Shown: positions 1 to 64,000 of the stretch, piece by piece
Numbering within the stretch: position 1 is the first letter of the stretch
Layout of the letters: every line of letters begins with the position of its first letter
From: Aphrocallistes beatrix
Lineage: Eukaryota > Porifera > Hexactinellida > Sceptrulophora > Aphrocallistidae
Assembly (NCBI GenBank): GCA_963281255.1
Contig: OY725503.1
Location: forward strand, 4,008,312-4,072,311
Direction: 5' to 3'
DNA length: 64,000 nt
The notes under the pieces: generated by a model
The model's input: only the letters and a program-made list of their open reading frames with translations
What the model was told of the DNA's origin: nothing
Databases searched by the model: none
Position numbers and translations under genes: made by a program

Positions 1-2913
1 ACACTCACGTGTGAGAGTGAATGCTTTCGCGGGGAAAGATTGAGAAGCAAGCGTGGACAGGAAGTCCAACCTAGCGTCCAGCTGTTTGGGAATTGAATAA
101 ATCGAGTCTATCTGCTTCCCTTCTTCCACCTTGCTGATGAACCGCTTCCAGTCCTCGAAGAAAGTGGCCATCATGTTCAGCTCACTCTGAGCCCAGGAGA
201 ATGCGCAGTATCCGCCTGAGAAACCGGAAGGGGGAGAGGAGAGGAGGGAGAGGAGTAGGTTGAGCGAGAATATCACGCTCTTGTCTTGGGATAAGTTCAA
301 GAGAGATGCCCTTATGAAGTGTTGAATCACCTAGAATGAGTCAAACAGCAGTCATGACGCATACATAAATTCAAATTCAATTATCTATGCAAATCACTCA
401 ATGCTTCACGTAAGGAATTTCGGCTAGGGGGACACCGCAGGATAGCCCCTCCCTCTGAATGAAATACAAATATCTGAACTTATTAGTTCGTGTAATCCTC
501 ACTTCCAACACACCTCACTGAATCTTATCTGCCTAATTAAGTCAGCTAGGTACCTCTGCGCGACATCTCTCAGCTCAGCTGGCAGTTTAGCAATGTTAGC
601 GTCCTGCACCAGCTCCCACAGGATGGAGTTACCCTGTGTGGTGAGGTGCTGGATCAGGCACTTGGCCGGCTTGGAGACGGACTCAATGGCAGGACTGCCT
701 TCCTGGAGAACCTTACTGAAGATGGTAGAATATTCTGTGGAGTCTTCATGGTCCCAGCTAGCGGGGTTAGCCTCTGCTTCCAAGCTGTAGGATTGTGTCG
801 TGTCACTAGACTGACGTTCCATCGGATCAGCCTTGTCGTCAAGGTGTTGTGGACCGAATTTCGATTGCGGTAATGGAATGAGTGGAGGGAGTTCTTCGGT
901 GAGTGGGGGCGTGTTCTGTTCTGTGCTGAAGTTAACCACTGCGATCTGCTCGTCCATCCCAGTCTCCATGCTGTAGATGTACAGTGGAATTGATTACGGG
1001 AAAAAGTTAAGAGTAATAGCTGTAGAAGTGTATTATTCCTCATTCAATTGCATTATAATTGAAGACACGAATCTAAGAATCCATGTACTTAGCTATAAAA
1101 TTCATGCTCGACTCGTTAAACGGAACTCACGCCACTCCCTCTATATCGATCTCGTTATTCACATCCTCTGCTTGCGCTTCGGTGCTGACTAAACTGCTGG
1201 TGGAAGAGTTGTACATGTTGTCCTCGTACTTCCCACAGGCCCCATCCAGGTGTCGCTGTGCCTCTCCTCCTAATTCTGTGCCGCCCTCCCCCCTCTGTAT
1301 GCACGTCCAGTGGGCGCGTGTGAGGCAGTAGCAGAGGTTGATGGAGCCGATGCTGTGCTCTTCAACTGGGAGCTGAGTGAGCTTATCCAGAAGATACTCT
1401 ACCTGAGTTAAACACATCCCTCATAACAACATTGTAGAGATAGAAGTAATCTCTCCTTCTGAGAGAGCTTACCAGATCCTCTTCCAGGTACTTGGACAGC
1501 TCGGAGAGGTTGGAGAATACATGCCTAGAGCAATGCTTGTCTTTGGTATCCTCCCAAAGGGCATCTACGTTCTCGGTGGTGAGGGAGAAGTTGGTAGCGA
1601 GGAACTGGAGCAGTCCGAAACTCATCTTCAACACTTCTGGATGGAAAGAGCCCTGGCCCGATCTCCCCAGCACTCTCTCCACGATCTCATTCTCCACGAT
1701 CCAGTTCGTGTACTGCTTAGCCAGCATGTGCTCGTTCTCAGCGAGGAATCCCTACGAGATGATAGTGCAATTATATAAACATGCGAGAGCATCTCTACGA
1801 GACAATTCGAGAGCTTTGGTACCTTTGCTTTCCACTCTAGAAACAAGAACAACTGCTGGTTGAGAGAGGTGAGACCTTCTAACTTGAGGACGAGGACGGA
1901 AGAGCAAATATATTTCAAGGCTAGACTCAGCACGTCCAGGTCAAACGAGGGTCCTTTTTCTAACGGATCCGAGACGCTACTGATGATCTGCGCTACGTTG
2001 TGCTTGTTATCACGGATCATGTTGTCCGAGAGCTGCCTGAGGTACTTGTACACGAGTGGACGTACGCAGGTGACGCACTCGATAACGTAGTACTTGAGGA
2101 TGTAAGTGCGGACGCAGAGTAGGAGCGTGCAGACCTCCTTGGCCATTATTATCGGGATTCTGGCAAAGGTATCACTATCGCGAAAAAATGATGCGATCAT
2201 GTCGAGACCCTTTCCCTTCTGACAGAAGGTGTAGACATTCCGCAAGAGGAGTGTGTGCACGCCGGGCTCTACCTTGAGGAAGCGTTGCTCCTCCTCTACC
2301 AGCTCGAGATTGCGAAGCTTTTTGACTTGGAAAAGTGTGAAGTTCTGAATGAAGCATTTGATGGCGGCAAAAGCGACTAGTTGGAACCGTTTTAACAGCT
2401 GGGAACGAGTATTGATTATCTAAATAGGATAGTACCATATCGTAATTTTAAATTGAAAATTCTTCTTTACGTAATCTAATCAACTTCAAAAACAATTTTT
2501 AAAACGTTTTATACAAAATAGAAAGGATAGAGCTGAATGATATATACCTCTTGGCTTTGACTTGTCTCATCCAGCTTCAGCATCTGATTCCAGATGGAAG
2601 TGAGTACGGAGGGGGTGTATTGCACGTAGACTTGAATCAAGATAGGGAGTTTGTCACAGAATAACTTGATGAGACATTCACACTTTCTGCTACACCACGA
2701 TATTATAAAGTCAGCCAGCACTAGTATGTCAGACTCCTCAAGCTCAGGGAGGTTATAGTCTGTCTCTGTCGAGGCAATAGATTGTGAGGATTCGTCTAAT
2801 TCTTCATTTTTTAGCAGATATTCATCCGTAAATTTTGATTCTAAGATAAGTGTTACATCTTTACAGAAATCTTTGCTGGTCTTTTCTTGTTCTATTGTGT
2901 AGTAATCAACCAT
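1..2913 (-). CDS. USP34-like giant ubiquitin hydrolase, 5' exons (partial)
   Basis: Spliced gene entering from its start at 2913 (an in-frame TAA lies four codons upstream) and leaving the window on the left. Exons I can join in frame by GT-AG sites: 2548-2913, 1823-2419, 1473-1751, 1131-1402, 514-970 and 9-330; a strong GTGAGT donor ends the last one at position 9. About 764 residues result. The segment with WIVENEIVERVLG, then ENVDALWEDTKDKHCSR, resembles the N-terminal helical/armadillo scaffold of the USP34/USP9X/USP24 deubiquitinases, best USP34. The catalytic Cys/His boxes would lie beyond the left edge. Introns are 70-185 nt. Family assignment rests on remembered similarity of this scaffold, so the exact paralogue is uncertain. 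Confidence 0.65.
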
Positions 2914-3752
2914 TGAAAGGAATTACTACGTATGAAAGACCAAATTATAGTATATATGTAAAGAGTGGTTCTCAAGTGTTTTCAGAAAATACCTAACTTT
3001 TATCTGTGAAGAAGTATAACAGAAACATATAGCCTCGAAATAGCCTTACCTAATAATATAAAATGAAACTGGCATAATCAGTAGAATCATATTATTTAAG
3101 GTACTTTTTTGTGGTCTTATGCAATCGATTGTGCCAATATGCTAGCTATCATTGATAATTATTAATACGAAATTATCCCAATACACACATGCATTGGTTG
3201 TCCTAATCATGTTCAAGCTTCCACTGTGAAATTATCAATATCTAAAAATAGATATTGTATAAATTTGAATATAGCAATCGTGTTTTTCAGTGCTTTTTAT
3301 CAGGAAGACACCTTTCCAGGAAATTTTCAGACCACTCTAACTTGAAATCAGAGCAACCTCATAAAGCGTTAAATGATCTGTTTACTCCTTTCAATTAGAA
3401 TTTGTATCCAAGTATCATAAACCTAAATTATCAAATAAGGACGATATGCGATGGAAAATTGACAGATTTTAAGCCGATGTATTACAAACAAATGGTCGTC
3501 ATCTGAAAATGAGAGCTTATGCATGCTCGTATCACATTATACACCTTCTGAAATACAATATTTTGTTAGTTCCAGATTATGAGTCATATCAGTAGCAATT
3601 AATAATGGTTTTAAATTCAGTCCACTTGGATATGCTTTAGAAGATCGTATCCGTAGGTTTGCTGAGTAGAATAGAAAATGAATGAATGCATTTGCTATAA
3701 ATAATTAAATTCGGAGTAGACTTTAAAGTTAAACCATTCATTTCCTATAGAA
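2914..3752. other. Divergent intergenic region
   Basis: About 840 AT-rich bases between the divergently transcribed USP34-like gene and the first PKC gene. I see no coding exon. It probably holds both promoters. A TATA-like box lies at 3696-3703. Confidence 0.5.
3696..3703 (+). promoter_or_regulatory. TATA-like box upstream of PKC paralogue 1
   Basis: TATAAATA lies 50 bases before the ATG at 3753. The placement fits a core promoter with a very short 5' UTR. No transcript data are available, so this is motif evidence only. Confidence 0.35.
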
Positions 3753-5786
3753 ATGGCCTCAAAATTAGTCAGCAGCAGTTCGATTGATGAATCCGAATTT
3801 GAGGAGATGCGACGGAAGCGAGTAGCCATCCGCGAAAAGAAACGCCTCCAGATAAAGAATCATATTTTCGAATGCCATTTCTTCAAACAGCCGACTTACT
3901 GCGCTCACTGCCACCAGTTCATTTATGGAATGGGCAAACAAGGCTTCCAATGTCTACGCTGTTCCTACGCAATGCACAGGCGATGCGTCGATCTAATAGC
4001 TTTCAAATGTCCAAAGTTTGAGACGGTTTCAGAACGCCCAGATGTGAAGCAACATGAGTTTAAGATGACCAACTACTCCAAATTCACTTTTTGTGATCAC
4101 TGTGGACAAATGTTGTACGGTCTGTATAAACAGGGTTACCAATGCCAGGCTAAAGTATGTGGCATGAATGTTCACTCATATTGTCGTGAGCATGTAGCGA
4201 ATCTATGCGGGACTACAAGTAATGAGAAGTACGGACAACTTATGTTGAATATCCTCTGCCATGTTGAGTCGGAGAAAAAGGGAAGCATTTACGTAGATGT
4301 AAAAAGTGGCAAGAATCTGATGGCCGCTGATCCCGATGGGTTTTCAGATCCGTATTGCAAATTAAAGCTCCAAGATAGCAAAGGAAAAACCGTGGTCAAA
4401 CACCAAACAAAAATCCATAAGAAAACGCTAAACCCAACATTTGATGAGAGTTTTGAAATTTCTTTCGATCCTTCAATGGATGGGAGACTGCAACTCTGGA
4501 TGATGGATTGGGATAACTCTCTACAAAGTGACAACATTGGCGGAATGTCGTTTACGGTCGAGGAGTTAAAAACTTTCACTAAAGGAGAAGATGTTTGGTT
4601 TGCCTTATTCAACCCAGCCGCTGCAACCTTCATGAATCAGAGGAGTGTATCAGAGGCTGATGAGAATGAACGAGACAGGATTATTCAAGAATATGAATCG
4701 ATTCGCCAGAAAAACAGAACTCGATTCGAGAAGGCAAAGCAGAAGAACAGGGAATCTGCTTCTAGCTTACCAATACTCTCAATTGACGATTTCGAGAAGA
4801 TAGAACTATTAGGTCGCGGCGCATTCGGAAAGGTTATCATGGTTGAGTACAAAAGGAACCCCGAAAAGATCTATGCACTCAAAGTAATGCATAAAGATTT
4901 GATATTCGAGTATGATGCTATTGACTGTACAATGATAGAGCAGCGGATCTTGGCACTTGAGAGCAAGCCAAGCTTTATGACCGCACTGCGCGCTTCATTT
5001 CAAGACGAAGAGAATCTCTACATGGTGATGGAGTTCTTGTGCGGAGGAGATCTGTTATTTCACCTAATCAAGTGCAACAATTTCTCTGAGACAAGGAGCA
5101 GACTCTACATTGCTGAGATTTCATTCGGAATATACTTCCTACACCAGAAAGGAATTGTGTTCCGAGACCTCAAACCGGACAACGTTCTCCTGGACATTGA
5201 AGGGCATGTGAAACTCGCTGATTTTGGCCTTTGTAAAGAAGGAATTTACCACGCAAAGTCTCACACCTCTTCATTCTGCGGCACTCTCGAGTATATGGCG
5301 CCCGAGATAGTGGCTCGGAAACCGTATGATACGGCTGTCGACATCTGGAGTATGGGCGCACTGCTGTACGAGATGTTGGTGGGTCGGCCACCATTTATTG
5401 GACGGACAGATGACGCGATTATGGAAAGTATCCTCTCAAAAAGTCCAATGTTTCCCACATTCCTGAATACGAATGCAATACAGCTCATCTCTCAAATGGT
5501 GAAGAAGAACCCCAATGAAAGAATCGGGGTAGATGCTCAGAAGGGAGAGACTGATTTCAGAATGCATCCCTATTTCTCGAATTTCGATTGGGGCAAAGCA
5601 GAGAAAAGAGAAATACAACCACAATTTGTACCGAAATTGCTTAGCAAAAGGTCTGATGCATACTTTGATGCAGAGTACACAAGATGCTCGACAAAAATAA
5701 CCAAGTTAAATCCTGCCAACATTTTGGTCATTGATCAAGAGATGTTCACTGGATTCGAGTTCACCTCTCCTGAAATAGTACAATAA
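3753..5786 (+). CDS. Conventional-type protein kinase C, paralogue 1 (calcium ligands intact)
   Basis: Single-exon 677-residue AGC Ser/Thr kinase with classical PKC order: basic pseudosubstrate (about 20-32), C1A (37-86) and C1B (101-152) zinc fingers with the H-C2-C2-H-C2-C pattern, C2 (about 165-290), kinase (about 347-610) and AGC tail. The five C2 calcium-binding aspartates of conventional PKCs are present (D193, D199, D252, D254, D260). The glycine loop GRGAFG, K377, catalytic D472 (FRDLKPDN) and DFG D490 are intact. The activation-loop site is Ser (SSFCGT). The C-terminal hydrophobic motif is FTGFEF, with Glu at the usual phospho-Ser position, as in atypical PKCs. The turn motif is degenerate. 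Expected to be a diacylglycerol- and calcium-dependent membrane-recruited kinase. A paralogue lies at 13525-15621. Confidence 0.93.
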   Translation: MASKLVSSSSIDESEFEEMRRKRVAIREKKRLQIKNHIFECHFFKQPTYCAHCHQFIYGMGKQGFQCLRCSYAMHRRCVDLIAFKCPKFETVSERPDVKQHEFKMTNYSKFTFCDHCGQMLYGLYKQGYQCQAKVCGMNVHSYCREHVANLCGTTSNEKYGQLMLNILCHVESEKKGSIYVDVKSGKNLMAADPDGFSDPYCKLKLQDSKGKTVVKHQTKIHKKTLNPTFDESFEISFDPSMDGRLQLWMMDWDNSLQSDNIGGMSFTVEELKTFTKGEDVWFALFNPAAATFMNQRSVSEADENERDRIIQEYESIRQKNRTRFEKAKQKNRESASSLPILSIDDFEKIELLGRGAFGKVIMVEYKRNPEKIYALKVMHKDLIFEYDAIDCTMIEQRILALESKPSFMTALRASFQDEENLYMVMEFLCGGDLLFHLIKCNNFSETRSRLYIAEISFGIYFLHQKGIVFRDLKPDNVLLDIEGHVKLADFGLCKEGIYHAKSHTSSFCGTLEYMAPEIVARKPYDTAVDIWSMGALLYEMLVGRPPFIGRTDDAIMESILSKSPMFPTFLNTNAIQLISQMVKKNPNERIGVDAQKGETDFRMHPYFSNFDWGKAEKREIQPQFVPKLLSKRSDAYFDAEYTRCSTKITKLNPANILVIDQEMFTGFEFTSPEIVQ

Positions 5787-5941
5787 CATAACTGTACTAT
5801 GTATGTATATACTTCTCCAATCCCCTAATAGAGTATTACTACTGATTGTGTTGCTTGTTTGACAATTTTGCTGTTTAGTATTGTTGATGTATATGAGATT
5901 TTGATTTACTCTTCACATAACAAAATTAAATACATTTACAT

Positions 5942-6898
5942 TTATCGCTTTGCTTTTGCAATAACATTCTGCGCCTGGAGAAACAGAGGTTTGTCAATCA
6001 TCTTTCCCTGATAAGTGAATGCACCCGTCCCTGAACTGTGATGCTCTTCAAAAGCCACAAGTAACCCGTTAGCCCATTCCACTTCCTGTGGAGAAGGTGT
6101 GAAAATCTGATGCACAACTTCAATTTGGGTGGGGTGGATAATCTGTTTCCCAGTGTAGCCCATTTCTACCCCTTCCCTCCCCTCCACACGTAGGGAGTCC
6201 AGGTCTTTGAAATTAATATGCACTATGTCAATGGCTTGGAGTCCGAAAGCTGCTGCATGTGTCACTATATGTTGCCGCGCGTACACTAACTCTCCGCGAG
6301 ATTCTGTTCTCACAGCACCAAGACGCGCCAAATAATCATCAGAGCCAAATATCACACCTGTCATTTGAACACCTGATTTCAACTTGACTGCTGTCTCTAA
6401 TATTTCTCGAAGATTGATCAATCCCAGTGGACTTTCTACCAGAAACATTATTGGAATGCGAAAATTAGCACCTTTTATTCGAGTAACCAGTTCAGAGAAT
6501 CTTTGGATTTCATCTTTTGATTCTATCTTGGGCAGCACAATTGAATCTGGGAGAACTGATCCGTTCAGAATAGCTACCGTGTCTTCTTCAGTTAGAGAAG
6601 ATTCGAACGAGTTCACTCGGACAGCGAGTTCGTTCTTAACAGATCGTTTGTATTTTTCAAGGAATTGAGGGATTAATTTCCTAGCTTGCGCTTTCTGTGA
6701 CACTGCCACGCCATCTTCTATATCCAAACAGACACAGTCTGCGTTTAGAGTGAGAACATTCGCGAGTTTACGCTCGCTATCCCCCGGTACATAGAGTAGA
6801 GACCTACGCGGCCTTAATTGTGCAGCAGCTTGGGAAGTGTGGACTGATCTTAGTTGACGTGTGAAAATGTGCGTAAACTTGGGGACTACCGATATCAT
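5942..6898 (-). CDS. CLYBL: Citramalyl-CoA lyase, mitochondrial (CLYBL)
   Basis: Single-exon 318-residue protein of the HpcH/HpaI aldolase/citrate-lyase beta family. CLYBL cleaves citramalyl-CoA to acetyl-CoA and pyruvate in the mitochondrial C5-dicarboxylate (itaconate) pathway. The N-terminus (about 25 residues, basic, Arg/Ser/Thr-rich) looks like a mitochondrial presequence. Family landmarks are RSLLYVPGD (about 32-40), CLDIEDGVA (about 57-65), LPKIES, the GxxFGSDDY segment and GKQIIHPTQ near the C-terminus. Length is close to the human protein (about 340). It ends about 155 bases from the convergent PKC paralogue 1. Confidence 0.93.
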   Translation of the reverse strand: MISVVPKFTHIFTRQLRSVHTSQAAAQLRPRRSLLYVPGDSERKLANVLTLNADCVCLDIEDGVAVSQKAQARKLIPQFLEKYKRSVKNELAVRVNSFESSLTEEDTVAILNGSVLPDSIVLPKIESKDEIQRFSELVTRIKGANFRIPIMFLVESPLGLINLREILETAVKLKSGVQMTGVIFGSDDYLARLGAVRTESRGELVYARQHIVTHAAAFGLQAIDIVHINFKDLDSLRVEGREGVEMGYTGKQIIHPTQIEVVHQIFTPSPQEVEWANGLLVAFEEHHSSGTGAFTYQGKMIDKPLFLQAQNVIAKAKR

Positions 6899-7452
6899 GA
6901 CTTATACAAGTATGAATATGAAATAGATAATTTTTTAATAAGATTGTGTTCAGTGGCCATTTTAAAGCATTAACATCTGAGTACAAAATTTAGTCAGATT
7001 CTAATATCTCAATGTAAAAAAATTTAAAGTTAGATAGGTCCCTCTGGCCTTCCCTGTAAGTGTAAATTTTATATTATTCTATAATTAAGTAATGTTATAA
7101 TATACGGACCTAGTTGTAGAGGTATATGTGAAGATGTTAAGATAATATCTCTTATCGATAGAGAAATTATCAAAAGGCAAACATTAATAAGTTACAATTC
7201 TAAATACACAAGCAAACACCAGACAAGTCAATATATTTGTCAAGCTTAAAGTACTAGTCAGTTCAGTTAAAAGCTTAATTCCAAGGGAGATAGAGAGAAA
7301 GATCTGCTTCGTTAGTAACAAGTGAGGAGAGAGAGAAATACATCAAAGCTAAATTCTGTCTAATTGGCTAATCTCATGCATAATCGCAAAACTGTATATG
7401 AATGTAGTGAATTAAAGAAGAAATGTTTAGATAACTGAATCCTGAGAAATTA
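6899..7452. other. Intergenic, nothing recognised
   Basis: AT-rich stretch of 554 bases between two minus-strand genes. It probably holds the CLYBL promoter and the 3' UTR of the PAIP1-like gene. No ORF or repeat of note. Confidence 0.5.
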
Positions 7453-8496
7453 TTAACTTTCTAAAGAATGAGAATTCGCCGCTACCGCCGTATCTCCAAG
7501 GTTGGAGAGCTCTGGGGGGTCACAGACTGGGTCACCGAATTGGTCTAAGAAGTCGTCCCATTCCTCATCACAGCACACAGGTTCGTCCTTCTCAACGTCA
7601 CTACAATCTCTCGCCTCATTGGGTAGCAACAAACAATCCGTATTGGCATGTGCTGCGTTCTGATTGAAGTCGATGGTTATAATCATGTCAAGAATCTTCG
7701 AGAGCATTTTATGCTTTTCATTTTCAGGATCTTCGTCTCTCATTCTCGATTCGAGAAGTGATTTCAAACGGTAGAGATGTTCCTTGTTATATTCTTCTGA
7801 TAACAGCAGGGTGTTGAACGAAAACTCGAATCTTTCGAGGACAAACATAACTCGGTCTATCGAGTCACTCGAGTTCAGATACTCGTACAACAGCCGTACT
7901 AATGCCTGTCCCAAGAAAGGGTACGGTTGATTGTTCCGATTTTTCGCAGTTACAAAGTAATCACTGATCACACAACAGAAGTTCAGGAATCCTTGGGTAG
8001 CTAAGGATTCTTCAAAGCACAGCTCGGTTATCAAGTTTATGAAATATTTGTACATATGAACAATAGAGACTTCTTCAAGTAGTAAATTGATTTTGGTCAA
8101 TGTTGGATTCTCGAATAACAACGCATCGATGTGACAGCAAAATTTGGAGCTCAGTTCAGAAAAACTTTTATGCAATATCGCTTTTTCTATGTTAATTTTT
8201 GCCATCTCTTCTAAAACAGCTTTCGTTAGACACACATTGTTAGTTATACAATGTTTGAATGCAATCTCGATGGCTTGAAAGTGTTTTGAAAAATCTTTTG
8301 GGAACAGACAGATGAGACCAAGACTGAGTGTGTAGCTTTCTAAGAACTTTTTCAGACACTCAGATGCCTGATTCAGCTCATTCATTGCTTCATACTGCTG
8401 GGTAGCTTGAGTCGGATGAGAGAGTGGAACGAACTCCATAGCCTGTGGGTTGAGTTGTTTCTTGTAAATCCCGCTGTGTTGGGAAATGGGGAGCAT
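7453..8496 (-). CDS. PAIP1-like poly(A)-binding-protein-interacting translation regulator
   Basis: Single-exon 347-residue protein. Residues about 14-26 (QLNPQAMEFVP) match the PAM2 motif (LNxxAxEFxP) that binds the MLLE domain of poly(A)-binding protein. Residues about 40-280 are all-helical and consistent with the MIF4G-type domain of PAIP1. The C-terminus is acidic, with an aromatic EEWDDFLDQF patch reminiscent of the PABP-RRM-binding PAM1 region of PAIP1. The order PAM2, helical MIF4G, acidic tail supports PAIP1, a cytoplasmic stimulator of eIF4-dependent translation. A CTIF/PAIP-like relative is possible. The MIF4G assignment is inferred from helix pattern rather than a signature motif. 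Confidence 0.7.
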   Translation of the reverse strand: MLPISQHSGIYKKQLNPQAMEFVPLSHPTQATQQYEAMNELNQASECLKKFLESYTLSLGLICLFPKDFSKHFQAIEIAFKHCITNNVCLTKAVLEEMAKINIEKAILHKSFSELSSKFCCHIDALLFENPTLTKINLLLEEVSIVHMYKYFINLITELCFEESLATQGFLNFCCVISDYFVTAKNRNNQPYPFLGQALVRLLYEYLNSSDSIDRVMFVLERFEFSFNTLLLSEEYNKEHLYRLKSLLESRMRDEDPENEKHKMLSKILDMIITIDFNQNAAHANTDCLLLPNEARDCSDVEKDEPVCCDEEWDDFLDQFGDPVCDPPELSNLGDTAVAANSHSLES

Positions 8497-8984
8497 CCTT
8501 ATGGATAATACGTGTACTTTGGCAGGCTTGGATAGCTAAATTGTACAAAATAAATAACAAAGATTATTGGAGTAATAGAGAGACATTTAAAATTAGAATT
8601 AATGTAACTACATATACCATTTTTGCATGACTGTTATAAAACCATATAGTACAATAGAACTTGCATAATCCGACACTTTATGCTGTTAAAAAATGTAGTT
8701 TCTAGGACATTTGGATTGCATTTAGGATATATATGATCTCTGTTTGAGTATATTCACGGCATTTAGTTATTCTACGTCACAAAAATAGCAATTAACTCAG
8801 ATAAAACATAAATCAATATGTATAAAACAAACAAGGTATACAGAAGAAAGTAAAATATAGGACCGAAAAGCAGCATACAAAATAGGGCCTAAATTGAATA
8901 AAATAATAGAGCTTTGTAAGAACGATGGCTCATCTAGTGAATTCCAAACACAGTTGTATCAAAAGAGTCTGAATCGATCTTATC
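8497..8984. other. Intergenic, nothing recognised
   Basis: 488 AT-rich bases between two minus-strand genes. No coding exon, RNA gene or repeat recognised. Confidence 0.5.
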
Positions 8985-10952
8985 TTATACTGGAGGGTTT
9001 CCCAGCAGTGGTTGTGCCAAAGTAGCTGCATTTTCATATAGATCTCTTTCGAATTTCCGGCCGGCTCTCTGATACTTGTAATGGCGATAGTGCACAATGA
9101 ATGAGTACAATAACATCACGACAGAAAGTCCGATTAGAGCGATAACCCATAGAACCCAAGTGTATTGTAAATTCTCTTCCTTACAATGATAATGGTGTAT
9201 TAAACAGAAGGAACAGCCCAATTTACTTCGACACAATCTGCCTAAGAGATAATATACTCCAGAAGAAAGGAATGTTCCTAAGCCTTGATATCCATAGTAC
9301 AGTCCAAAGAAAAATCCTTTCATCGAACTTTTGAAAAAGTTACTGCATTGGGAATATACGAATTGTTGTAATCCGACAATTGTGATGCATTCGAAAAGAC
9401 CGTAGAGAAAGTATTGTGGGATTTGTGCGTACTGCGTTAGTTCACTAATACGGTAAGCTCCTATGGGTGGACAGTGAATGGTATAACTTCCAAGGTTCAT
9501 TTGGAGAACTTCAACAGTTAATCCTGCAACTACACATGCGAAAGCTATGATTAGTCCCCAAAAATATCGCTTCATTGTCGTGTCGATATAAAATAAATAA
9601 TTGTGCAAAGAGTCGCGGGATTGGATGATCAAACTTCTGAGCACTCGTAAGCACTTCAATTTGCTCGGTATTAGTTTAATAAACCAAGGGAGCACATCTC
9701 TCTTGTAACCGAATGTGATATCGAAAAGGATCATTTCAATTAGAGGCAGGAAGAAAATAATGGTGAATGGGTCGAAGAATCCAACTGTATTTATGTAGGT
9801 GTGCTCATTGTGGTCTACTGGGCAATGGTTGGATACGTTGTGGTTGAGCGGCTGGTGCCCAATGAATGTTAAAATCCTCGCTTGCTGAGGGAACAAAACA
9901 TTCAATACTTGGAAGAGCCCGAAAACTGGCAGCAGTAGGAATAGATTCAGATTGAGCCAGATCATCGAGTCCACCATGCGGATCATCTTTACGTCGTAAG
10001 ATCCCCCATTTTCTCTGCAAGCTAAGTAGAGAAACGACTTGCGTTTACGATCCTTTGGTGCACGACATAGTCGACTGAGTGATTGGCAGATAATACCAAT
10101 ACTTTTTCTAAAGGAGTAGTCAGTGGGAATCAAGATGGAATCATGAAACCATTGCAAATAACGACCACACCGGAATAAGAAACATGCGAGAAAAGATATT
10201 ACGCAAACGACAATCGAATGGAAGAGAAACGTTTCAGCTTCAAACTTAACAAAATTAAGGTATGACGCTAAAGCACCGATGTTAAAAGCAAAATAGAAGA
10301 GAGGAAATAGAAGTATGCTAGAAATCTGAGACGTTTCGTACAGAAGATCGAGGCCATAGACTATGGACATCGGGAAGAAAATGCTAGACGAGATAAGGAA
10401 CAACGCGTAACTAATAACTAAGAAAATACGGATGGAAATTCTGGAACTATCGTTAAATTTCTCCATTTTCATATAACCTCCGTTATGATCGAATTCAAGA
10501 TAGAACAAAAGGGACCCTCCCACTAAAAATAAACTCGAAAACAGAACTATAACCAAACTGATCTCCACGAGACGAACCCTCCGCACAGAAAACATATCAG
10601 AGAATAGACCGACAAAAATTGAAAACAAGAATGGAACCTGTGTAAGTAGAGATAAGGAGTATTCATTGGTGAAGCAATGCATTGCTTGTGGCAGTAAATG
10701 GAAGAGGATGCTTCTCCCGTTGAAGTAGACAAGCCGTTGGAGGGAGACGATAGCGAGTAGAAGGTAGATCCCTCTTCTGTGTATTAGTGGGATCTTAGGC
10801 CCGAAGAAAATGCACAGACGAACATGATCAGTCTGTGTTCCCATTATTGATGTAAATCGATTTGTGATTAATGTTTTATGACTGTTCTCTATATTACTTG
10901 TAGAAGAGTATTTATGTGGATTGATTTGTCTATCATGATTCATATCACGCAA
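8985..10952 (-). CDS. SLC15/POT-like major facilitator transporter
   Basis: Single-exon 655-residue multi-pass membrane protein with about 12 hydrophobic segments, a long central loop (about 280-330) and hydrophilic ends. The segment with IPQYFLYGLFECITIVGLQQFVYSQ followed by SSMKGFFFGLYYGYQGLG resembles the TM10-TM11 region of proton-dependent oligopeptide transporters (IPQYxLxGxxE...FxYSQAPxxMKG). An SLC15A3/A4-like peptide/histidine transporter is the best guess. The ExxER motif of TM1 is not evident (YLLLAIVSLQRLVYF), so transport coupling may differ. The start may instead be the internal Met about 36 residues in. Confidence 0.65.
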   Translation of the reverse strand: MRDMNHDRQINPHKYSSTSNIENSHKTLITNRFTSIMGTQTDHVRLCIFFGPKIPLIHRRGIYLLLAIVSLQRLVYFNGRSILFHLLPQAMHCFTNEYSLSLLTQVPFLFSIFVGLFSDMFSVRRVRLVEISLVIVLFSSLFLVGGSLLFYLEFDHNGGYMKMEKFNDSSRISIRIFLVISYALFLISSSIFFPMSIVYGLDLLYETSQISSILLFPLFYFAFNIGALASYLNFVKFEAETFLFHSIVVCVISFLACFLFRCGRYLQWFHDSILIPTDYSFRKSIGIICQSLSRLCRAPKDRKRKSFLYLACRENGGSYDVKMIRMVDSMIWLNLNLFLLLPVFGLFQVLNVLFPQQARILTFIGHQPLNHNVSNHCPVDHNEHTYINTVGFFDPFTIIFFLPLIEMILFDITFGYKRDVLPWFIKLIPSKLKCLRVLRSLIIQSRDSLHNYLFYIDTTMKRYFWGLIIAFACVVAGLTVEVLQMNLGSYTIHCPPIGAYRISELTQYAQIPQYFLYGLFECITIVGLQQFVYSQCSNFFKSSMKGFFFGLYYGYQGLGTFLSSGVYYLLGRLCRSKLGCSFCLIHHYHCKEENLQYTWVLWVIALIGLSVVMLLYSFIVHYRHYKYQRAGRKFERDLYENAATLAQPLLGNPPV

Positions 10953-11421
10953 GTATTAATAAAGCATGACATAAGCCCTGATTTCATTATTAGAACAGGA
11001 TAAATTCCAAGTATTGTCTTTGCAATTATTTCCATTATTACTAAATTAAATCCACGCATAATGATATTCTGTATGCAAAACACAGAAGTGAAGTAAATAA
11101 AATGAGGGGTTTTAAATCATCCTAGTTAAAATCGTGATGATATTTATCTCTATTTTAGCATATGAAATGTCTGTATTCAAAATTTAGAAAGGATATCCTT
11201 ATATGCTGTGCAATCTGAAAAGGGAGAATCTCAATGATAGAGATTCATTTTAATCTAAAGAATCCAAGAAATCTAATTGAATTTCAAAAAATGTCAAATT
11301 GACCACCAAACTAAATTCATGAAAAAAACTGATAAGAGTTCGGAGAAACTTAAATTTCAATTAAGTGAGTCTATACTAATAGTAATGGGACAGAGGAGAG
11401 CAGGCTAACAGGGGAATCGCT
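10953..11421. other. Intergenic, nothing recognised
   Basis: 469 AT-rich bases between two minus-strand genes. Probably holds the transporter promoter and the RBBP4 3' UTR. Confidence 0.5.
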
Positions 11422-13524
<2,103 letters not shown>

Positions 13525-15621
13525 ATGGCGGACGTATCTACAGATGAGCCGGGAGAAACTTATCAACACCATATCGCTCGGAGACGGGCAATTCGGGAAA
13601 AAAGACGCGTCGTTATGAAAGATCATACATTCGAACAGCACTTCTTCAAACAGCCGACATACTGTTCACATTGTCGCACTTTCATCTATGGGATTGGAAA
13701 GCAAGGCTACCAATGCATCCAATGCGGCTATGTACTGCATCGACATTGTGTCGATTTAGTAGCATTCAATTGTCCAAAAAGTTCTAAAGGTATGGAAACT
13801 CTAAAAAGGGTTGGAGCAAAATCGCACAGTTTCCATGTCCAGTCATACGGGAGGCTAACATTTTGCGATCACTGCGGGCAGCTTCTCTACGGTTTGTACA
13901 GACAAGGCCATCAGTGCTCGGATCCCCAATGCGGGATTAACGTGCATTCCTACTGCAAACCATACGTTGCTAACCTCTGCGGGACGCATTCCAATGAGAA
14001 GTACGGACGACTCCAGCTAAATATAAAATTCAATGAGATGAACGATAGGAATCCCGTGATAGTTATCGATATCAAACAAGCAAAGAACATATTGCCAAGT
14101 GATGCGGATGGAATGTCGAGTCCATACTGCATAGTGTCAATGATTGATAAGAAGGGAAAAGAGATCGTATCGTACAAAACTGAAATGATTGAAAACTCTT
14201 TGACACCTGTGTTCAACGAAAGCTTTGTGATCCCTTTCAACCCAACAAAATGCGAGAGGATGAACATTGATGTCATGGATATTAGCGCGCGCTACCTCGG
14301 CGGAATGTCATTTGGTTTACGTGAGTTGACGAATTTCACAAAGCCTGAAGATATCTGGTTTACGCTCTACAATGAACAAATTGCAAAACACCTCAACAAT
14401 AGGACCATACTGGAATCGGATCAGGAAGAAATAAAACAACTGTTTGCTCATATAGCTACGGCCAAGGTATCTGATTCCCCTACAAAAGTGCAGGACTTGG
14501 CACAGAGCCTGGGAATCTCTCTTTTGCCTGGAATGACTAGTGAAGACGCGATGGTGCTGGAACAGTTCGCCCTCCTAGGGGTGCTAGGAAAGGGAGCATT
14601 CGGTAAGGTATTCATGGCAGAATCTGCAGAATATTCAGAAGAAGTTTTCGCGCTCAAAGTCATGCACAAAGAACTGGTGTTCGAATATGATGCAGTGGAC
14701 TGTACTATGATGGAAAAACTTGTCCTTGCTTTAGAAGATAAAAATAAACCTCCATTCCTGACCGAGCTGAAAGCATCATTTCAAGACGAAGAGAATCTCT
14801 ATATGGTGATGGAGTTTCTCTCCGGGGGTGATCTCTTGTTCCATTTACTGAAAAACACTCGTTTCAATGACGATCGATCTAAATTCTACATCGCTGAAAT
14901 ATCACTGGCAATATTCTTCTTGCATTCAAAAAAAATTATTTACCGAGACCTTAAGCCTGATAACGTGCTGCTAAATGCAGAGGGACACGTCAAACTCGCG
15001 GATTTCGGCCTTTGCAAAGAGGGGATCTGCAATGGAAAATCGACTACGAAAACTTATTGTGGAACACTGGACTACATGGCTCCAGAGATCTTACAGCGAA
15101 AGGAGTACGACAATTCTGTGGATATGTGGAGCTTGGGTGCTATGCTGTTTGAAATGTTATCTGGACGCACGCCATTTGACGCTCGTACTGAGGAGTTGGT
15201 CATATCGAATATAAAGAACAAGTCACCCGTTTATCCAAATAACTTTACGAGAGATGCTATAAAACTGATAGGTGCACTTCTGAAGAAGAATCCAAAAGAT
15301 CGACTAGGGTACGATCCAAGCGAGGGAAAGAAGAATTTCCAGGAACACAAATATTTTGCAGATATAAACTGGGAGAAGTTGGAAAAACAAGAAATAGAGC
15401 CTCAATTCAAACCTTCAGTTAAAAACAAAAAATCCACCGCTAATTTTGATAAGGAATTTACTCAATCTCCAAATAAAATAACGAGAACCGGTTCAGGCAG
15501 TATGTTACTGGTACAGCAAGAAGCTTTCACTGGATTTGAGTATACCGCCCCAGAACTTAGGGTAGCACTGAAAAAGAAGTCTGGAAAAACTGAGGATCCA
15601 AAGACCCCACAAGAAAGCTAA
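13525..15621 (+). CDS. Protein kinase C, paralogue 2 with degenerate C2 calcium site
   Basis: Single-exon 698-residue paralogue of the gene at 3753-5786 with the same order: pseudosubstrate (about 18-28), C1A (34-83), C1B (101-152), C2 (about 165-280), kinase and AGC tail. Both C1 fingers keep their Cys/His pattern. In C2, D193 and D252 remain, but D199 is Ser, D254 is Ser and loop 3 has lost four residues including the last aspartate, so three of five calcium ligands are gone. The kinase keeps GKGAFG, the ALKVM lysine, YRDLKPDN and ADFG; the activation-loop Thr is present (TKTYCGT). The hydrophobic motif is FTGFEY, with Glu at the phosphosite. Expected to respond to diacylglycerol but not calcium, a novel-PKC-like behaviour reached from a conventional layout. 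It has a Lys-rich C-terminal extension. Confidence 0.93.
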   Translation: MADVSTDEPGETYQHHIARRRAIREKRRVVMKDHTFEQHFFKQPTYCSHCRTFIYGIGKQGYQCIQCGYVLHRHCVDLVAFNCPKSSKGMETLKRVGAKSHSFHVQSYGRLTFCDHCGQLLYGLYRQGHQCSDPQCGINVHSYCKPYVANLCGTHSNEKYGRLQLNIKFNEMNDRNPVIVIDIKQAKNILPSDADGMSSPYCIVSMIDKKGKEIVSYKTEMIENSLTPVFNESFVIPFNPTKCERMNIDVMDISARYLGGMSFGLRELTNFTKPEDIWFTLYNEQIAKHLNNRTILESDQEEIKQLFAHIATAKVSDSPTKVQDLAQSLGISLLPGMTSEDAMVLEQFALLGVLGKGAFGKVFMAESAEYSEEVFALKVMHKELVFEYDAVDCTMMEKLVLALEDKNKPPFLTELKASFQDEENLYMVMEFLSGGDLLFHLLKNTRFNDDRSKFYIAEISLAIFFLHSKKIIYRDLKPDNVLLNAEGHVKLADFGLCKEGICNGKSTTKTYCGTLDYMAPEILQRKEYDNSVDMWSLGAMLFEMLSGRTPFDARTEELVISNIKNKSPVYPNNFTRDAIKLIGALLKKNPKDRLGYDPSEGKKNFQEHKYFADINWEKLEKQEIEPQFKPSVKNKKSTANFDKEFTQSPNKITRTGSGSMLLVQQEAFTGFEYTAPELRVALKKKSGKTEDPKTPQES

Positions 15622-15835
15622 GCAGTACTAAGATTTGAGTTTAGGAGTACAATTATCTTGCTTTTTTTGCTATTTATGTCCGCTATCTATTTTTTATGTG
15701 TTTAGGGTGTTTACAATTGCTAGGTTTGTAATTATTCTTGTACTGTTGTCTACCTATAACTTGCTTACAACTGACTTCTTGTCACCTCCTAATAAAAGCT
15801 TTAGTACAGTTTTAGAGTTATGAATAAATACAAAA

Positions 15836-16603
15836 TTAGACATTTTGCAAAGGCAAAAATCCCCGACAGTTAACTGAACCACATAGACAAGGTGTAAGTT
15901 TCTTCTCAGCGACAACGAGGTCATTTCCACCTGAATAATCATAAGTAAGTTCTTCTCCAATCTCTATGTCCCTCTGGCTAAATAAACAGAGATGGGGAAT
16001 AATAGAATTCACGCGTACCGGAAGTAACATCAAGTTAGGCTGACATGAGTGATTGATAAAACGTGATGTATTTCCTTTTAAAGTAGCATCAATACAAGTA
16101 ATAAAAGTCTTGAGATCCCCAGCGTGCTCCTTCAGTAACATAATGTAACAAGAGTCTTTTTCGGTCAAATTTCCTAACCTCTTCCTACCCTCCGTCACTC
16201 TGATAACTTCTCCCACAAACTCAATGACAAACTGACCAGATTTGATAGGATTACTCGTTCTTACGCCCATTCCTTTAGTTTGCGTATTAAACACCTCAAC
16301 ACAGTTCAACCCTCCCCTCTGAATAACTCGGTTAGCACAATTTAAGTCACAGACACAGTTAGAATTGCATTCGTAAATTGGTGTCATGAAGTTAGTAGGG
16401 ACCTTGCTAACGTCTAGCGCTCCGTCTGCGTAAAAATGCTTTGCAGGAGTTACCTGTGATTTACACATGCAGATACACGAAGCATGGCAACAGCAAGATG
16501 TGCATTCACAGCCTGGGTAATAACTGGTGCAATCTGGCAATTCAGCAAGAGGATATTTACACGCAAGAATATGCTCGTAATGGGGCGTTGAACTGGAAGC
16601 CAT
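15836..16603 (-). CDS. SETMAR-type SET-domain histone lysine methyltransferase
   Basis: 255-residue single-exon enzyme with Cys-rich pre-SET (about 18-75; clustered CxCxxCCCxxxCxC), SET (about 95-225) and post-SET (CLCGSVNCRG, near the end). The SET core has the NHSCQPN and ELTYDYSG motifs. The stretch with EHAGD and RVNSIIPHLCLFSQRDIEIGEELTYDY closely follows the SET half of vertebrate SETMAR. It transfers methyl groups from SAM to histone lysines in the nucleus (H3K36 reported for SETMAR; SUV39-class fold). No mariner transposase domain follows, as expected outside primates. The plus-strand PKC gene ends about 215 bases away, tail to tail. Confidence 0.88.
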   Translation of the reverse strand: MASSSTPHYEHILACKYPLAELPDCTSYYPGCECTSCCCHASCICMCKSQVTPAKHFYADGALDVSKVPTNFMTPIYECNSNCVCDLNCANRVIQRGGLNCVEVFNTQTKGMGVRTSNPIKSGQFVIEFVGEVIRVTEGRKRLGNLTEKDSCYIMLLKEHAGDLKTFITCIDATLKGNTSRFINHSCQPNLMLLPVRVNSIIPHLCLFSQRDIEIGEELTYDYSGGNDLVVAEKKLTPCLCGSVNCRGFLPLQNV

Positions 16604-17196
16604 TTGAGAGCAAGAATAGTTTATAATTCAAAGGAATCTAATTTCAAGGTAGATTCGGCTCTAATGAGAAACAAGCTAATATTGGAATGATAGGGTGTGA
16701 TTGATATACAAATCCATATAAGAAGATACAAAATGATGAATGAGACGGTATTATTAGAAATGGTCATGAGGCATTGTAAAGGTTTGTAACATAAAACTCT
16801 TCATTTATTGACCATCTCATTATCATCCGAATTCGAACCTGATTAATTATACCTTATGAAAGATGAGATGTCTCAAATTCAGCCCCTGGTCACACGGGGT
16901 GTAAAATTTCAGTAAGAGAACCTTGATTTTATAAAATTAGAAGTAGTATAGTCGGCAAACTAAAAATATATTCGTAGTTATAGCTTCAAACGAGAAAAAT
17001 ACATTCATTGAACTAATCCCTTGATTTGGCCATTAGGAATTAAATACGAAGATCACCATCCTATCACTAATATTAATGCATTGCAACCTCTAGAAAGAAT
17101 GAAAAGTAATTTTCTACAATATAGGATAATGTAATATAGCAAAGAGTACACCAAACACCTAACTTGAAATAATATTAGAGCAAAAAGCCTTTCTCC
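16604..17196. other. Intergenic, nothing recognised
   Basis: 593 AT-rich bases between two minus-strand genes. No coding exon or repeat recognised. Confidence 0.5.
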
Positions 17197-18282
17197 CTAA
17201 TTTTCTTTTTTGGAATCGACTGGCGTCTCTTCCGTTTTTTCTTCATCTTTTGTTTCTACGTAATCTTCATACTTCAGTAACGTGTCTAGGTCACCACGCA
17301 GAAAAGCCGTGATGAAAGGAATGCCTAGGCAGGCCGGCACGAGGTAGAGAAGAGCTGGCTGGGCAGCTTTAAACGTTTGCAGAATAACGACAGTCACAAC
17401 CATTCCGAATATGTATGCGATGATGCTGGTTACGAAGTAGAACTTAGATCCCACGCGTTGTGAGTTGTCATATCTACACAGCATAGCGATCAATAGGCCC
17501 GGCACTACGATATCGCCTAAACCCAGCATTGTGTGAGATGCGCCTGAAAACCCGTGTTCCAAAAAATCGAGAGGAAACATAAGTTTAATAGGCGCGTCGA
17601 ATGATTTAGCCACAGACACCATGACATCTGTACCGAACACCCAGAAAATATCGTAAATAAAGAGTCCACCCATCATGATCGATGCGATTGAGAAACTTTG
17701 AATGGGTATGGTCTCGATGGCGGAGGTAGCCAGTGTCAGCCCAAATACGTTGTTAGCCACCCAGTGCTTGCCCATGAAATACCAGCCGCCGAGTAAGCTA
17801 GAGAAGACGAAGCATAGGATGGTCAGACCCGTGATGGAAGTGCCGAATATCCTGAATAATTCCGCTTGATGGAATCCTAAGTTGACAATCGATTTTTCAA
17901 TAAAAAATGCCATACTGACCACGCCCAACCAAGTGAACACGCAAGAGATGATGAGGTTTACGATGTCAGGAGGGAGGTATTTGAAAATTATGTAGAAGCT
18001 AAGAAGAAATGCACTTGCGATGAAAGGAAAAAGGATAGCCTTCTTTTTCGTAATAATATCTGTGTTCTCTGGATTTTTCTTCCAGGACTCTTGCTGTAGA
18101 ATGTGGAATGCGACTGAGCGTATGGACCCTATTACAATCGGTATGACAGCCATAATAAGCATGCCAGAATAGGCTACCACCATCGCTTCTTTAGTGGCGT
18201 TGAAGCGTGTTACATTAGTCGAGGCGTTAACAACAGCGTCGATTGCTGGGGACTCTGCAATTGGTGCTTGTGTGTCTGCCAT
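17197..18282 (-). CDS. HM13: Signal peptide peptidase (intramembrane aspartyl protease)
   Basis: 361-residue nine-pass presenilin-type protease of the ER membrane that cleaves signal-peptide remnants. Catalytic motifs are all visible: FIYDIFWVFG with D211, GLGD with D257, and QPALLYLVP (PAL motif) around residue 310. The C-terminus is acidic/Lys-rich and ends KKEN, fitting a KKxx ER-retrieval signal. An N-glycosylation sequon (NVT) is near residue 23 in the short lumenal N-terminus. Single exon, start well supported by length (human about 377). Confidence 0.95.
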   Translation of the reverse strand: MADTQAPIAESPAIDAVVNASTNVTRFNATKEAMVVAYSGMLIMAVIPIVIGSIRSVAFHILQQESWKKNPENTDIITKKKAILFPFIASAFLLSFYIIFKYLPPDIVNLIISCVFTWLGVVSMAFFIEKSIVNLGFHQAELFRIFGTSITGLTILCFVFSSLLGGWYFMGKHWVANNVFGLTLATSAIETIPIQSFSIASIMMGGLFIYDIFWVFGTDVMVSVAKSFDAPIKLMFPLDFLEHGFSGASHTMLGLGDIVVPGLLIAMLCRYDNSQRVGSKFYFVTSIIAYIFGMVVTVVILQTFKAAQPALLYLVPACLGIPFITAFLRGDLDTLLKYEDYVETKDEEKTEETPVDSKKEN

Positions 18283-18734
18283 CGAGAGTCTGAAACTGAT
18301 TGTGAGTGTGCGTAGAATCTAGGAGGCAGTATGGGTTTTTAGTTAAGTTTGTAAATACAACATATCTAGCAATGTTATCTCAGCTTCCTCAGTCTGGGAA
18401 GAGTAGGACAGTTAGTACAATGTAAGGGATTGGATTTAAGGACATAGGTATAAAGCATGGAACTTTCGCAGATGAGGACAACCATGGTGTGTACGAGTGA
18501 TTATTTAAATCAACAAAACAGACATGCTTCGAATTATGAATGAAATTTGTCAGCGCGAACTGGGATGGGAGAGTTGATTTGAGCAAAAATGGGATTTGTG
18601 AGCACATAAGCGACATATTTAGTCAATGTGATATTAAAATGCATTATAGGGATAGAATTACTATTAAGACGTACTAGGCATAAGAACCTATAAGAAACAA
18701 TAAAGGATGATATGGATGAGTGAGAATTGTTTAG
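18283..18734. other. Divergent intergenic region
   Basis: 452 bases between divergent signal peptide peptidase and the first NHL gene. It presumably carries both promoters. No other feature recognised. Confidence 0.45.
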
Positions 18735-20009
18735 ATGGCGAGCAAACAAGTGGAAGATGAATCGAAAGTTAATCCTGTCGACTATCAGGAAAGCATCGAA
18801 CAAAATGGAATAAAATTAAAAGAAGAATTTGGAAAGTCTATTCAAGATATAATTGACAAATTAGTGGAAAAGAGGGAAGCGGTTTATGATAGAATCGATG
18901 AGATAGTCAGGCAAGGATGCGAAGACATGAAAAGAAAAGAGAACGAGGCAGAACAGATACACAGGGTTAGGAGGAGCATATCTAGCGAAATGGAAGGAAG
19001 GACTTCTATCTACAATAAACTAATGGAAAGTTTGAATGAAGAGATAAGCATAGTTGAGCTAAAAGTTCCTTCAATCAAAATTAAATGGAATTATCCGGTC
19101 GAGAAATTCATTCAAACTATTTCCAAACTTGCGGATGTAGAGAAATGCTACAAAAGTCCGTATAAGCTGAAAAACAATCCTATTTGGACAGGAATTACTC
19201 AGGGGAAGGGAGAATCAGAACTAGTCAAGCCCGGGGGTGTAGCGGTCGATCCAGAAACTAACGACATATACATAGGGGATCGAGGTTCTCCGAAGATCCT
19301 CGTTTTCGCCAAGAACGGCGAGTACAAACGATTGGTTCCGGTCCAGAATAAGCACAACATGATTAGCAGAATTTGTATTTTCAAAACCTTCATATTCTTT
19401 ATTTCTGAGGTGTTGCAAACGCCTCTATACAAGGTTCGAAAGGACAATGGAGTGAGAATAGTCAAGCAAGTGTACCCGGGGAAAATGAACAGGATAACCA
19501 TGGATAACAGCGGGAATGTGTTTATGTGCAATGATTCGGAACTAACCTTGTACAGCTGTAATGTCGAGCTCGGGAGCAGCAATCAAAAAAAGCTCACCTC
19601 TCCTTATTTTAAGCGGAATATACTGAGCGTGACGCGACTACTCGATATTAAGGCATTAGCTAAGGAGATTTACTGCCTTTTCAACAATACTGAAATGCCC
19701 ATCCACGTCTTCAGCAGTAAAGGTGAATTGATCCGACCAATTCAGTTCAGTCCCACGCCCCTAAGCATCAACACTAACCTCGCGAGTATGCACATCGACA
19801 AAAGTGGGAAGATTTTGATGAATTATGGAGTGAAAAATGAAGGGGGGATCATGATCTACCATCCTGAGGGAGAACTGTTGAAAGAAATAGGGAAGCAAGG
19901 GAAAGGGAAGGGAGAGGTGATTGACACGAGAGAAGTGGTGGTAGTAGAGGATACTAAAACTGTGATAATCTGTAATGCAAACCCACTCAATATGCTAGTA
20001 GCGTATTAG
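18735..20009 (+). CDS. Coiled-coil/NHL-repeat protein 1 (RING-less TRIM-NHL-like)
   Basis: 424-residue single-exon protein. Residues about 20-130 are Lys/Glu-rich and predicted coiled coil, followed by a beta-propeller region (about 150-424) with NHL-type blades such as KPGGVAVDPETNDIYIGDRG. No RING or B-box zinc finger precedes the coiled coil, unlike TRIM2/3/32/71. Two related genes are at 39670-40893 and 48258-49541, so this is a local family. NHL propellers commonly bind RNA or protein; the substrate here is unknown. Part of this gene (19314-19728) has been copied to 20908-21322. It converges on SelL gene A. Confidence 0.82.
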   Translation: MASKQVEDESKVNPVDYQESIEQNGIKLKEEFGKSIQDIIDKLVEKREAVYDRIDEIVRQGCEDMKRKENEAEQIHRVRRSISSEMEGRTSIYNKLMESLNEEISIVELKVPSIKIKWNYPVEKFIQTISKLADVEKCYKSPYKLKNNPIWTGITQGKGESELVKPGGVAVDPETNDIYIGDRGSPKILVFAKNGEYKRLVPVQNKHNMISRICIFKTFIFFISEVLQTPLYKVRKDNGVRIVKQVYPGKMNRITMDNSGNVFMCNDSELTLYSCNVELGSSNQKKLTSPYFKRNILSVTRLLDIKALAKEIYCLFNNTEMPIHVFSSKGELIRPIQFSPTPLSINTNLASMHIDKSGKILMNYGVKNEGGIMIYHPEGELLKEIGKQGKGKGEVIDTREVVVVEDTKTVIICNANPLNMLVAY

Positions 20010-20114
20010 TTGTATCTGGATTTTATACTTTAGATCTAGTCAGTAATAAGTATGTATAGTCAGGCGTTTAAAAATAAATCAAAGAAAATATTCATAGTTA
20101 AAAGTTTAACCAAA

Positions 20115-20160
20115 ATCAGTGACTAATACCCAGATGATTGGTTTATATTATTCACATCAT
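20115..20160 (-). promoter_or_regulatory. SECIS element of SelL gene A
   Basis: Read on the minus strand downstream of the stop at 20181. ATGA (20157-20160) is followed after exactly 12 nt by an AAAC apical motif, and a TGAT (20115-20118) closes the non-canonical quartet. The 9-bp helix between them pairs GTGAATAAT with ATTAGTCAC with a single mismatch. This is the eukaryotic SECIS plan (AUGA, apical AA, GA). It recruits SBP2/eEFSec to decode UGA as selenocysteine. Confidence 0.88.
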
Positions 20161-20180
20161 AACGGATTCAATTCGATTAA

Positions 20181-20777
20181 CTACATTCTGCTCTTGAATT
20201 TCGGAGGTTTTCCCAGTGCATCAGCTAATGCATCCATGCTTGGTCTATCATCAGATCTCTCACTGCGATAGAGATACAAAATGCTGCCTTCCCTGTCCAC
20301 TAGCAGGTCTCCGCCTAACTGAGACGACTCCTCCTCACTCTTAGGCATACGTATCGTGTGACCTTGAAATGCTTTCTTCGCATGCCACCAAAGAGACCAC
20401 GGATGCCAGCTCTTGTAAACTGATAGCTCGAGACCTAGCTGCCTATACACAGTGAGTGCGGGGTCGAGGTAGAATGGAAAGTTCGTGTTATTATGTTCGA
20501 CCCAGGTTCTAGCTGTTTCTGCCTCAAAGTTTGCTAGTAGCACAATGTTGCATCGGGATAGTATAGACGGAGAGTTTGATAATTCCTGTACGTGTAATCG
20601 TCAAGGAAGTCAGCGGGAGTGCTTGAGAAGTATAATAAACGTTCTATCCAATTTCCCTTCTGATGCGATGCGGGATAAGGAGACGGTGTCTCCATTTTGC
20701 ACATCTGTTACGTGTAGAGATGTAGGCAGAATATCACCAACGTTTAGAACAGAATCGTCTGCCCCTCGTTCTGCCAT
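20181..20777 (-). CDS. SELENOL: Selenoprotein L-like, copy A (UxxU, two in-frame TGA)
   Basis: 198 residues if TGA at 20610-20612 (residue 56) and 20601-20603 (residue 59) are read as selenocysteine, giving a UxxU motif (HSR-U-LP-U) followed by VQEL. The frame is open throughout apart from these two codons and ends in TAG. The fold is Prx-like/AhpC-TSA: a strand before the motif (TFIILL), then NFPFYLDP, and QLGGDLLVDREGSILYLYRS near the end. The UxxU (diselenide) motif defines the SelL family known from aquatic animals; its role is thiol-redox, with no established partner. I chose the Met at 20777 by alignment with gene D (MAE...NVGDILP); an upstream in-frame Met exists at 20864. Its native upstream DNA was replaced by an NHL fragment, so its promoter may be altered. 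Confidence 0.88.
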
Positions 20778-20907
20778 GAGAGGCGAGGAATTTAAAAGAA
20801 TAAATTTAAATCTACGCAACATAGAACTGACAGTAATATGCATGCACGAACCATGTAATTTCAACTCTTACACAGTATGTGGCAAATCGTACAGTTTCAA
20901 TTGTGAA

Positions 20908-21330
20908 AACGGCGAGTACAAACGATTGGTTCCGGTCCAGAATAAGCACAACATGATCAGCAGAATTTGTATTTTCAAAACCTTCATATTCTTTATTTCT
21001 GAGGTGTTGCAAACGCCTCTATACAAGGTTCGAAAGGACAATGGAGTGAGAATAGTCAAGCAAGTGTACCCGGGGAAAATGAACAGGATAACCATGGATA
21101 ACAGCGGGAATGTGTTTATGTGCAATGATTCAGAACTAACCTTGTACAGCTGTAATGTCGAGCTCGGGAGCAGCAATCAAAAAAAGCTCACCTCTCCTTA
21201 TTTTAAGCGGAATATACTGAGCGTGACGCGACTACTCGATATTAAGGCACTAGCTAAGGAGATTTACTGCCTTTTCAACAATACTGAAATGCCCATCCAC
21301 GTCTTCAGCAGTAAAGGTGAATGTATATAG
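20908..21330 (+). pseudogene. Truncated duplicate of NHL gene 1
   Basis: Nearly identical to 19314-19728 of NHL gene 1, about 139 codons from the middle of its propeller. It has no start codon of its own, and the reading frame stops right after the deletion junction at about 21322. An open frame continues upstream only through antisense SelL sequence, which is chance. Created by the tandem duplication; not a functional gene. Confidence 0.88.
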
Positions 21331-21385
21331 TCAGGCGTTTAAAAATAAATCAAAGAAAATATTCATAGTTAAAAGTTTAACCAAA

Positions 21386-21431
21386 ATCAGTGACTAATAC
21401 CCAGATGATTGGTTTATATTATTCACATCAT
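21386..21431 (-). promoter_or_regulatory. SECIS element of SelL gene B
   Basis: Same structure as the gene A element, duplicated with it: minus-strand ATGA at 21428-21431, 12 nt, AAAC apical motif, closing TGAT at 21386-21389. It lies about 20 bases after the TAG stop. Confidence 0.88.
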
Positions 21432-21451
21432 AACGGATTCAATTCGATTAA

Positions 21452-22048
21452 CTACATTCTGCTCTTGAATTTCGGAGGTTTTCCCAGTGCATCAGCTAAT
21501 GCATCCATGCTTGGTCTATCATCAGATCTCTCACTGCGATAGAGATACAAAATGCTGCCTTCCCTGTCCACTAGCAGGTCTCCGCCTAACTGAGACGACT
21601 CCTCCTCACTCTTAGGCATACGTATCGTGTGACCTTGAAATGCTTTCTTCGCATACCACCAAAGAGACCACGGATGCCAGCTCTTGTAAGCTGATAGCTC
21701 GAGACCTAGCTGCCTATACACAGTGAGTGCGGGGTCGAGGTAGAATGGAAAGTTCGTGTTATTATGTTCGACCCAGGTTCTAGCTGTTTCTGCCTCAAAG
21801 TTTGCTAGCAGCACAATGTTGCATCGGGATAGTATAGACGGAGAGTTTGATAATTCCTGTACGTGTAATTGTCAAGGAAGTCAGCGGGAGTGCCTGAGAA
21901 GTATGATAAACGTTCTATCCAATTTCCCTTCTGCTGCGATGCGGGATAAGGAGACGGTGTCTCCATTTTGCACATCTGTTACGTGTAGAGATGTAGGCAG
22001 AATATCACCAACGTTTAGAACAGAATCGTCTGCCCCTCGTTCTGCCAT
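21452..22048 (-). CDS. SELENOL: Selenoprotein L-like, copy B (UxxU, two in-frame TGA)
   Basis: 198 residues with TGA at 21881-21883 (residue 56) and 21872-21874 (residue 59), giving U-LP-U. It differs from copy A at about five residues (for example K52R and R60Q), so both frames have stayed intact since duplication. Same Prx-like layout, with LGGDLLVDREGSILYLYRSE near the C-terminus. Ends TAG. This copy retains the ancestral upstream sequence, unlike copy A. The start at 22048 is chosen by alignment with gene D; an in-frame Met also exists at 22129. Confidence 0.88.
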
Positions 22049-22182
22049 GAGAGGCGAGGAAAGAATAAATTTAAATCTACGCAACATAGAATTGACAGTA
22101 ATATGCATGCACGAGCCATGTAATTTCAACTCTTACACAGTATGTGGCAAATCGTACAGTTTCAAGCTACAAAAAGGTCCTG

Positions 22183-22336
22183 CAGGGTTTCATACAGTTC
22201 TAAGAATTAAAATAAACGAGAAATTGTATAGGGAGGTCTGGGATGCAATCTGGTATCAATATTATATTGAAAAATAATTTTCTTGGGAGGCGAGAGAAGG
22301 GGGTATTCCTGAGGGATAACACTGTATGAAACCTTG
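22183..22336. repeat. Short inverted-repeat element, possible MITE
   Basis: GCAGGGTTTCATACAGT at the left is mirrored by ACTGTATGAAACCTTGC at the right (16 of 17 complementary), about 150 bases apart. CAGGG ends would fit a hAT-type terminal repeat, but I find no target-site duplication. The interior has no ORF. It lies just upstream of SelL B. Confidence 0.45.
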
Positions 22337-22485
22337 CTCCAAATTAGAAAACTTGTATATATTTCAACTCAATATCAACACTAATGGAGTAACTAAGAAC
22401 AGACAATATGAATCCTAAATATGAACCTAGCTGGGACAGCACAAGGAAAATAGAAGCAATCAAATAATCACTTCAAATGGCCTAA

Positions 22486-23004
22486 CTATTGCTTTTCAAC
22501 ATTGTAGCCGTCTCTGAAGAAGACCATATAAGGCGTTACTTGGTCTTCTCGATAGTTCAGAAATCCAACACCGCCTGCAGGGTTGCTGCTCTCACCAATG
22601 TAGAACTGCCAATCTTTGAAGGAGGCCATCAGCTTAGTCACGAAGGGCTGAACTGCGGCCTTGAAAATGGGGAGACGATCAGGATTGGTCTTCTTGATAT
22701 GCTCACTTATTTCCGCAATATATCCTTTGATATATATTTTGAAGTCAGCTTTGGCGAATTTGGTTTCAATGAGCTTACATCCGATTATGAGGTCCATCCC
22801 CGTGGTGGAGCCGTCCGCTAACGCTTCAGCTCCGCCTTCAGCGACTTCAGTACTGGCATTGCCTCCGATCAAATTGTCCGAAATTCCAGACTTTTCTGTC
22901 AACGATTTCCCCTCGACTTCAAAAATGGCATCGTCAATCAGCTTCAGCGGGTAGGCGTCTGTGAACATCTCATCACCAGTAATGATGTCCTTGTAAATTA
23001 GCAT
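22486..23004 (-). CDS. TPT1: Translationally controlled tumor protein (TCTP)
   Basis: 172-residue single-exon protein, exactly the family length. It begins MLIYKDIITGDEMFTD and contains the TCTP signature near FKIYIKGYIAEI and the C-terminal FYIGESSNPAGGVGFLNYRE. It is an abundant cytosolic calcium/tubulin-binding protein linked to growth and translation. It sits inside the SelL cluster between the minus- and plus-strand pairs, with no functional link evident. Confidence 0.96.
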   Translation of the reverse strand: MLIYKDIITGDEMFTDAYPLKLIDDAIFEVEGKSLTEKSGISDNLIGGNASTEVAEGGAEALADGSTTGMDLIIGCKLIETKFAKADFKIYIKGYIAEISEHIKKTNPDRLPIFKAAVQPFVTKLMASFKDWQFYIGESSNPAGGVGFLNYREDQVTPYMVFFRDGYNVEKQ

Positions 23005-23168
23005 ACTTGATACCTAGGATACGTGACCTGAAAAGCTGAATCAAAATCAAAATCAAATCAGATGTCGGATCAAAAGGTGTAATTATATGGGATGGACCCA
23101 GTTACTTGAGATATGTCGAATAGCCCTTACGCGAGAATTGGAGTTTTAAAAAATGCATTTATTCTATG

Positions 23169-23321
23169 CATAGACGAACTATTTTGATTTTTTCATGGTT
23201 AGCAGGGGTGGCGAGATTTGTAATCATATATCAAACTAATGTGGCATTCCACCCCAAGTCAACATAACATTTAGGTCTGGGGTGGCACGCTACCCCTGCC
23301 ACCCCTGGAGTTACGCCTATG
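23169..23321. mobile_element. hAT-like MITE (153 bp)
   Basis: Imperfect terminal inverted repeats (CATAGACGAACT at left; the reverse complement of the right end is CATAGGCGTAACT) are flanked by 8-base direct repeats, ATTCTATG (23161-23168) and ATTCTAGG (23322-23329), 7 of 8 identical. Eight-base duplications are typical of hAT transposons. There is no coding capacity. It contains short GGGGTGGC/GCCACCCC internal inverted repeats. It lies in the TCTP / SelL C divergent region (23005-23633), where I see nothing else. Confidence 0.6.
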
Positions 23322-23633
23322 ATTCTAGGCATAAAACAGACGAAAACTTTGGTCTTGACTTCCCAGGACAACTTAATCACACGCCCCGGACTCTGATAAG
23401 CATACTAAGAGTAATCCTATTTAATTTGTCAAAAAATATTGCAAGATCATACAAAACTATAGGCCTATGTACTCCACCGCCTGAATGCAGGCAGTATTAT
23501 GTTTACTGCAGACACACACACTTACGTGCATATATAGGTAGCTCGCCTACAGCACTATTCAGTTAGTACGAATTTCACTATACTTATTTGTGCAATCCCT
23601 CTTCCTTTTTACTACTCCAGTCTGACAGTGCAA

Positions 23634-24158
23634 ATGGCTGCAGGAGGCGCTGGTCCTAAGGCCGGGCTCGTAAAGGCAGGAGACTCGCTCTCTCCCGCGC
23701 TACAAGTATCGAATCTTGACAACGAGGACAAAACCACGCTTACGCAAATTGCAGCAGCAAACGCGGACAAGAGCACCCTATTCATCTTCCTAAGGTTCTC
23801 TCAATGACCCTACTGTGGGCAGCATGCCCAGGAGCTGGCGAAATCGCAAGCGATTCTCGACAAGCTCCACATCGTAATCGTGAGCCATTACGATCAAGAA
23901 ACATCCAAACAGTGGTTGAAAGACAAGGACGTCAATTTCCCCATTTACCGCGACAAGGACCTGAAGACGTACGATGCTCTGGGATTTGATAGGGAACCGT
24001 CAGCTGAAGGGTTCGACATGGCACTGCTCGAGGGGACACCACCTCAGATGGGCGGAAATTTGATTGTAACCAAGGAAGGAAAAATCCTGTACATCCTCAG
24101 GAGCTCGACACCTGATGAAAGACCAACAGTTGAGGATTTACTAAAAGTTATTGGTTAG
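23634..24158 (+). CDS. SELENOL: Selenoprotein L-like, gene C (UxxC, one in-frame TGA)
   Basis: 174 residues with TGA at 23805-23807 read as selenocysteine 58, giving the mixed motif U-PY-C (C61 by TGT), followed by GQHAQEL. Downstream Prx-like motifs are NFPIYRDKDLKTYDALGF, TPPQMGGNLIVTKEGKIL and DERPTVEDLLKV, collinear with genes A, B and D, but the segment before QMGG is about 20 residues shorter. Ends TAG. A SECIS follows 60 bases later. A UxxC redox pair resembles thioredoxin-type CxxC sites with one Sec. It may be derived from or ancestral to the UxxU form. Convergent evidence (homology across the TGA plus SECIS) makes pseudogenisation unlikely. Confidence 0.9.
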
Positions 24159-24562
24159 GGCGAACGAAATAAGTAGGCACATCAGGGAGCAGATAAAACT
24201 AAATCGGGTGCACAACCATGATGGAAATAGTATAAACAATTTTATTATTTTCTGATCTTTCGTGTCATTCTATTTGTGTTACGTCTGTGACCTGATTAAA
24301 TATTTTTTTTCGTATTTTTGAGTTCGTTATAGGTTCAGTGAAAAGTTAAACACGGACACGTATCATGAATCAACTAAAATGCATCTATGTGGCTATGTGT
24401 AAGTTAAAAATTAACAATTAATAACCACGTGAGGATGTCTGATTAATATAGGCTTTTTATGGTATGCACAGGAATAAGATATAAGGAAGGTTAACAAAAT
24501 GAAGTACATTTCAGTAATAAATTTACTTATAATAACATCCCAAACTTGCTAGTATCAATTAA
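24159..24562. other. SelL C 3' region and SelL D upstream region
   Basis: 404 bases between two tandem SelL genes. It holds the gene C SECIS (24218-24256), an AT-rich tail with ATTAAA-type polyadenylation-like sequence near 24297, and the presumed gene D promoter. Nothing else recognised. Confidence 0.5.
24218..24256 (+). promoter_or_regulatory. SECIS element of SelL gene C
   Basis: ATGA (24218-24221), 12 nt, apical AAAC (24234-24237), closing TGAT (24253-24256). The intervening helix pairs GGAAATAGT with ATTATTTTC over 9 bp with two G-U wobbles. It is the same architecture and near-identical 3' strand as the gene D element. Confidence 0.92.
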
Positions 24563-25156
24563 ATGGCTGAGGCGGACCCAATTGGTCCCATAATCAGCTC
24601 TGTCAATGCTGGGGACATCCTTCCATCCTCACTCGCAGTGACAAGCGTAGAGAGCGGAGAGAATACCTCGCTAACACAGATACTCGCCTCGCAAGAGAGT
24701 TCGAAGAAAACGCTGTTTCTATTCCTGAGGCACCCCTTTTGACCCTTTTGAAAGGAACACGCCCAAGAGCTGGGCAAGACGCCGGCCATTATGGACCAGC
24801 TTGATGTCGTCGTCGTAGCTTATTATGACAAAAAAACAGCTCTAAACTGGATAAAAGACGCGAAAACACGTTTTCCGATGTTCCTTGATCAGAACCTCAA
24901 AGTGTATGATGCATTGGGCTACCATAAAACGTTCGTTAGGATGTTTGGCAGAAATAAGTTAGGTAAGGATATAAAAATAACTTTTCATCATCTCTTCTCG
25001 TCGTTGCCATATATAAAAGGCGGCCAGACGCCTCAAATGGGTGGAGATATGATTACGAACAAAGAAGGAAAGATCTTGTACATTCACCGGAGTGAAAGTC
25101 CCGATGACAGGCCGTCTCCTGAAGAGTTAGTGACGTTGCTTAAAACCTTGGACTAA
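24563..25156 (+). CDS. SELENOL: Selenoprotein L-like, gene D (UxxU, two in-frame TGA)
   Basis: 197 residues with TGA at 24740-24742 (residue 60) and 24749-24751 (residue 63), giving HPF-U-PF-U followed by KEHAQEL, which aligns with the U-PY-C GQHAQEL of gene C. The pre-motif strand is KTLFLFLR. Downstream it shares RFPMFLDQNLKVYDALGY, QTPQMGGDMITNKEGKIL and SPDDRPSPEEL with its paralogues. Ends TAA. This is a Prx-like thioredoxin-fold protein of the SelL family; UxxU can form a diselenide bond. Same strand as gene C, about 400 bases after it. The start at 24563 gives an N-terminus matching genes A and B. Confidence 0.9.
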
Positions 25157-25210
25157 CCTTAATGAACTTAGATAGCAGGCAGCTAATGCAAGTGAATAGA
25201 GTTGATAGAT

Positions 25211-25254
25211 ATGATGAAAATAATAGAAACATATTTTTGATATTATTTTCTGAT
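25211..25254 (+). promoter_or_regulatory. SECIS element of SelL gene D
   Basis: ATGA (25211-25214), 12 nt, apical AAAC (25227-25230), closing TGAT (25251-25254). The helix GAAAATAATA (25216-25225) pairs perfectly with TATTATTTTC (25241-25250). It begins 55 bases after the TAA stop. Textbook eukaryotic SECIS core. Confidence 0.93.
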
Positions 25255-25754
25255 CTTTTTGTGTAATTCTATTTATGTAGCATATGTTGACCTGATTAAA
25301 CGAGCTATATATTCAGGAGTATTCGTGAACTGAGATAGATGGGGAAAGTTAAAGGATGAAATGGATATATCTCATCCTACGTTTTCTTCACTATCAGTTG
25401 TATCTATAGTATATCGGACATAATGTTATATTTTTAGACATGGAAACCTCGGAACTGAACCATTAATATAGTAATTAACCAGTAGCAATTGATTTTGAGA
25501 TGTCGAGTGTCCTAACCGTTAATTTTGGTGTTGTGACGACACAAACTTTAGTGCTTAAGCTTTATCAAGGGCAAGTTTTCAGATAATGGGCGTTATTCTA
25601 CGATCAGCCTTATTGCACTTGGAATGTACTTGTGCTTATGTTGCTAGGTAGATCATCCTCAAATATGTATATTAATACACATACTGCAACCAACAGCCAG
25701 ACTTGGATATATTCGTTATTTAGTAAAATCAACAAAATCATTCTCTCAATTACT
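25255..25754. other. Convergent intergenic region, nothing recognised
   Basis: 500 bases between the ends of SelL D (plus) and TTI1 (minus). 3' UTR material; no ORF or repeat of note. Confidence 0.5.
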
Positions 25755-28700
25755 TCAATTCTCTTCTGTTTGAAAGTGCTCGACTTCGTCTCGGTCGACT
25801 AGTGTGAATACGAAATACACAGAATCTGGATACAGGCGAGAGAGAATGCGGATTCCCCGTACAGCTGAGTCCCGGAGCATCTTCGGCTGGCTCCAGCAGA
25901 GGTAAGGATGGTAGACAGCGAGCAGCTGGTGGAAATTCGCGAACTTAACGCGAGTCGATTCCGCAAGTGCTGGCAAATGCTGCAGCAGAGCTAGCTGGAG
26001 CTTACACTCTTGAGTTTGCAGATAATATGAACTGCATTGCTTGCTGGCATTAACCAAGCGACCCAGCCTTTCCGTGAGATATGACCAGAGATCTTTCTCA
26101 ACTTTTCGCTCCAAGAAGTCCCCGTAATAAGGAATTATGCGGATTAGAGTGTCGAGAGCTGCGATTAAGATGATGGAGTCACTCGATTGAGCACAGCGAA
26201 CGAATTGCGGCCAGATTCTGTGCAGGAGATTGAGCGACTTGTCTCGATTGGTGGAGAGAGTCAGGAAGCAGTTTGTGATTATGTTAAGAGCAAGAGCTGT
26301 GATCTTAGTCGTGAGGAAGTTGAGGTAGTAAGAGACGGACTCGATGATGTCGCGGCTAAGACTGTGCTGGAGTTCTTCAGGCTTTTCTTCACCTGTCTCA
26401 TCTTCCATTCTAAGATTTTCATCTTCAACTTCGTCTTGAGGGAAGTAGAATTCGAGATATTTCAAATAATCTTCCACAATTCTATCCGGAGAAGTATCTA
26501 GGTCATGGTTTAGTGTGTTTGAAAAGATTGCATTCTCTCTTTCCCACTTGAATAGCTGATCGGAGATGACGACTAGAGTGGGGAGGAGTATCACACTCTC
26601 GCTATTCGTGTGGTAGAACCGAATACTCTTCAGGATATACTTAACCGAGTCTTCCAATAGCGGCAAGAGTTGAGCTGAGCTGTTACGGAACACTGCTTGC
26701 AACACGTTCAGAGCCGAGTGACTGGTGCACTCCTGGAAGAACTGCAGAGCGATCACATTCACGATGTAATCCGCGTTGCTGTGTATCAGAGTGGAGATTG
26801 AAGGGAGTTCTAGAGCAGTGCACACTTTACGGAGTGAATCGAGGGATTGTGCTTGTACATATGGGTTGGAATTGTTCGATTTTTCTAACAACGGAAAGAC
26901 AATCGTAGCGAGGAAAGGTTGGAAATCTTTTTTTAGAGAAACTGCGAAAAAACCTAATCCTTCCAGTATGAGAATCTGCTGCAGAACTCGGTGTTTGAGT
27001 GATGAAATGGTGTTTATGTGTGTTGAGAACTGATCATCAAAAAGTGAAGAGTTCTCGAGTAGAACTGTTTCTCCCTTCTCCAAATCCTCAATCCAGTCTG
27101 GCTGTAGGTAGAGGGAACTGATGGATTGAACTGTGTCTGAGATATACTCTCTTGACTGAGTGGAGGCATTGCCTATGAAGACGTGATTCAGTATGAATAT
27201 GACCTCCTTCCGAAGATTCTCTTTCTCAGATAACTCGAACAGAAGATTCAATATCAATTCGAATTCGCAGTGGTGACCTATCGCATGCAATATTTCAATA
27301 ATCACAGCAACTGCTTCTTCACCCAAGTCAGTGAATGCTACTTTAAAAGTGTCCAACTTATTCGCTTCAAACTCAGGAAAATTTCTTATTTGAGCAATGA
27401 TGGAATTGTCGGACAAATCAAGCCTCAGAACGCGAGTAAACACTTGAATCAGATTCTTAACACAGCCCCTAGCTTGTAGGCTGGACTTACGCCCGAGCTG
27501 AGTCTCTCCGACCAAGTTGAGATAGCCCAGCAATAGCCTGAGCACAGGCAGCTTACTCGCGTCGCTCAGGTCCTTGACTGTCTTAGGCAGCGTGCAAGAG
27601 AGCTCATCGATGCGCTTCAGCATCGACTCAGACGAAGTGAGGTTGTGGATGTGTGAGAAAGAGGAAATACTCTTAACAGCGGACTTCTTAACTTGCTCGT
27701 TGCGGTCGGAACACAGTACGATGAGAGTGTCAATCAGAGGAGTGGCGAGGTTGGGTAGGCTCGTACGGCAGTGCGTGAGTAGGAATGAGACAGTTTCAAG
27801 CAGGCAGAATCTCGTTTTGAAGTTCTCATGTGCGATGCAGCACTGAGTCGCTGTGACGAACAGTGAAGTCAATTTTACAGAGGTTTTCCCCCACCAAGTT
27901 TCGCTAGATTTCTCAGAATCTTCCTCAGCTTTATGCGATTGAATGCTTTCCTGTGAAGATTCATAGAATTTGTTATCACAGGTGAAAGCAGTGAAATTTG
28001 CAAATGCCAGAAGAGCGGCGGAAATAAGCCCAGCGGGAGGTCGTGAATCAGAAATAATGAACTTGACGAGCCTGGTCGAAATGCCTGGAAAGAAGGATTT
28101 GAAAATGTCTCTGACAGGATAGTGTTCGCTGCAAACTAAACTCGACCAGAGAGACTCGTAGACGCGTGAAGTTGCAAACAGCGGTTTGTTAGGTGAAATG
28201 CGAATCTCGTTTCTATCACAAAACGGCTGAATTAGCATTACTAAGGTGTTCAGAGCCATAAAGCGAATCTTGCTGCTTCGCTGTTCAGTAAGTTCTGAGA
28301 GTAACAAGTGCACCAACATTCCGAGTTGATGATTGCTTTTCTGATCGAGATAAAACTGATTTATGACACTCTTTTCTGCAAATTTAATCAAAGCAGCAAA
28401 AGCAGTCAAGATCTCAGCCCTGACCTCTTCCGAGTAGGGCTGTTCCTTCCTAGCAGGACAGCTGGGGTCGAAATGGTAGCACAGTGTGTCATAAAGCGTA
28501 ATGAAACTCGGAGGCTGTTTGATGCCAGATCGCACTAGCGTACTACTGACAACTTTAAATGTAGATTCGGCTATATCGTCTGATAATTTAGTATTTTTAC
28601 GACCTAGATATATGCCTATGGGGTAGAGGACGAATTCAGAAACGAGATTGTGTATTTGAGACTCTTTTTCAACGGATTTGAGCAAATCTCGAATTGAATC

Positions 28701-28778
28701 TAGAGAAGGGGAGTCAATGAACGCGTGACAAGGTCCTTTGAGTCTAAGGAACTGGGAATCTGCTTCCTTTCTATCCAT
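25755..28778 (-). CDS. TTI1: TELO2-interacting protein 1 (TTI1), HEAT-repeat
   Basis: 1007-residue single-exon all-helical HEAT-repeat protein, close to human TTI1 (about 1090). The N-terminus with VSEFVLYPIGIYLGRK and the C-terminal segment with YHPYLCWSQPKMLRDSAVRGI LSRLYPDSVYFVF-like features fit the TTI1 family. It is a scaffold of the TTT (TELO2-TTI1-TTI2) cochaperone that stabilises PIKK kinases (mTOR, ATM, ATR, DNA-PK) with HSP90. It terminates with TGA (25755-25757), showing that TGA is an ordinary stop in this genome. Assignment is from overall pattern, not a unique motif. Confidence 0.78.
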   Translation of the reverse strand: MDRKEADSQFLRLKGPCHAFIDSPSLDSIRDLLKSVEKESQIHNLVSEFVLYPIGIYLGRKNTKLSDDIAESTFKVVSSTLVRSGIKQPPSFITLYDTLCYHFDPSCPARKEQPYSEEVRAEILTAFAALIKFAEKSVINQFYLDQKSNHQLGMLVHLLLSELTEQRSSKIRFMALNTLVMLIQPFCDRNEIRISPNKPLFATSRVYESLWSSLVCSEHYPVRDIFKSFFPGISTRLVKFIISDSRPPAGLISAALLAFANFTAFTCDNKFYESSQESIQSHKAEEDSEKSSETWWGKTSVKLTSLFVTATQCCIAHENFKTRFCLLETVSFLLTHCRTSLPNLATPLIDTLIVLCSDRNEQVKKSAVKSISSFSHIHNLTSSESMLKRIDELSCTLPKTVKDLSDASKLPVLRLLLGYLNLVGETQLGRKSSLQARGCVKNLIQVFTRVLRLDLSDNSIIAQIRNFPEFEANKLDTFKVAFTDLGEEAVAVIIEILHAIGHHCEFELILNLLFELSEKENLRKEVIFILNHVFIGNASTQSREYISDTVQSISSLYLQPDWIEDLEKGETVLLENSSLFDDQFSTHINTISSLKHRVLQQILILEGLGFFAVSLKKDFQPFLATIVFPLLEKSNNSNPYVQAQSLDSLRKVCTALELPSISTLIHSNADYIVNVIALQFFQECTSHSALNVLQAVFRNSSAQLLPLLEDSVKYILKSIRFYHTNSESVILLPTLVVISDQLFKWERENAIFSNTLNHDLDTSPDRIVEDYLKYLEFYFPQDEVEDENLRMEDETGEEKPEELQHSLSRDIIESVSYYLNFLTTKITALALNIITNCFLTLSTNRDKSLNLLHRIWPQFVRCAQSSDSIILIAALDTLIRIIPYYGDFLERKVEKDLWSYLTERLGRLVNASKQCSSYYLQTQECKLQLALLQHLPALAESTRVKFANFHQLLAVYHPYLCWSQPKMLRDSAVRGIRILSRLYPDSVYFVFTLVDRDEVEHFQTEEN

Positions 28779-29700
28779 TCTCTTCCTTCCTTCCTCACTT
28801 TAAGTGCGGAAATATGAATATAGACCTGTAACAACCGGAAGTTAAGAAATTTGGCGAAAATAAATATCTGGATTACAGCTACATCATAGAGGGATGCTAC
28901 AGATATTGGACTGCGTATTAGATTTCGGAGGACGAATATGGAGAAATGATCACCTATCAACAGTACTAGGATAAACAATCAATTCAGGAATAATAATGCC
29001 ATTATAATGTCTTCAGATTCTAAGATTTTATTCATAGGAAGAAACAATAGTGTAACACGAGCTAATTAGGTAACCGGGCTATATTGTTCTATATATTATT
29101 CCTTGTGCGTGACGGAATCCTGATACCATCGATATAGCAAACAGGGGAAACCATTAGACCATGCTACAGCCCAGGATGAAAGGAATAGAGAAATTAAAAA
29201 TCTGCTCGTGTCGTACATTCAAAATCAGGATTGCGAGATGTATTCTAGTTCAGGTCTCCCCTCGTCAGAGGATCATCCGAATACGAAGTTAGGATTAATT
29301 TCCAGGTGCTAAAAATAGGACTAAAGCCATTTAATTGGTGGGATTACCTATACACTATTTGGGGGGTCTTATATTTATATATCAGGGGTAGTGGCTAGAT
29401 GTGCAGCCAGGGGCGTGGGCGGGGTTGGGTCTTCGGCTCCACAAGATATTTCGGAAAATATCTAATTACTGAACTACGTTCCCAGGGGTGCTCGAGACCC
29501 ACTTCGAGCACCCTTCTTTTGAAAAGTGTGACAACCTTTGAACAGCTGTATAATGATAGAGTATAATTTACGCAATAATAGCATGTGATATAAAGGACAA
29601 ATAGGAAAGATAAGTGATTGGATTAGTTAGATAAGCTATCAGTAAAAGAACGGCTAGTTCACGAGTTATAATAATTCTTCACTTCTCCCTGCTGACACCA
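28779..29700. other. Intergenic with possible repeat-derived sequence
   Basis: 922 bases between TTI1 and the next minus-strand gene. The segment about 29380-29520 is GC-richer than its surroundings and contains CCCAGGGGTGCTCGAGACCC and a GAGCACCC echo, suggesting a degraded transposon end, but I cannot define both termini. The rest is AT-rich and shows no coding exon. Confidence 0.4.
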
Positions 29701-30066
29701 TTATGACCTCCGTTGCTTGGTAAAGTCGACCTCTATTGTCTTGTCCACTTTTGATAACGCTTCAGCTTTGGGTTTGGGCGCTGTGAGTGCCTGCTCAACT
29801 GCCATCGCTCCTGGCCCGTAGCTGGACTTTCCCGACTCGGGAGAAATGGCGTAGCCCTTGCTGATGGCAACTTTGGGCGTCTCCGTGGCGGACTTGATGT
29901 TGCATGCGCCGGGGCCGTAGGAATGGGACGCGGAGGATTTCTGAATGCCGAGAAGCACGGACCTTCCGGACTTCCCAGTCTCCTGCTTGCCGTGGTCGAT
30001 GTTGACGCTGCCGGCGGTGTAGTCGGCTCCCTTCCCTGATCCCTGTCCAATTATACCAATCGGCAT
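29701..30066 (-). CDS. Small protein with repeated SYGPGA motif, unknown function
   Basis: 121 residues from the Met at 30066, where a TTTCAG acceptor lies one base before the ATG, suggesting a 5' UTR intron. An upstream in-frame Met at 30135 is less likely. Gly/Ser/Lys-rich with little hydrophobic core. SYGPGA occurs twice (about 54 and 91), preceded by GKGADYTAGS, suggesting three degenerate repeats of about 35 residues. No signal peptide or membrane segment. I do not recognise a family. It is probably disordered, and coding status is supported only by ORF length and composition. Confidence 0.55.
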   Translation of the reverse strand: MPIGIIGQGSGKGADYTAGSVNIDHGKQETGKSGRSVLLGIQKSSASHSYGPGACNIKSATETPKVAISKGYAISPESGKSSYGPGAMAVEQALTAPKPKAEALSKVDKTIEVDFTKQRRS

Positions 30067-30436
30067 TCTGAAATTGAGAATTCGACTTAGGTGGGCTAAG
30101 TAAAGAACAGTATGCGTACAGAAATATGAAAACAATGCAATTGCGTGGTATTTATTGGAGTCAGCAGAGCCTATATTTTGAGTTTAGGAATTCAGAATGA
30201 GGTGTTGGTTTCAATTCGAATGAAAATAATCAAAACGCATATTTAGGTCTTCTAATGTATAAATGCAGAGATGTACTGAATTCAATAACTAGCTTGCAAA
30301 GTAGGTACTAGAAAGACGTGTATGAGGTGAGTTTGTTTATATATTACTATACATTTAATATATATATTTAAAAAACAAGCATAAAAAAACAAAAATAAAC
30401 ATTTCTATACAGGCAAATAAACTTAAAATTTAGAAG
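30067..30436. other. Intergenic, nothing recognised
   Basis: 370 AT-rich bases with TA-rich runs near 30350. 3' UTR of the receptor kinase and the upstream region of the small gene. Confidence 0.5.
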
Positions 30437-33400
30437 TTATTTAAAAAACTTGCACATGTCGTCCAGTATGTTGACGATGTCTGGGAACCAAGGTCTGTAC
30501 CGCGGGTCTTGGTTCCAGCACTCCTGCATGAGAGAGACGTAGTGGGAGGGGCAGCAGGAGGGGATAGGGAGGCGATCTCCTCTCAACACGTGCTCCATCA
30601 CCTAGAACAACCAGATCAAAACCCCATGACCCTATGACCTACCAGTGATTGTGATTGAAACTACCTCGAAATCGAACTTCAACTCCGCGTAAGGCCACTC
30701 CCTGGTCGCCAGCTCCCAGAGGATGACCCCGTACGAGAAGATGTCCACTTTCTGCCCGTAGACGGTGGCGGCGAGCTTGGGCTTCATGGACTCGGGCGCG
30801 CACCAGCGGAGCGAGCCGGCACACGTCGTGTTGTACTGCTCAGCTTGTCGGTGCAAGAGCGGAGCTGCCAGGAAGTAATCCGTTAAGTCTTGTCAATGGT
30901 TTATAATTAGAATCAGGTCCGCACGTACATTTCTCGCCCTCCTCATTCGCTCTCTTGGCAGCTTCCACAGTGGTCATGTTGACAAGAGAGTTGCTCAGCA
31001 CTGACACCATGTAGTCGATGTCCTTGATCATCTTGGCCACTCCGAAGTCTGCCACCTTCACCTTCCAGTTGTGGTCCACCAGCAGGTTAGCGGTCTTCAG
31101 GTCTCTGTGGATGACAGGGGGAGCGACCCCGTGCAGGTAGCTCATCCCTTTCGCAGCGTCCAAAGCCTGATACGTGGGACTCATAAATATATACAGGACA
31201 ATTGTCTATGCCATGATGACAAGTGAGCATACCATTACGATCGTCGTCTTCCAGTCTAGTTCAACGGAGTGGTCGTCCAAAATTTCTCTGACAGATCCCT
31301 TATGCATGTACTCAGTAATGAGGCAGAGGTTTGGCTCCTCTGTGCACACACCCATCAACAGGACGATGTTAGGATGGAGCAACTTGCTAGAAGAGTCAAA
31401 CTCTCAATTGAACCCAAATCTAAACTGTGTAGTGCTAGCTACTTTTACCTCATAATTGCAGCTTCTTGCTGGAATTCTTCCTTTTCTTCTTGAGTCAATC
31501 CGGAAGTGCGAATACGAATCTTCTTAACAGCAATCACAGAATTCCTCCATTTACCCTCGTACACCTCTCCAAAGCTGCCACAGCCTACGCTACAGGGAGA
31601 ACTCATCAAATAATATCCTGAATGAGTGTTGAATTCTCTCCCAACTCACGATCGTTTGATTTTAATCTCGTTGAAGTCGATAATCAAGTTCGAAGGCAGT
31701 TGTCTATTCTGGATTCTGTCCACGTACGAGTTGTGCTGCTCTTCCAGATGATCTCTCAGATTGTTCAGTTTGTGCTTCATGGACCTCTTCCAGCACTTGT
31801 AGATAGCCAGGATTACGAAGAAGGAAAGGAAAATGACGAACACGACAACCGCGACCGACACAATCCACCAGTGAACTAACATAGAATAGAATTAAAACTG
31901 AGAAACTTATAAAGTTGGCATAAGACACTCACATTCAGAACAGTCGAATCCTTGATAGAGGCCGGAGCACTGGCAGTTGCTGAGTTGCTGATTGCAGGGG
32001 AAGCCGTTGCAGTCGTTGGGACAGCAGGTCTCCTTCATAAAGATGGAGCAGTGAGGCCCGGACCCAGTGTCCGCCATGCAGAGGTGTGACATTGGGCAGT
32101 AGGTGCAACTCGAGTTGGTGTGACAGGTTTTGCAGTCGCACGAGAGATGCTGGCATTCGATACCTAGAGAAGAGTGACGTACACACGGGCATCGGAGGTG
32201 TGAACTCAAACCGGAAACTAACCAGTGAAGTGGACTCGCCAGTACTTATCTGCATCAGAACGAAGGACTGAGTAGTTCAGTCCGTCTCTAGGCAACGGCG
32301 CTATCGACCCGGTCGACTCGTAGTATCTGATGGCTTCGAATGAGGTGTTGTGAGGTTGGCAGATGTCTTCTTTTAATGAAATCCAGAACAAGCCTTGCAG
32401 ATATGCGTACGCTACGTACCAAGTGTGGATCTTGCTGTAGGTTATGTGGAGAGTGCCCGTCGGAACTTGTTCAAAGTAGCGCAGGAATGGGAGGTCTCCT
32501 TCTATATCCAATGTCCGATGATTAATTATTTTATCAAATTTGATCAGGTCCGTTTGGTTGATTTGGAACATTCCGTAGTTTTCAATTGAAATCACACTCT
32601 GGGACTGAGGCACGTAGTAGCCCGTCATAGTGAGAAGTGCGGTCTCAGTAATGTTAATCGCGATTTCGTCAAGCCCCGTATTCCAGGCGGGCGTACAGAC
32701 GTTGTTCATATGACACTTCCAAGTAGAAGTCCCTGTGATCTTCAGTGTGCTGGTGAGCGAGAAGTATCCTCCATACCAGTCAAACCGATCCATTTCTAAA
32801 CCGATCATAACGATCATAACTCCTGATAATTATGTTGGGAAGATCTAGAAAGGAACCAACCAATTTCTGATTGAGTGTTGACCATTAAGACGCTGAACGC
32901 ATCTTCTAGGTGCACATGGTCCATGTGTATCGGAGTGTTGAGACGAAATGAGTCAGTAATATAAACCACGGAGTTGTTAATGCAGACGGAGTGTATCTGC
33001 AGCGGAGACAGGACGTAGATGCAGACGTAGATCACGTCGATGTGTCGGTTCAGCTGATAGAGACTGGAGACTGTGGTGTCGTTGTTGAGGTTGGACAGAT
33101 AAATGTCGATCTAAAAAAGATAATTTATTCAGGCTTTCGGGAGATAACAGTTAAATAGGACTGCTTTTATTGGAAACAATTCAACCGTTTAAGAGAGAAT
33201 TATTAAAGTTCACTTACCATGGGAGAAGGAATTTCAAACCCTGGATCGGTGAACGTAACGTTGAATATGGACACAACATTAGTCTTCCCGAAACCTGGAT
33301 ACAGACCGTCCCAGTGGACAATGCTCGACTGGCTCGGATCAGCAAAATCGAACACAGAATCGATGATATTTCCTCGCGTGGAGTACAGAGCCAGGGCTCG

Positions 33401-34033
33401 CCCTACAATCGCCTCCTTGCTCTTACCTCCGCGGAAACTGCAGTTCTCCACACTAATGCACCTCACATTGCGCGTCAGGACGAAGCCACGCGACACACTG
33501 CCACTCGACGCGTCGTGCTTCAGCTGCAGTCCGACTAGTCTGAGCAGCACGGAGTCCTCGCTCGAGACCTCCACGGCCAGGAACCTGCCCGCTACGGTCA
33601 AGTCCAGCACGCAGGGGCCGCTGCTGGCGCTGGAGTTGCACAGGATGGTGAGGTTCGTCCTGTTCGCGGAGTTGAAGTAGAGCGACTGCTGAGCTCCCGC
33701 ATACACGCCGGGGTTCAGGTTTATGACTACGTTAGACACGCCTTCGAAACCGCGGCCAAACGGACCTTGTAGAGAGCCACAGGGCTCTGACTCGCTACAG
33801 TCTTTATCGTCACTCCCATCCACGGACACGTAGAAATTGCTCTCTGCAGGTAAACTATGTAAATTACTATGCGAGAGAATATTCATAATTTGAAAATAAT
33901 AGATCACAAGTCTCAATGGAAGAGCTCAATTACCTTTTTCAAAGCGTGTTTCACAGAATGAGTTCTCCACCTCAGGGCATCCTTGTGTGCAACTTATCAG
34001 AAGCAAGAAAGACAAAATTACAGAAAGAGACAT
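30437..34033 (-). CDS. Single-pass receptor kinase: pectin-lyase-like ectodomain plus TKL-group kinase
   Basis: Eleven exons join in frame: 33934-34033, 33218-33843, 32861-33110, 32223-32822, 31933-32163, 31650-31875, 31449-31589, 31233-31386, 30929-31166, 30665-30864 and 30437-30601; 976 residues, TAA stop. Residues 1-19 form a signal peptide ([17 protein letters not shown]). About 35-520 is a secreted domain starting [15 protein letters not shown] with [13 protein letters not shown], typical of right-handed beta-helix (pectin-lyase-like) proteins, with many N-glycosylation sequons. About 526-602 is Cys-rich, EGF-like. A transmembrane helix lies at about 606-628. The kinase (about 676-976) has [39 protein letters not shown] and a typical subdomain XI ([10 protein letters not shown]). 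TKL-type features (HRDLKxxNLL, GSLRWCAPE) suggest a Ser/Thr or dual-specificity receptor. The activation loop is unusually long. Ligand unknown. Confidence 0.85.
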
Positions 34034-34567
34034 GTGACAGTCTTGCAGTGTCCTATTAGAATGCCTGTACACGCTACGTTCTATTTGAAACGCATTCAGC
34101 TCTTGTAGGACTATAGGATGCTATAGGCTGTGACGGAGTGTGGTGGAGATGTTACTAATGTATCAGTTTCTGAGTTGAAATAGATATTACTTATCTAATC
34201 GACGGGACACATTATTGGGGAAGGTAAGCTGTATTTGCTTCATTAAGCTAGCACATTCTCATCTTCAAAACTTCAATCTGGCATTAGTAATGGGTAATTT
34301 AAGAGAAAATAAAGCTAAAGCAAAGGAATGAAGTAAAATAGTCAGTTACTAAGGACAAACAAGATTCTCGAGGATTTAGCGTGAAAAATTGTGCTTATTT
34401 TTCCTAAATCTTTAATTACGAGTGATTGTGTCAAATTTTATAAAATGTTAATATAATGAACTAAAATTTCTAACAAAATTTAAGTGAAAAAGATTCTAAA
34501 TTAACTCAATTAAGCGAATTCAGGAGTTAGCGCTCGATCATATAAGTTGCTAGGACGCGCATGAGTG
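34034..34567. other. Intergenic, nothing recognised
   Basis: 534 bases between the receptor kinase start and the prohibitin stop. Presumed receptor promoter and prohibitin 3' UTR. No other signal. Confidence 0.5.
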
Positions 34568-35459
34568 CTACGTAGGGATCTGCAGCAGCAGATTCTGGTC
34601 CTTGCCTCCAGGGAGGTAGGCCACGTTCTTAGAGTTGGAGAGCTGCTTCGCTACTTCTTCCGCCGTCTCCAGCCTCCTCAGCTCGATCAGACTGTCGCCT
34701 GCGGTCTTGAACGCGTCTGCCAGGATCTGAGCGGCCTTCGCGTCGCCCTCGGAGGAGATGACATTCGCCTGCTTGACGAACTCGGCCTTCTCGACCAGAA
34801 AACGCGCCTTTTCCGCTTCCTGCTGCGCCACCTGTTTCTGCTCCACCGCTCCTGTGAACTCCCGCCCGAAGTTGAGGTGTGTGATGGAGATGTCGTCCAG
34901 AAGAATGCCGAAGTAGTCCGCGCGGATAGTCAGCATCTCCCCGATCCTCTGACTGACCATGTCCCGCTGTGTCAGTAGCTCAGATGCGTCGAATTCTGCC
35001 ACCACGGATTTTAACACCTCTGTCACAAGCGTAAGAAATACGTACAAATAAAACAACTGCATTAATTAAATACAAATGAACCTTACCAGTCGTAATGGAG
35101 GGCAGCACTTTGTCCGCATAGTCCACGCCCAAGTTTCTGAAGATGTTGACGAGCTGAGCCTCTTGGGGGTGGAACAGCACGCGGAGTGTGATGTCCACGG
35201 TTTGCAGGTCCTTACTTCCGGTCTCCACCCGGATGCTCCGGGGCATGGAGCGGATGCTGTAGATGATCGGCTTCTGAATGAGAGGAACCATGAAGTGTGT
35301 GCCCTCGCCAGTTACGTGAGGAAGGACGCCTCGCAGCCTGTCGAATATGACGGCTCTCTCTCCCCCGTCGATATTGTACAGACACTGACTGACGGCCGCA
35401 CCCACAGCCGCCATGCCAATCCCCAGCCAGCCCAGCTTGCCGATTAACCCGTACGCCAT
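34568..35459 (-). CDS. PHB1: Prohibitin 1
   Basis: Two exons (35087-35459 and 34568-35019) join in frame to 274 residues (human 272). It has an N-terminal hydrophobic anchor, then [18 protein letters not shown], the SPFH/PHB domain with [17 protein letters not shown], and a long coiled coil ending [16 protein letters not shown]. It forms ring complexes with prohibitin 2 in the mitochondrial inner membrane, acting as a scaffold for m-AAA protease and cristae. The 67-nt intron has consensus ends. The coding region is clearly GC-richer than its flanks. Confidence 0.97.
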
Positions 35460-35633
35460 CCTTCCAATGGATTGTAACTAAGATCGAGGAATGGGCATAA
35501 AAGTTTTGTAACGTAAAACAAGGAAATTACAAGGAGCATAATAATCAGTCTATGAGAATCAGATTCTTCTAATAAAACACTAGGCATTTACTCGAGATCA
35601 GTGATCGGTTGTAACTGAAAAGATTAAAAGGAG

Positions 35634-38195
35634 TTAGGCGAATAGAGAATGGATCAGAGTTGTGAGTCTTCTCAGTTCCACTGGTTCCGACTGACTCTTA
35701 TTAATCTTCCTTCTTAAATTGAGAATAAACTTCTCTGCTCTCTGGCAAACTAGCAGGTCTTCCTGAGTGAACTTGCCCTGAATAAAAATTCCGTAAATAG
35801 TGAGACACAACATCGATTCGAACTCGTGAATGATCGCTAAATCAATCGGAACACGTAGAGAATTCGTTTTGACATCAGCTTCGAGAGGAAAATTTGCTAA
35901 GAAAGCTTCGTCACTGGAGATAGTGAGTGACTTACTCAACACAGCGTCTGTGGCTACTTGCGAAGGTGTTTTCTGGTACCCATCCCGTTGAAAGAGTAGC
36001 GAGGGTCCGCCTATGTTCAGTAGACACCTGCACACAGCTGTGTTCCCACATTTGGCCGCGATGTGCAATGGCGTAGCACCTAGAGCGTTCTTCTGAATAA
36101 TGTTAAGGTAAATTCCTTTTTCCTTCGAAGCTTGCACGATTGCTTCAATGCTTTTGAACTCTCCGGAGTAGCATGCTCGATGCAGCGAGCTCCATTTCTT
36201 GCAGTCGCAAGCATTCGGATTACAGCCTTCCTGGATGAGCTGGTGGATCCCGTCGCAGTTGCCGTTGTGTGAAGCCTTTATGAGACTGTCCAGAGGACTG
36301 GTCTGGATGGAGGGGCCCGGGACTTCCAGGTTGGTGTGAGAAGGGAGAGCATTTGCAAAGTTGCAGAACAGCTCACTCAGACTGTGAGATAACTGTAAGT
36401 TCAGTTTGGGAGAAACGCAGATTTCCTGTAATCTCTTCTGCGCTAGGAATCCAGCGAACCAGGGAGGGTTTATAGTCCCGAGCAGCTGTGAGTAAGAGAG
36501 GGAATCGAGAGAGGAGAATTGGTTACGGAACTCAAGAGTTGCTTCCTCGTGCCAGATAACTTCATTCTCTCGCAGGCTCCATTCGAGCACCTGCTCCAAC
36601 ATCGTGAACAACCACCGCACGGATGAGCTCTGCTTGAAGAAGAGCTTGCTCGTGTAGTCGATCAGACTTTTCAGATTCGTGCATAGGTTGATGGCAGAAC
36701 TAGCTGACCAGAAGAGAGCCCGTATGAAGCTGTGTTTATGGTTGCAGAGCTGAGAAGAATTCTCACTCACCATGACGTCACAGTATACATTCAACAAGCT
36801 GTCAAATGGCATCAAGAGTTGGTCACTCCCTAGAACCATTTCCAGAGAAGTGGTGAGGATTTCCCACGTGAAAACACTGCCGTAGCAAACTGTATTACTC
36901 GCTGTGACAGCTGGGTGTGCCTTGATGACGTCACGTAGCAGAGTCGCAAGCGGTACAATCACGTTCTCGTCCTGTGTCCTGGTGAGGCAGCTCACGAGCG
37001 GCGCCAGGAGAGAAGAGGAGATTTTGATGCGAGGCGTTGAAATGTAAGAATGCACGAATTGGAGAGAGTTTATTTTAATGAAACTCGTCTGACTCTCCAA
37101 AGGCAGATTGATCATGTGGTCTATCCACTCGGCCGGAAGTTCTCTGCCCTCAGTCAAGCAGGAGCTCAGCACTGGATGGATTCTGCCGGGAAGGTAGCGC
37201 TTCCTGTTCTCCTCCAACTTGTCTAAGGCGAGTGAACCCGAGCTGGATCTGCTCGGACACGGAGTGAAGAAGACGGAGTCCTCAGGGGAGCTCAGAGGAA
37301 GGGGTGAGGCGGTGGGGGTGTAGAAGTTGAACGAGTCGGTCGACGACGGCTTTGAAGTCTTGGGAGATCTTCTGAGCTTTTGCTCCGGACTGTCCTGGAT
37401 AGCGACGTAGTGGAGCTGGTCGGCTAGCTGGGAGCTAGACGGTGTCTGCTGCTCTCGATCAGGGAGAAAGTTCGGCTCTGGAAGAAGAGAAGAGTGATTC
37501 GAGTTCTCAATCGCAAATTCTGGAGTGATGAGCTGCTTCTTGAGTTGAGAGCTTGAATTAGAAGCGAATAACTCTACAGTCGTGACATCCGTAGGCATCA
37601 GCTGTTCTTCCTCGAAGACGTTAGGCATATCTGCTGGGTTCATTATTGCTGACAAGAGAGGGGATTCAAGGCTGGCGTTAGATCCGATCGAGTTGAGAAC
37701 TGGACTGGAAAGGTGTGACTCGCACAAAGAACCATTTCCTAGCAACGGTGTGGAATGTTTAATAGTCGATTGAGTATTTGAACTGGTTTTCGAAGGGTGA
37801 GTGGATGAGATTCGAGGGTTCAAACTCGGACTTCGAGTAACAGATACATTCTTGGGATGTTTAAGGTTGCTGTGGATATTGGGACTGGCCTTCTGAGGTG
37901 TGGACTTAGGCGTTTCGTTGTTTTTCAATCGCTTCGGAGGAGATTCGTCATCTGAATCGCTGATGACGATTGGTTCAATGATCGTAGCAGAAGTCTTAAA
38001 TCTACTCGAATTCTTGGATTCATTTCGCTTCGGACTATCGGGATCAGTTAGTTTCGTACTCGTGAGGTCAATGAATATTCGAGAAGGCTTCATTGAAGCG
38101 TTTGTGGGTGTGTCCTTCGAGGAGACGGAGGGCTGGTTGAAGGTGTTGGTCCTGTTTTGAAGAGGCGGGGTGTCTTGTGATATTATCTGAGACAT
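35634..38195 (-). CDS. Ankyrin-repeat protein with disordered N-terminus, unassigned
   Basis: 853-residue single-exon protein. Residues 1-330 are Ser/Pro/Thr/Asn-rich and disordered, with acidic phospho-type patches (VISDSDDE, about 75). About 345-620 is helical. About 645-760 has ankyrin repeats (NPNACDCKKWSSLHRACYSG; GATPLHIAAKCGNTAVCRCLL). A helical tail ends it. VISDSDDE-type acidic motifs resemble SUMO-interacting sites, and a helical body with C-terminal ankyrins recalls SMC5/6-localising SLF1, but no BRCT domain is visible, so this is speculation. Nuclear role inferred from basic/acidic N-terminus only. Confidence 0.6.
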   Translation of the reverse strand: MSQIISQDTPPLQNRTNTFNQPSVSSKDTPTNASMKPSRIFIDLTSTKLTDPDSPKRNESKNSSRFKTSATIIEPIVISDSDDESPPKRLKNNETPKSTPQKASPNIHSNLKHPKNVSVTRSPSLNPRISSTHPSKTSSNTQSTIKHSTPLLGNGSLCESHLSSPVLNSIGSNASLESPLLSAIMNPADMPNVFEEEQLMPTDVTTVELFASNSSSQLKKQLITPEFAIENSNHSSLLPEPNFLPDREQQTPSSSQLADQLHYVAIQDSPEQKLRRSPKTSKPSSTDSFNFYTPTASPLPLSSPEDSVFFTPCPSRSSSGSLALDKLEENRKRYLPGRIHPVLSSCLTEGRELPAEWIDHMINLPLESQTSFIKINSLQFVHSYISTPRIKISSSLLAPLVSCLTRTQDENVIVPLATLLRDVIKAHPAVTASNTVCYGSVFTWEILTTSLEMVLGSDQLLMPFDSLLNVYCDVMVSENSSQLCNHKHSFIRALFWSASSAINLCTNLKSLIDYTSKLFFKQSSSVRWLFTMLEQVLEWSLRENEVIWHEEATLEFRNQFSSLDSLSYSQLLGTINPPWFAGFLAQKRLQEICVSPKLNLQLSHSLSELFCNFANALPSHTNLEVPGPSIQTSPLDSLIKASHNGNCDGIHQLIQEGCNPNACDCKKWSSLHRACYSGEFKSIEAIVQASKEKGIYLNIIQKNALGATPLHIAAKCGNTAVCRCLLNIGGPSLLFQRDGYQKTPSQVATDAVLSKSLTISSDEAFLANFPLEADVKTNSLRVPIDLAIIHEFESMLCLTIYGIFIQGKFTQEDLLVCQRAEKFILNLRRKINKSQSEPVELRRLTTLIHSLFA

Positions 38196-38398
38196 TCTAA
38201 TCTAGAATTGAATCTTGTGTATCTCAGTAACCTTCCTATATCTCGTATTTACGCAGATTCAGATTTCTGCAAATAAAATATTACAAACTAACTTGTACAT
38301 TTTAAAATTCAATAATTGATAAGGTGTAATTGAAAATTCCGAAAAATATCTGATCATCAAACAAATGTATTGTAAAGGAGGTACACTAATGAAGTGAT

Positions 38399-39361
38399 CT
38401 ATTTCTTGCCTCCTCGGTTGGACTTTCCCTTTTTCCGCGGATTGCTCACTCTCGGTTTCTTTACCTCCACGTCGGTTTCTTCGTATTTCTTTTCCAAATA
38501 ACCTATGAAAGAATCGGCTCGGTCTGCGCTACGAGCTTTTATCTTGGCTATCAGACTCTTCTCTCCTCCCAAGTCGAGCTCCATCTCCTTCATCAACTCC
38601 TTCGCTTCCTCTGCCTCCTTCGCTCCTCTCCTCTTCCTCGATTCTCGCTTCCTTTTAGACTCTTTAGTGAATCGCTCGAAGTTAGGAATCTCACCAGACT
38701 CTACCAGGGGCGTCAGGATATCGCGGAATCTCTGATCGTCAGAGTAAGAGCTGCACATCATCTCCTCTATGATCAGGTCCATGTCTCCGCCGTGCCGAGT
38801 GTATGCTTCTTTCAGGTCACAGAGCTCATCTCCACTGCCTTGGTACTCCGCCGCGAACTTGTCCACTTCTGCCAGCAAGATCTACACAGAGGGTCATGAT
38901 GCTGTAGGAATGCAATGTCGTTAGTGCAGTCTTACTTTGGGATAGTACACTCTCCAATACTCGTCCCAGCTCCCAGCTTCCCCAGGACAGATGTCCTCCT
39001 CCTTCACAATGGTCCCGAACTGATCGTACTCACGCCTCCTATCCGCCTCACTAAGCGTCTTGTAAACCCGACCGAGCAGCTGGAACTTGAGCGTGGCTAG
39101 CTCTCTCTCCTCCCGCTTAGCCCGATCAGGATGCACCTTGATGCTGAGCTGGTGGTACGCCTTCTTGACTCTGTAGCTGTCACACTTCCTGTCTTCTATA
39201 TTTAGGACCGAGTACAAGTCTGAGGTTCCAAAGCACTTCTCCAATTCCTTCAGAAAGTCTCTATTTCCGTCTGACTCATTCAAGGAACTCGCATCTCCTT
39301 CGGGTTGATCGTTAGAGGCCATTAAATCGTGTTGTAACTGATTAAGCTCAGAATTGCCCAC
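38399..39361 (-). CDS. DNAJC9: DnaJ homologue DNAJC9 (histone chaperone)
   Basis: Two exons (38936-39361, 38399-38881) join in phase 0 to 302 residues. The J domain (about 47-115) has LYSVLNIE, VKKAYHQLSIKVHPDRA with the HPD motif, and LSEADRRREYDQFG. It continues with WDEYWRVYYPK, a conserved helical region (YQGSGDELCDLKEAYTRHGGD) and a basic C-terminus, the DNAJC9 order. DNAJC9 is a nuclear HSP70 cochaperone that binds histone H3-H4. An alternative start (MASNDQ) lies 13 codons inside. Confidence 0.93.
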
Positions 39362-39669
39362 TAAGGACTAGATTAAGGCAATCACAGGCAGAATGGGTTA
39401 GCATGAGGAGAATGTTTCGGTTTATTAATTAAGTGCAAATAATTAGACACATTTCTAAATAGAATAATCAGTTTTCCATTCACGAAGGATATTCTGCAGT
39501 CGGGGAAGATTAAATTAGGTTTCCAAGGGATCAGATTTCTCTTATCAGATTTGACATTGCATATGAGAGTAGGTCCTACAACGAAACTCAATATAGGCAG
39601 ACTTGAGCATTGAAGAAGTACTTATATTGCTGCAAAGTATATATTACGAAGTATTAGCTGCAAGATATA
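39362..39669. other. Divergent intergenic region
   Basis: 308 AT-rich bases between divergent DNAJC9 and NHL gene 2. Presumed shared promoter region. Nothing else recognised. Confidence 0.45.
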
Positions 39670-40893
39670 ATGGCTAGCGTGCCTAGAGAGGACACATTCT
39701 TGTTCGAGGTAGAGAGGGTAAGAGCGGAAGTAAAATTTAAGTTCGCGAGATGTCGTCAGCTGCTGGAAAAGAGAGAGGAAGAACTACTGTCACAGCTGGA
39801 TCAGCTGGTGGAGAGATACAAGGGATACGCGGTTCAGAAGCAGATAGACGAGTTGAATGAAATGAAACAGATGCAGTTAGCCGCTGTAAAGCGAAACGAG
39901 AATAAAGATTTTGTGTTACGAAAAGTGTCTGAGTACGATGAGCGCATGAGAGAGTTAAGAGAAACGTTTGGTAGGGAGAAGAGTCGCATGTGGCGAGTCT
40001 CGCTTGAATGGGATGGAGCGTTTGAAACGCATTTGAAGAAGATGGGCGAGATAAATCTGTCCAGTAGGCCTAACTACATTGGGAAAGGATTACCACTGCT
40101 GGTAGCTTGTAAGCACGGCACGGAGAAGTGTCGAGTTCCCGGGAAATTTTTCTATCCGCGCACCATTTTCATTCAATCTGAAACTAACAATGCGTTTATT
40201 TGTGATTTAGGAAACAATCGTGTTCAGGTTTTCAATAAATCTTTCGAATTCTTATTCGATTTCTCTGAGAACATGTCAGGGCCTTATGGGATATGTATCT
40301 GTGGTAGTAATGCGCATGTGACACAGTACTCAGGGCACTGTCTGAATGTGTACTCTTGTGAGGGGAAGTTCTTGAAGTCGGTTGGAAAATATGGAAATAA
40401 AGAACTGGAGTTTGACCGTCCCAAAGGCATAGACATCCTAGCAGAAATAGTCTATGTCTGTGATTTTGGAAACAATCGACTTCAATCTTTGAATTTGGAT
40501 CTAACTCCCAATTCGCTGATATTGGATGTTCCTGAGCCGAGAGACGTGAAACTAACCGCAGATCAGATCGTAGTGCTGACGGGAGGAGACCACTGCATTC
40601 GTTCGTACAATCATTCGCATCAGCTGATTAAGGAGATGATCTCCTCCGGGAAAGGAGGACAGGTGGTAGCGCCTTATCTGTTTTGTATAGACAGAGAGCG
40701 GAACATTTTGATAATTGACAACACAGGTCACTCGGTGTCAGTGTTCACAGGAAATGGAGAATTGCTACACAAGTTCGGAAGGAAAGGAACAGAAAGAGGA
40801 GAGCTCCTCAACCCTCTCGGAATAGCTCTCGACTCTGACCACAGAATCATCATAGCTTCTATGAATCCGGAAAACTGCGTACAGCTATTCTAA
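39670..40893 (+). CDS. Coiled-coil/NHL-repeat protein 2
   Basis: 407-residue single-exon paralogue of the genes at 18735 and 48258. Coiled coil at about 15-125 (heptad-like, Glu/Lys/Arg-rich), then six NHL-type blades (about 160-407), the clearest being TNNAFICDLGNNRVQVFNK, IVYVCDFGNNRLQSLN and NILIIDNTGHSVSVFTGNGE. No RING or B-box. The propeller probably binds RNA or protein. It is more canonical in NHL consensus than NHL 1. It ends 170 bases from the convergent NAT10 gene. Confidence 0.85.
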   Translation: MASVPREDTFLFEVERVRAEVKFKFARCRQLLEKREEELLSQLDQLVERYKGYAVQKQIDELNEMKQMQLAAVKRNENKDFVLRKVSEYDERMRELRETFGREKSRMWRVSLEWDGAFETHLKKMGEINLSSRPNYIGKGLPLLVACKHGTEKCRVPGKFFYPRTIFIQSETNNAFICDLGNNRVQVFNKSFEFLFDFSENMSGPYGICICGSNAHVTQYSGHCLNVYSCEGKFLKSVGKYGNKELEFDRPKGIDILAEIVYVCDFGNNRLQSLNLDLTPNSLILDVPEPRDVKLTADQIVVLTGGDHCIRSYNHSHQLIKEMISSGKGGQVVAPYLFCIDRERNILIIDNTGHSVSVFTGNGELLHKFGRKGTERGELLNPLGIALDSDHRIIIASMNPENCVQLF

Positions 40894-41062
40894 CCGCTCT
40901 ATTAGATTAAGTGCTAATTGGATCTTGGATTGTTAATATCTAACACTTGGGATAGTTACCCTTTTTGATAAAATCTTGGTATATGTAAGGGGTATAAAAT
41001 TTATAAATTAAATTAAAACTAGAGAAATGACTCCTAATGCTAACTCACTCAACAAAATAAAG

Positions 41063-44000
41063 TTAAGAGGTTTTTGCGGGCTTCTTAAACTTTTTCTTGG
41101 ACCCCATCTGATCCATTTCATTCAGAATCTGGTCCGTGTCAGCTCCCTTCCTCTTGGCAGAGGAGGGAATGCTCACAATGCTCTGCTGCTTCCCAGCGCC
41201 CAGCGCCATCTCCCAATCCTGCTCCGCCCCAGTCACAGAGAAGTGGGAGAGGTCGGACTGTAATAGCGCCTGCAGCTCGCGTTCTTGCTGCAGCTTCACT
41301 TCTCTATAAATAGAAAAGATGAAACAGCATCTTCAATGCAGCAGGATTTAAACAGATTGGATGGAATCTTAGTATGACAATGGATTCTTCTGAAAAATAG
41401 GACAGAATAAACCGAATTGAATGATGCTCACTTTGCTGCTAGACCTAATTCCTCTTCTAGAGTGATCTCCTCGCCTCCCCGAGCTGACTCATTCACTCCG
41501 TCACTCTCCGTTGGCAAATTCTCGCCCACTCCGGCCTCCTCCAGCTCCCTGAAGAACTTGGCGAACTTCTTCATGCTGCGGTTGAACAGGCCGAGCAGTT
41601 GCGTGGAAGGGAGGTCAATCTCTTTGGAGATCTCGTCCACACTCTTGTGCTGCAGTCCGATGCCTAGCAGCACAGCACATTGTGCGAGTGACAGCCTAGA
41701 ACAGAGGAATTGCAATTTACACGCACAGTTACGCATCTCGTCCGGACGAGCACTCACTTGAAATCAGTTCTCTGTAAGAAGTAGAGCTTCGCTACGGCAG
41801 GGAGCAGATCCACGATGAGGTGGTAGTCGACCATCTGACGGGAGTAGAGGTAGAGTCTCTTGAGGTCGTACTTCGTAAACAGAATGTACAGCTCATCAAG
41901 GCCGATCGTCTTCATAGGGACATTGTCAGTGCTAGAGACGGCAGTGAGCTCGTTGGAAGAGTTCTCGGAAAGATTCCTCTTCCGATAAAGGACGTTGAGA
42001 GCGAGAGAGACAGGGAAGGCTTTGAACTGGTAAGAGAGGAGCTGCACGAATCTACGCGTGAAGTCCGTCCAGTACGAGTCGAGCCATTCTGTGTGTGTGG
42101 ATTCAGTCAGACTCTGTAGCATAAGCACCGTGTGCTCTCCAGTCAGCTCGTTAGCCGTCTGTCTCAGGTAGACGGGGAGGTAGCCCGCTCGCTTCCAGAA
42201 CTTCAGCAACGGTTCGGTTAGCCCGTAACTCACACCTGTAATGATAGCGCTAGTAGAGAGGGTTGGAATAAAACGCAAAAGTTATGCGAGGATTCTCACC
42301 AAGATAATCCAACTTCTCAGCTCTCCTCTCCGATAACTGTAGCAAGAGCGGCGGAAGATTCTGCCTCGGCTTAATCTGCTCAGAGAGTAGAGTGTCTTTC
42401 TCGTCCGGGTCGATCTGGTTGACAGTCTGAATCTCCTCGCTCTCCTCTCTGGAGCAGGCGACCAGTCCGGAGTAATACTGCTTGAGGAGGGACAGCGCCC
42501 GGCTGCCGTAGCCCATGCCTTGGAAGTCTGGGTGCGTCGCAATGCGCACCACGCGAGCGCCCGACAAGCCACAGAACTCGAAGTCTTGGAACTGCTCGGA
42601 GACCGTCCAAGGAATGAGGTCTCCGCTCGCTTTGAAGCCCTTCGACAGTCCCGACTTTATCCTGGATTTAGATATGGATCCTTCCAAACACACCTACGAT
42701 AGTCCACCTCAAAAGACCATTAACATAGTCTGAATGCGAACGGGGAATTACCTGCAGGACGGAGAGAATCTCTGGGAGGTTACTCTGGTCGGCAGAAGTA
42801 GGCCCTAGCAGCACGAATACCATATGTGCGGGAGCGTCTGACAGGAGTTGAAGGTCGTTCGGAGTGTTCCTGTAATGCGAACTGACGTAGAGGGACATCA
42901 TCCTGTGCAGGAACTGTTCGGAGGCTTTGTGGCAAGAGAAGAGGGTGTCTCTGTTCACGAAGTAGAGCTCGCATTCTGAAGGGGAAGGACAGCCGGAGAA
43001 GATCCGAGGCACCTAAATCAATCAGTTTAGCTATAATTAGGTAGTAAATAAATTGAACGTGAAGCGACGTGAAGACGCAAATACTACAATCAAGGTGATA
43101 AACATGGAATTGATAATGACAATCCTCACATCACATGTTGTGCATTGTACAGTGTCCCCTGGACTGTCGACTGTCGAAATAATCGACAAGTCGATCAACC
43201 ACATCCGATATGAATACTTATTTTAAATGAGCATTGGACATTAGTAGTACTCTACGAAATACGGATTAGAGGTTAGGTGAGCTTTTAAATTATAAATATA
43301 TATTATGCTTGGATAGTTTAATTAGGTTCAAATATACAAAAATCAAACAAAAGTTTAAAGACAGTTTGTCACTCCTCCGGGGTGAAGAGGCAGGTGTTAG
43401 CTGTGTCCAGGAGTGGAGACAGTCACGTACTCACACGACAGAACACGGAAATAATGTCCACCGAAATATATCTTGCAGCGAACTACATTGTTTGAGAAAT
43501 CGGATTCCGGCACACGCCTGGCTGGATTCATGTCTAGCACCAAGTAGTAGAAGCCGGGGGCAGTCCTGGTAACGTCTATCCACTGGCAGTCCAGATGACT
43601 GCCGTACAGGTCGTAACAATTTGGGGAGATCCCTTGTGCTCCATGGCGATCTCTTCCGCAGTACCGAGAAGGATACCCACCTACATTACAGTAAGTATCT
43701 TCAAGACAGAAACTAGCTTTGTGCCCATGCCCCACTTCAACATTCCCGTATTCCGACACCAGAGAATAGTCCACGAAGTGTTCGATTGAATGGTAGTGCT
43801 TATGACACGTGTGGTATTGCCAATGGTCGGAACTGATTGGAGGTCGAAAAATATCCGATCCAATATTCTCGCTCTGTGTCGAGAATCGCAGGAGCCTTCG
43901 AACATCGTAGTAGCTGTTAGGTTTCGCATCGGGGGCTAAGCATCCTTCCTCCCAAGCGCACCTCACGGAAGCAGTCCGTATCCCAGGTATCGTTCTAGAG

Positions 44001-47000
44001 CGCCTAATCCCGCCCAGTGAATTCTTTAGTGCGTCGAGACTAGGCACCAGGTCCGGGGCCCTGGGTGAGCAGCAGACGTAGGTGTATCGGTTGGATGGAC
44101 ACGAGTCGGATACATTCCATTCCCCTTGCTTACAACTGTCAGTGAAACATGCTCCCTTGTCGCAGGAAAACGTCCCATGGATCGAGCTCACGATGTCGCG
44201 CCTCGCATCTGTACAGCCAGACTTTGTGATATATCCTAACCCCGTCTCTCGACAGACCGTCGCTAGCGAATAATCAATCCCCACATTTCCATCCTCACAG
44301 CAATGCGGGTACCAATCGTCTCCGAGCTTGTACTCCAACAGTTTGCACCTCCCTCTAAAGTAATCGTCTCGCTTAACGGTGGGTGCTATTAAACGTACTT
44401 GAGGCTCTGGAGTGACTACTTCACAGTAGAGAACTATGTTATCAAAAACATTAGAGCAGTACAAGTCAGGAGGAGAGATCTTATGGTGCTCACAATCAGA
44501 CAGTTTCTCTTCATTGCCTTGACATTGTACATTCCTCATCTTGAATTCACCAATATTTCCACTATAAACATCACGTGTTCGATGGTATCCAGACCCCTTA
44601 AACCCGAGCTGTCTGCACGCCACAGCTGCTGACACAGCATTGAAACCATAGGAACAGACAGGTCCCCACCTCCCATCAATCTTAACTTCGAGCCGTCCTT
44701 TCCAGGGTACACCTTTTCCTCTCAAACGGATGGTATTACTTTCCGGTTCGCCACATTCGAATTGTGGTTCACAGGTGCATTGAACGCTGTAAGGCCCGTA
44801 CTGAGCTAGATGGTCGAATGGCCCCCACCCCCAATGTGGGCAATTGACCAACCTCGCTTCACTCCCAGAACAATTTGGCTTCGCCAAAATAATAGGCAGA
44901 GACTCATTGATCGCTTCTACATACTGGTCGGGAAGAGGGCCTAAATACTTGTAAAAGCCCAGCTGCTCGCATATCACGGTACCTGTGATGTCACTAACTC
45001 CCAACTTAGAAATGTAGCCATCGACGCCATTGTAGGAGACCTGCACCACGCCCGAGCAAGGCGAGATGGGTTCGAATGACTCATCCTGTATTTGTGGGAG
45101 ATGCAAGCTCACTGGAAGATCGTATGGTCTTGGATGTATCCTTTTCCTACAAGCCAACCCTGCGTCTCTAGCATGGAAAGAGCCGTCCCAGCTTTGACAA
45201 AACGATTTTTTCTCTGAGCTGTAGACACACTGTCGAAAGTGACTCTCGTCTCCATTACAACTGAGAGAACTGATCCACATCGGCATGTCCCTATCGCCTC
45301 GGGCACAAAATTGATGATAGCGAAGTGGTGCACCATGTCCCAACTGACGACAGAGCACACTCTCTTCGTCCAATGACAGCCTGTTCCTGCAAATCGTACC
45401 CCATTTCCCCTCCAATTTAACTTCAATTCGTCCAATCGCATATTGAGGTCTCTCCCTGCAGATGTAATCTGGAATTAGTCTCACGTCATTTCCAGTTAAT
45501 TGAGCGTAAGTCGGATAGAAAGAGTCGTTCAGTCCATAATGGAATTCTTGAGCGAGAGTGGTACACACGGTTAGTGTTAAGAAATAAAGATGGAGTAGTA
45601 CCTGCATGTTAAAAGTTTAGAGTCGGTAGATATTGGAGCCTATTTATACTATAATGTTGTTGCAGTCAGTTCATAACAATTATACTCTTCGTGAAATCGA
45701 TTGTTCCAAGCATATTGAAAGTGCAATCTTGATTTAGACAATATTATAGATAATTAAACAAAATAAATTGAAGTTAATGAAAGGTTTTCAAATCTTTCAG
45801 TTTCTTAAAATGACTAATATTGCGTATTCGAGAAGACTTTAATAGAAAAAGGTGTTTGTGAATTGTACTCAGTTTAAGAGTTCAACTAAGTAATATTATC
45901 ATTGGGAAAGCTAATTTGTTTGGTCGAGTAGAGTACGCAAAAGAGACGAATTTGGTTGGCCATCCTGACCAGCAATTAGATAAGAAGAATTAATTTGGAT
46001 GTAGACACGACAGACGCGTAATGATAGGATTAAGTAACTTCTGCTGTGAGGTATGCGTAAATGATGCGTAGAGAAAAGCAATGCAAGAGCCAATAAGACA
46101 AGCCAATTACATCAATTGCTTCTCTTAGAGTAAATAACTTTGGTTTTACAGCAATTTATGAATTGGGATAGGAAGGTGGTTACCTTATTAACGTCAAGAC
46201 AGAGCAGATCGTGCAACCATTTCTCCACCAAGTCGCCTGGGGCGTATCTGATCGGCTCCTCTAGGCTCAGCTCGTGGAGAAGACGGGAACTGGAGAGTCG
46301 GGACGTATCACTAACTCCGGTGGCATCTTGGTTCGTCGGTTTATCTACGCACTGCTTCCGCAACTGATCGATTAGCTTCAAAGACAAACTCCTTCCTGTC
46401 CCTTCATAGCTAAAGAAATAAGTTATGATATTAATATATTAAATAGAGTATTGTACGTATTTACGATCGTAGAGGGGTACAGTATGTACCTCTCTCTAAG
46501 CGCACACTGTTCTCTGACCTGTAACCATTTTCTATGGATAGACAATTAGAGATAATATCCTGTGTGAATATAGCTTTGGGAAAAACAATTATATTAGTGT
46601 TATTTCAAAATTGAATAACAATGTAATTAGCCGCCGCGTATACGCGGAGTTGCACAGACACCATTCAGTAAGCAATAAAAGAGCCATTTAATGCTTCAAG
46701 TGTAACCAGAGAACGATAGCAACCATGATATAGTGGGCAGCTAGTCAAAACGTATTCTATTACAGAGCAATTCAAGTATGCGCGTAGGTCCTATTTAAGA
46801 CGAGGATGGAAGGAGAGTAAAATCTCATAAAGTTTAAATTATTTGGCTAAATCGACGATTTTAGGAGGTGAGTTATCAATCATAAAATATCTAGTCTCGG
46901 ATAGTAAGGCAAGGATTGGATTAAAACTTGATTCTAATCATTTGCACGCATTAATGTAAATATCAATTAATTAAGCGAAGTTACTGGAATATGAAAAAGC

Positions 47001-50000
47001 CATGATTAGGAATCATGACAAGATCGATAGATTCAACCATTATTAGATAGCCCCTCTTAAACCTACCCATTGACAGTTGAGGCCATGAACACCAGGTAGG
47101 GACCCATTAGTTTCCGGACCAGCGGGAGGGGGATAGCCGCTGCTTCGTCTATGACGAGGAGTTCTGCGTGAGAGAGGAAATGCGCGTCGTTCGGGCGGAT
47201 GTACTGCACGATTTGTCTGTGCTCTCTGGACACGTTGAGGCGAGTGACGGCACCTCTAAATTCAGGATTGGCAGAGCGCAGCACTTCATAGTCCGTGTGC
47301 TCCTCGTAGCCCAGCGCGTCCAGGCCTTTGAAGAGGAACTCGAACAGAGTTCTGAGGTTCTCCGGGGAAGGAGACGTCACGAATATGGCGCCGTATCTAT
47401 TTTTTCGATGAATTTAATTATTAAGGTAGAATAGCCAAGCTATGATGCTATACAACCCCTGCGAGTGACTAATCATAAGAGCAAAATTACGAACCCGAAG
47501 GAGATAGCGATCGAGAGAGCTAGTCCCATGCAGGCAGACTTCCCTCGCCCCCTCGCTGCTGTTATAGCGACGGTAGCTCGCAAGGTCTTGTCCGAGATGC
47601 AGTCAGCGAGCTTGAGTAGAGACTTGGATTGGTCGAGTGTGCAGCAGCACTTGAGAACGTCGATCAGCGGCTTTGTGTCTGCTAATGAGTCCTAGGATAG
47701 TTAGGATGAATAACAATTTGTCTAGCTGAGTTCGTACGCAATCGTCTGTCTAGAAATATAAATATTGAGCAGGAGCATACCTTCAGTTTCTTCAACTCAT
47801 CGGCTGCATCACTGGTCAGGTTTTTCTCCGCGTTGAGATGCTTGAGGGATTTAGAGGAGAGCGGGAGCACGTGGTATGTGTCATCCAGCGCGAGGAACGC
47901 GTGGCAGGCAGTGAGGGAGAGGAGAAACCTTTCATTGAACCGCCCCACCACGTCCTGATGGCTCTCAGTCCGGAAGCGCGCGTGCACGTCCATCGTGAGG
48001 GTGTACAGCTGCTTCAGGGACTGCAGCGTTCGAAGGAGAATGATGATGAGTCCGCCTCCTTCCACCTTAATCGCGGAATAGACATGCAGTAGCTTCGGTC
48101 ATCCAAAAATGATGTGTAAAATAAATAAAAAAATTTGAGAGGTTCACATTGGGATTAAATTACCAGTAGTTTCGACGCCACTGACCTAGATTTGGTATTA
48201 GCACAGTTTATAATCACCTTCACTCCTCCAAAGATTCCATCCGAGCGAGGTAGCAGCATGGCGAACAATGACCAAGATTTAAGCCCCGATGCAATCCATC
48301 ACAAAGAGATTTACGAGTGGATGGGGAAGATGCTAACGTTCGAATATGAACAGGCCATACGCGAGGCATCGCAGAACTTCCAAGAACTCTTCAGACGGAT
48401 TGAGGAGCATGAGCATATGGTGATCACGAAGTTGGAGGAGGGGAAGAAAGGAGCGTTACAGAATATCAAGAGGATTTATGAAAGGATCGTCAGGTTTGAT
48501 AAAACCAAATTGACTATGAATAAGGAGGAGAGCAAAAAATTGACGGATAAAGAGATAGACAAATCTATTGAAAACTTGACTCACTGGAGCATCACCAAAC
48601 TGACCTGGGATATGGATGAGATCGACACTTTCTTGGAAAAGCTGTGCGAGATAGAAGACCACGACAAGTACACAGATACCTACTGGTCCAAGGTCACACG
48701 GGGAGCGGATGAACACGAGATCGAGACACCACGAGGCATCGCTATCGACCCGATCAACAACTTCCTCTACATAGTGGACAGCGGCGACTACACGGATCGG
48801 ATCCAAGTGTTCGATGACTTTGGAGAGCATATGCGGACTCTAGAGGGGAACGGCGAGATGGCAGCACCGTACGGGATCTACATCTACGAGAACTACATCT
48901 ACATCACATGCATGGACTCGCCAATGGTGAATCACCAGACTTGTATCATGAAGATGGACAAACTGAACGGGAATGTCCTAGCGCAAAAGGACACCATGGA
49001 TCCCATCTACCACCCATTCGTGGACAGCGAGGACGACACTAACATCAGGATATACGGCTGTGGCATGTACGAGCACAGACTGCATGTTTTTGATGAAGAC
49101 CTCGAAACGTTGGCGGGGTCTCCCATCTACCTACAGACAATCGGCAACAAGTCCGAAGACGCAGAACTTGAGGACAGAACGAAGGTGATGAGCGTAAAGG
49201 TTTTCAACCAGAAGGTGTTTTTACTGCTCGCACTAACTATGTACGCAGTCCAACTCTTCGACATGAAGGGAGCTATGACACAGACCCTGATCAATGATAC
49301 GAACCTTATCGAACCGTTCGCTTTCTGCTTCGACATCTTCAACAACATCATCATTGTGGACAGACAGCAGAACCGCGTGTGCCTGTACAGCTCTGTCACT
49401 GGGAATTTCCTCAGGGAAATAGGGGAGGGGTCAGGGACGGACATAGGAGAATTCGTGGGGCCAAAAGGGATAGTCTTGGGCAGGCAACAACAGTTCGTGG
49501 TTCTAGATAGTAAAGACATATTCACATTGCAGGCGTTCTAGTACTTTTACGAGAATGCGACTAGAATCAATAAAAGCGAACACTGCATCAGCAAAACAGC
49601 TTGCGCAACTATTTATTTTGCCTCACTGCATAATTATTTGTGTCAATACAAGCCGTGACTTGTTAGAATGAGTATGTGTAAGGTGTGTATTTATTTAGGA
49701 TCTATTATAAACATGCTGTAAATATTATACAGTTAAGCAACTGAAAGTATTGGCTATCTCCCTTAAGTTTCGGATAAAATGATGGGGAACATATAAGGCA
49801 GTGGTTCCAAACCTGGGGTTCATAGACCCCTTAGTGGTCCACATGATTCTAAATTTTGAAATTACGGTTAATACGAAGGGGCCCACAGAATATCGGAAAA
49901 TTGCTTTAGGGGATCCACAGCCAAAAAAGGTTGAAAACCGCTGACATAAGGAATGGAATAATATTTACATTAATCTAGAATTTGGTGCTATAAGATCAAC

Positions 50001-50457
50001 TTACCGTCTCAATGGTCCTAGCAAGTATGTTGGGAGTGAGAGCTTCGAAGTCTTGTAGCACACAAGCACCGAACGTGTTCCCTAACACCTTATAAGTCTC
50101 TGCGTAGTAACAATAGCGGACATTAGTCGAAGAGATAAACAGCTCCCAGGGGTCTCCTTCCTTCGGATCTATCAGACCCGCCCGCATCTTCTTCTGCAGC
50201 TCCTTCATGCGCTTCTTGCGGTGCGTCGTGAATCCGAGCTCTTTCTTGTAGCACCACAGCAAACTCGGCCTGCCCTGTGCCTGACTGCGAGCCCTAGCCA
50301 GCAGCTGATGCAGCGGAACGACCAACTCTCGGCTTTGGTCGCCTACGATCAGAAATAGACTCCTGCTCTTGCTCGCTACTCCGTGCTCGATCAGCTGAGT
50401 GACGCGTGGGTCTAAGCGGACTTTGCCCTTCGAACGAACATTGCTCGATTCAGACAT
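41063..50457 (-). CDS. NAT10: RNA cytidine acetyltransferase NAT10
   Basis: Ten exons join in frame: 50005-50457, 47781-48065, 47495-47691, 47067-47396, 46184-46409, 42752-43012, 42300-42693, 41758-42235, 41432-41695 and 41063-41303; 1042 residues (human 1025). It installs N4-acetylcytidine in 18S rRNA and tRNA in the nucleolus. Landmarks in order: WCYKKELGFTTHRKKRMKEL (exon 1), GRGKSA P-loop (exon 3), the helicase-like IDEAAAIPLP (exon 4), SGDLIPWTVSEQFQD and the GNAT acetyl-CoA loop GMGYGSRAL (exon 7), FWKRAGYLPVYLRQT (exon 8), and a Lys-rich nucleolar tail. Donor GTTCGT after exon 3 is non-canonical in its +3 to +6 bases. Two long introns house complete genes: LOXL-like at 43397-45607 and NHL 3 at 48258-49541. 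Confidence 0.96.
43397..45607 (-). CDS. LOXL2-like SRCR-lysyl oxidase, nested in a NAT10 intron
   Basis: 736-residue single-exon secreted copper amine oxidase. Signal peptide 1-19. An SRCR domain at about 45-150 (IEVKLEGKWGTICRN), a divergent one at about 180-275, a third at about 290-395 (LEVKIDGRWGPVCSYG) and a fourth, poorly matching region at about 405-520. The lysyl oxidase domain is about 525-736: copper-binding WQYHTCHKHYHS, the LTQ lysine in GHKASFCLED, and the LTQ tyrosine region CYDLYGSHLDCQWIDV. It would oxidise lysine in collagen or other matrix proteins. It lies on the same strand as NAT10, within the intron 43013-46183, with its own TATA box. Confidence 0.93.
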   Translation of the reverse strand: MQVLLHLYFLTLTVCTTLAQEFHYGLNDSFYPTYAQLTGNDVRLIPDYICRERPQYAIGRIEVKLEGKWGTICRNRLSLDEESVLCRQLGHGAPLRYHQFCARGDRDMPMWISSLSCNGDESHFRQCVYSSEKKSFCQSWDGSFHARDAGLACRKRIHPRPYDLPVSLHLPQIQDESFEPISPCSGVVQVSYNGVDGYISKLGVSDITGTVICEQLGFYKYLGPLPDQYVEAINESLPIILAKPNCSGSEARLVNCPHWGWGPFDHLAQYGPYSVQCTCEPQFECGEPESNTIRLRGKGVPWKGRLEVKIDGRWGPVCSYGFNAVSAAVACRQLGFKGSGYHRTRDVYSGNIGEFKMRNVQCQGNEEKLSDCEHHKISPPDLYCSNVFDNIVLYCEVVTPEPQVRLIAPTVKRDDYFRGRCKLLEYKLGDDWYPHCCEDGNVGIDYSLATVCRETGLGYITKSGCTDARRDIVSSIHGTFSCDKGACFTDSCKQGEWNVSDSCPSNRYTYVCCSPRAPDLVPSLDALKNSLGGIRRSRTIPGIRTASVRCAWEEGCLAPDAKPNSYYDVRRLLRFSTQSENIGSDIFRPPISSDHWQYHTCHKHYHSIEHFVDYSLVSEYGNVEVGHGHKASFCLEDTYCNVGGYPSRYCGRDRHGAQGISPNCYDLYGSHLDCQWIDVTRTAPGFYYLVLDMNPARRVPESDFSNNVVRCKIYFGGHYFRVLSCEYVTVSTPGHS
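45641..45648 (-). promoter_or_regulatory. TATA box of the nested LOXL-like gene
   Basis: Minus-strand TATAAATA 34 bases upstream of the ATG at 45607, inside the NAT10 intron. Supports independent transcription of the nested gene. The implied 5' UTR would be very short. Confidence 0.4.
46410..47066. other. NAT10 intron 4, with a 14-bp palindrome
   Basis: 657-nt intron. A perfect palindrome CCGCGTATACGCGG occurs at 46634-46647 in an otherwise AT-rich background. No ORF seen. The palindrome could be a protein-binding site or chance. Confidence 0.4.
48258..49541 (+). CDS. Coiled-coil/NHL-repeat protein 3, nested antisense in a NAT10 intron
   Basis: 427 residues from ATG 48258 (start chosen by likeness to the MAS- starts of NHL 1 and 2; an in-frame Met at 48192 would add 22). 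Coiled coil about 20-125 (Glu/Lys-rich), then a propeller with NHL-type blades: TPRGIAIDPINNFLYIVDSGD, FDIFNNIIIVDRQQNRVCLYS and EFVGPKGIVLGRQQQFVVLDSKD. No RING or B-box. Transcribed opposite to NAT10 within the intron 48066-50004. Codon third positions are GC-richer than in NHL 1. Confidence 0.85.
   Translation: MANNDQDLSPDAIHHKEIYEWMGKMLTFEYEQAIREASQNFQELFRRIEEHEHMVITKLEEGKKGALQNIKRIYERIVRFDKTKLTMNKEESKKLTDKEIDKSIENLTHWSITKLTWDMDEIDTFLEKLCEIEDHDKYTDTYWSKVTRGADEHEIETPRGIAIDPINNFLYIVDSGDYTDRIQVFDDFGEHMRTLEGNGEMAAPYGIYIYENYIYITCMDSPMVNHQTCIMKMDKLNGNVLAQKDTMDPIYHPFVDSEDDTNIRIYGCGMYEHRLHVFDEDLETLAGSPIYLQTIGNKSEDAELEDRTKVMSVKVFNQKVFLLLALTMYAVQLFDMKGAMTQTLINDTNLIEPFAFCFDIFNNIIIVDRQQNRVCLYSSVTGNFLREIGEGSGTDIGEFVGPKGIVLGRQQQFVVLDSKDIFTLQAF
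49799..49943. mobile_element. hAT MITE (145 bp) in a NAT10 intron
   Basis: Left terminus CAGTGGTTCCAAACCT and right terminus AGGTTGAAAACCGCTG form imperfect terminal inverted repeats. They are flanked by 8-base duplications ATATAAGG (49791-49798) and ACATAAGG (49944-49951), 7 of 8 identical. CAGTGGTT...AACCxCTG ends with 8-bp duplications are the hallmark of hAT non-autonomous elements. No coding capacity. It is about 255 bases downstream of NHL 3. Confidence 0.8.
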
Positions 50458-50530
50458 TCTAATTCAAAATAATAATAAAATAATCTAAGTCTGCCGAAAG
50501 AGAGAAAATGATATCACTTTCCGGATTTAA

Positions 50531-51214
50531 CTAATGTTTATTATGATATTCCTTCCTTTGAAATCTATACACCATGAGATGCTCATTCGCAGCTTTCCTT
50601 TGAACCACCAGCTCTCCCGACAGACCATATCCTTCTAAATAACTCCGAATCTCTTCAGGCTTGTTCTGCTTTATAAGCAGCAAATAGAATATCCCCCTAG
50701 CAGACAGTATAGTGGGTATTTGTAATAAGACGCGGTTGATTACACTTCTCCCATCGCTCCCACCCGCCCATGATGCTTCGATCCCCCGCCCGCCCACCTC
50801 ATTCTCTTCCGTCACTACGTATGGCGGATTAAAAATCAGCAAATCCACGCGATTGCACAATCTCAACCCAGCCACTAAGTCGGTGCGGATAACCTGTACA
50901 GAACAGGCATTGTGTGCAGCTGTGTATTTGGTAGCCAAGCAGGCATAGTTGTTAATGTCAGTGGCGAGGAAGATACGGTAGGGACCGAGGATTCGAGCCA
51001 AGAAAGTTGATACTATCCCAGACCCACTCCCGACTTCAAGACATAACAGAGGGTCCGTCTGTGTCAGGAGAGAGGCGTCCTTTTCCAGAGCGTCTAATAA
51101 GAGATAAGAGTCTTCAGATGGAGGGTAGAATTTATCTGTGAAAGCGAGAGTTTCCGGGCTGAGATCAGGCGTCGAAAAGTCTAGCGGTTTGTCTCCTTTC
51201 TGAAGAATAGCCAT
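50531..51214 (-). CDS. N6AMT1: N6AMT1/HEMK2 methyltransferase
   Basis: 227-residue class I SAM methyltransferase (human 214). YPPSEDSYLLLDAL (about 30-43) is characteristic. The SAM loop is EVGSGSG (60-66), the acidic partner ATDIN (84-88), and the catalytic NPPY is at 129-132, used for glutamine methylation. With TRMT112 it methylates the GGQ glutamine of release factor eRF1 and also histone H4K12. It is a head-to-tail neighbour of NAT10, 73 bases upstream of the latter's start. Confidence 0.94.
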   Translation of the reverse strand: MAILQKGDKPLDFSTPDLSPETLAFTDKFYPPSEDSYLLLDALEKDASLLTQTDPLLCLEVGSGSGIVSTFLARILGPYRIFLATDINNYACLATKYTAAHNACSVQVIRTDLVAGLRLCNRVDLLIFNPPYVVTEENEVGGRGIEASWAGGSDGRSVINRVLLQIPTILSARGIFYLLLIKQNKPEEIRSYLEGYGLSGELVVQRKAANEHLMVYRFQRKEYHNKH

Positions 51215-51811
51215 CTGTTCAATCTACAGCTAAACTCAATTCAGTAATATTAGTAGTAAAGTGAAGAGTTTATAAATGCATACATGCCAACTTGAATTGA
51301 AATACAACACTATAGAGGTTTAACATGCAGTATATAGCAACGAATCGGAATGCAACACTATACAGTCAGGGTCGCTAAAAACTTAATTAACATCATCATC
51401 AACATTACGTAATAAAGGATGGCAGATGAGGTGCTTATGTTGCCAGGTACGTGAAATATAATATGTGCGTTATGGGTATTATGAATATGATGAAATAGTT
51501 ATGACGAATTGACATTGATTCCAGCAATTTAAGTTAATTAAGAGAGTTGAAACGGAGGCTGATGAGGTAGGGCTTCTTATGTTGCTATATTAGATAAGTT
51601 AAAATATGCAAATCATGATACGCGTAATTAAATGCTTTCTGATCCCGGAACCTCGATTATAATTCTTTGATTATTTACCCAGCATTTCAATATGAGATTA
51701 AACTAAATTTGTAGCTAATTTAATAGTCAATTTGTGTTCAAAAACAGAATAGATAAGATGTATACATGACAAGGATAATATAATGACATTAAACAGCTCC
51801 TTCATCAATGT
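51215..51811. other. AT-rich non-coding region
   Basis: About 600 bases upstream of N6AMT1. No ORF or clear repeat; probably contains its promoter. It begins the gene-free right end of the window. Confidence 0.45.
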
Positions 51812-51913
51812 GGTTCCTCCATCAGCATAGTAACGCGGTCCGTGTAGCTCCTCCATCAGTGTAGCGACGCGGTCCGTGGAGCTCCTCCGTCAGTGTAGTG
51901 GCGCGGTCCGTTT
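51812..51913. repeat. Three-copy 34-bp minisatellite
   Basis: Units of 34 bases at 51812, 51846 and 51880, each containing TCCTCCxTCAG and GCGGTCCGT. Units 2 and 3 differ by a few bases; unit 1 is more diverged. GC-rich in an AT-rich setting. A degenerate fourth unit may precede at about 51796. Confidence 0.8.
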
Positions 51914-52876
51914 TAGTCCGCCCCGGCTCTACCCCCATCCTTTCCTCTCCGGTCGCCGAACTGTGGACCCCCCTGCTGTGTATGCCCCTTCTATGTTTCC
52001 CTCCCGCCCGTTCCTATAGTTAATTACTCAGGTTGACCCCTCAGGGTTCCAGCAGCCGTTTTGTGGCTAACTGTGAATGCACTTGGGACGCATTCATGTA
52101 CCTTTCCCCAACCTGAGCTAGAATTGGAGGGTGTCAAGGCCGGAGCCCCTCCGAATTGAGAGACCCCTCATTATGTAACCTAACTGTATACTTACTATGC
52201 CTATACTTATACCTTGACACCATTTAAGGACCTCCCAATACCCTTAGGATGCAACAATGAGTACGATTGAATTTTGGATGTAAAATTATGACTAAATCGG
52301 ACATTAATTTAAACTTAACTTAACTGAACTTTAAACGATACGAGGGTATTCGAACTTACACCTACACTGAACTTAATTTTGAACGATATTCGAATTCGAC
52401 CTTATAAGCTAACTTTACACGTGAACGAAAACGAAGAGTTACTCTCTTATTCGACCTTAAGCTGAACCTTAACCTATCTTAACGAATGTATTGATGAGAC
52501 CACATGGACAGGACAACTTTGAAGCTCATAATTAACCCCCCCCCCAAAAATTCAAACCTAATAGAATCAACAATTTTTAGCTATACCCCTCTAAGGGGTA
52601 TGCACGATAACGATAAACTGAACCTAGACGGGAGGTATAATTTGGAATACCTCATAAAGCGCACTGAAAGCTTATTAACCTAGTCTACTGACCTAACTGC
52701 AAAATAATGTACCCTACTACCCCGGAAATGACGAAGTTAGCGATGAGTGAGGAATGAAGCTAGAGACATCTCACACCTAGAAAGAAGGAGGGAGTTGATT
52801 AGTTTGGAAATGGGAAAGAAGTGAGTGATGGCGTTAAGATTTTACACATACCTTAGCTCGACGGTCTGGCAGTTTG
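51914..52876. other. Non-coding, no gene recognised
   Basis: About 960 bases. The first 230 are C/T-rich and GC-rich; the rest is AT-rich with a run of nine C at about 52540. A perfect 10-bp inverted repeat (GGTGTCAAGG at 52130; CCTTGACACC at 52212) is present. It could be old transposon sequence, but I cannot classify it. Confidence 0.4.
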
Positions 52877-53066
52877 GAAGTCCCTCAGTCTGAAGATCTG
52901 GTAGTCCCTCAGTCTGAAGATCTGGTAGTCCCTCAGTCTGAAGATCTGGTAGTCCCCCAGTCTGAAGATCTGGTATTCCCTCAGTTAGAAGATCTGGAAG
53001 TCCCTCAGTCAGAAGACCTGGTAGTCCCTCAGTCAGAAGATCTGTTAGTCCTTCAGCCTGAATCTG
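52877..53066. repeat. 24-bp minisatellite, about 8 copies
   Basis: Units begin at 52877, 52901, 52925, 52949, 52973, 52997, 53021 and 53045 (last truncated), consensus around CCCTCAGTCTGAAGATCTG. Because 24 is a multiple of three, one frame reads an eight-residue repeat (VPQSEDLV-like), but nothing supports a gene. Confidence 0.92.
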
Positions 53067-53613
53067 GCGGTGAGAATTCTAAAAGAGAAAAGATCAGGTC
53101 GGTCTATTTGTAAAGTCTATTTGTCAAGTGTAAGAGTAGAATAATACTGACCTGCTGGAGAGTTGGCTGTGTAGCGGTGCCCCCGGGGGTGATGAGGTGA
53201 AGCGTTGAAGAAGGTAGCGAATATTGCCGGCAATATAGTATCTGCAGCTTCTTCACCCGTATATATACTCTCTCCGGTCCCACACAGCAGTAGGCATCTG
53301 TCAGTAGGCACCTGCCAATCATTATCTGGAGTAGACACCTGTAAGACTAAACACCTGTCGACTAGACTAGAGTGCGGACACCTTTGAAGCAGGTGTTGCC
53401 TCTGACAAGTGTTTAGTACTGAGTTAGTTCTAATTATAACTGCAATAGACAGGAGGTTGCGACAGGTGTCTTCTCCTGCATGGAACGGTGTAGAGTATAT
53501 ATACAAGTGATGAACACAGTTTCGAACAATTTCAACAGATCCTTTTCGCTCTCCATCACTCTTCCAAACGACTCATCTGTTGGGCTTCTCTCTCCAACTC
53601 ATCATAGATAGCT
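53067..53613. other. Non-coding between minisatellites
   Basis: About 550 bases with no recognised exon. It has several loosely repeated CACCTG/CAGGTG words between 53280 and 53470. Confidence 0.35.
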
Positions 53614-54183
53614 ACGTGACAGCAACTGGACACCTACAGCACAACCACATCATATCTTCGGGAAAGCTACGTTACAGCTACAGCATATCTCCGCGAAAGC
53701 TACATTACAGCTACAGGATATCTCCGGGAAAGCTACCTTACAGCTACACCATATATCTCCGGGAAAGATACCTTACAGCTACACCATATCCTCGGGAAAG
53801 CTACGTTACAGCTACAGGATATCTCAGGGAAAGCTAAGTTACAGCCACACCATATCCTCGGGAAAGCTACGTTACAGAGCTACAGGATATCTCAGGGAAA
53901 GCTACGTTACAGCTACACCATATCCTCGGGAAAGCTACGTTACAGCTACAGGATATCTCAGGGAAAGCTACGTTACAGCTACAGGATATCTCAGGGAAAG
54001 CTACGTTACAGCTATAGGATATCTCCGGGAAAGCTACCTTACAGCTACGTTTCAGCTACAGCATACCTTCGGGAAAGCTTCTTTACAGCTACAGGATATC
54101 TCCGGGAAAGCTAAGTTACAGCCACACCATATCCTCGGGAAAGCTACGTTACAGCTCCAGGATATCTTCGGGAAAGCTACGCC
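53614..54183. repeat. About 33-bp minisatellite, roughly 17 imperfect copies
   Basis: Repeats built on GAAAGCTACGTTACAGCTAC followed by AGGATATCTC or ACCATATCCTC variants. The unit length varies slightly (32-35), with some truncated units near 54030. Two alternating subtypes (CAGGATATCTCAGG and CACCATATCCTCGG) suggest a higher-order dimer. No stable frame. Confidence 0.88.
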
Positions 54184-54865
54184 GCAGTTAAAGCAGAACC
54201 GTAAGCAGAAAAGACCCTCTCATGAAAGTGCGAAAGTTTAAGCATGGGTATCTACAAGAGTGAACATTAATGTTTGATGTAATAATTAATTACGATGTAT
54301 GCTATTGTAACTTATACTTATAGAAATAACAATTAAATTAGTCATAAAGGGTAGAAACAAATCAGAAATGAAAGGCTGAATAAGTAGTATACATTTAGTG
54401 ATTGTTAAACCCTTATTTTCCAAAGCTATGGTGTAAAAATATCTTGTGAAAGTAGACAACCTTGAGTCTTGATTCGAACGATTAAAACAAGAAAACAAAT
54501 ATAAAAATTTCGATACATATTTGTGGACATCTAACCTGGCAACATAAGCAATACCAAATAGCGTTTACAATCGTCTTAAATGTAGAACAGCGTGCATTAA
54601 AGTAAATTATCGGGAAATAAATCAACAAACCTCCCTGAATGAATTCAAAAACAACACATTACTTTTCTTTCAGAGTAGAAGGGGAGAGTAAATCTATTTC
54701 CACTTCATTAATCTAATAATTGAGAAAAAAAATAAAACAACGAAGAATTAATTGGAATAAGAGCAAAGTAAACTTAGCAACATAAGTGAAATAGTTGTAT
54801 TTTAAAGAAATTTGATTTAAATGATCTGCGCCCGAATGGTCTTAACAAATTGTTGAGTTATGTCG
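54184..54865. other. AT-rich non-coding region
   Basis: About 680 AT-rich bases. No gene recognised. Confidence 0.4.
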
Positions 54866-55195
54866 TCATTCACTGACCTGACTGACCTGACTGACCTGAC
54901 AGTGGTCGAGTAGTATGTATTGTACGGTCTGTTGCGGGCGGGCAGAACAGCCGGCCCCAGTGCAATTCTGATCGTAGTGAAGCCAGTGGCACTTCGCACA
55001 CCACTCAGTTCTAAACGAAAGTTTCTCTCCCTTGGATCCAAACATACGCACAAGAAACACGTAGCTCTTGGATGGATGGAACTTCGCAGGAATCTTAAAA
55101 GAGTGTCTTTGAACCTCACCAACACATTCATCTGCAGAATCCATCTCGATTAACCAAATCATTCTTGAACCATGGATAACAACATATAACTTCAA
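54866..55195 (-). CDS. Cys-rich ORF, hypothetical (possible exon)
   Basis: 109-residue open frame. The middle has a Cys/aromatic cluster: TEWCAKCHWLHYDQNCTGAGC, and later YILLDHC. The last residues come from a 9-bp tandem repeat (CTGACCTGA, about 54870-54902), so the true end may be a splice site or the ORF may be non-coding. A diverged copy of about 125 bases lies at 55577-55700, partly preserving the same frame (TEWCANYHRLHYHQSCT). Conservation of TEWCA..LHY..C between the copies hints at past coding. Family not recognised. Confidence 0.3.
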   Translation of the reverse strand: MKLYVVIHGSRMIWLIEMDSADECVGEVQRHSFKIPAKFHPSKSYVFLVRMFGSKGEKLSFRTEWCAKCHWLHYDQNCTGAGCSARPQQTVQYILLDHCQVSQVSQVSE

Positions 55196-55486
55196 AGAAT
55201 ATTGTTAATTTTTCATCGTCTGTGATTGGACTATGGATAAATGATCTAAATTAAATTCTAGCATTTGTATTAAATCAATTGATTCATCATAAATACAATG
55301 TGATGAAGGTTAAGTTCCAAGCGTGTAGCAAACTTCTTTACCACTCATTTTCTAAACTTTTGGGACGAAAAAATCCAGCACTAGAAAATAAAAGCAGCGA
55401 TAAAACTGCTAAATGAGTTGAGTGATTTCATTCTTACAAGTGCGCTTCGCTTGCTTGCGCAGTTCGGCTGGTCCCACATCAATTAA

Positions 55487-55762
55487 TTATAAGCTAGATA
55501 ACAGCTCTAAATCCTTCTGTCTTACTGTTATAATCGATATCACTTGAAACCTGATTGGCCTGACAATCGTTGAGTAGTACGAAATGTGCGGAGATGTTGC
55601 GGGGTTGTGAGCCAGTCCGGACCACGTGCAACTCTGATGGTAGTGAAGCCGGTGGTAATTCGCACACCACTCAGTTATAAACGAGGTTTCTCTCCCTTGA
55701 GCAAAGTGAAAGTGAGCATTTTCAGTTTGGAAGCAATAGAAATAGTGGGTGATTTGGAGCAT
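55487..55762 (-). pseudogene. Diverged copy of the Cys-rich segment, truncated by the satellite
   Basis: Shares TEWCA.xHxLHYxxxC with the ORF at 54866-55195, but its upstream half is replaced at about 55700 by the first satellite unit (homology ends at TTTCTCTCCCTTG). The open frame that crosses into the satellite is therefore chimeric. Likely a dead duplicate. Confidence 0.4.
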
Positions 55763-58700
55763 TTTGCATCCCTGTGGGGGGGTACAGTGCCATTTTGAGA
55801 AAAGAATGTGGCCAAAGGAGAGCGAAGCTAGGCATTTTCTGTAAGAAACGTTATAAGAGCAAAGTGAAAGTGAGCATTTTCAGTTTGGAAGCAATAGCCA
55901 TTTCGAGTGATTTGGAGCATTTTCAGTGCCCTGTGGGGGGGTACAGTGCCATTTTGAGAAGAGAATGTGGCCAAATGAGAGCGAAGCTAGGCATTTTCTG
56001 TAAGAAACGTTGTAAGAGCAAAGTGAAAGTGAGCATTTTCAGTTTGGAAGCAATAGCCATTTCGAGTGATTTGGAGCATTTTCAGTGCCCTGTGGGGGGG
56101 TACAGTGCCATTTTGAGAAGAGAATGTGGCCAAATGAGAGCGAAGCTAGGCATTTTCTGTAAGAAACGTTGTAAGAGCAAAGTGAAAGTGAGCATTTTCA
56201 GTTTGGAAGCAATAGCCATTTCGAGTGATTTGGAGCATTTTCAGTGCCCTGTGGGGGGGTACAGTGCCATTTTGAGAAGAGAATGTGGCCAAATGAGAGC
56301 GAAGCTAGGCATTTTCTGTAAGAAACGTTGTAAGAGCAAAGTGAAAGTGAGCATTTTCAGTTTGGAAGCAATAGCCATTTCGAGTGATTTGGAGCATTTT
56401 CAGTGCCCTGTGGGGGGGTACAGTGCCATTTTGAGAAGAGAATGTGGCCAAATGAGAGCGAAGCTAGGCATTTTCTGTAAGAAACGTTGTAAGAGCAAAG
56501 TGAAAGTGAGCATTTTCAGTTTGGAAGCAATAGCCATTTCGAGTGATTTGGAGCATTTTCAGTGCCCTGTGGGGGGGTACAGTGCCATTTTGAGAAGAGA
56601 ATGTGGCCAAATGAGAGCGAAGCTAGGCATTTTCTGTAAGAAACGTTGTAAGAGCAAAGTGAAAGTGAGCATTTTCAGTTTGGAAGCAATAGCCATTTCG
56701 AGTGATTTGGAGCATTTTCAGTGCCCTGTGGGGGGGTACAGTGCCATTTTGAGAAGAGAATGTGGCCAAATGAGAGCGAAGCTAGGCATTTTCTGTAAGA
56801 AACGTTGTAAGAGCAAAGTGAAAGTGAGCATTTTCAGTTTGGAAGCAATAGCCATTTCGAGTGATTTGGAGCATTTTCAGTGCCCTGTGGGGGGGTACAG
56901 TGCCATTTTGAGAAGAGAATGTGGCCAAATGAGAGCGAAGCTAGGCATTTTCTGTAAGAAACGTTGTAAGAGCAAAGTGAAAGTGAGCATTTTCAGTTTG
57001 GAAGCAATAGCCATTTCGAGTGATTTGGAGCATTTTCAGTGCCCTGTGGGGGGGTACAGTGCCATTTTGAGAAGAGAATGTGGCCAAATGAGAGCGAAGC
57101 TAGGCATTTTCTGTAAGAAACGTTGTAAGAGCAAAGTGAAAGTGAGCATTTTCAGTTTGGAAGCAATAGCCATTTCGAGTGATTTGGAGCATTTTCAGTG
57201 CCCTGTGGGGGGGTACAGTGCCATTTTGAGAAGAGAATGTGGCCAAATGAGAGCGAAGCTAGGCATTTTCTGTAAGAAACGTTGTAAGAGCAAAGTGAAA
57301 GTGAGCATTTTCAGTTTGGAAGCAATAGCCATTTCGAGTGATTTGGAGCATTTTCAGTGCCCTGTGGGGGGGTACAGTGCCATTTTGAGAAGAGAATGTG
57401 GCCAAATGAGAGCGAAGCTAGGCATTTTCTGTAAGAAACGTTGTAAGAGCAAAGTGAAAGTGAGCATTTTCAGTTTGGAAGCAATAGCCATTTCGAGTGA
57501 TTTGGAGCATTTTCAGTGCCCTGTGGGGGGGTACAGTGCCATTTTGAGAAGAGAATGTGGCCAAATGAGAGCGAAGCTAGGCATTTTCTGTAAGAAACGT
57601 TGTAAGAGCAAAGTGAAAGTGAGCATTTTCAGTTTGGAAGCAATAGCCATTTCGAGTGATTTGGAGCATTTTCAGTGCCCTGTGGGGGGGTACAGTGCCA
57701 TTTTGAGAAGAGAATGTGGCCAAATGAGAGCGAAGCTAGGCATTTTCTGTAAGAAACGTTGTAAGAGCAAAGTGAAAGTGAGCATTTTCAGTTTGGAAGC
57801 AATAGCCATTTCGAGTGATTTGGAGCATTTTCAGTGCCCTGTGGGGGGGTACAGTGCCATTTTGAGAAGAGAATGTGGCCAAATGAGAGCGAAGCTAGGC
57901 ATTTTCTGTAAGAAACGTTGTAAGAGCAAAGTGAAAGTGAGCATTTTCAGTTTGGAAGCAATAGCCATTTCGAGTGATTTGGAGCATTTTCAGTGCCCTG
58001 TGGGGGGGTACAGTGCCATTTTGAGAAGAGAATGTGGCCAAATGAGAGCGAAGCTAGGCATTTTCTGTAAGAAACGTTGTAAGAGCAAAGTGAAAGTGAG
58101 CATTTTCAGTTTGGAAGCAATAGCCATTTCGAGTGATTTGGAGCATTTTCAGTGCCCTGTGGGGGGGTACAGTGCCATTTTGAGAAGAGAATGTGGCCAA
58201 ATGAGAGCGAAGCTAGGCATTTTCTGTAAGAAACGTTGTAAGAGCAAAGTGAAAGTGAGCATTTTCAGTTTGGAAGCAATAGCCATTTCGAGTGATTTGG
58301 AGCATTTTCAGTGCCCTGTGGGGGGGTACAGTGCCATTTTGAGAAGAGAATGTGGCCAAATGAGAGCGAAGCTAGGCATTTTCTGTAAGAAACGTTGTAA
58401 GAGCAAAGTGAAAGTGAGCATTTTCAGTTTGGAAGCAATAGCCATTTCGAGTGATTTGGAGCATTTTCAGTGCCCTGTGGGGGGGTACAGTGCCATTTTG
58501 AGAAGAGAATGTGGCCAAATGAGAGCGAAGCTAGGCATTTTCTGTAAGAAACGTTGTAAGAGCAAAGTGAAAGTGAGCATTTTCAGTTTGGAAGCAATAG
58601 CCATTTCGAGTGATTTGGAGCATTTTCAGTGCCCTGTGGGGGGGTACAGTGCCATTTTGAGAAGAGAATGTGGCCAAATGAGAGCGAAGCTAGGCATTTT

Positions 58701-61700
58701 CTGTAAGAAACGTTGTAAGAGCAAAGTGAAAGTGAGCATTTTCAGTTTGGAAGCAATAGCCATTTCGAGTGATTTGGAGCATTTTCAGTGCCCTGTGGGG
58801 GGGTACAGTGCCATTTTGAGAAGAGAATGTGGCCAAATGAGAGCGAAGCTAGGCATTTTCTGTAAGAAACGTTGTAAGAGCAAAGTGAAAGTGAGCATTT
58901 TCAGTTTGGAAGCAATAGCCATTTCGAGTGATTTGGAGCATTTTCAGTGCCCTGTGGGGGGGTACAGTGCCATTTTGAGAAGAGAATGTGGCCAAATGAG
59001 AGCGAAGCTAGGCATTTTCTGTAAGAAACGTTGTAAGAGCAAAGTGAAAGTGAGCATTTTCAGTTTGGAAGCAATAGCCATTTCGAGTGATTTGGAGCAT
59101 TTTCAGTGCCCTGTGGGGGGGTACAGTGCCATTTTGAGAAGAGAATGTGGCCAAATGAGAGCGAAGCTAGGCATTTTCTGTAAGAAACGTTGTAAGAGCA
59201 AAGTGAAAGTGAGCATTTTCAGTTTGGAAGCAATAGCCATTTCGAGTGATTTGGAGCATTTTCAGTGCCCTGTGGGGGGGTACAGTGCCATTTTGAGAAG
59301 AGAATGTGGCCAAATGAGAGCGAAGCTAGGCATTTTCTGTAAGAAACGTTGTAAGAGCAAAGTGAAAGTGAGCATTTTCAGTTTGGAAGCAATAGCCATT
59401 TCGAGTGATTTGGAGCATTTTCAGTGCCCTGTGGGGGGGTACAGTGCCATTTTGAGAAGAGAATGTGGCCAAATGAGAGCGAAGCTAGGCATTTTCTGTA
59501 AGAAACGTTGTAAGAGCAAAGTGAAAGTGAGCATTTTCAGTTTGGAAGCAATAGCCATTTCGAGTGATTTGGAGCATTTTCAGTGCCCTGTGGGGGGGTA
59601 CAGTGCCATTTTGAGAAGAGAATGTGGCCAAATGAGAGCGAAGCTAGGCATTTTCTGTAAGAAACGTTGTAAGAGCAAAGTGAAAGTGAGCATTTTCAGT
59701 TTGGAAGCAATAGCCATTTCGAGTGATTTGGAGCATTTTCAGTGCCCTGTGGGGGGGTACAGTGCCATTTTGAGAAGAGAATGTGGCCAAATGAGAGCGA
59801 AGCTAGGCATTTTCTGTAAGAAACGTTGTAAGAGCAAAGTGAAAGTGAGCATTTTCAGTTTGGAAGCAATAGCCATTTCGAGTGATTTGGAGCATTTTCA
59901 GTGCCCTGTGGGGGGGTACAGTGCCATTTTGAGAAGAGAATGTGGCCAAATGAGAGCGAAGCTAGGCATTTTCTGTAAGAAACGTTGTAAGAGCAAAGTG
60001 AAAGTGAGCATTTTCAGTTTGGAAGCAATAGCCATTTCGAGTGATTTGGAGCATTTTCAGTGCCCTGTGGGGGGGTACAGTGCCATTTTGAGAAGAGAAT
60101 GTGGCCAAATGAGAGCGAAGCTAGGCATTTTCTGTAAGAAACGTTGTAAGAGCAAAGTGAAAGTGAGCATTTTCAGTTTGGAAGCAATAGCCATTTCGAG
60201 TGATTTGGAGCATTTTCAGTGCCCTGTGGGGGGGTACAGTGCCATTTTGAGAAGAGAATGTGGCCAAATGAGAGCGAAGCTAGGCATTTTCTGTAAGAAA
60301 CGTTGTAAGAGCAAAGTGAAAGTGAGCATTTTCAGTTTGGAAGCAATAGCCATTTCGAGTGATTTGGAGCATTTTCAGTGCCCTGTGGGGGGGTACAGTG
60401 CCATTTTGAGAAGAGAATGTGGCCAAATGAGAGCGAAGCTAGGCATTTTCTGTAAGAAACGTTGTAAGAGCAAAGTGAAAGTGAGCATTTTCAGTTTGGA
60501 AGCAATAGCCATTTCGAGTGATTTGGAGCATTTTCAGTGCCCTGTGGGGGGGTACAGTGCCATTTTGAGAAGAGAATGTGGCCAAATGAGAGCGAAGCTA
60601 GGCATTTTCTGTAAGAAACGTTGTAAGAGCAAAGTGAAAGTGAGCATTTTCAGTTTGGAAGCAATAGCCATTTCGAGTGATTTGGAGCATTTTCAGTGCC
60701 CTGTGGGGGGGTACAGTGCCATTTTGAGAAGAGAATGTGGCCAAATGAGAGCGAAGCTAGGCATTTTCTGTAAGAAACGTTGTAAGAGCAAAGTGAAAGT
60801 GAGCATTTTCAGTTTGGAAGCAATAGCCATTTCGAGTGATTTGGAGCATTTTCAGTGCCCTGTGGGGGGGTACAGTGCCATTTTGAGAAGAGAATGTGGC
60901 CAAATGAGAGCGAAGCTAGGCATTTTCTGTAAGAAACGTTGTAAGAGCAAAGTGAAAGTGAGCATTTTCAGTTTGGAAGCAATAGCCATTTCGAGTGATT
61001 TGGAGCATTTTCAGTGCCCTGTGGGGGGGTACAGTGCCATTTTGAGAAGAGAATGTGGCCAAATGAGAGCGAAGCTAGGCATTTTCTGTAAGAAACGTTG
61101 TAAGAGCAAAGTGAAAGTGAGCATTTTCAGTTTGGAAGCAATAGCCATTTCGAGTGATTTGGAGCATTTTCAGTGCCCTGTGGGGGGGTACAGTGCCATT
61201 TTGAGAAGAGAATGTGGCCAAATGAGAGCGAAGCTAGGCATTTTCTGTAAGAAACGTTGTAAGAGCAAAGTGAAAGTGAGCATTTTCAGTTTGGAAGCAA
61301 TAGCCATTTCGAGTGATTTGGAGCATTTTCAGTGCCCTGTGGGGGGGTACAGTGCCATTTTGAGAAGAGAATGTGGCCAAATGAGAGCGAAGCTAGGCAT
61401 TTTCTGTAAGAAACGTTGTAAGAGCAAAGTGAAAGTGAGCATTTTCAGTTTGGAAGCAATAGCCATTTCGAGTGATTTGGAGCATTTTCAGTGCCCTGTG
61501 GGGGGGTACAGTGCCATTTTGAGAAGAGAATGTGGCCAAATGAGAGCGAAGCTAGGCATTTTCTGTAAGAAACGTTGTAAGAGCAAAGTGAAAGTGAGCA
61601 TTTTCAGTTTGGAAGCAATAGCCATTTCGAGTGATTTGGAGCATTTTCAGTGCCCTGTGGGGGGGTACAGTGCCATTTTGAGAAGAGAATGTGGCCAAAT

Positions 61701-64000
61701 GAGAGCGAAGCTAGGCATTTTCTGTAAGAAACGTTGTAAGAGCAAAGTGAAAGTGAGCATTTTCAGTTTGGAAGCAATAGCCATTTCGAGTGATTTGGAG
61801 CATTTTCAGTGCCCTGTGGGGGGGTACAGTGCCATTTTGAGAAGAGAATGTGGCCAAATGAGAGCGAAGCTAGGCATTTTCTGTAAGAAACGTTGTAAGA
61901 GCAAAGTGAAAGTGAGCATTTTCAGTTTGGAAGCAATAGCCATTTCGAGTGATTTGGAGCATTTTCAGTGCCCTGTGGGGGGGTACAGTGCCATTTTGAG
62001 AAGAGAATGTGGCCAAATGAGAGCGAAGCTAGGCATTTTCTGTAAGAAACGTTGTAAGAGCAAAGTGAAAGTGAGCATTTTCAGTTTGGAAGCAATAGCC
62101 ATTTCGAGTGATTTGGAGCATTTTCAGTGCCCTGTGGGGGGGTACAGTGCCATTTTGAGAAGAGAATGTGGCCAAATGAGAGCGAAGCTAGGCATTTTCT
62201 GTAAGAAACGTTGTAAGAGCAAAGTGAAAGTGAGCATTTTCAGTTTGGAAGCAATAGCCATTTCGAGTGATTTGGAGCATTTTCAGTGCCCTGTGGGGGG
62301 GTACAGTGCCATTTTGAGAAGAGAATGTGGCCAAATGAGAGCGAAGCTAGGCATTTTCTGTAAGAAACGTTGTAAGAGCAAAGTGAAAGTGAGCATTTTC
62401 AGTTTGGAAGCAATAGCCATTTCGAGTGATTTGGAGCATTTTCAGTGCCCTGTGGGGGGGTACAGTGCCATTTTGAGAAGAGAATGTGGCCAAATGAGAG
62501 CGAAGCTAGGCATTTTCTGTAAGAAACGTTGTAAGAGCAAAGTGAAAGTGAGCATTTTCAGTTTGGAAGCAATAGCCATTTCGAGTGATTTGGAGCATTT
62601 TCAGTGCCCTGTGGGGGGGTACAGTGCCATTTTGAGAAGAGAATGTGGCCAAATGAGAGCGAAGCTAGGCATTTTCTGTAAGAAACGTTGTAAGAGCAAA
62701 GTGAAAGTGAGCATTTTCAGTTTGGAAGCAATAGCCATTTCGAGTGATTTGGAGCATTTTCAGTGCCCTGTGGGGGGGTACAGTGCCATTTTGAGAAGAG
62801 AATGTGGCCAAATGAGAGCGAAGCTAGGCATTTTCTGTAAGAAACGTTGTAAGAGCAAAGTGAAAGTGAGCATTTTCAGTTTGGAAGCAATAGCCATTTC
62901 GAGTGATTTGGAGCATTTTCAGTGCCCTGTGGGGGGGTACAGTGCCATTTTGAGAAGAGAATGTGGCCAAATGAGAGCGAAGCTAGGCATTTTCTGTAAG
63001 AAACGTTGTAAGAGCAAAGTGAAAGTGAGCATTTTCAGTTTGGAAGCAATAGCCATTTCGAGTGATTTGGAGCATTTTCAGTGCCCTGTGGGGGGGTACA
63101 GTGCCATTTTGAGAAGAGAATGTGGCCAAATGAGAGCGAAGCTAGGCATTTTCTGTAAGAAACGTTGTAAGAGCAAAGTGAAAGTGAGCATTTTCAGTTT
63201 GGAAGCAATAGCCATTTCGAGTGATTTGGAGCATTTTCAGTGCCCTGTGGGGGGGTACAGTGCCATTTTGAGAAGAGAATGTGGCCAAATGAGAGCGAAG
63301 CTAGGCATTTTCTGTAAGAAACGTTGTAAGAGCAAAGTGAAAGTGAGCATTTTCAGTTTGGAAGCAATAGCCATTTCGAGTGATTTGGAGCATTTTCAGT
63401 GCCCTGTGGGGGGGTACAGTGCCATTTTGAGAAGAGAATGTGGCCAAATGAGAGCGAAGCTAGGCATTTTCTGTAAGAAACGTTGTAAGAGCAAAGTGAA
63501 AGTGAGCATTTTCAGTTTGGAAGCAATAGCCATTTCGAGTGATTTGGAGCATTTTCAGTGCCCTGTGGGGGGGTACAGTGCCATTTTGAGAAGAGAATGT
63601 GGCCAAATGAGAGCGAAGCTAGGCATTTTCTGTAAGAAACGTTGTAAGAGCAAAGTGAAAGTGAGCATTTTCAGTTTGGAAGCAATAGCCATTTCGAGTG
63701 ATTTGGAGCATTTTCAGTGCCCTGTGGGGGGGTACAGTGCCATTTTGAGAAGAGAATGTGGCCAAATGAGAGCGAAGCTAGGCATTTTCTGTAAGAAACG
63801 TTGTAAGAGCAAAGTGAAAGTGAGCATTTTCAGTTTGGAAGCAATAGCCATTTCGAGTGATTTGGAGCATTTTCAGTGCCCTGTGGGGGGGTACAGTGCC
63901 ATTTTGAGAAGAGAATGTGGCCAAATGAGAGCGAAGCTAGGCATTTTCTGTAAGAAACGTTGTAAGAGCAAAGTGAAAGTGAGCATTTTCAGTTTGGAAG
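55700..64000. repeat. 159-bp satellite array, about 52 copies, to window edge
   Basis: Head-to-tail units of exactly 159 bases (the same word TGTAAGAGCA recurs at 56011, 56170 and 56329, and so on). The first unit is diverged and one base shorter. The second is almost consensus, and from the third on units look identical by eye. The unit contains GGGGGGG and repeated AGCATTTTCAG words. Such homogeneity with a decayed edge is typical of satellite arrays homogenised by unequal exchange. The array runs off the window, so its true size is unknown. Confidence 0.97.
55975..64000 (+). other. Stop-free reading frame through the satellite (53-residue repeat)
   Basis: Because 159 = 3 x 53, each frame repeats identically. 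One plus-strand frame has no stop: a 53-residue unit including SIFSLEAIAISSDLEHFQ and IFCKKRC, with four Cys and net positive charge. From the ATG at 55975 it stays open to the window edge, about 2,675 codons. The other five frames have stops. The frame contains one ATG per unit. It may be chance, since a random 53-codon frame is open at a non-negligible rate and six were available. No promoter, signal peptide or diverged in-frame units give independent support. Confidence 0.3.

Follow-up and report, generated by a model that had tools for sequence, protein, structure and literature searches.

Four predicted SelL-like coding sequences lie within 5 kb of one another in the window, the 64-kb stretch of Aphrocallistes beatrix DNA analysed here. 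Gene 1 (20181..20777, minus strand, 198 codons) and gene 2 (21452..22048, minus strand), a near-identical tandem copy of it, encode the motif U-L-P-U, with TGA at 20610-20612 and 20601-20603 in gene 1 and at 21881-21883 and 21872-21874 in gene 2, and both end in TAG. Gene 3 (23634..24158, plus strand, stop TAG) encodes U-P-Y-C, with TGA at 23805-23807 and TGT (Cys) at the second site, and gene 4 (24563..25156, plus strand, stop TAA) encodes U-P-F-U, with TGA at 24740-24742 and 24749-24751. The initial annotation had described four frames broken only by TGA at the same place and ending in TAG or TAA, and a frame check bore this out: once TGA is read through, none of the four frames contains TAA or TAG. 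The seven Sec codons it had claimed correspond to seven in-frame TGA codons across the four genes, all at one conserved site, and the QEL-type segment that it had placed after the motif is present in all four as H[VA]QEL. The residues preceding U are HSRU, HSRU, FSQU and HPFU in genes 1-4, respectively. The frames had also been called collinear, which they are not: two lie on the minus strand and two on the plus strand, and a TCTP gene (22486-23004, minus strand) separates gene pair 1/2 from pair 3/4, leaving no single collinear run.

A SECIS element had been proposed just downstream of each gene, and Rfam places a SECIS_1 match there in all four cases, each under the gathering score of 35. 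In E-value mode, a search of 20000-25600 returned eight matches, four of which were SECIS_1 (22.5-25.4 bits), one per gene, on the coding strand and 3' of genes 1-4. The putative elements lie at 20104..20169 (gene 1, minus strand, 22.5 bits), 21375..21440 (gene 2, minus strand, 22.5 bits, identical in sequence to the gene 1 element), 24209..24266 (gene 3, plus strand, 25.4 bits) and 25202..25265 (gene 4, plus strand, 23.4 bits), and their quartets, of the AUGA type, start 21-60 nt past the stop codon. The other four matches, likewise under their gathering scores, include snoR4a, which at 25.7 bits scores above SECIS_1 on the gene 4 element. At the gathering threshold, Rfam gave no match over the window, and a whole-window scan at E<=10 listed only one of the four SECIS elements. 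SECIS_1 also matches once at each of two paralogues on other contigs, C12 (29.8 bits) and C20 (33.5 bits), and at the SPS2 gene (25.9 bits), all below 35, so that a match accompanies all six SelL-like genes.

Each window element is further supported by its fold, by covariation and by a SECIS pattern of our own, although weak folding z-scores (-0.16 to -1.84) were obtained for all four. Across seven SECIS elements of the genome (six distinct), 93.3% of cells are paired and 9 of 10 helix pairs have changed on both sides, a degree of both-sided covariation reached by 0 of 500 shuffles. Our own pattern matched six times in 128 kb of strand sequence, with the elements of genes 1-4 as the best four, against a mean of 0.7 per window in 20 first-order Markov simulations; it is supportive only, since it was written after the elements had been seen. 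It matched at none of three loci (L018, L019 and L020), although Rfam finds SECIS_1 there.

An open frame alone carries little weight, because TGA-containing frames are common in the window: 29 of the 47 TGA-tolerant stop-to-stop frames of at least 170 codons contain TGA. The combination of a conserved protein, TGA at shared positions and a 3' SECIS at all four genes is above chance. The cheapness of open frames would suit a reading of the genes as decaying pseudogenes or chance frames, with TGA acting as an ordinary stop that truncates the product to 55-59 residues, as would the dN/dS of 0.74 between genes 1 and 2, which is based on 7 differences and is uninformative because the copies are too similar. 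The single informative pair, gene 4 and C12, argues otherwise: dS is 0.79, dN 0.16 and dN/dS 0.20 overall, dN/dS is 0.23 over the 134 codons after the TGAs (one pair, no confidence interval), and both TGAs are kept in both genes at that divergence. Judged from these substitution rates, purifying selection is acting on the frame downstream of the TGAs in the gene 4/C12 pair. Together with SECIS elements at all six genes, which carry compensatory changes, and the lack of TAA and TAG in the four frames, this makes pseudogenes highly improbable. Chance open frames were rejected on selection past the TGAs, SECIS covariation and the absence of TAA/TAG.

Machinery for Sec insertion is encoded in the genome. 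The initial annotation had called for a search for tRNA-Sec, SBP2, eEFSec and SPS2, and all four are encoded: tRNA-Sec (75.9 bits, anticodon TCA, over the cut-off), SBP2 (matching PDB 7zjw, E 5e-36), eEFSec (matching PDB 5izk, E 6e-187, over the cut-off) and SPS2, which has an in-frame TGA in KLKGUGCKV and whose SelD match falls below the curated cut-off. SepSecS is encoded as well (445.7 bits, over the cut-off), and there are PSTK-like genes, with matches below the curated cut-offs. Genome-wide reassignment of TGA was rejected, as TGA also serves as a normal stop, ending 2 of 17 hand-chosen ORFs.

At least six SelL-like genes are present in the genome, the four within 5 kb plus C12 and C20, with 11 predicted UGA-encoded Sec positions among them. 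Genes 1 and 2 are 97% identical and, by blastn, a block containing gene 1 and its SECIS (20055..20900) has a 98.2% identical copy at 21326-22165. Between the two lies a partial copy (20908..21322) of an NHL-type gene whose original is at 19314-19728 (99.3% identical; identified by blastn, ORFs and weak NHL matches), which was probably carried along by the gene 1/2 duplication. The direct tandem arrangement of such similar blocks, with the partial NHL-type copy at their junction, could also arise if the assembly had falsely doubled one locus from two haplotypes. The outer flanks of the two copies differ, and the second copy lacks 326 nt, including the NHL 3' end, as expected of a real duplication followed by a deletion; we therefore regard a haplotypic artefact as quite unlikely.

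Among public proteins, the lineage of genes 1/2 and that of genes 3/4 have separate nearest relatives (P0003/P0004 and P0006, respectively). Trees of 12 and 10 rows were weakly supported, and in the former two bacterial-like fragments grouped with genes 1/2 (support 58/80); an 8-row tree, from which P0007, C20 and the two bacterial-like fragments had been left out, gave a 100/99 split and was the sole early tree to do so. P0001, P0002 and P0005, of P0001-P0009, are the genome's own truncated copies and were omitted from the trees and from alignment A3. A scan of the genome contigs with P0009 yielded 73 pattern matches and no relatives by tblastn. From these sequence comparisons, only genes 1/2 look like a recent tandem duplication, and the remaining lineages look older. 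The local expansion proposed initially thus holds for genes 1/2 and not for the other lineages, which have their own relatives, with two members on other contigs. The expectation that standard annotation would mishandle such genes proved correct: the public predicted proteins for gene 4, C12 and C20 are truncated, starting about 14-22 residues after the second Sec site and hence past the Sec codons.

The genes had been assigned to the SelL family. Of the NCBIfam models, NF040769 (SelL_rel_redox) scores best on each of the six genes, at 72.7-104.3 bits (101, 104.3, 72.7 and 92.5 for genes 1-4), always below the curated cut-off of 120; in 12 of 14 control genomes, too, it gives matches under this cut-off. 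Genes 1, 2 and 4, like C12 and C20, carry the UxxU motif. Gene 3 has no second Sec and encodes UxxC (TGA, then TGT) in place of the UxxU of SelL, and is therefore SelL-like rather than strictly SelL. The initial assignment is partly supported. Judged by the profile model, the closest named family of genes 1-4 appears to be SelL-related.

Genes 1-4 match Pfam AhpC-TSA models and have the Pfam domain PF13911 in common with SelU. The AlphaFold model of gene 4 predicts a Trx/Prx fold (pLDDT 79.7) with residues 60 and 63 at helix 61-71, and by the secondary structure of this model the UxxU is predicted to sit at the CxxC place of a thioredoxin-like fold. Its top PDB match in Foldseek is human prostamide/PGF synthase (query TM 0.62), a PRXL2 protein. 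The shared domain, this fold match and the UxxC of gene 3 would fit genes 1-4 being paralogues of SelU (PRXL2/FAM213), a related UxxC family in PF13911. Two separate genes elsewhere in the genome, however, carry RRPGUxLCR-EA, the SelU active-site motif. This motif is absent from genes 1-4; NF040769 gives 17-18 bits on the two SelU genes; the PGF synthase match gives 57.3 and 48.3 bits for them versus 19.7 for gene 4, 16.8 for gene 3 and none for gene 2 (genes 2-4 searched); and a tree splits them from the SelL-like genes with support of 100/100. SelU membership was rejected on the motif, the weak PGF synthase matches and the tree, and we give it only a very slight chance. At the two SelU loci, Rfam at E<=2 found no SECIS_1, and one of them (L044) contains an unscored stretch that looks SECIS-like by eye.

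A further candidate is a sponge-specific family of 'AphC-like' selenoproteins, known from Amphimedon, Oscarella and Suberites (PMC3473315), whose own tandem layout could account for the arrangement here. According to that description, Amphimedon has three such genes, two in tandem, with a Trx-like fold and a SECIS (PMC3473315), features that recur in the window, and the window proteins match AhpC-TSA models. By the published description, the SECIS differ, being GUGA_AA in all three Amphimedon genes (PMC3473315) and AUGA here. All six genes, moreover, score best with SelL_rel_redox among NCBIfam models, though below its cut-off. Peroxidatic peroxiredoxins have a TxxC pattern, and the TxxC/TxxU motif of typical peroxiredoxin/AhpC is absent before U in genes 1-4, which argues against the AphC-like family. 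We consider membership in that family, compared here through its published description, unlikely, and regard the SelL label as provisional.

Taken together, genes 1-4 are very probably protein-coding selenoprotein genes of the SelL or SelL-like (Prx-like, thioredoxin-fold) group, with a recent tandem duplication of genes 1/2. As described in the sources cited, SelL is Prx-like (PMC2398784), has a single SECIS for its two Sec, which lie two residues apart (PMC3316567), is reported to form a diselenide, and occurs in fish, invertebrates and marine bacteria (PMC2397514). Genes 1, 2 and 4 resemble it in their UxxU pair, single SECIS per gene and Prx-like character. Unlike SelL in six invertebrates, of which five have one gene and one has none (Table 1 of PMC3473315), this genome has at least six paralogues, four within 5 kb and one with UxxC. 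SelU/PRXL2 shares the PF13911 domain and a related fold, with its Sec at the first CxxC position; its motif context is distinct, and the genome's two SelU-type genes form a separate clade. Clusters of selenoprotein genes are already known: the text of PMC3473315 describes deiodinase clusters in Trichoplax (six genes) and amphioxus, in which neighbouring genes lie on both strands as here, although they belong to another selenoprotein family. Titles and abstract openings of the literature searched announce no SelL gene cluster.

By established eukaryotic Sec biology, SBP2 would bind the SECIS and recruit eEFSec with Sec-tRNA, and a single 3'-UTR element could thus serve both UGA codons, which are 9 nt apart. 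If they behave as in SelL, the paired Sec residues, which lie where the first helix begins behind the first core strand, would form a diselenide that may cycle during thiol/selenol exchange or the reduction of peroxides, and the gene 3 pair would instead be a selenenylsulfide. We tentatively propose, as a possibility less probable than its alternative, that the SelL genes of this genome, at least six in number and with 11 Sec between them, form a diversified set in which neighbours differing at one catalytic atom, UxxU (diselenide) versus UxxC (selenenylsulfide), might supply redox partners of different potentials from one locus.

SelL itself is a known family, but a genome with at least six copies, four of which are neighbours, looks unusual. 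Few natural proteins contain diselenide bonds, and to our knowledge SelL has no established function. The SelL-like genes are also a clear example of truncation by automatic annotation, as seen for gene 4, C12 and C20. The UxxU and UxxC paralogues allow the cost and benefit of the second Sec to be compared within one organism, as well as the decoding of double UGA by one SECIS among paralogues. If the diversified set is real, it would provide a natural series for asking what the second Sec, and hence the diselenide, does.

Translation confirmed the four Prx-like frames of the initial annotation at 20181-20777 and 21452-22048 on the minus strand (genes 1 and 2) and at 23634-24158 and 24563-25156 on the plus strand (genes 3 and 4). 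With TGA read as Sec (U), genes 1 and 2 encode 198 residues each, gene 3 encodes 174 and gene 4 encodes 197; the motifs are ULPU in genes 1 and 2, UPYC in gene 3 and UPFU in gene 4, and H[VA]QEL lies 3' of the motif in all four. The frames end in TAG, TAG, TAG and TAA, respectively, with neither TAA nor TAG in frame before the end. An open frame by itself counts for little, because TGA is present in 29 of the 47 TGA-tolerant frames of at least 170 codons in the window. Therefore, the case rests on conservation and RNA structure.

A search with the Rfam model SECIS_1 (E-value mode, 20000-25600, both strands) gave four matches, one 3' of each gene and on its strand, as had been claimed. The scores for genes 1-4 (22.5, 22.5, 25.4 and 23.4 bits) all fall short of the curated score of 35, and on the gene 4 element SECIS_1 is slightly outscored by an unrelated snoRNA model (25.7 bits). 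At the Rfam gathering threshold the window gave no match at all, and a whole-window Rfam scan at E<=10 reported just one of the four elements. SECIS_1 also matched behind two further SelL-like paralogues on contigs C12 (29.8 bits) and C20 (33.5 bits) and behind SPS2 (25.9 bits) of the same genome. All seven elements carry ATGA and AAA at the apical-loop place. Across these seven elements, of which six are distinct, pairing holds in 93.3% of helix cells, with both-side changes in 9 of 10 pairs; none of 500 shuffles matched any of five covariation measures, and shifting the helix by 1-3 columns reduced paired cells to 40-75%. Free energies of the AT-rich elements in the window give weak z-scores (-0.16 to -1.84). 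In genes 1-4 the quartet begins 21, 21, 60 and 55 nt downstream of the stop, and 413-471 nt downstream of the Sec codons.

Gene 4 and its C12 paralogue both keep both TGA codons at dS 0.79 and dN 0.16 (simple counting method; a single pair, without interval), with dN/dS of 0.17 before the TGAs (56 codons) and 0.23 after them (134 codons). Between genes 1 and 2 there are just 7 coding differences, and their ratio of 0.74 is little informative.

Gene 1 and its SECIS sit in a block of ~846 nt whose second copy, 98.2% identical, holds gene 2; a 415-nt piece of the adjoining NHL-type gene was copied too (99.3%), indicating that genes 1 and 2 are a recent pair. Compared with the six own genes, the public predicted proteins P0003 and P0004 come nearest to genes 1/2 (52-53%) and P0006 to gene 4 (46%), all three being protein fragments. 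An 8-row tree sets two lineages apart at 100/99; larger trees are poorly resolved. Since these lineages have separate nearest public relatives, the cluster is probably partly old. The proposed local expansion holds for genes 1 and 2 as tandem copies, but not for the whole set, and two of six loci are on C12 and C20. A TCTP gene (Pfam) lies between the two pairs. UxxU occurs in five of the six genes, and by parsimony the Cys of gene 3 therefore replaced an earlier Sec. Another related public protein, P0007 (source jgi), has WLPW at the motif, as we infer would be expected if TGA were translated as Trp.

Genes 1-4 match the Pfam domains AhpC-TSA_2/AhpC-TSA. SelL_rel_redox (NF040769) is the top NCBIfam model for all six genes (72.7-104.3 bits, cut-off 120), although 12 of 14 control genomes also give matches to it below cut-off; a genome census with it gave at least six loci, namely genes 1-4, C12:4520343 and C20:1163653. 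Two further PF13911 genes, with in-frame TGA at L044:1354-1884 and L045:1432-2091, have the motifs RRPGUGLC and RRPGUYLC, in the RRPGUxLCR context that we take to be the SelU motif; SECIS_1 had no match at these loci at E<=2. SelU membership of genes 1-4 was considered and rejected: the true SelU genes reach just 17-18 bits with the SelL model, are much better matches to human PGF synthase than genes 2, 3 and 4 are, and split from seven SelL-type rows at 100/100 in a tree. The predicted structure of gene 4 has a Trx/Prx fold (pLDDT 79.7; residues 1-11 and 124-155 below 50), residues 60 and 63 lie at the start of helix 61-71, and among solved structures PGF synthase matches best (query TM 0.62). 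The C20 gene (L019:1588-2115) has the motif UHPU and lacks its 5' end, perhaps located in an upstream exon. Its stop is probably the TGA that lies just upstream of its own SECIS, because the next in-frame TAG falls inside that element; if so, TGA would mean both Sec and stop within one frame.

The window (C17:4008312-4072311 of a 100.5-Mb, 28-contig assembly) has an animal-like gene set, including lysyl oxidase with SRCR domains, protein kinase C, signal peptide peptidase and TTI1. Several long genes in 3753-49541 are single uninterrupted frames, among them two protein kinase C-like, LOX/SRCR, RBBP4-like and TTI1 genes, while SPS2 of this genome is split into pieces; these genes may have lost introns or may be retrocopies. 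A 159-bp satellite (55699-64000, ~52 copies at 99%) reaches the contig end and, 159 being a multiple of 3, gives very long spurious open frames.

The machinery search proposed earlier found tRNA-Sec, SBP2, eEFSec and SPS2 encoded in the genome. tRNA-Sec scores 75.9 bits with anticodon TCA (four weaker matches fall below cut-off) and SepSecS 445.7 bits. SPS2 matched as four pieces, none of which attains the SelD cut-off; an in-frame TGA encodes the U of its KLKGUGCKV, the known Sec site of SPS2. Otherwise TGA is a stop in this genome, as in 2 of 17 hand-picked ORFs. PSTK-like (Sec-tRNA kinase) genes were found below the PSTK cut-off. Their frame is multicopy, with 22 pieces matched by TIGR03575 (loci L029-L036, L053 and L054, on C1, C3, C7, C8, C9, C12, C14 and C16). 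Alignments of L029 with seven other loci extend into the flanks (1.5-2.9 kb, ~90-98% DNA identity), and L029 also aligns with one more on C8, as if the gene were carried by a dispersed repeat. On C1 (L052), eEFSec (344-2086) and one PSTK-like copy (8874-9842) lie ~7 kb apart with, by eye, an HTH, transposase-like frame between them.

Sequence and structure model show that the UGA sites are conserved, that SECIS elements and machinery genes are present, and that the fold is predicted to be of the Trx/Prx type. UGA would be decoded via SBP2-eEFSec, with a single SECIS serving both UGAs of a gene. The UxxU members may form a diselenide and gene 3 a selenenylsulfide, in a putative thiol/peroxide redox function.

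SelL proteins in which a single SECIS serves two Sec are already known (PMC3316567, PMC2397514, PMC2398784), as are deiodinase gene clusters and sponge-only AphC-like selenoproteins that include a tandem pair (PMC3473315). Table 1 of PMC3473315 lists one SelL gene in five of six invertebrates and none in the sixth, so that six members, four of them close together, are unusual relative to those six species. No SelL gene cluster was announced in the titles and abstract openings of the literature searched. Taken together, the cluster is well supported as real at the sequence level, and it represents a new and expanded SelL-like set within a kind of system already known.
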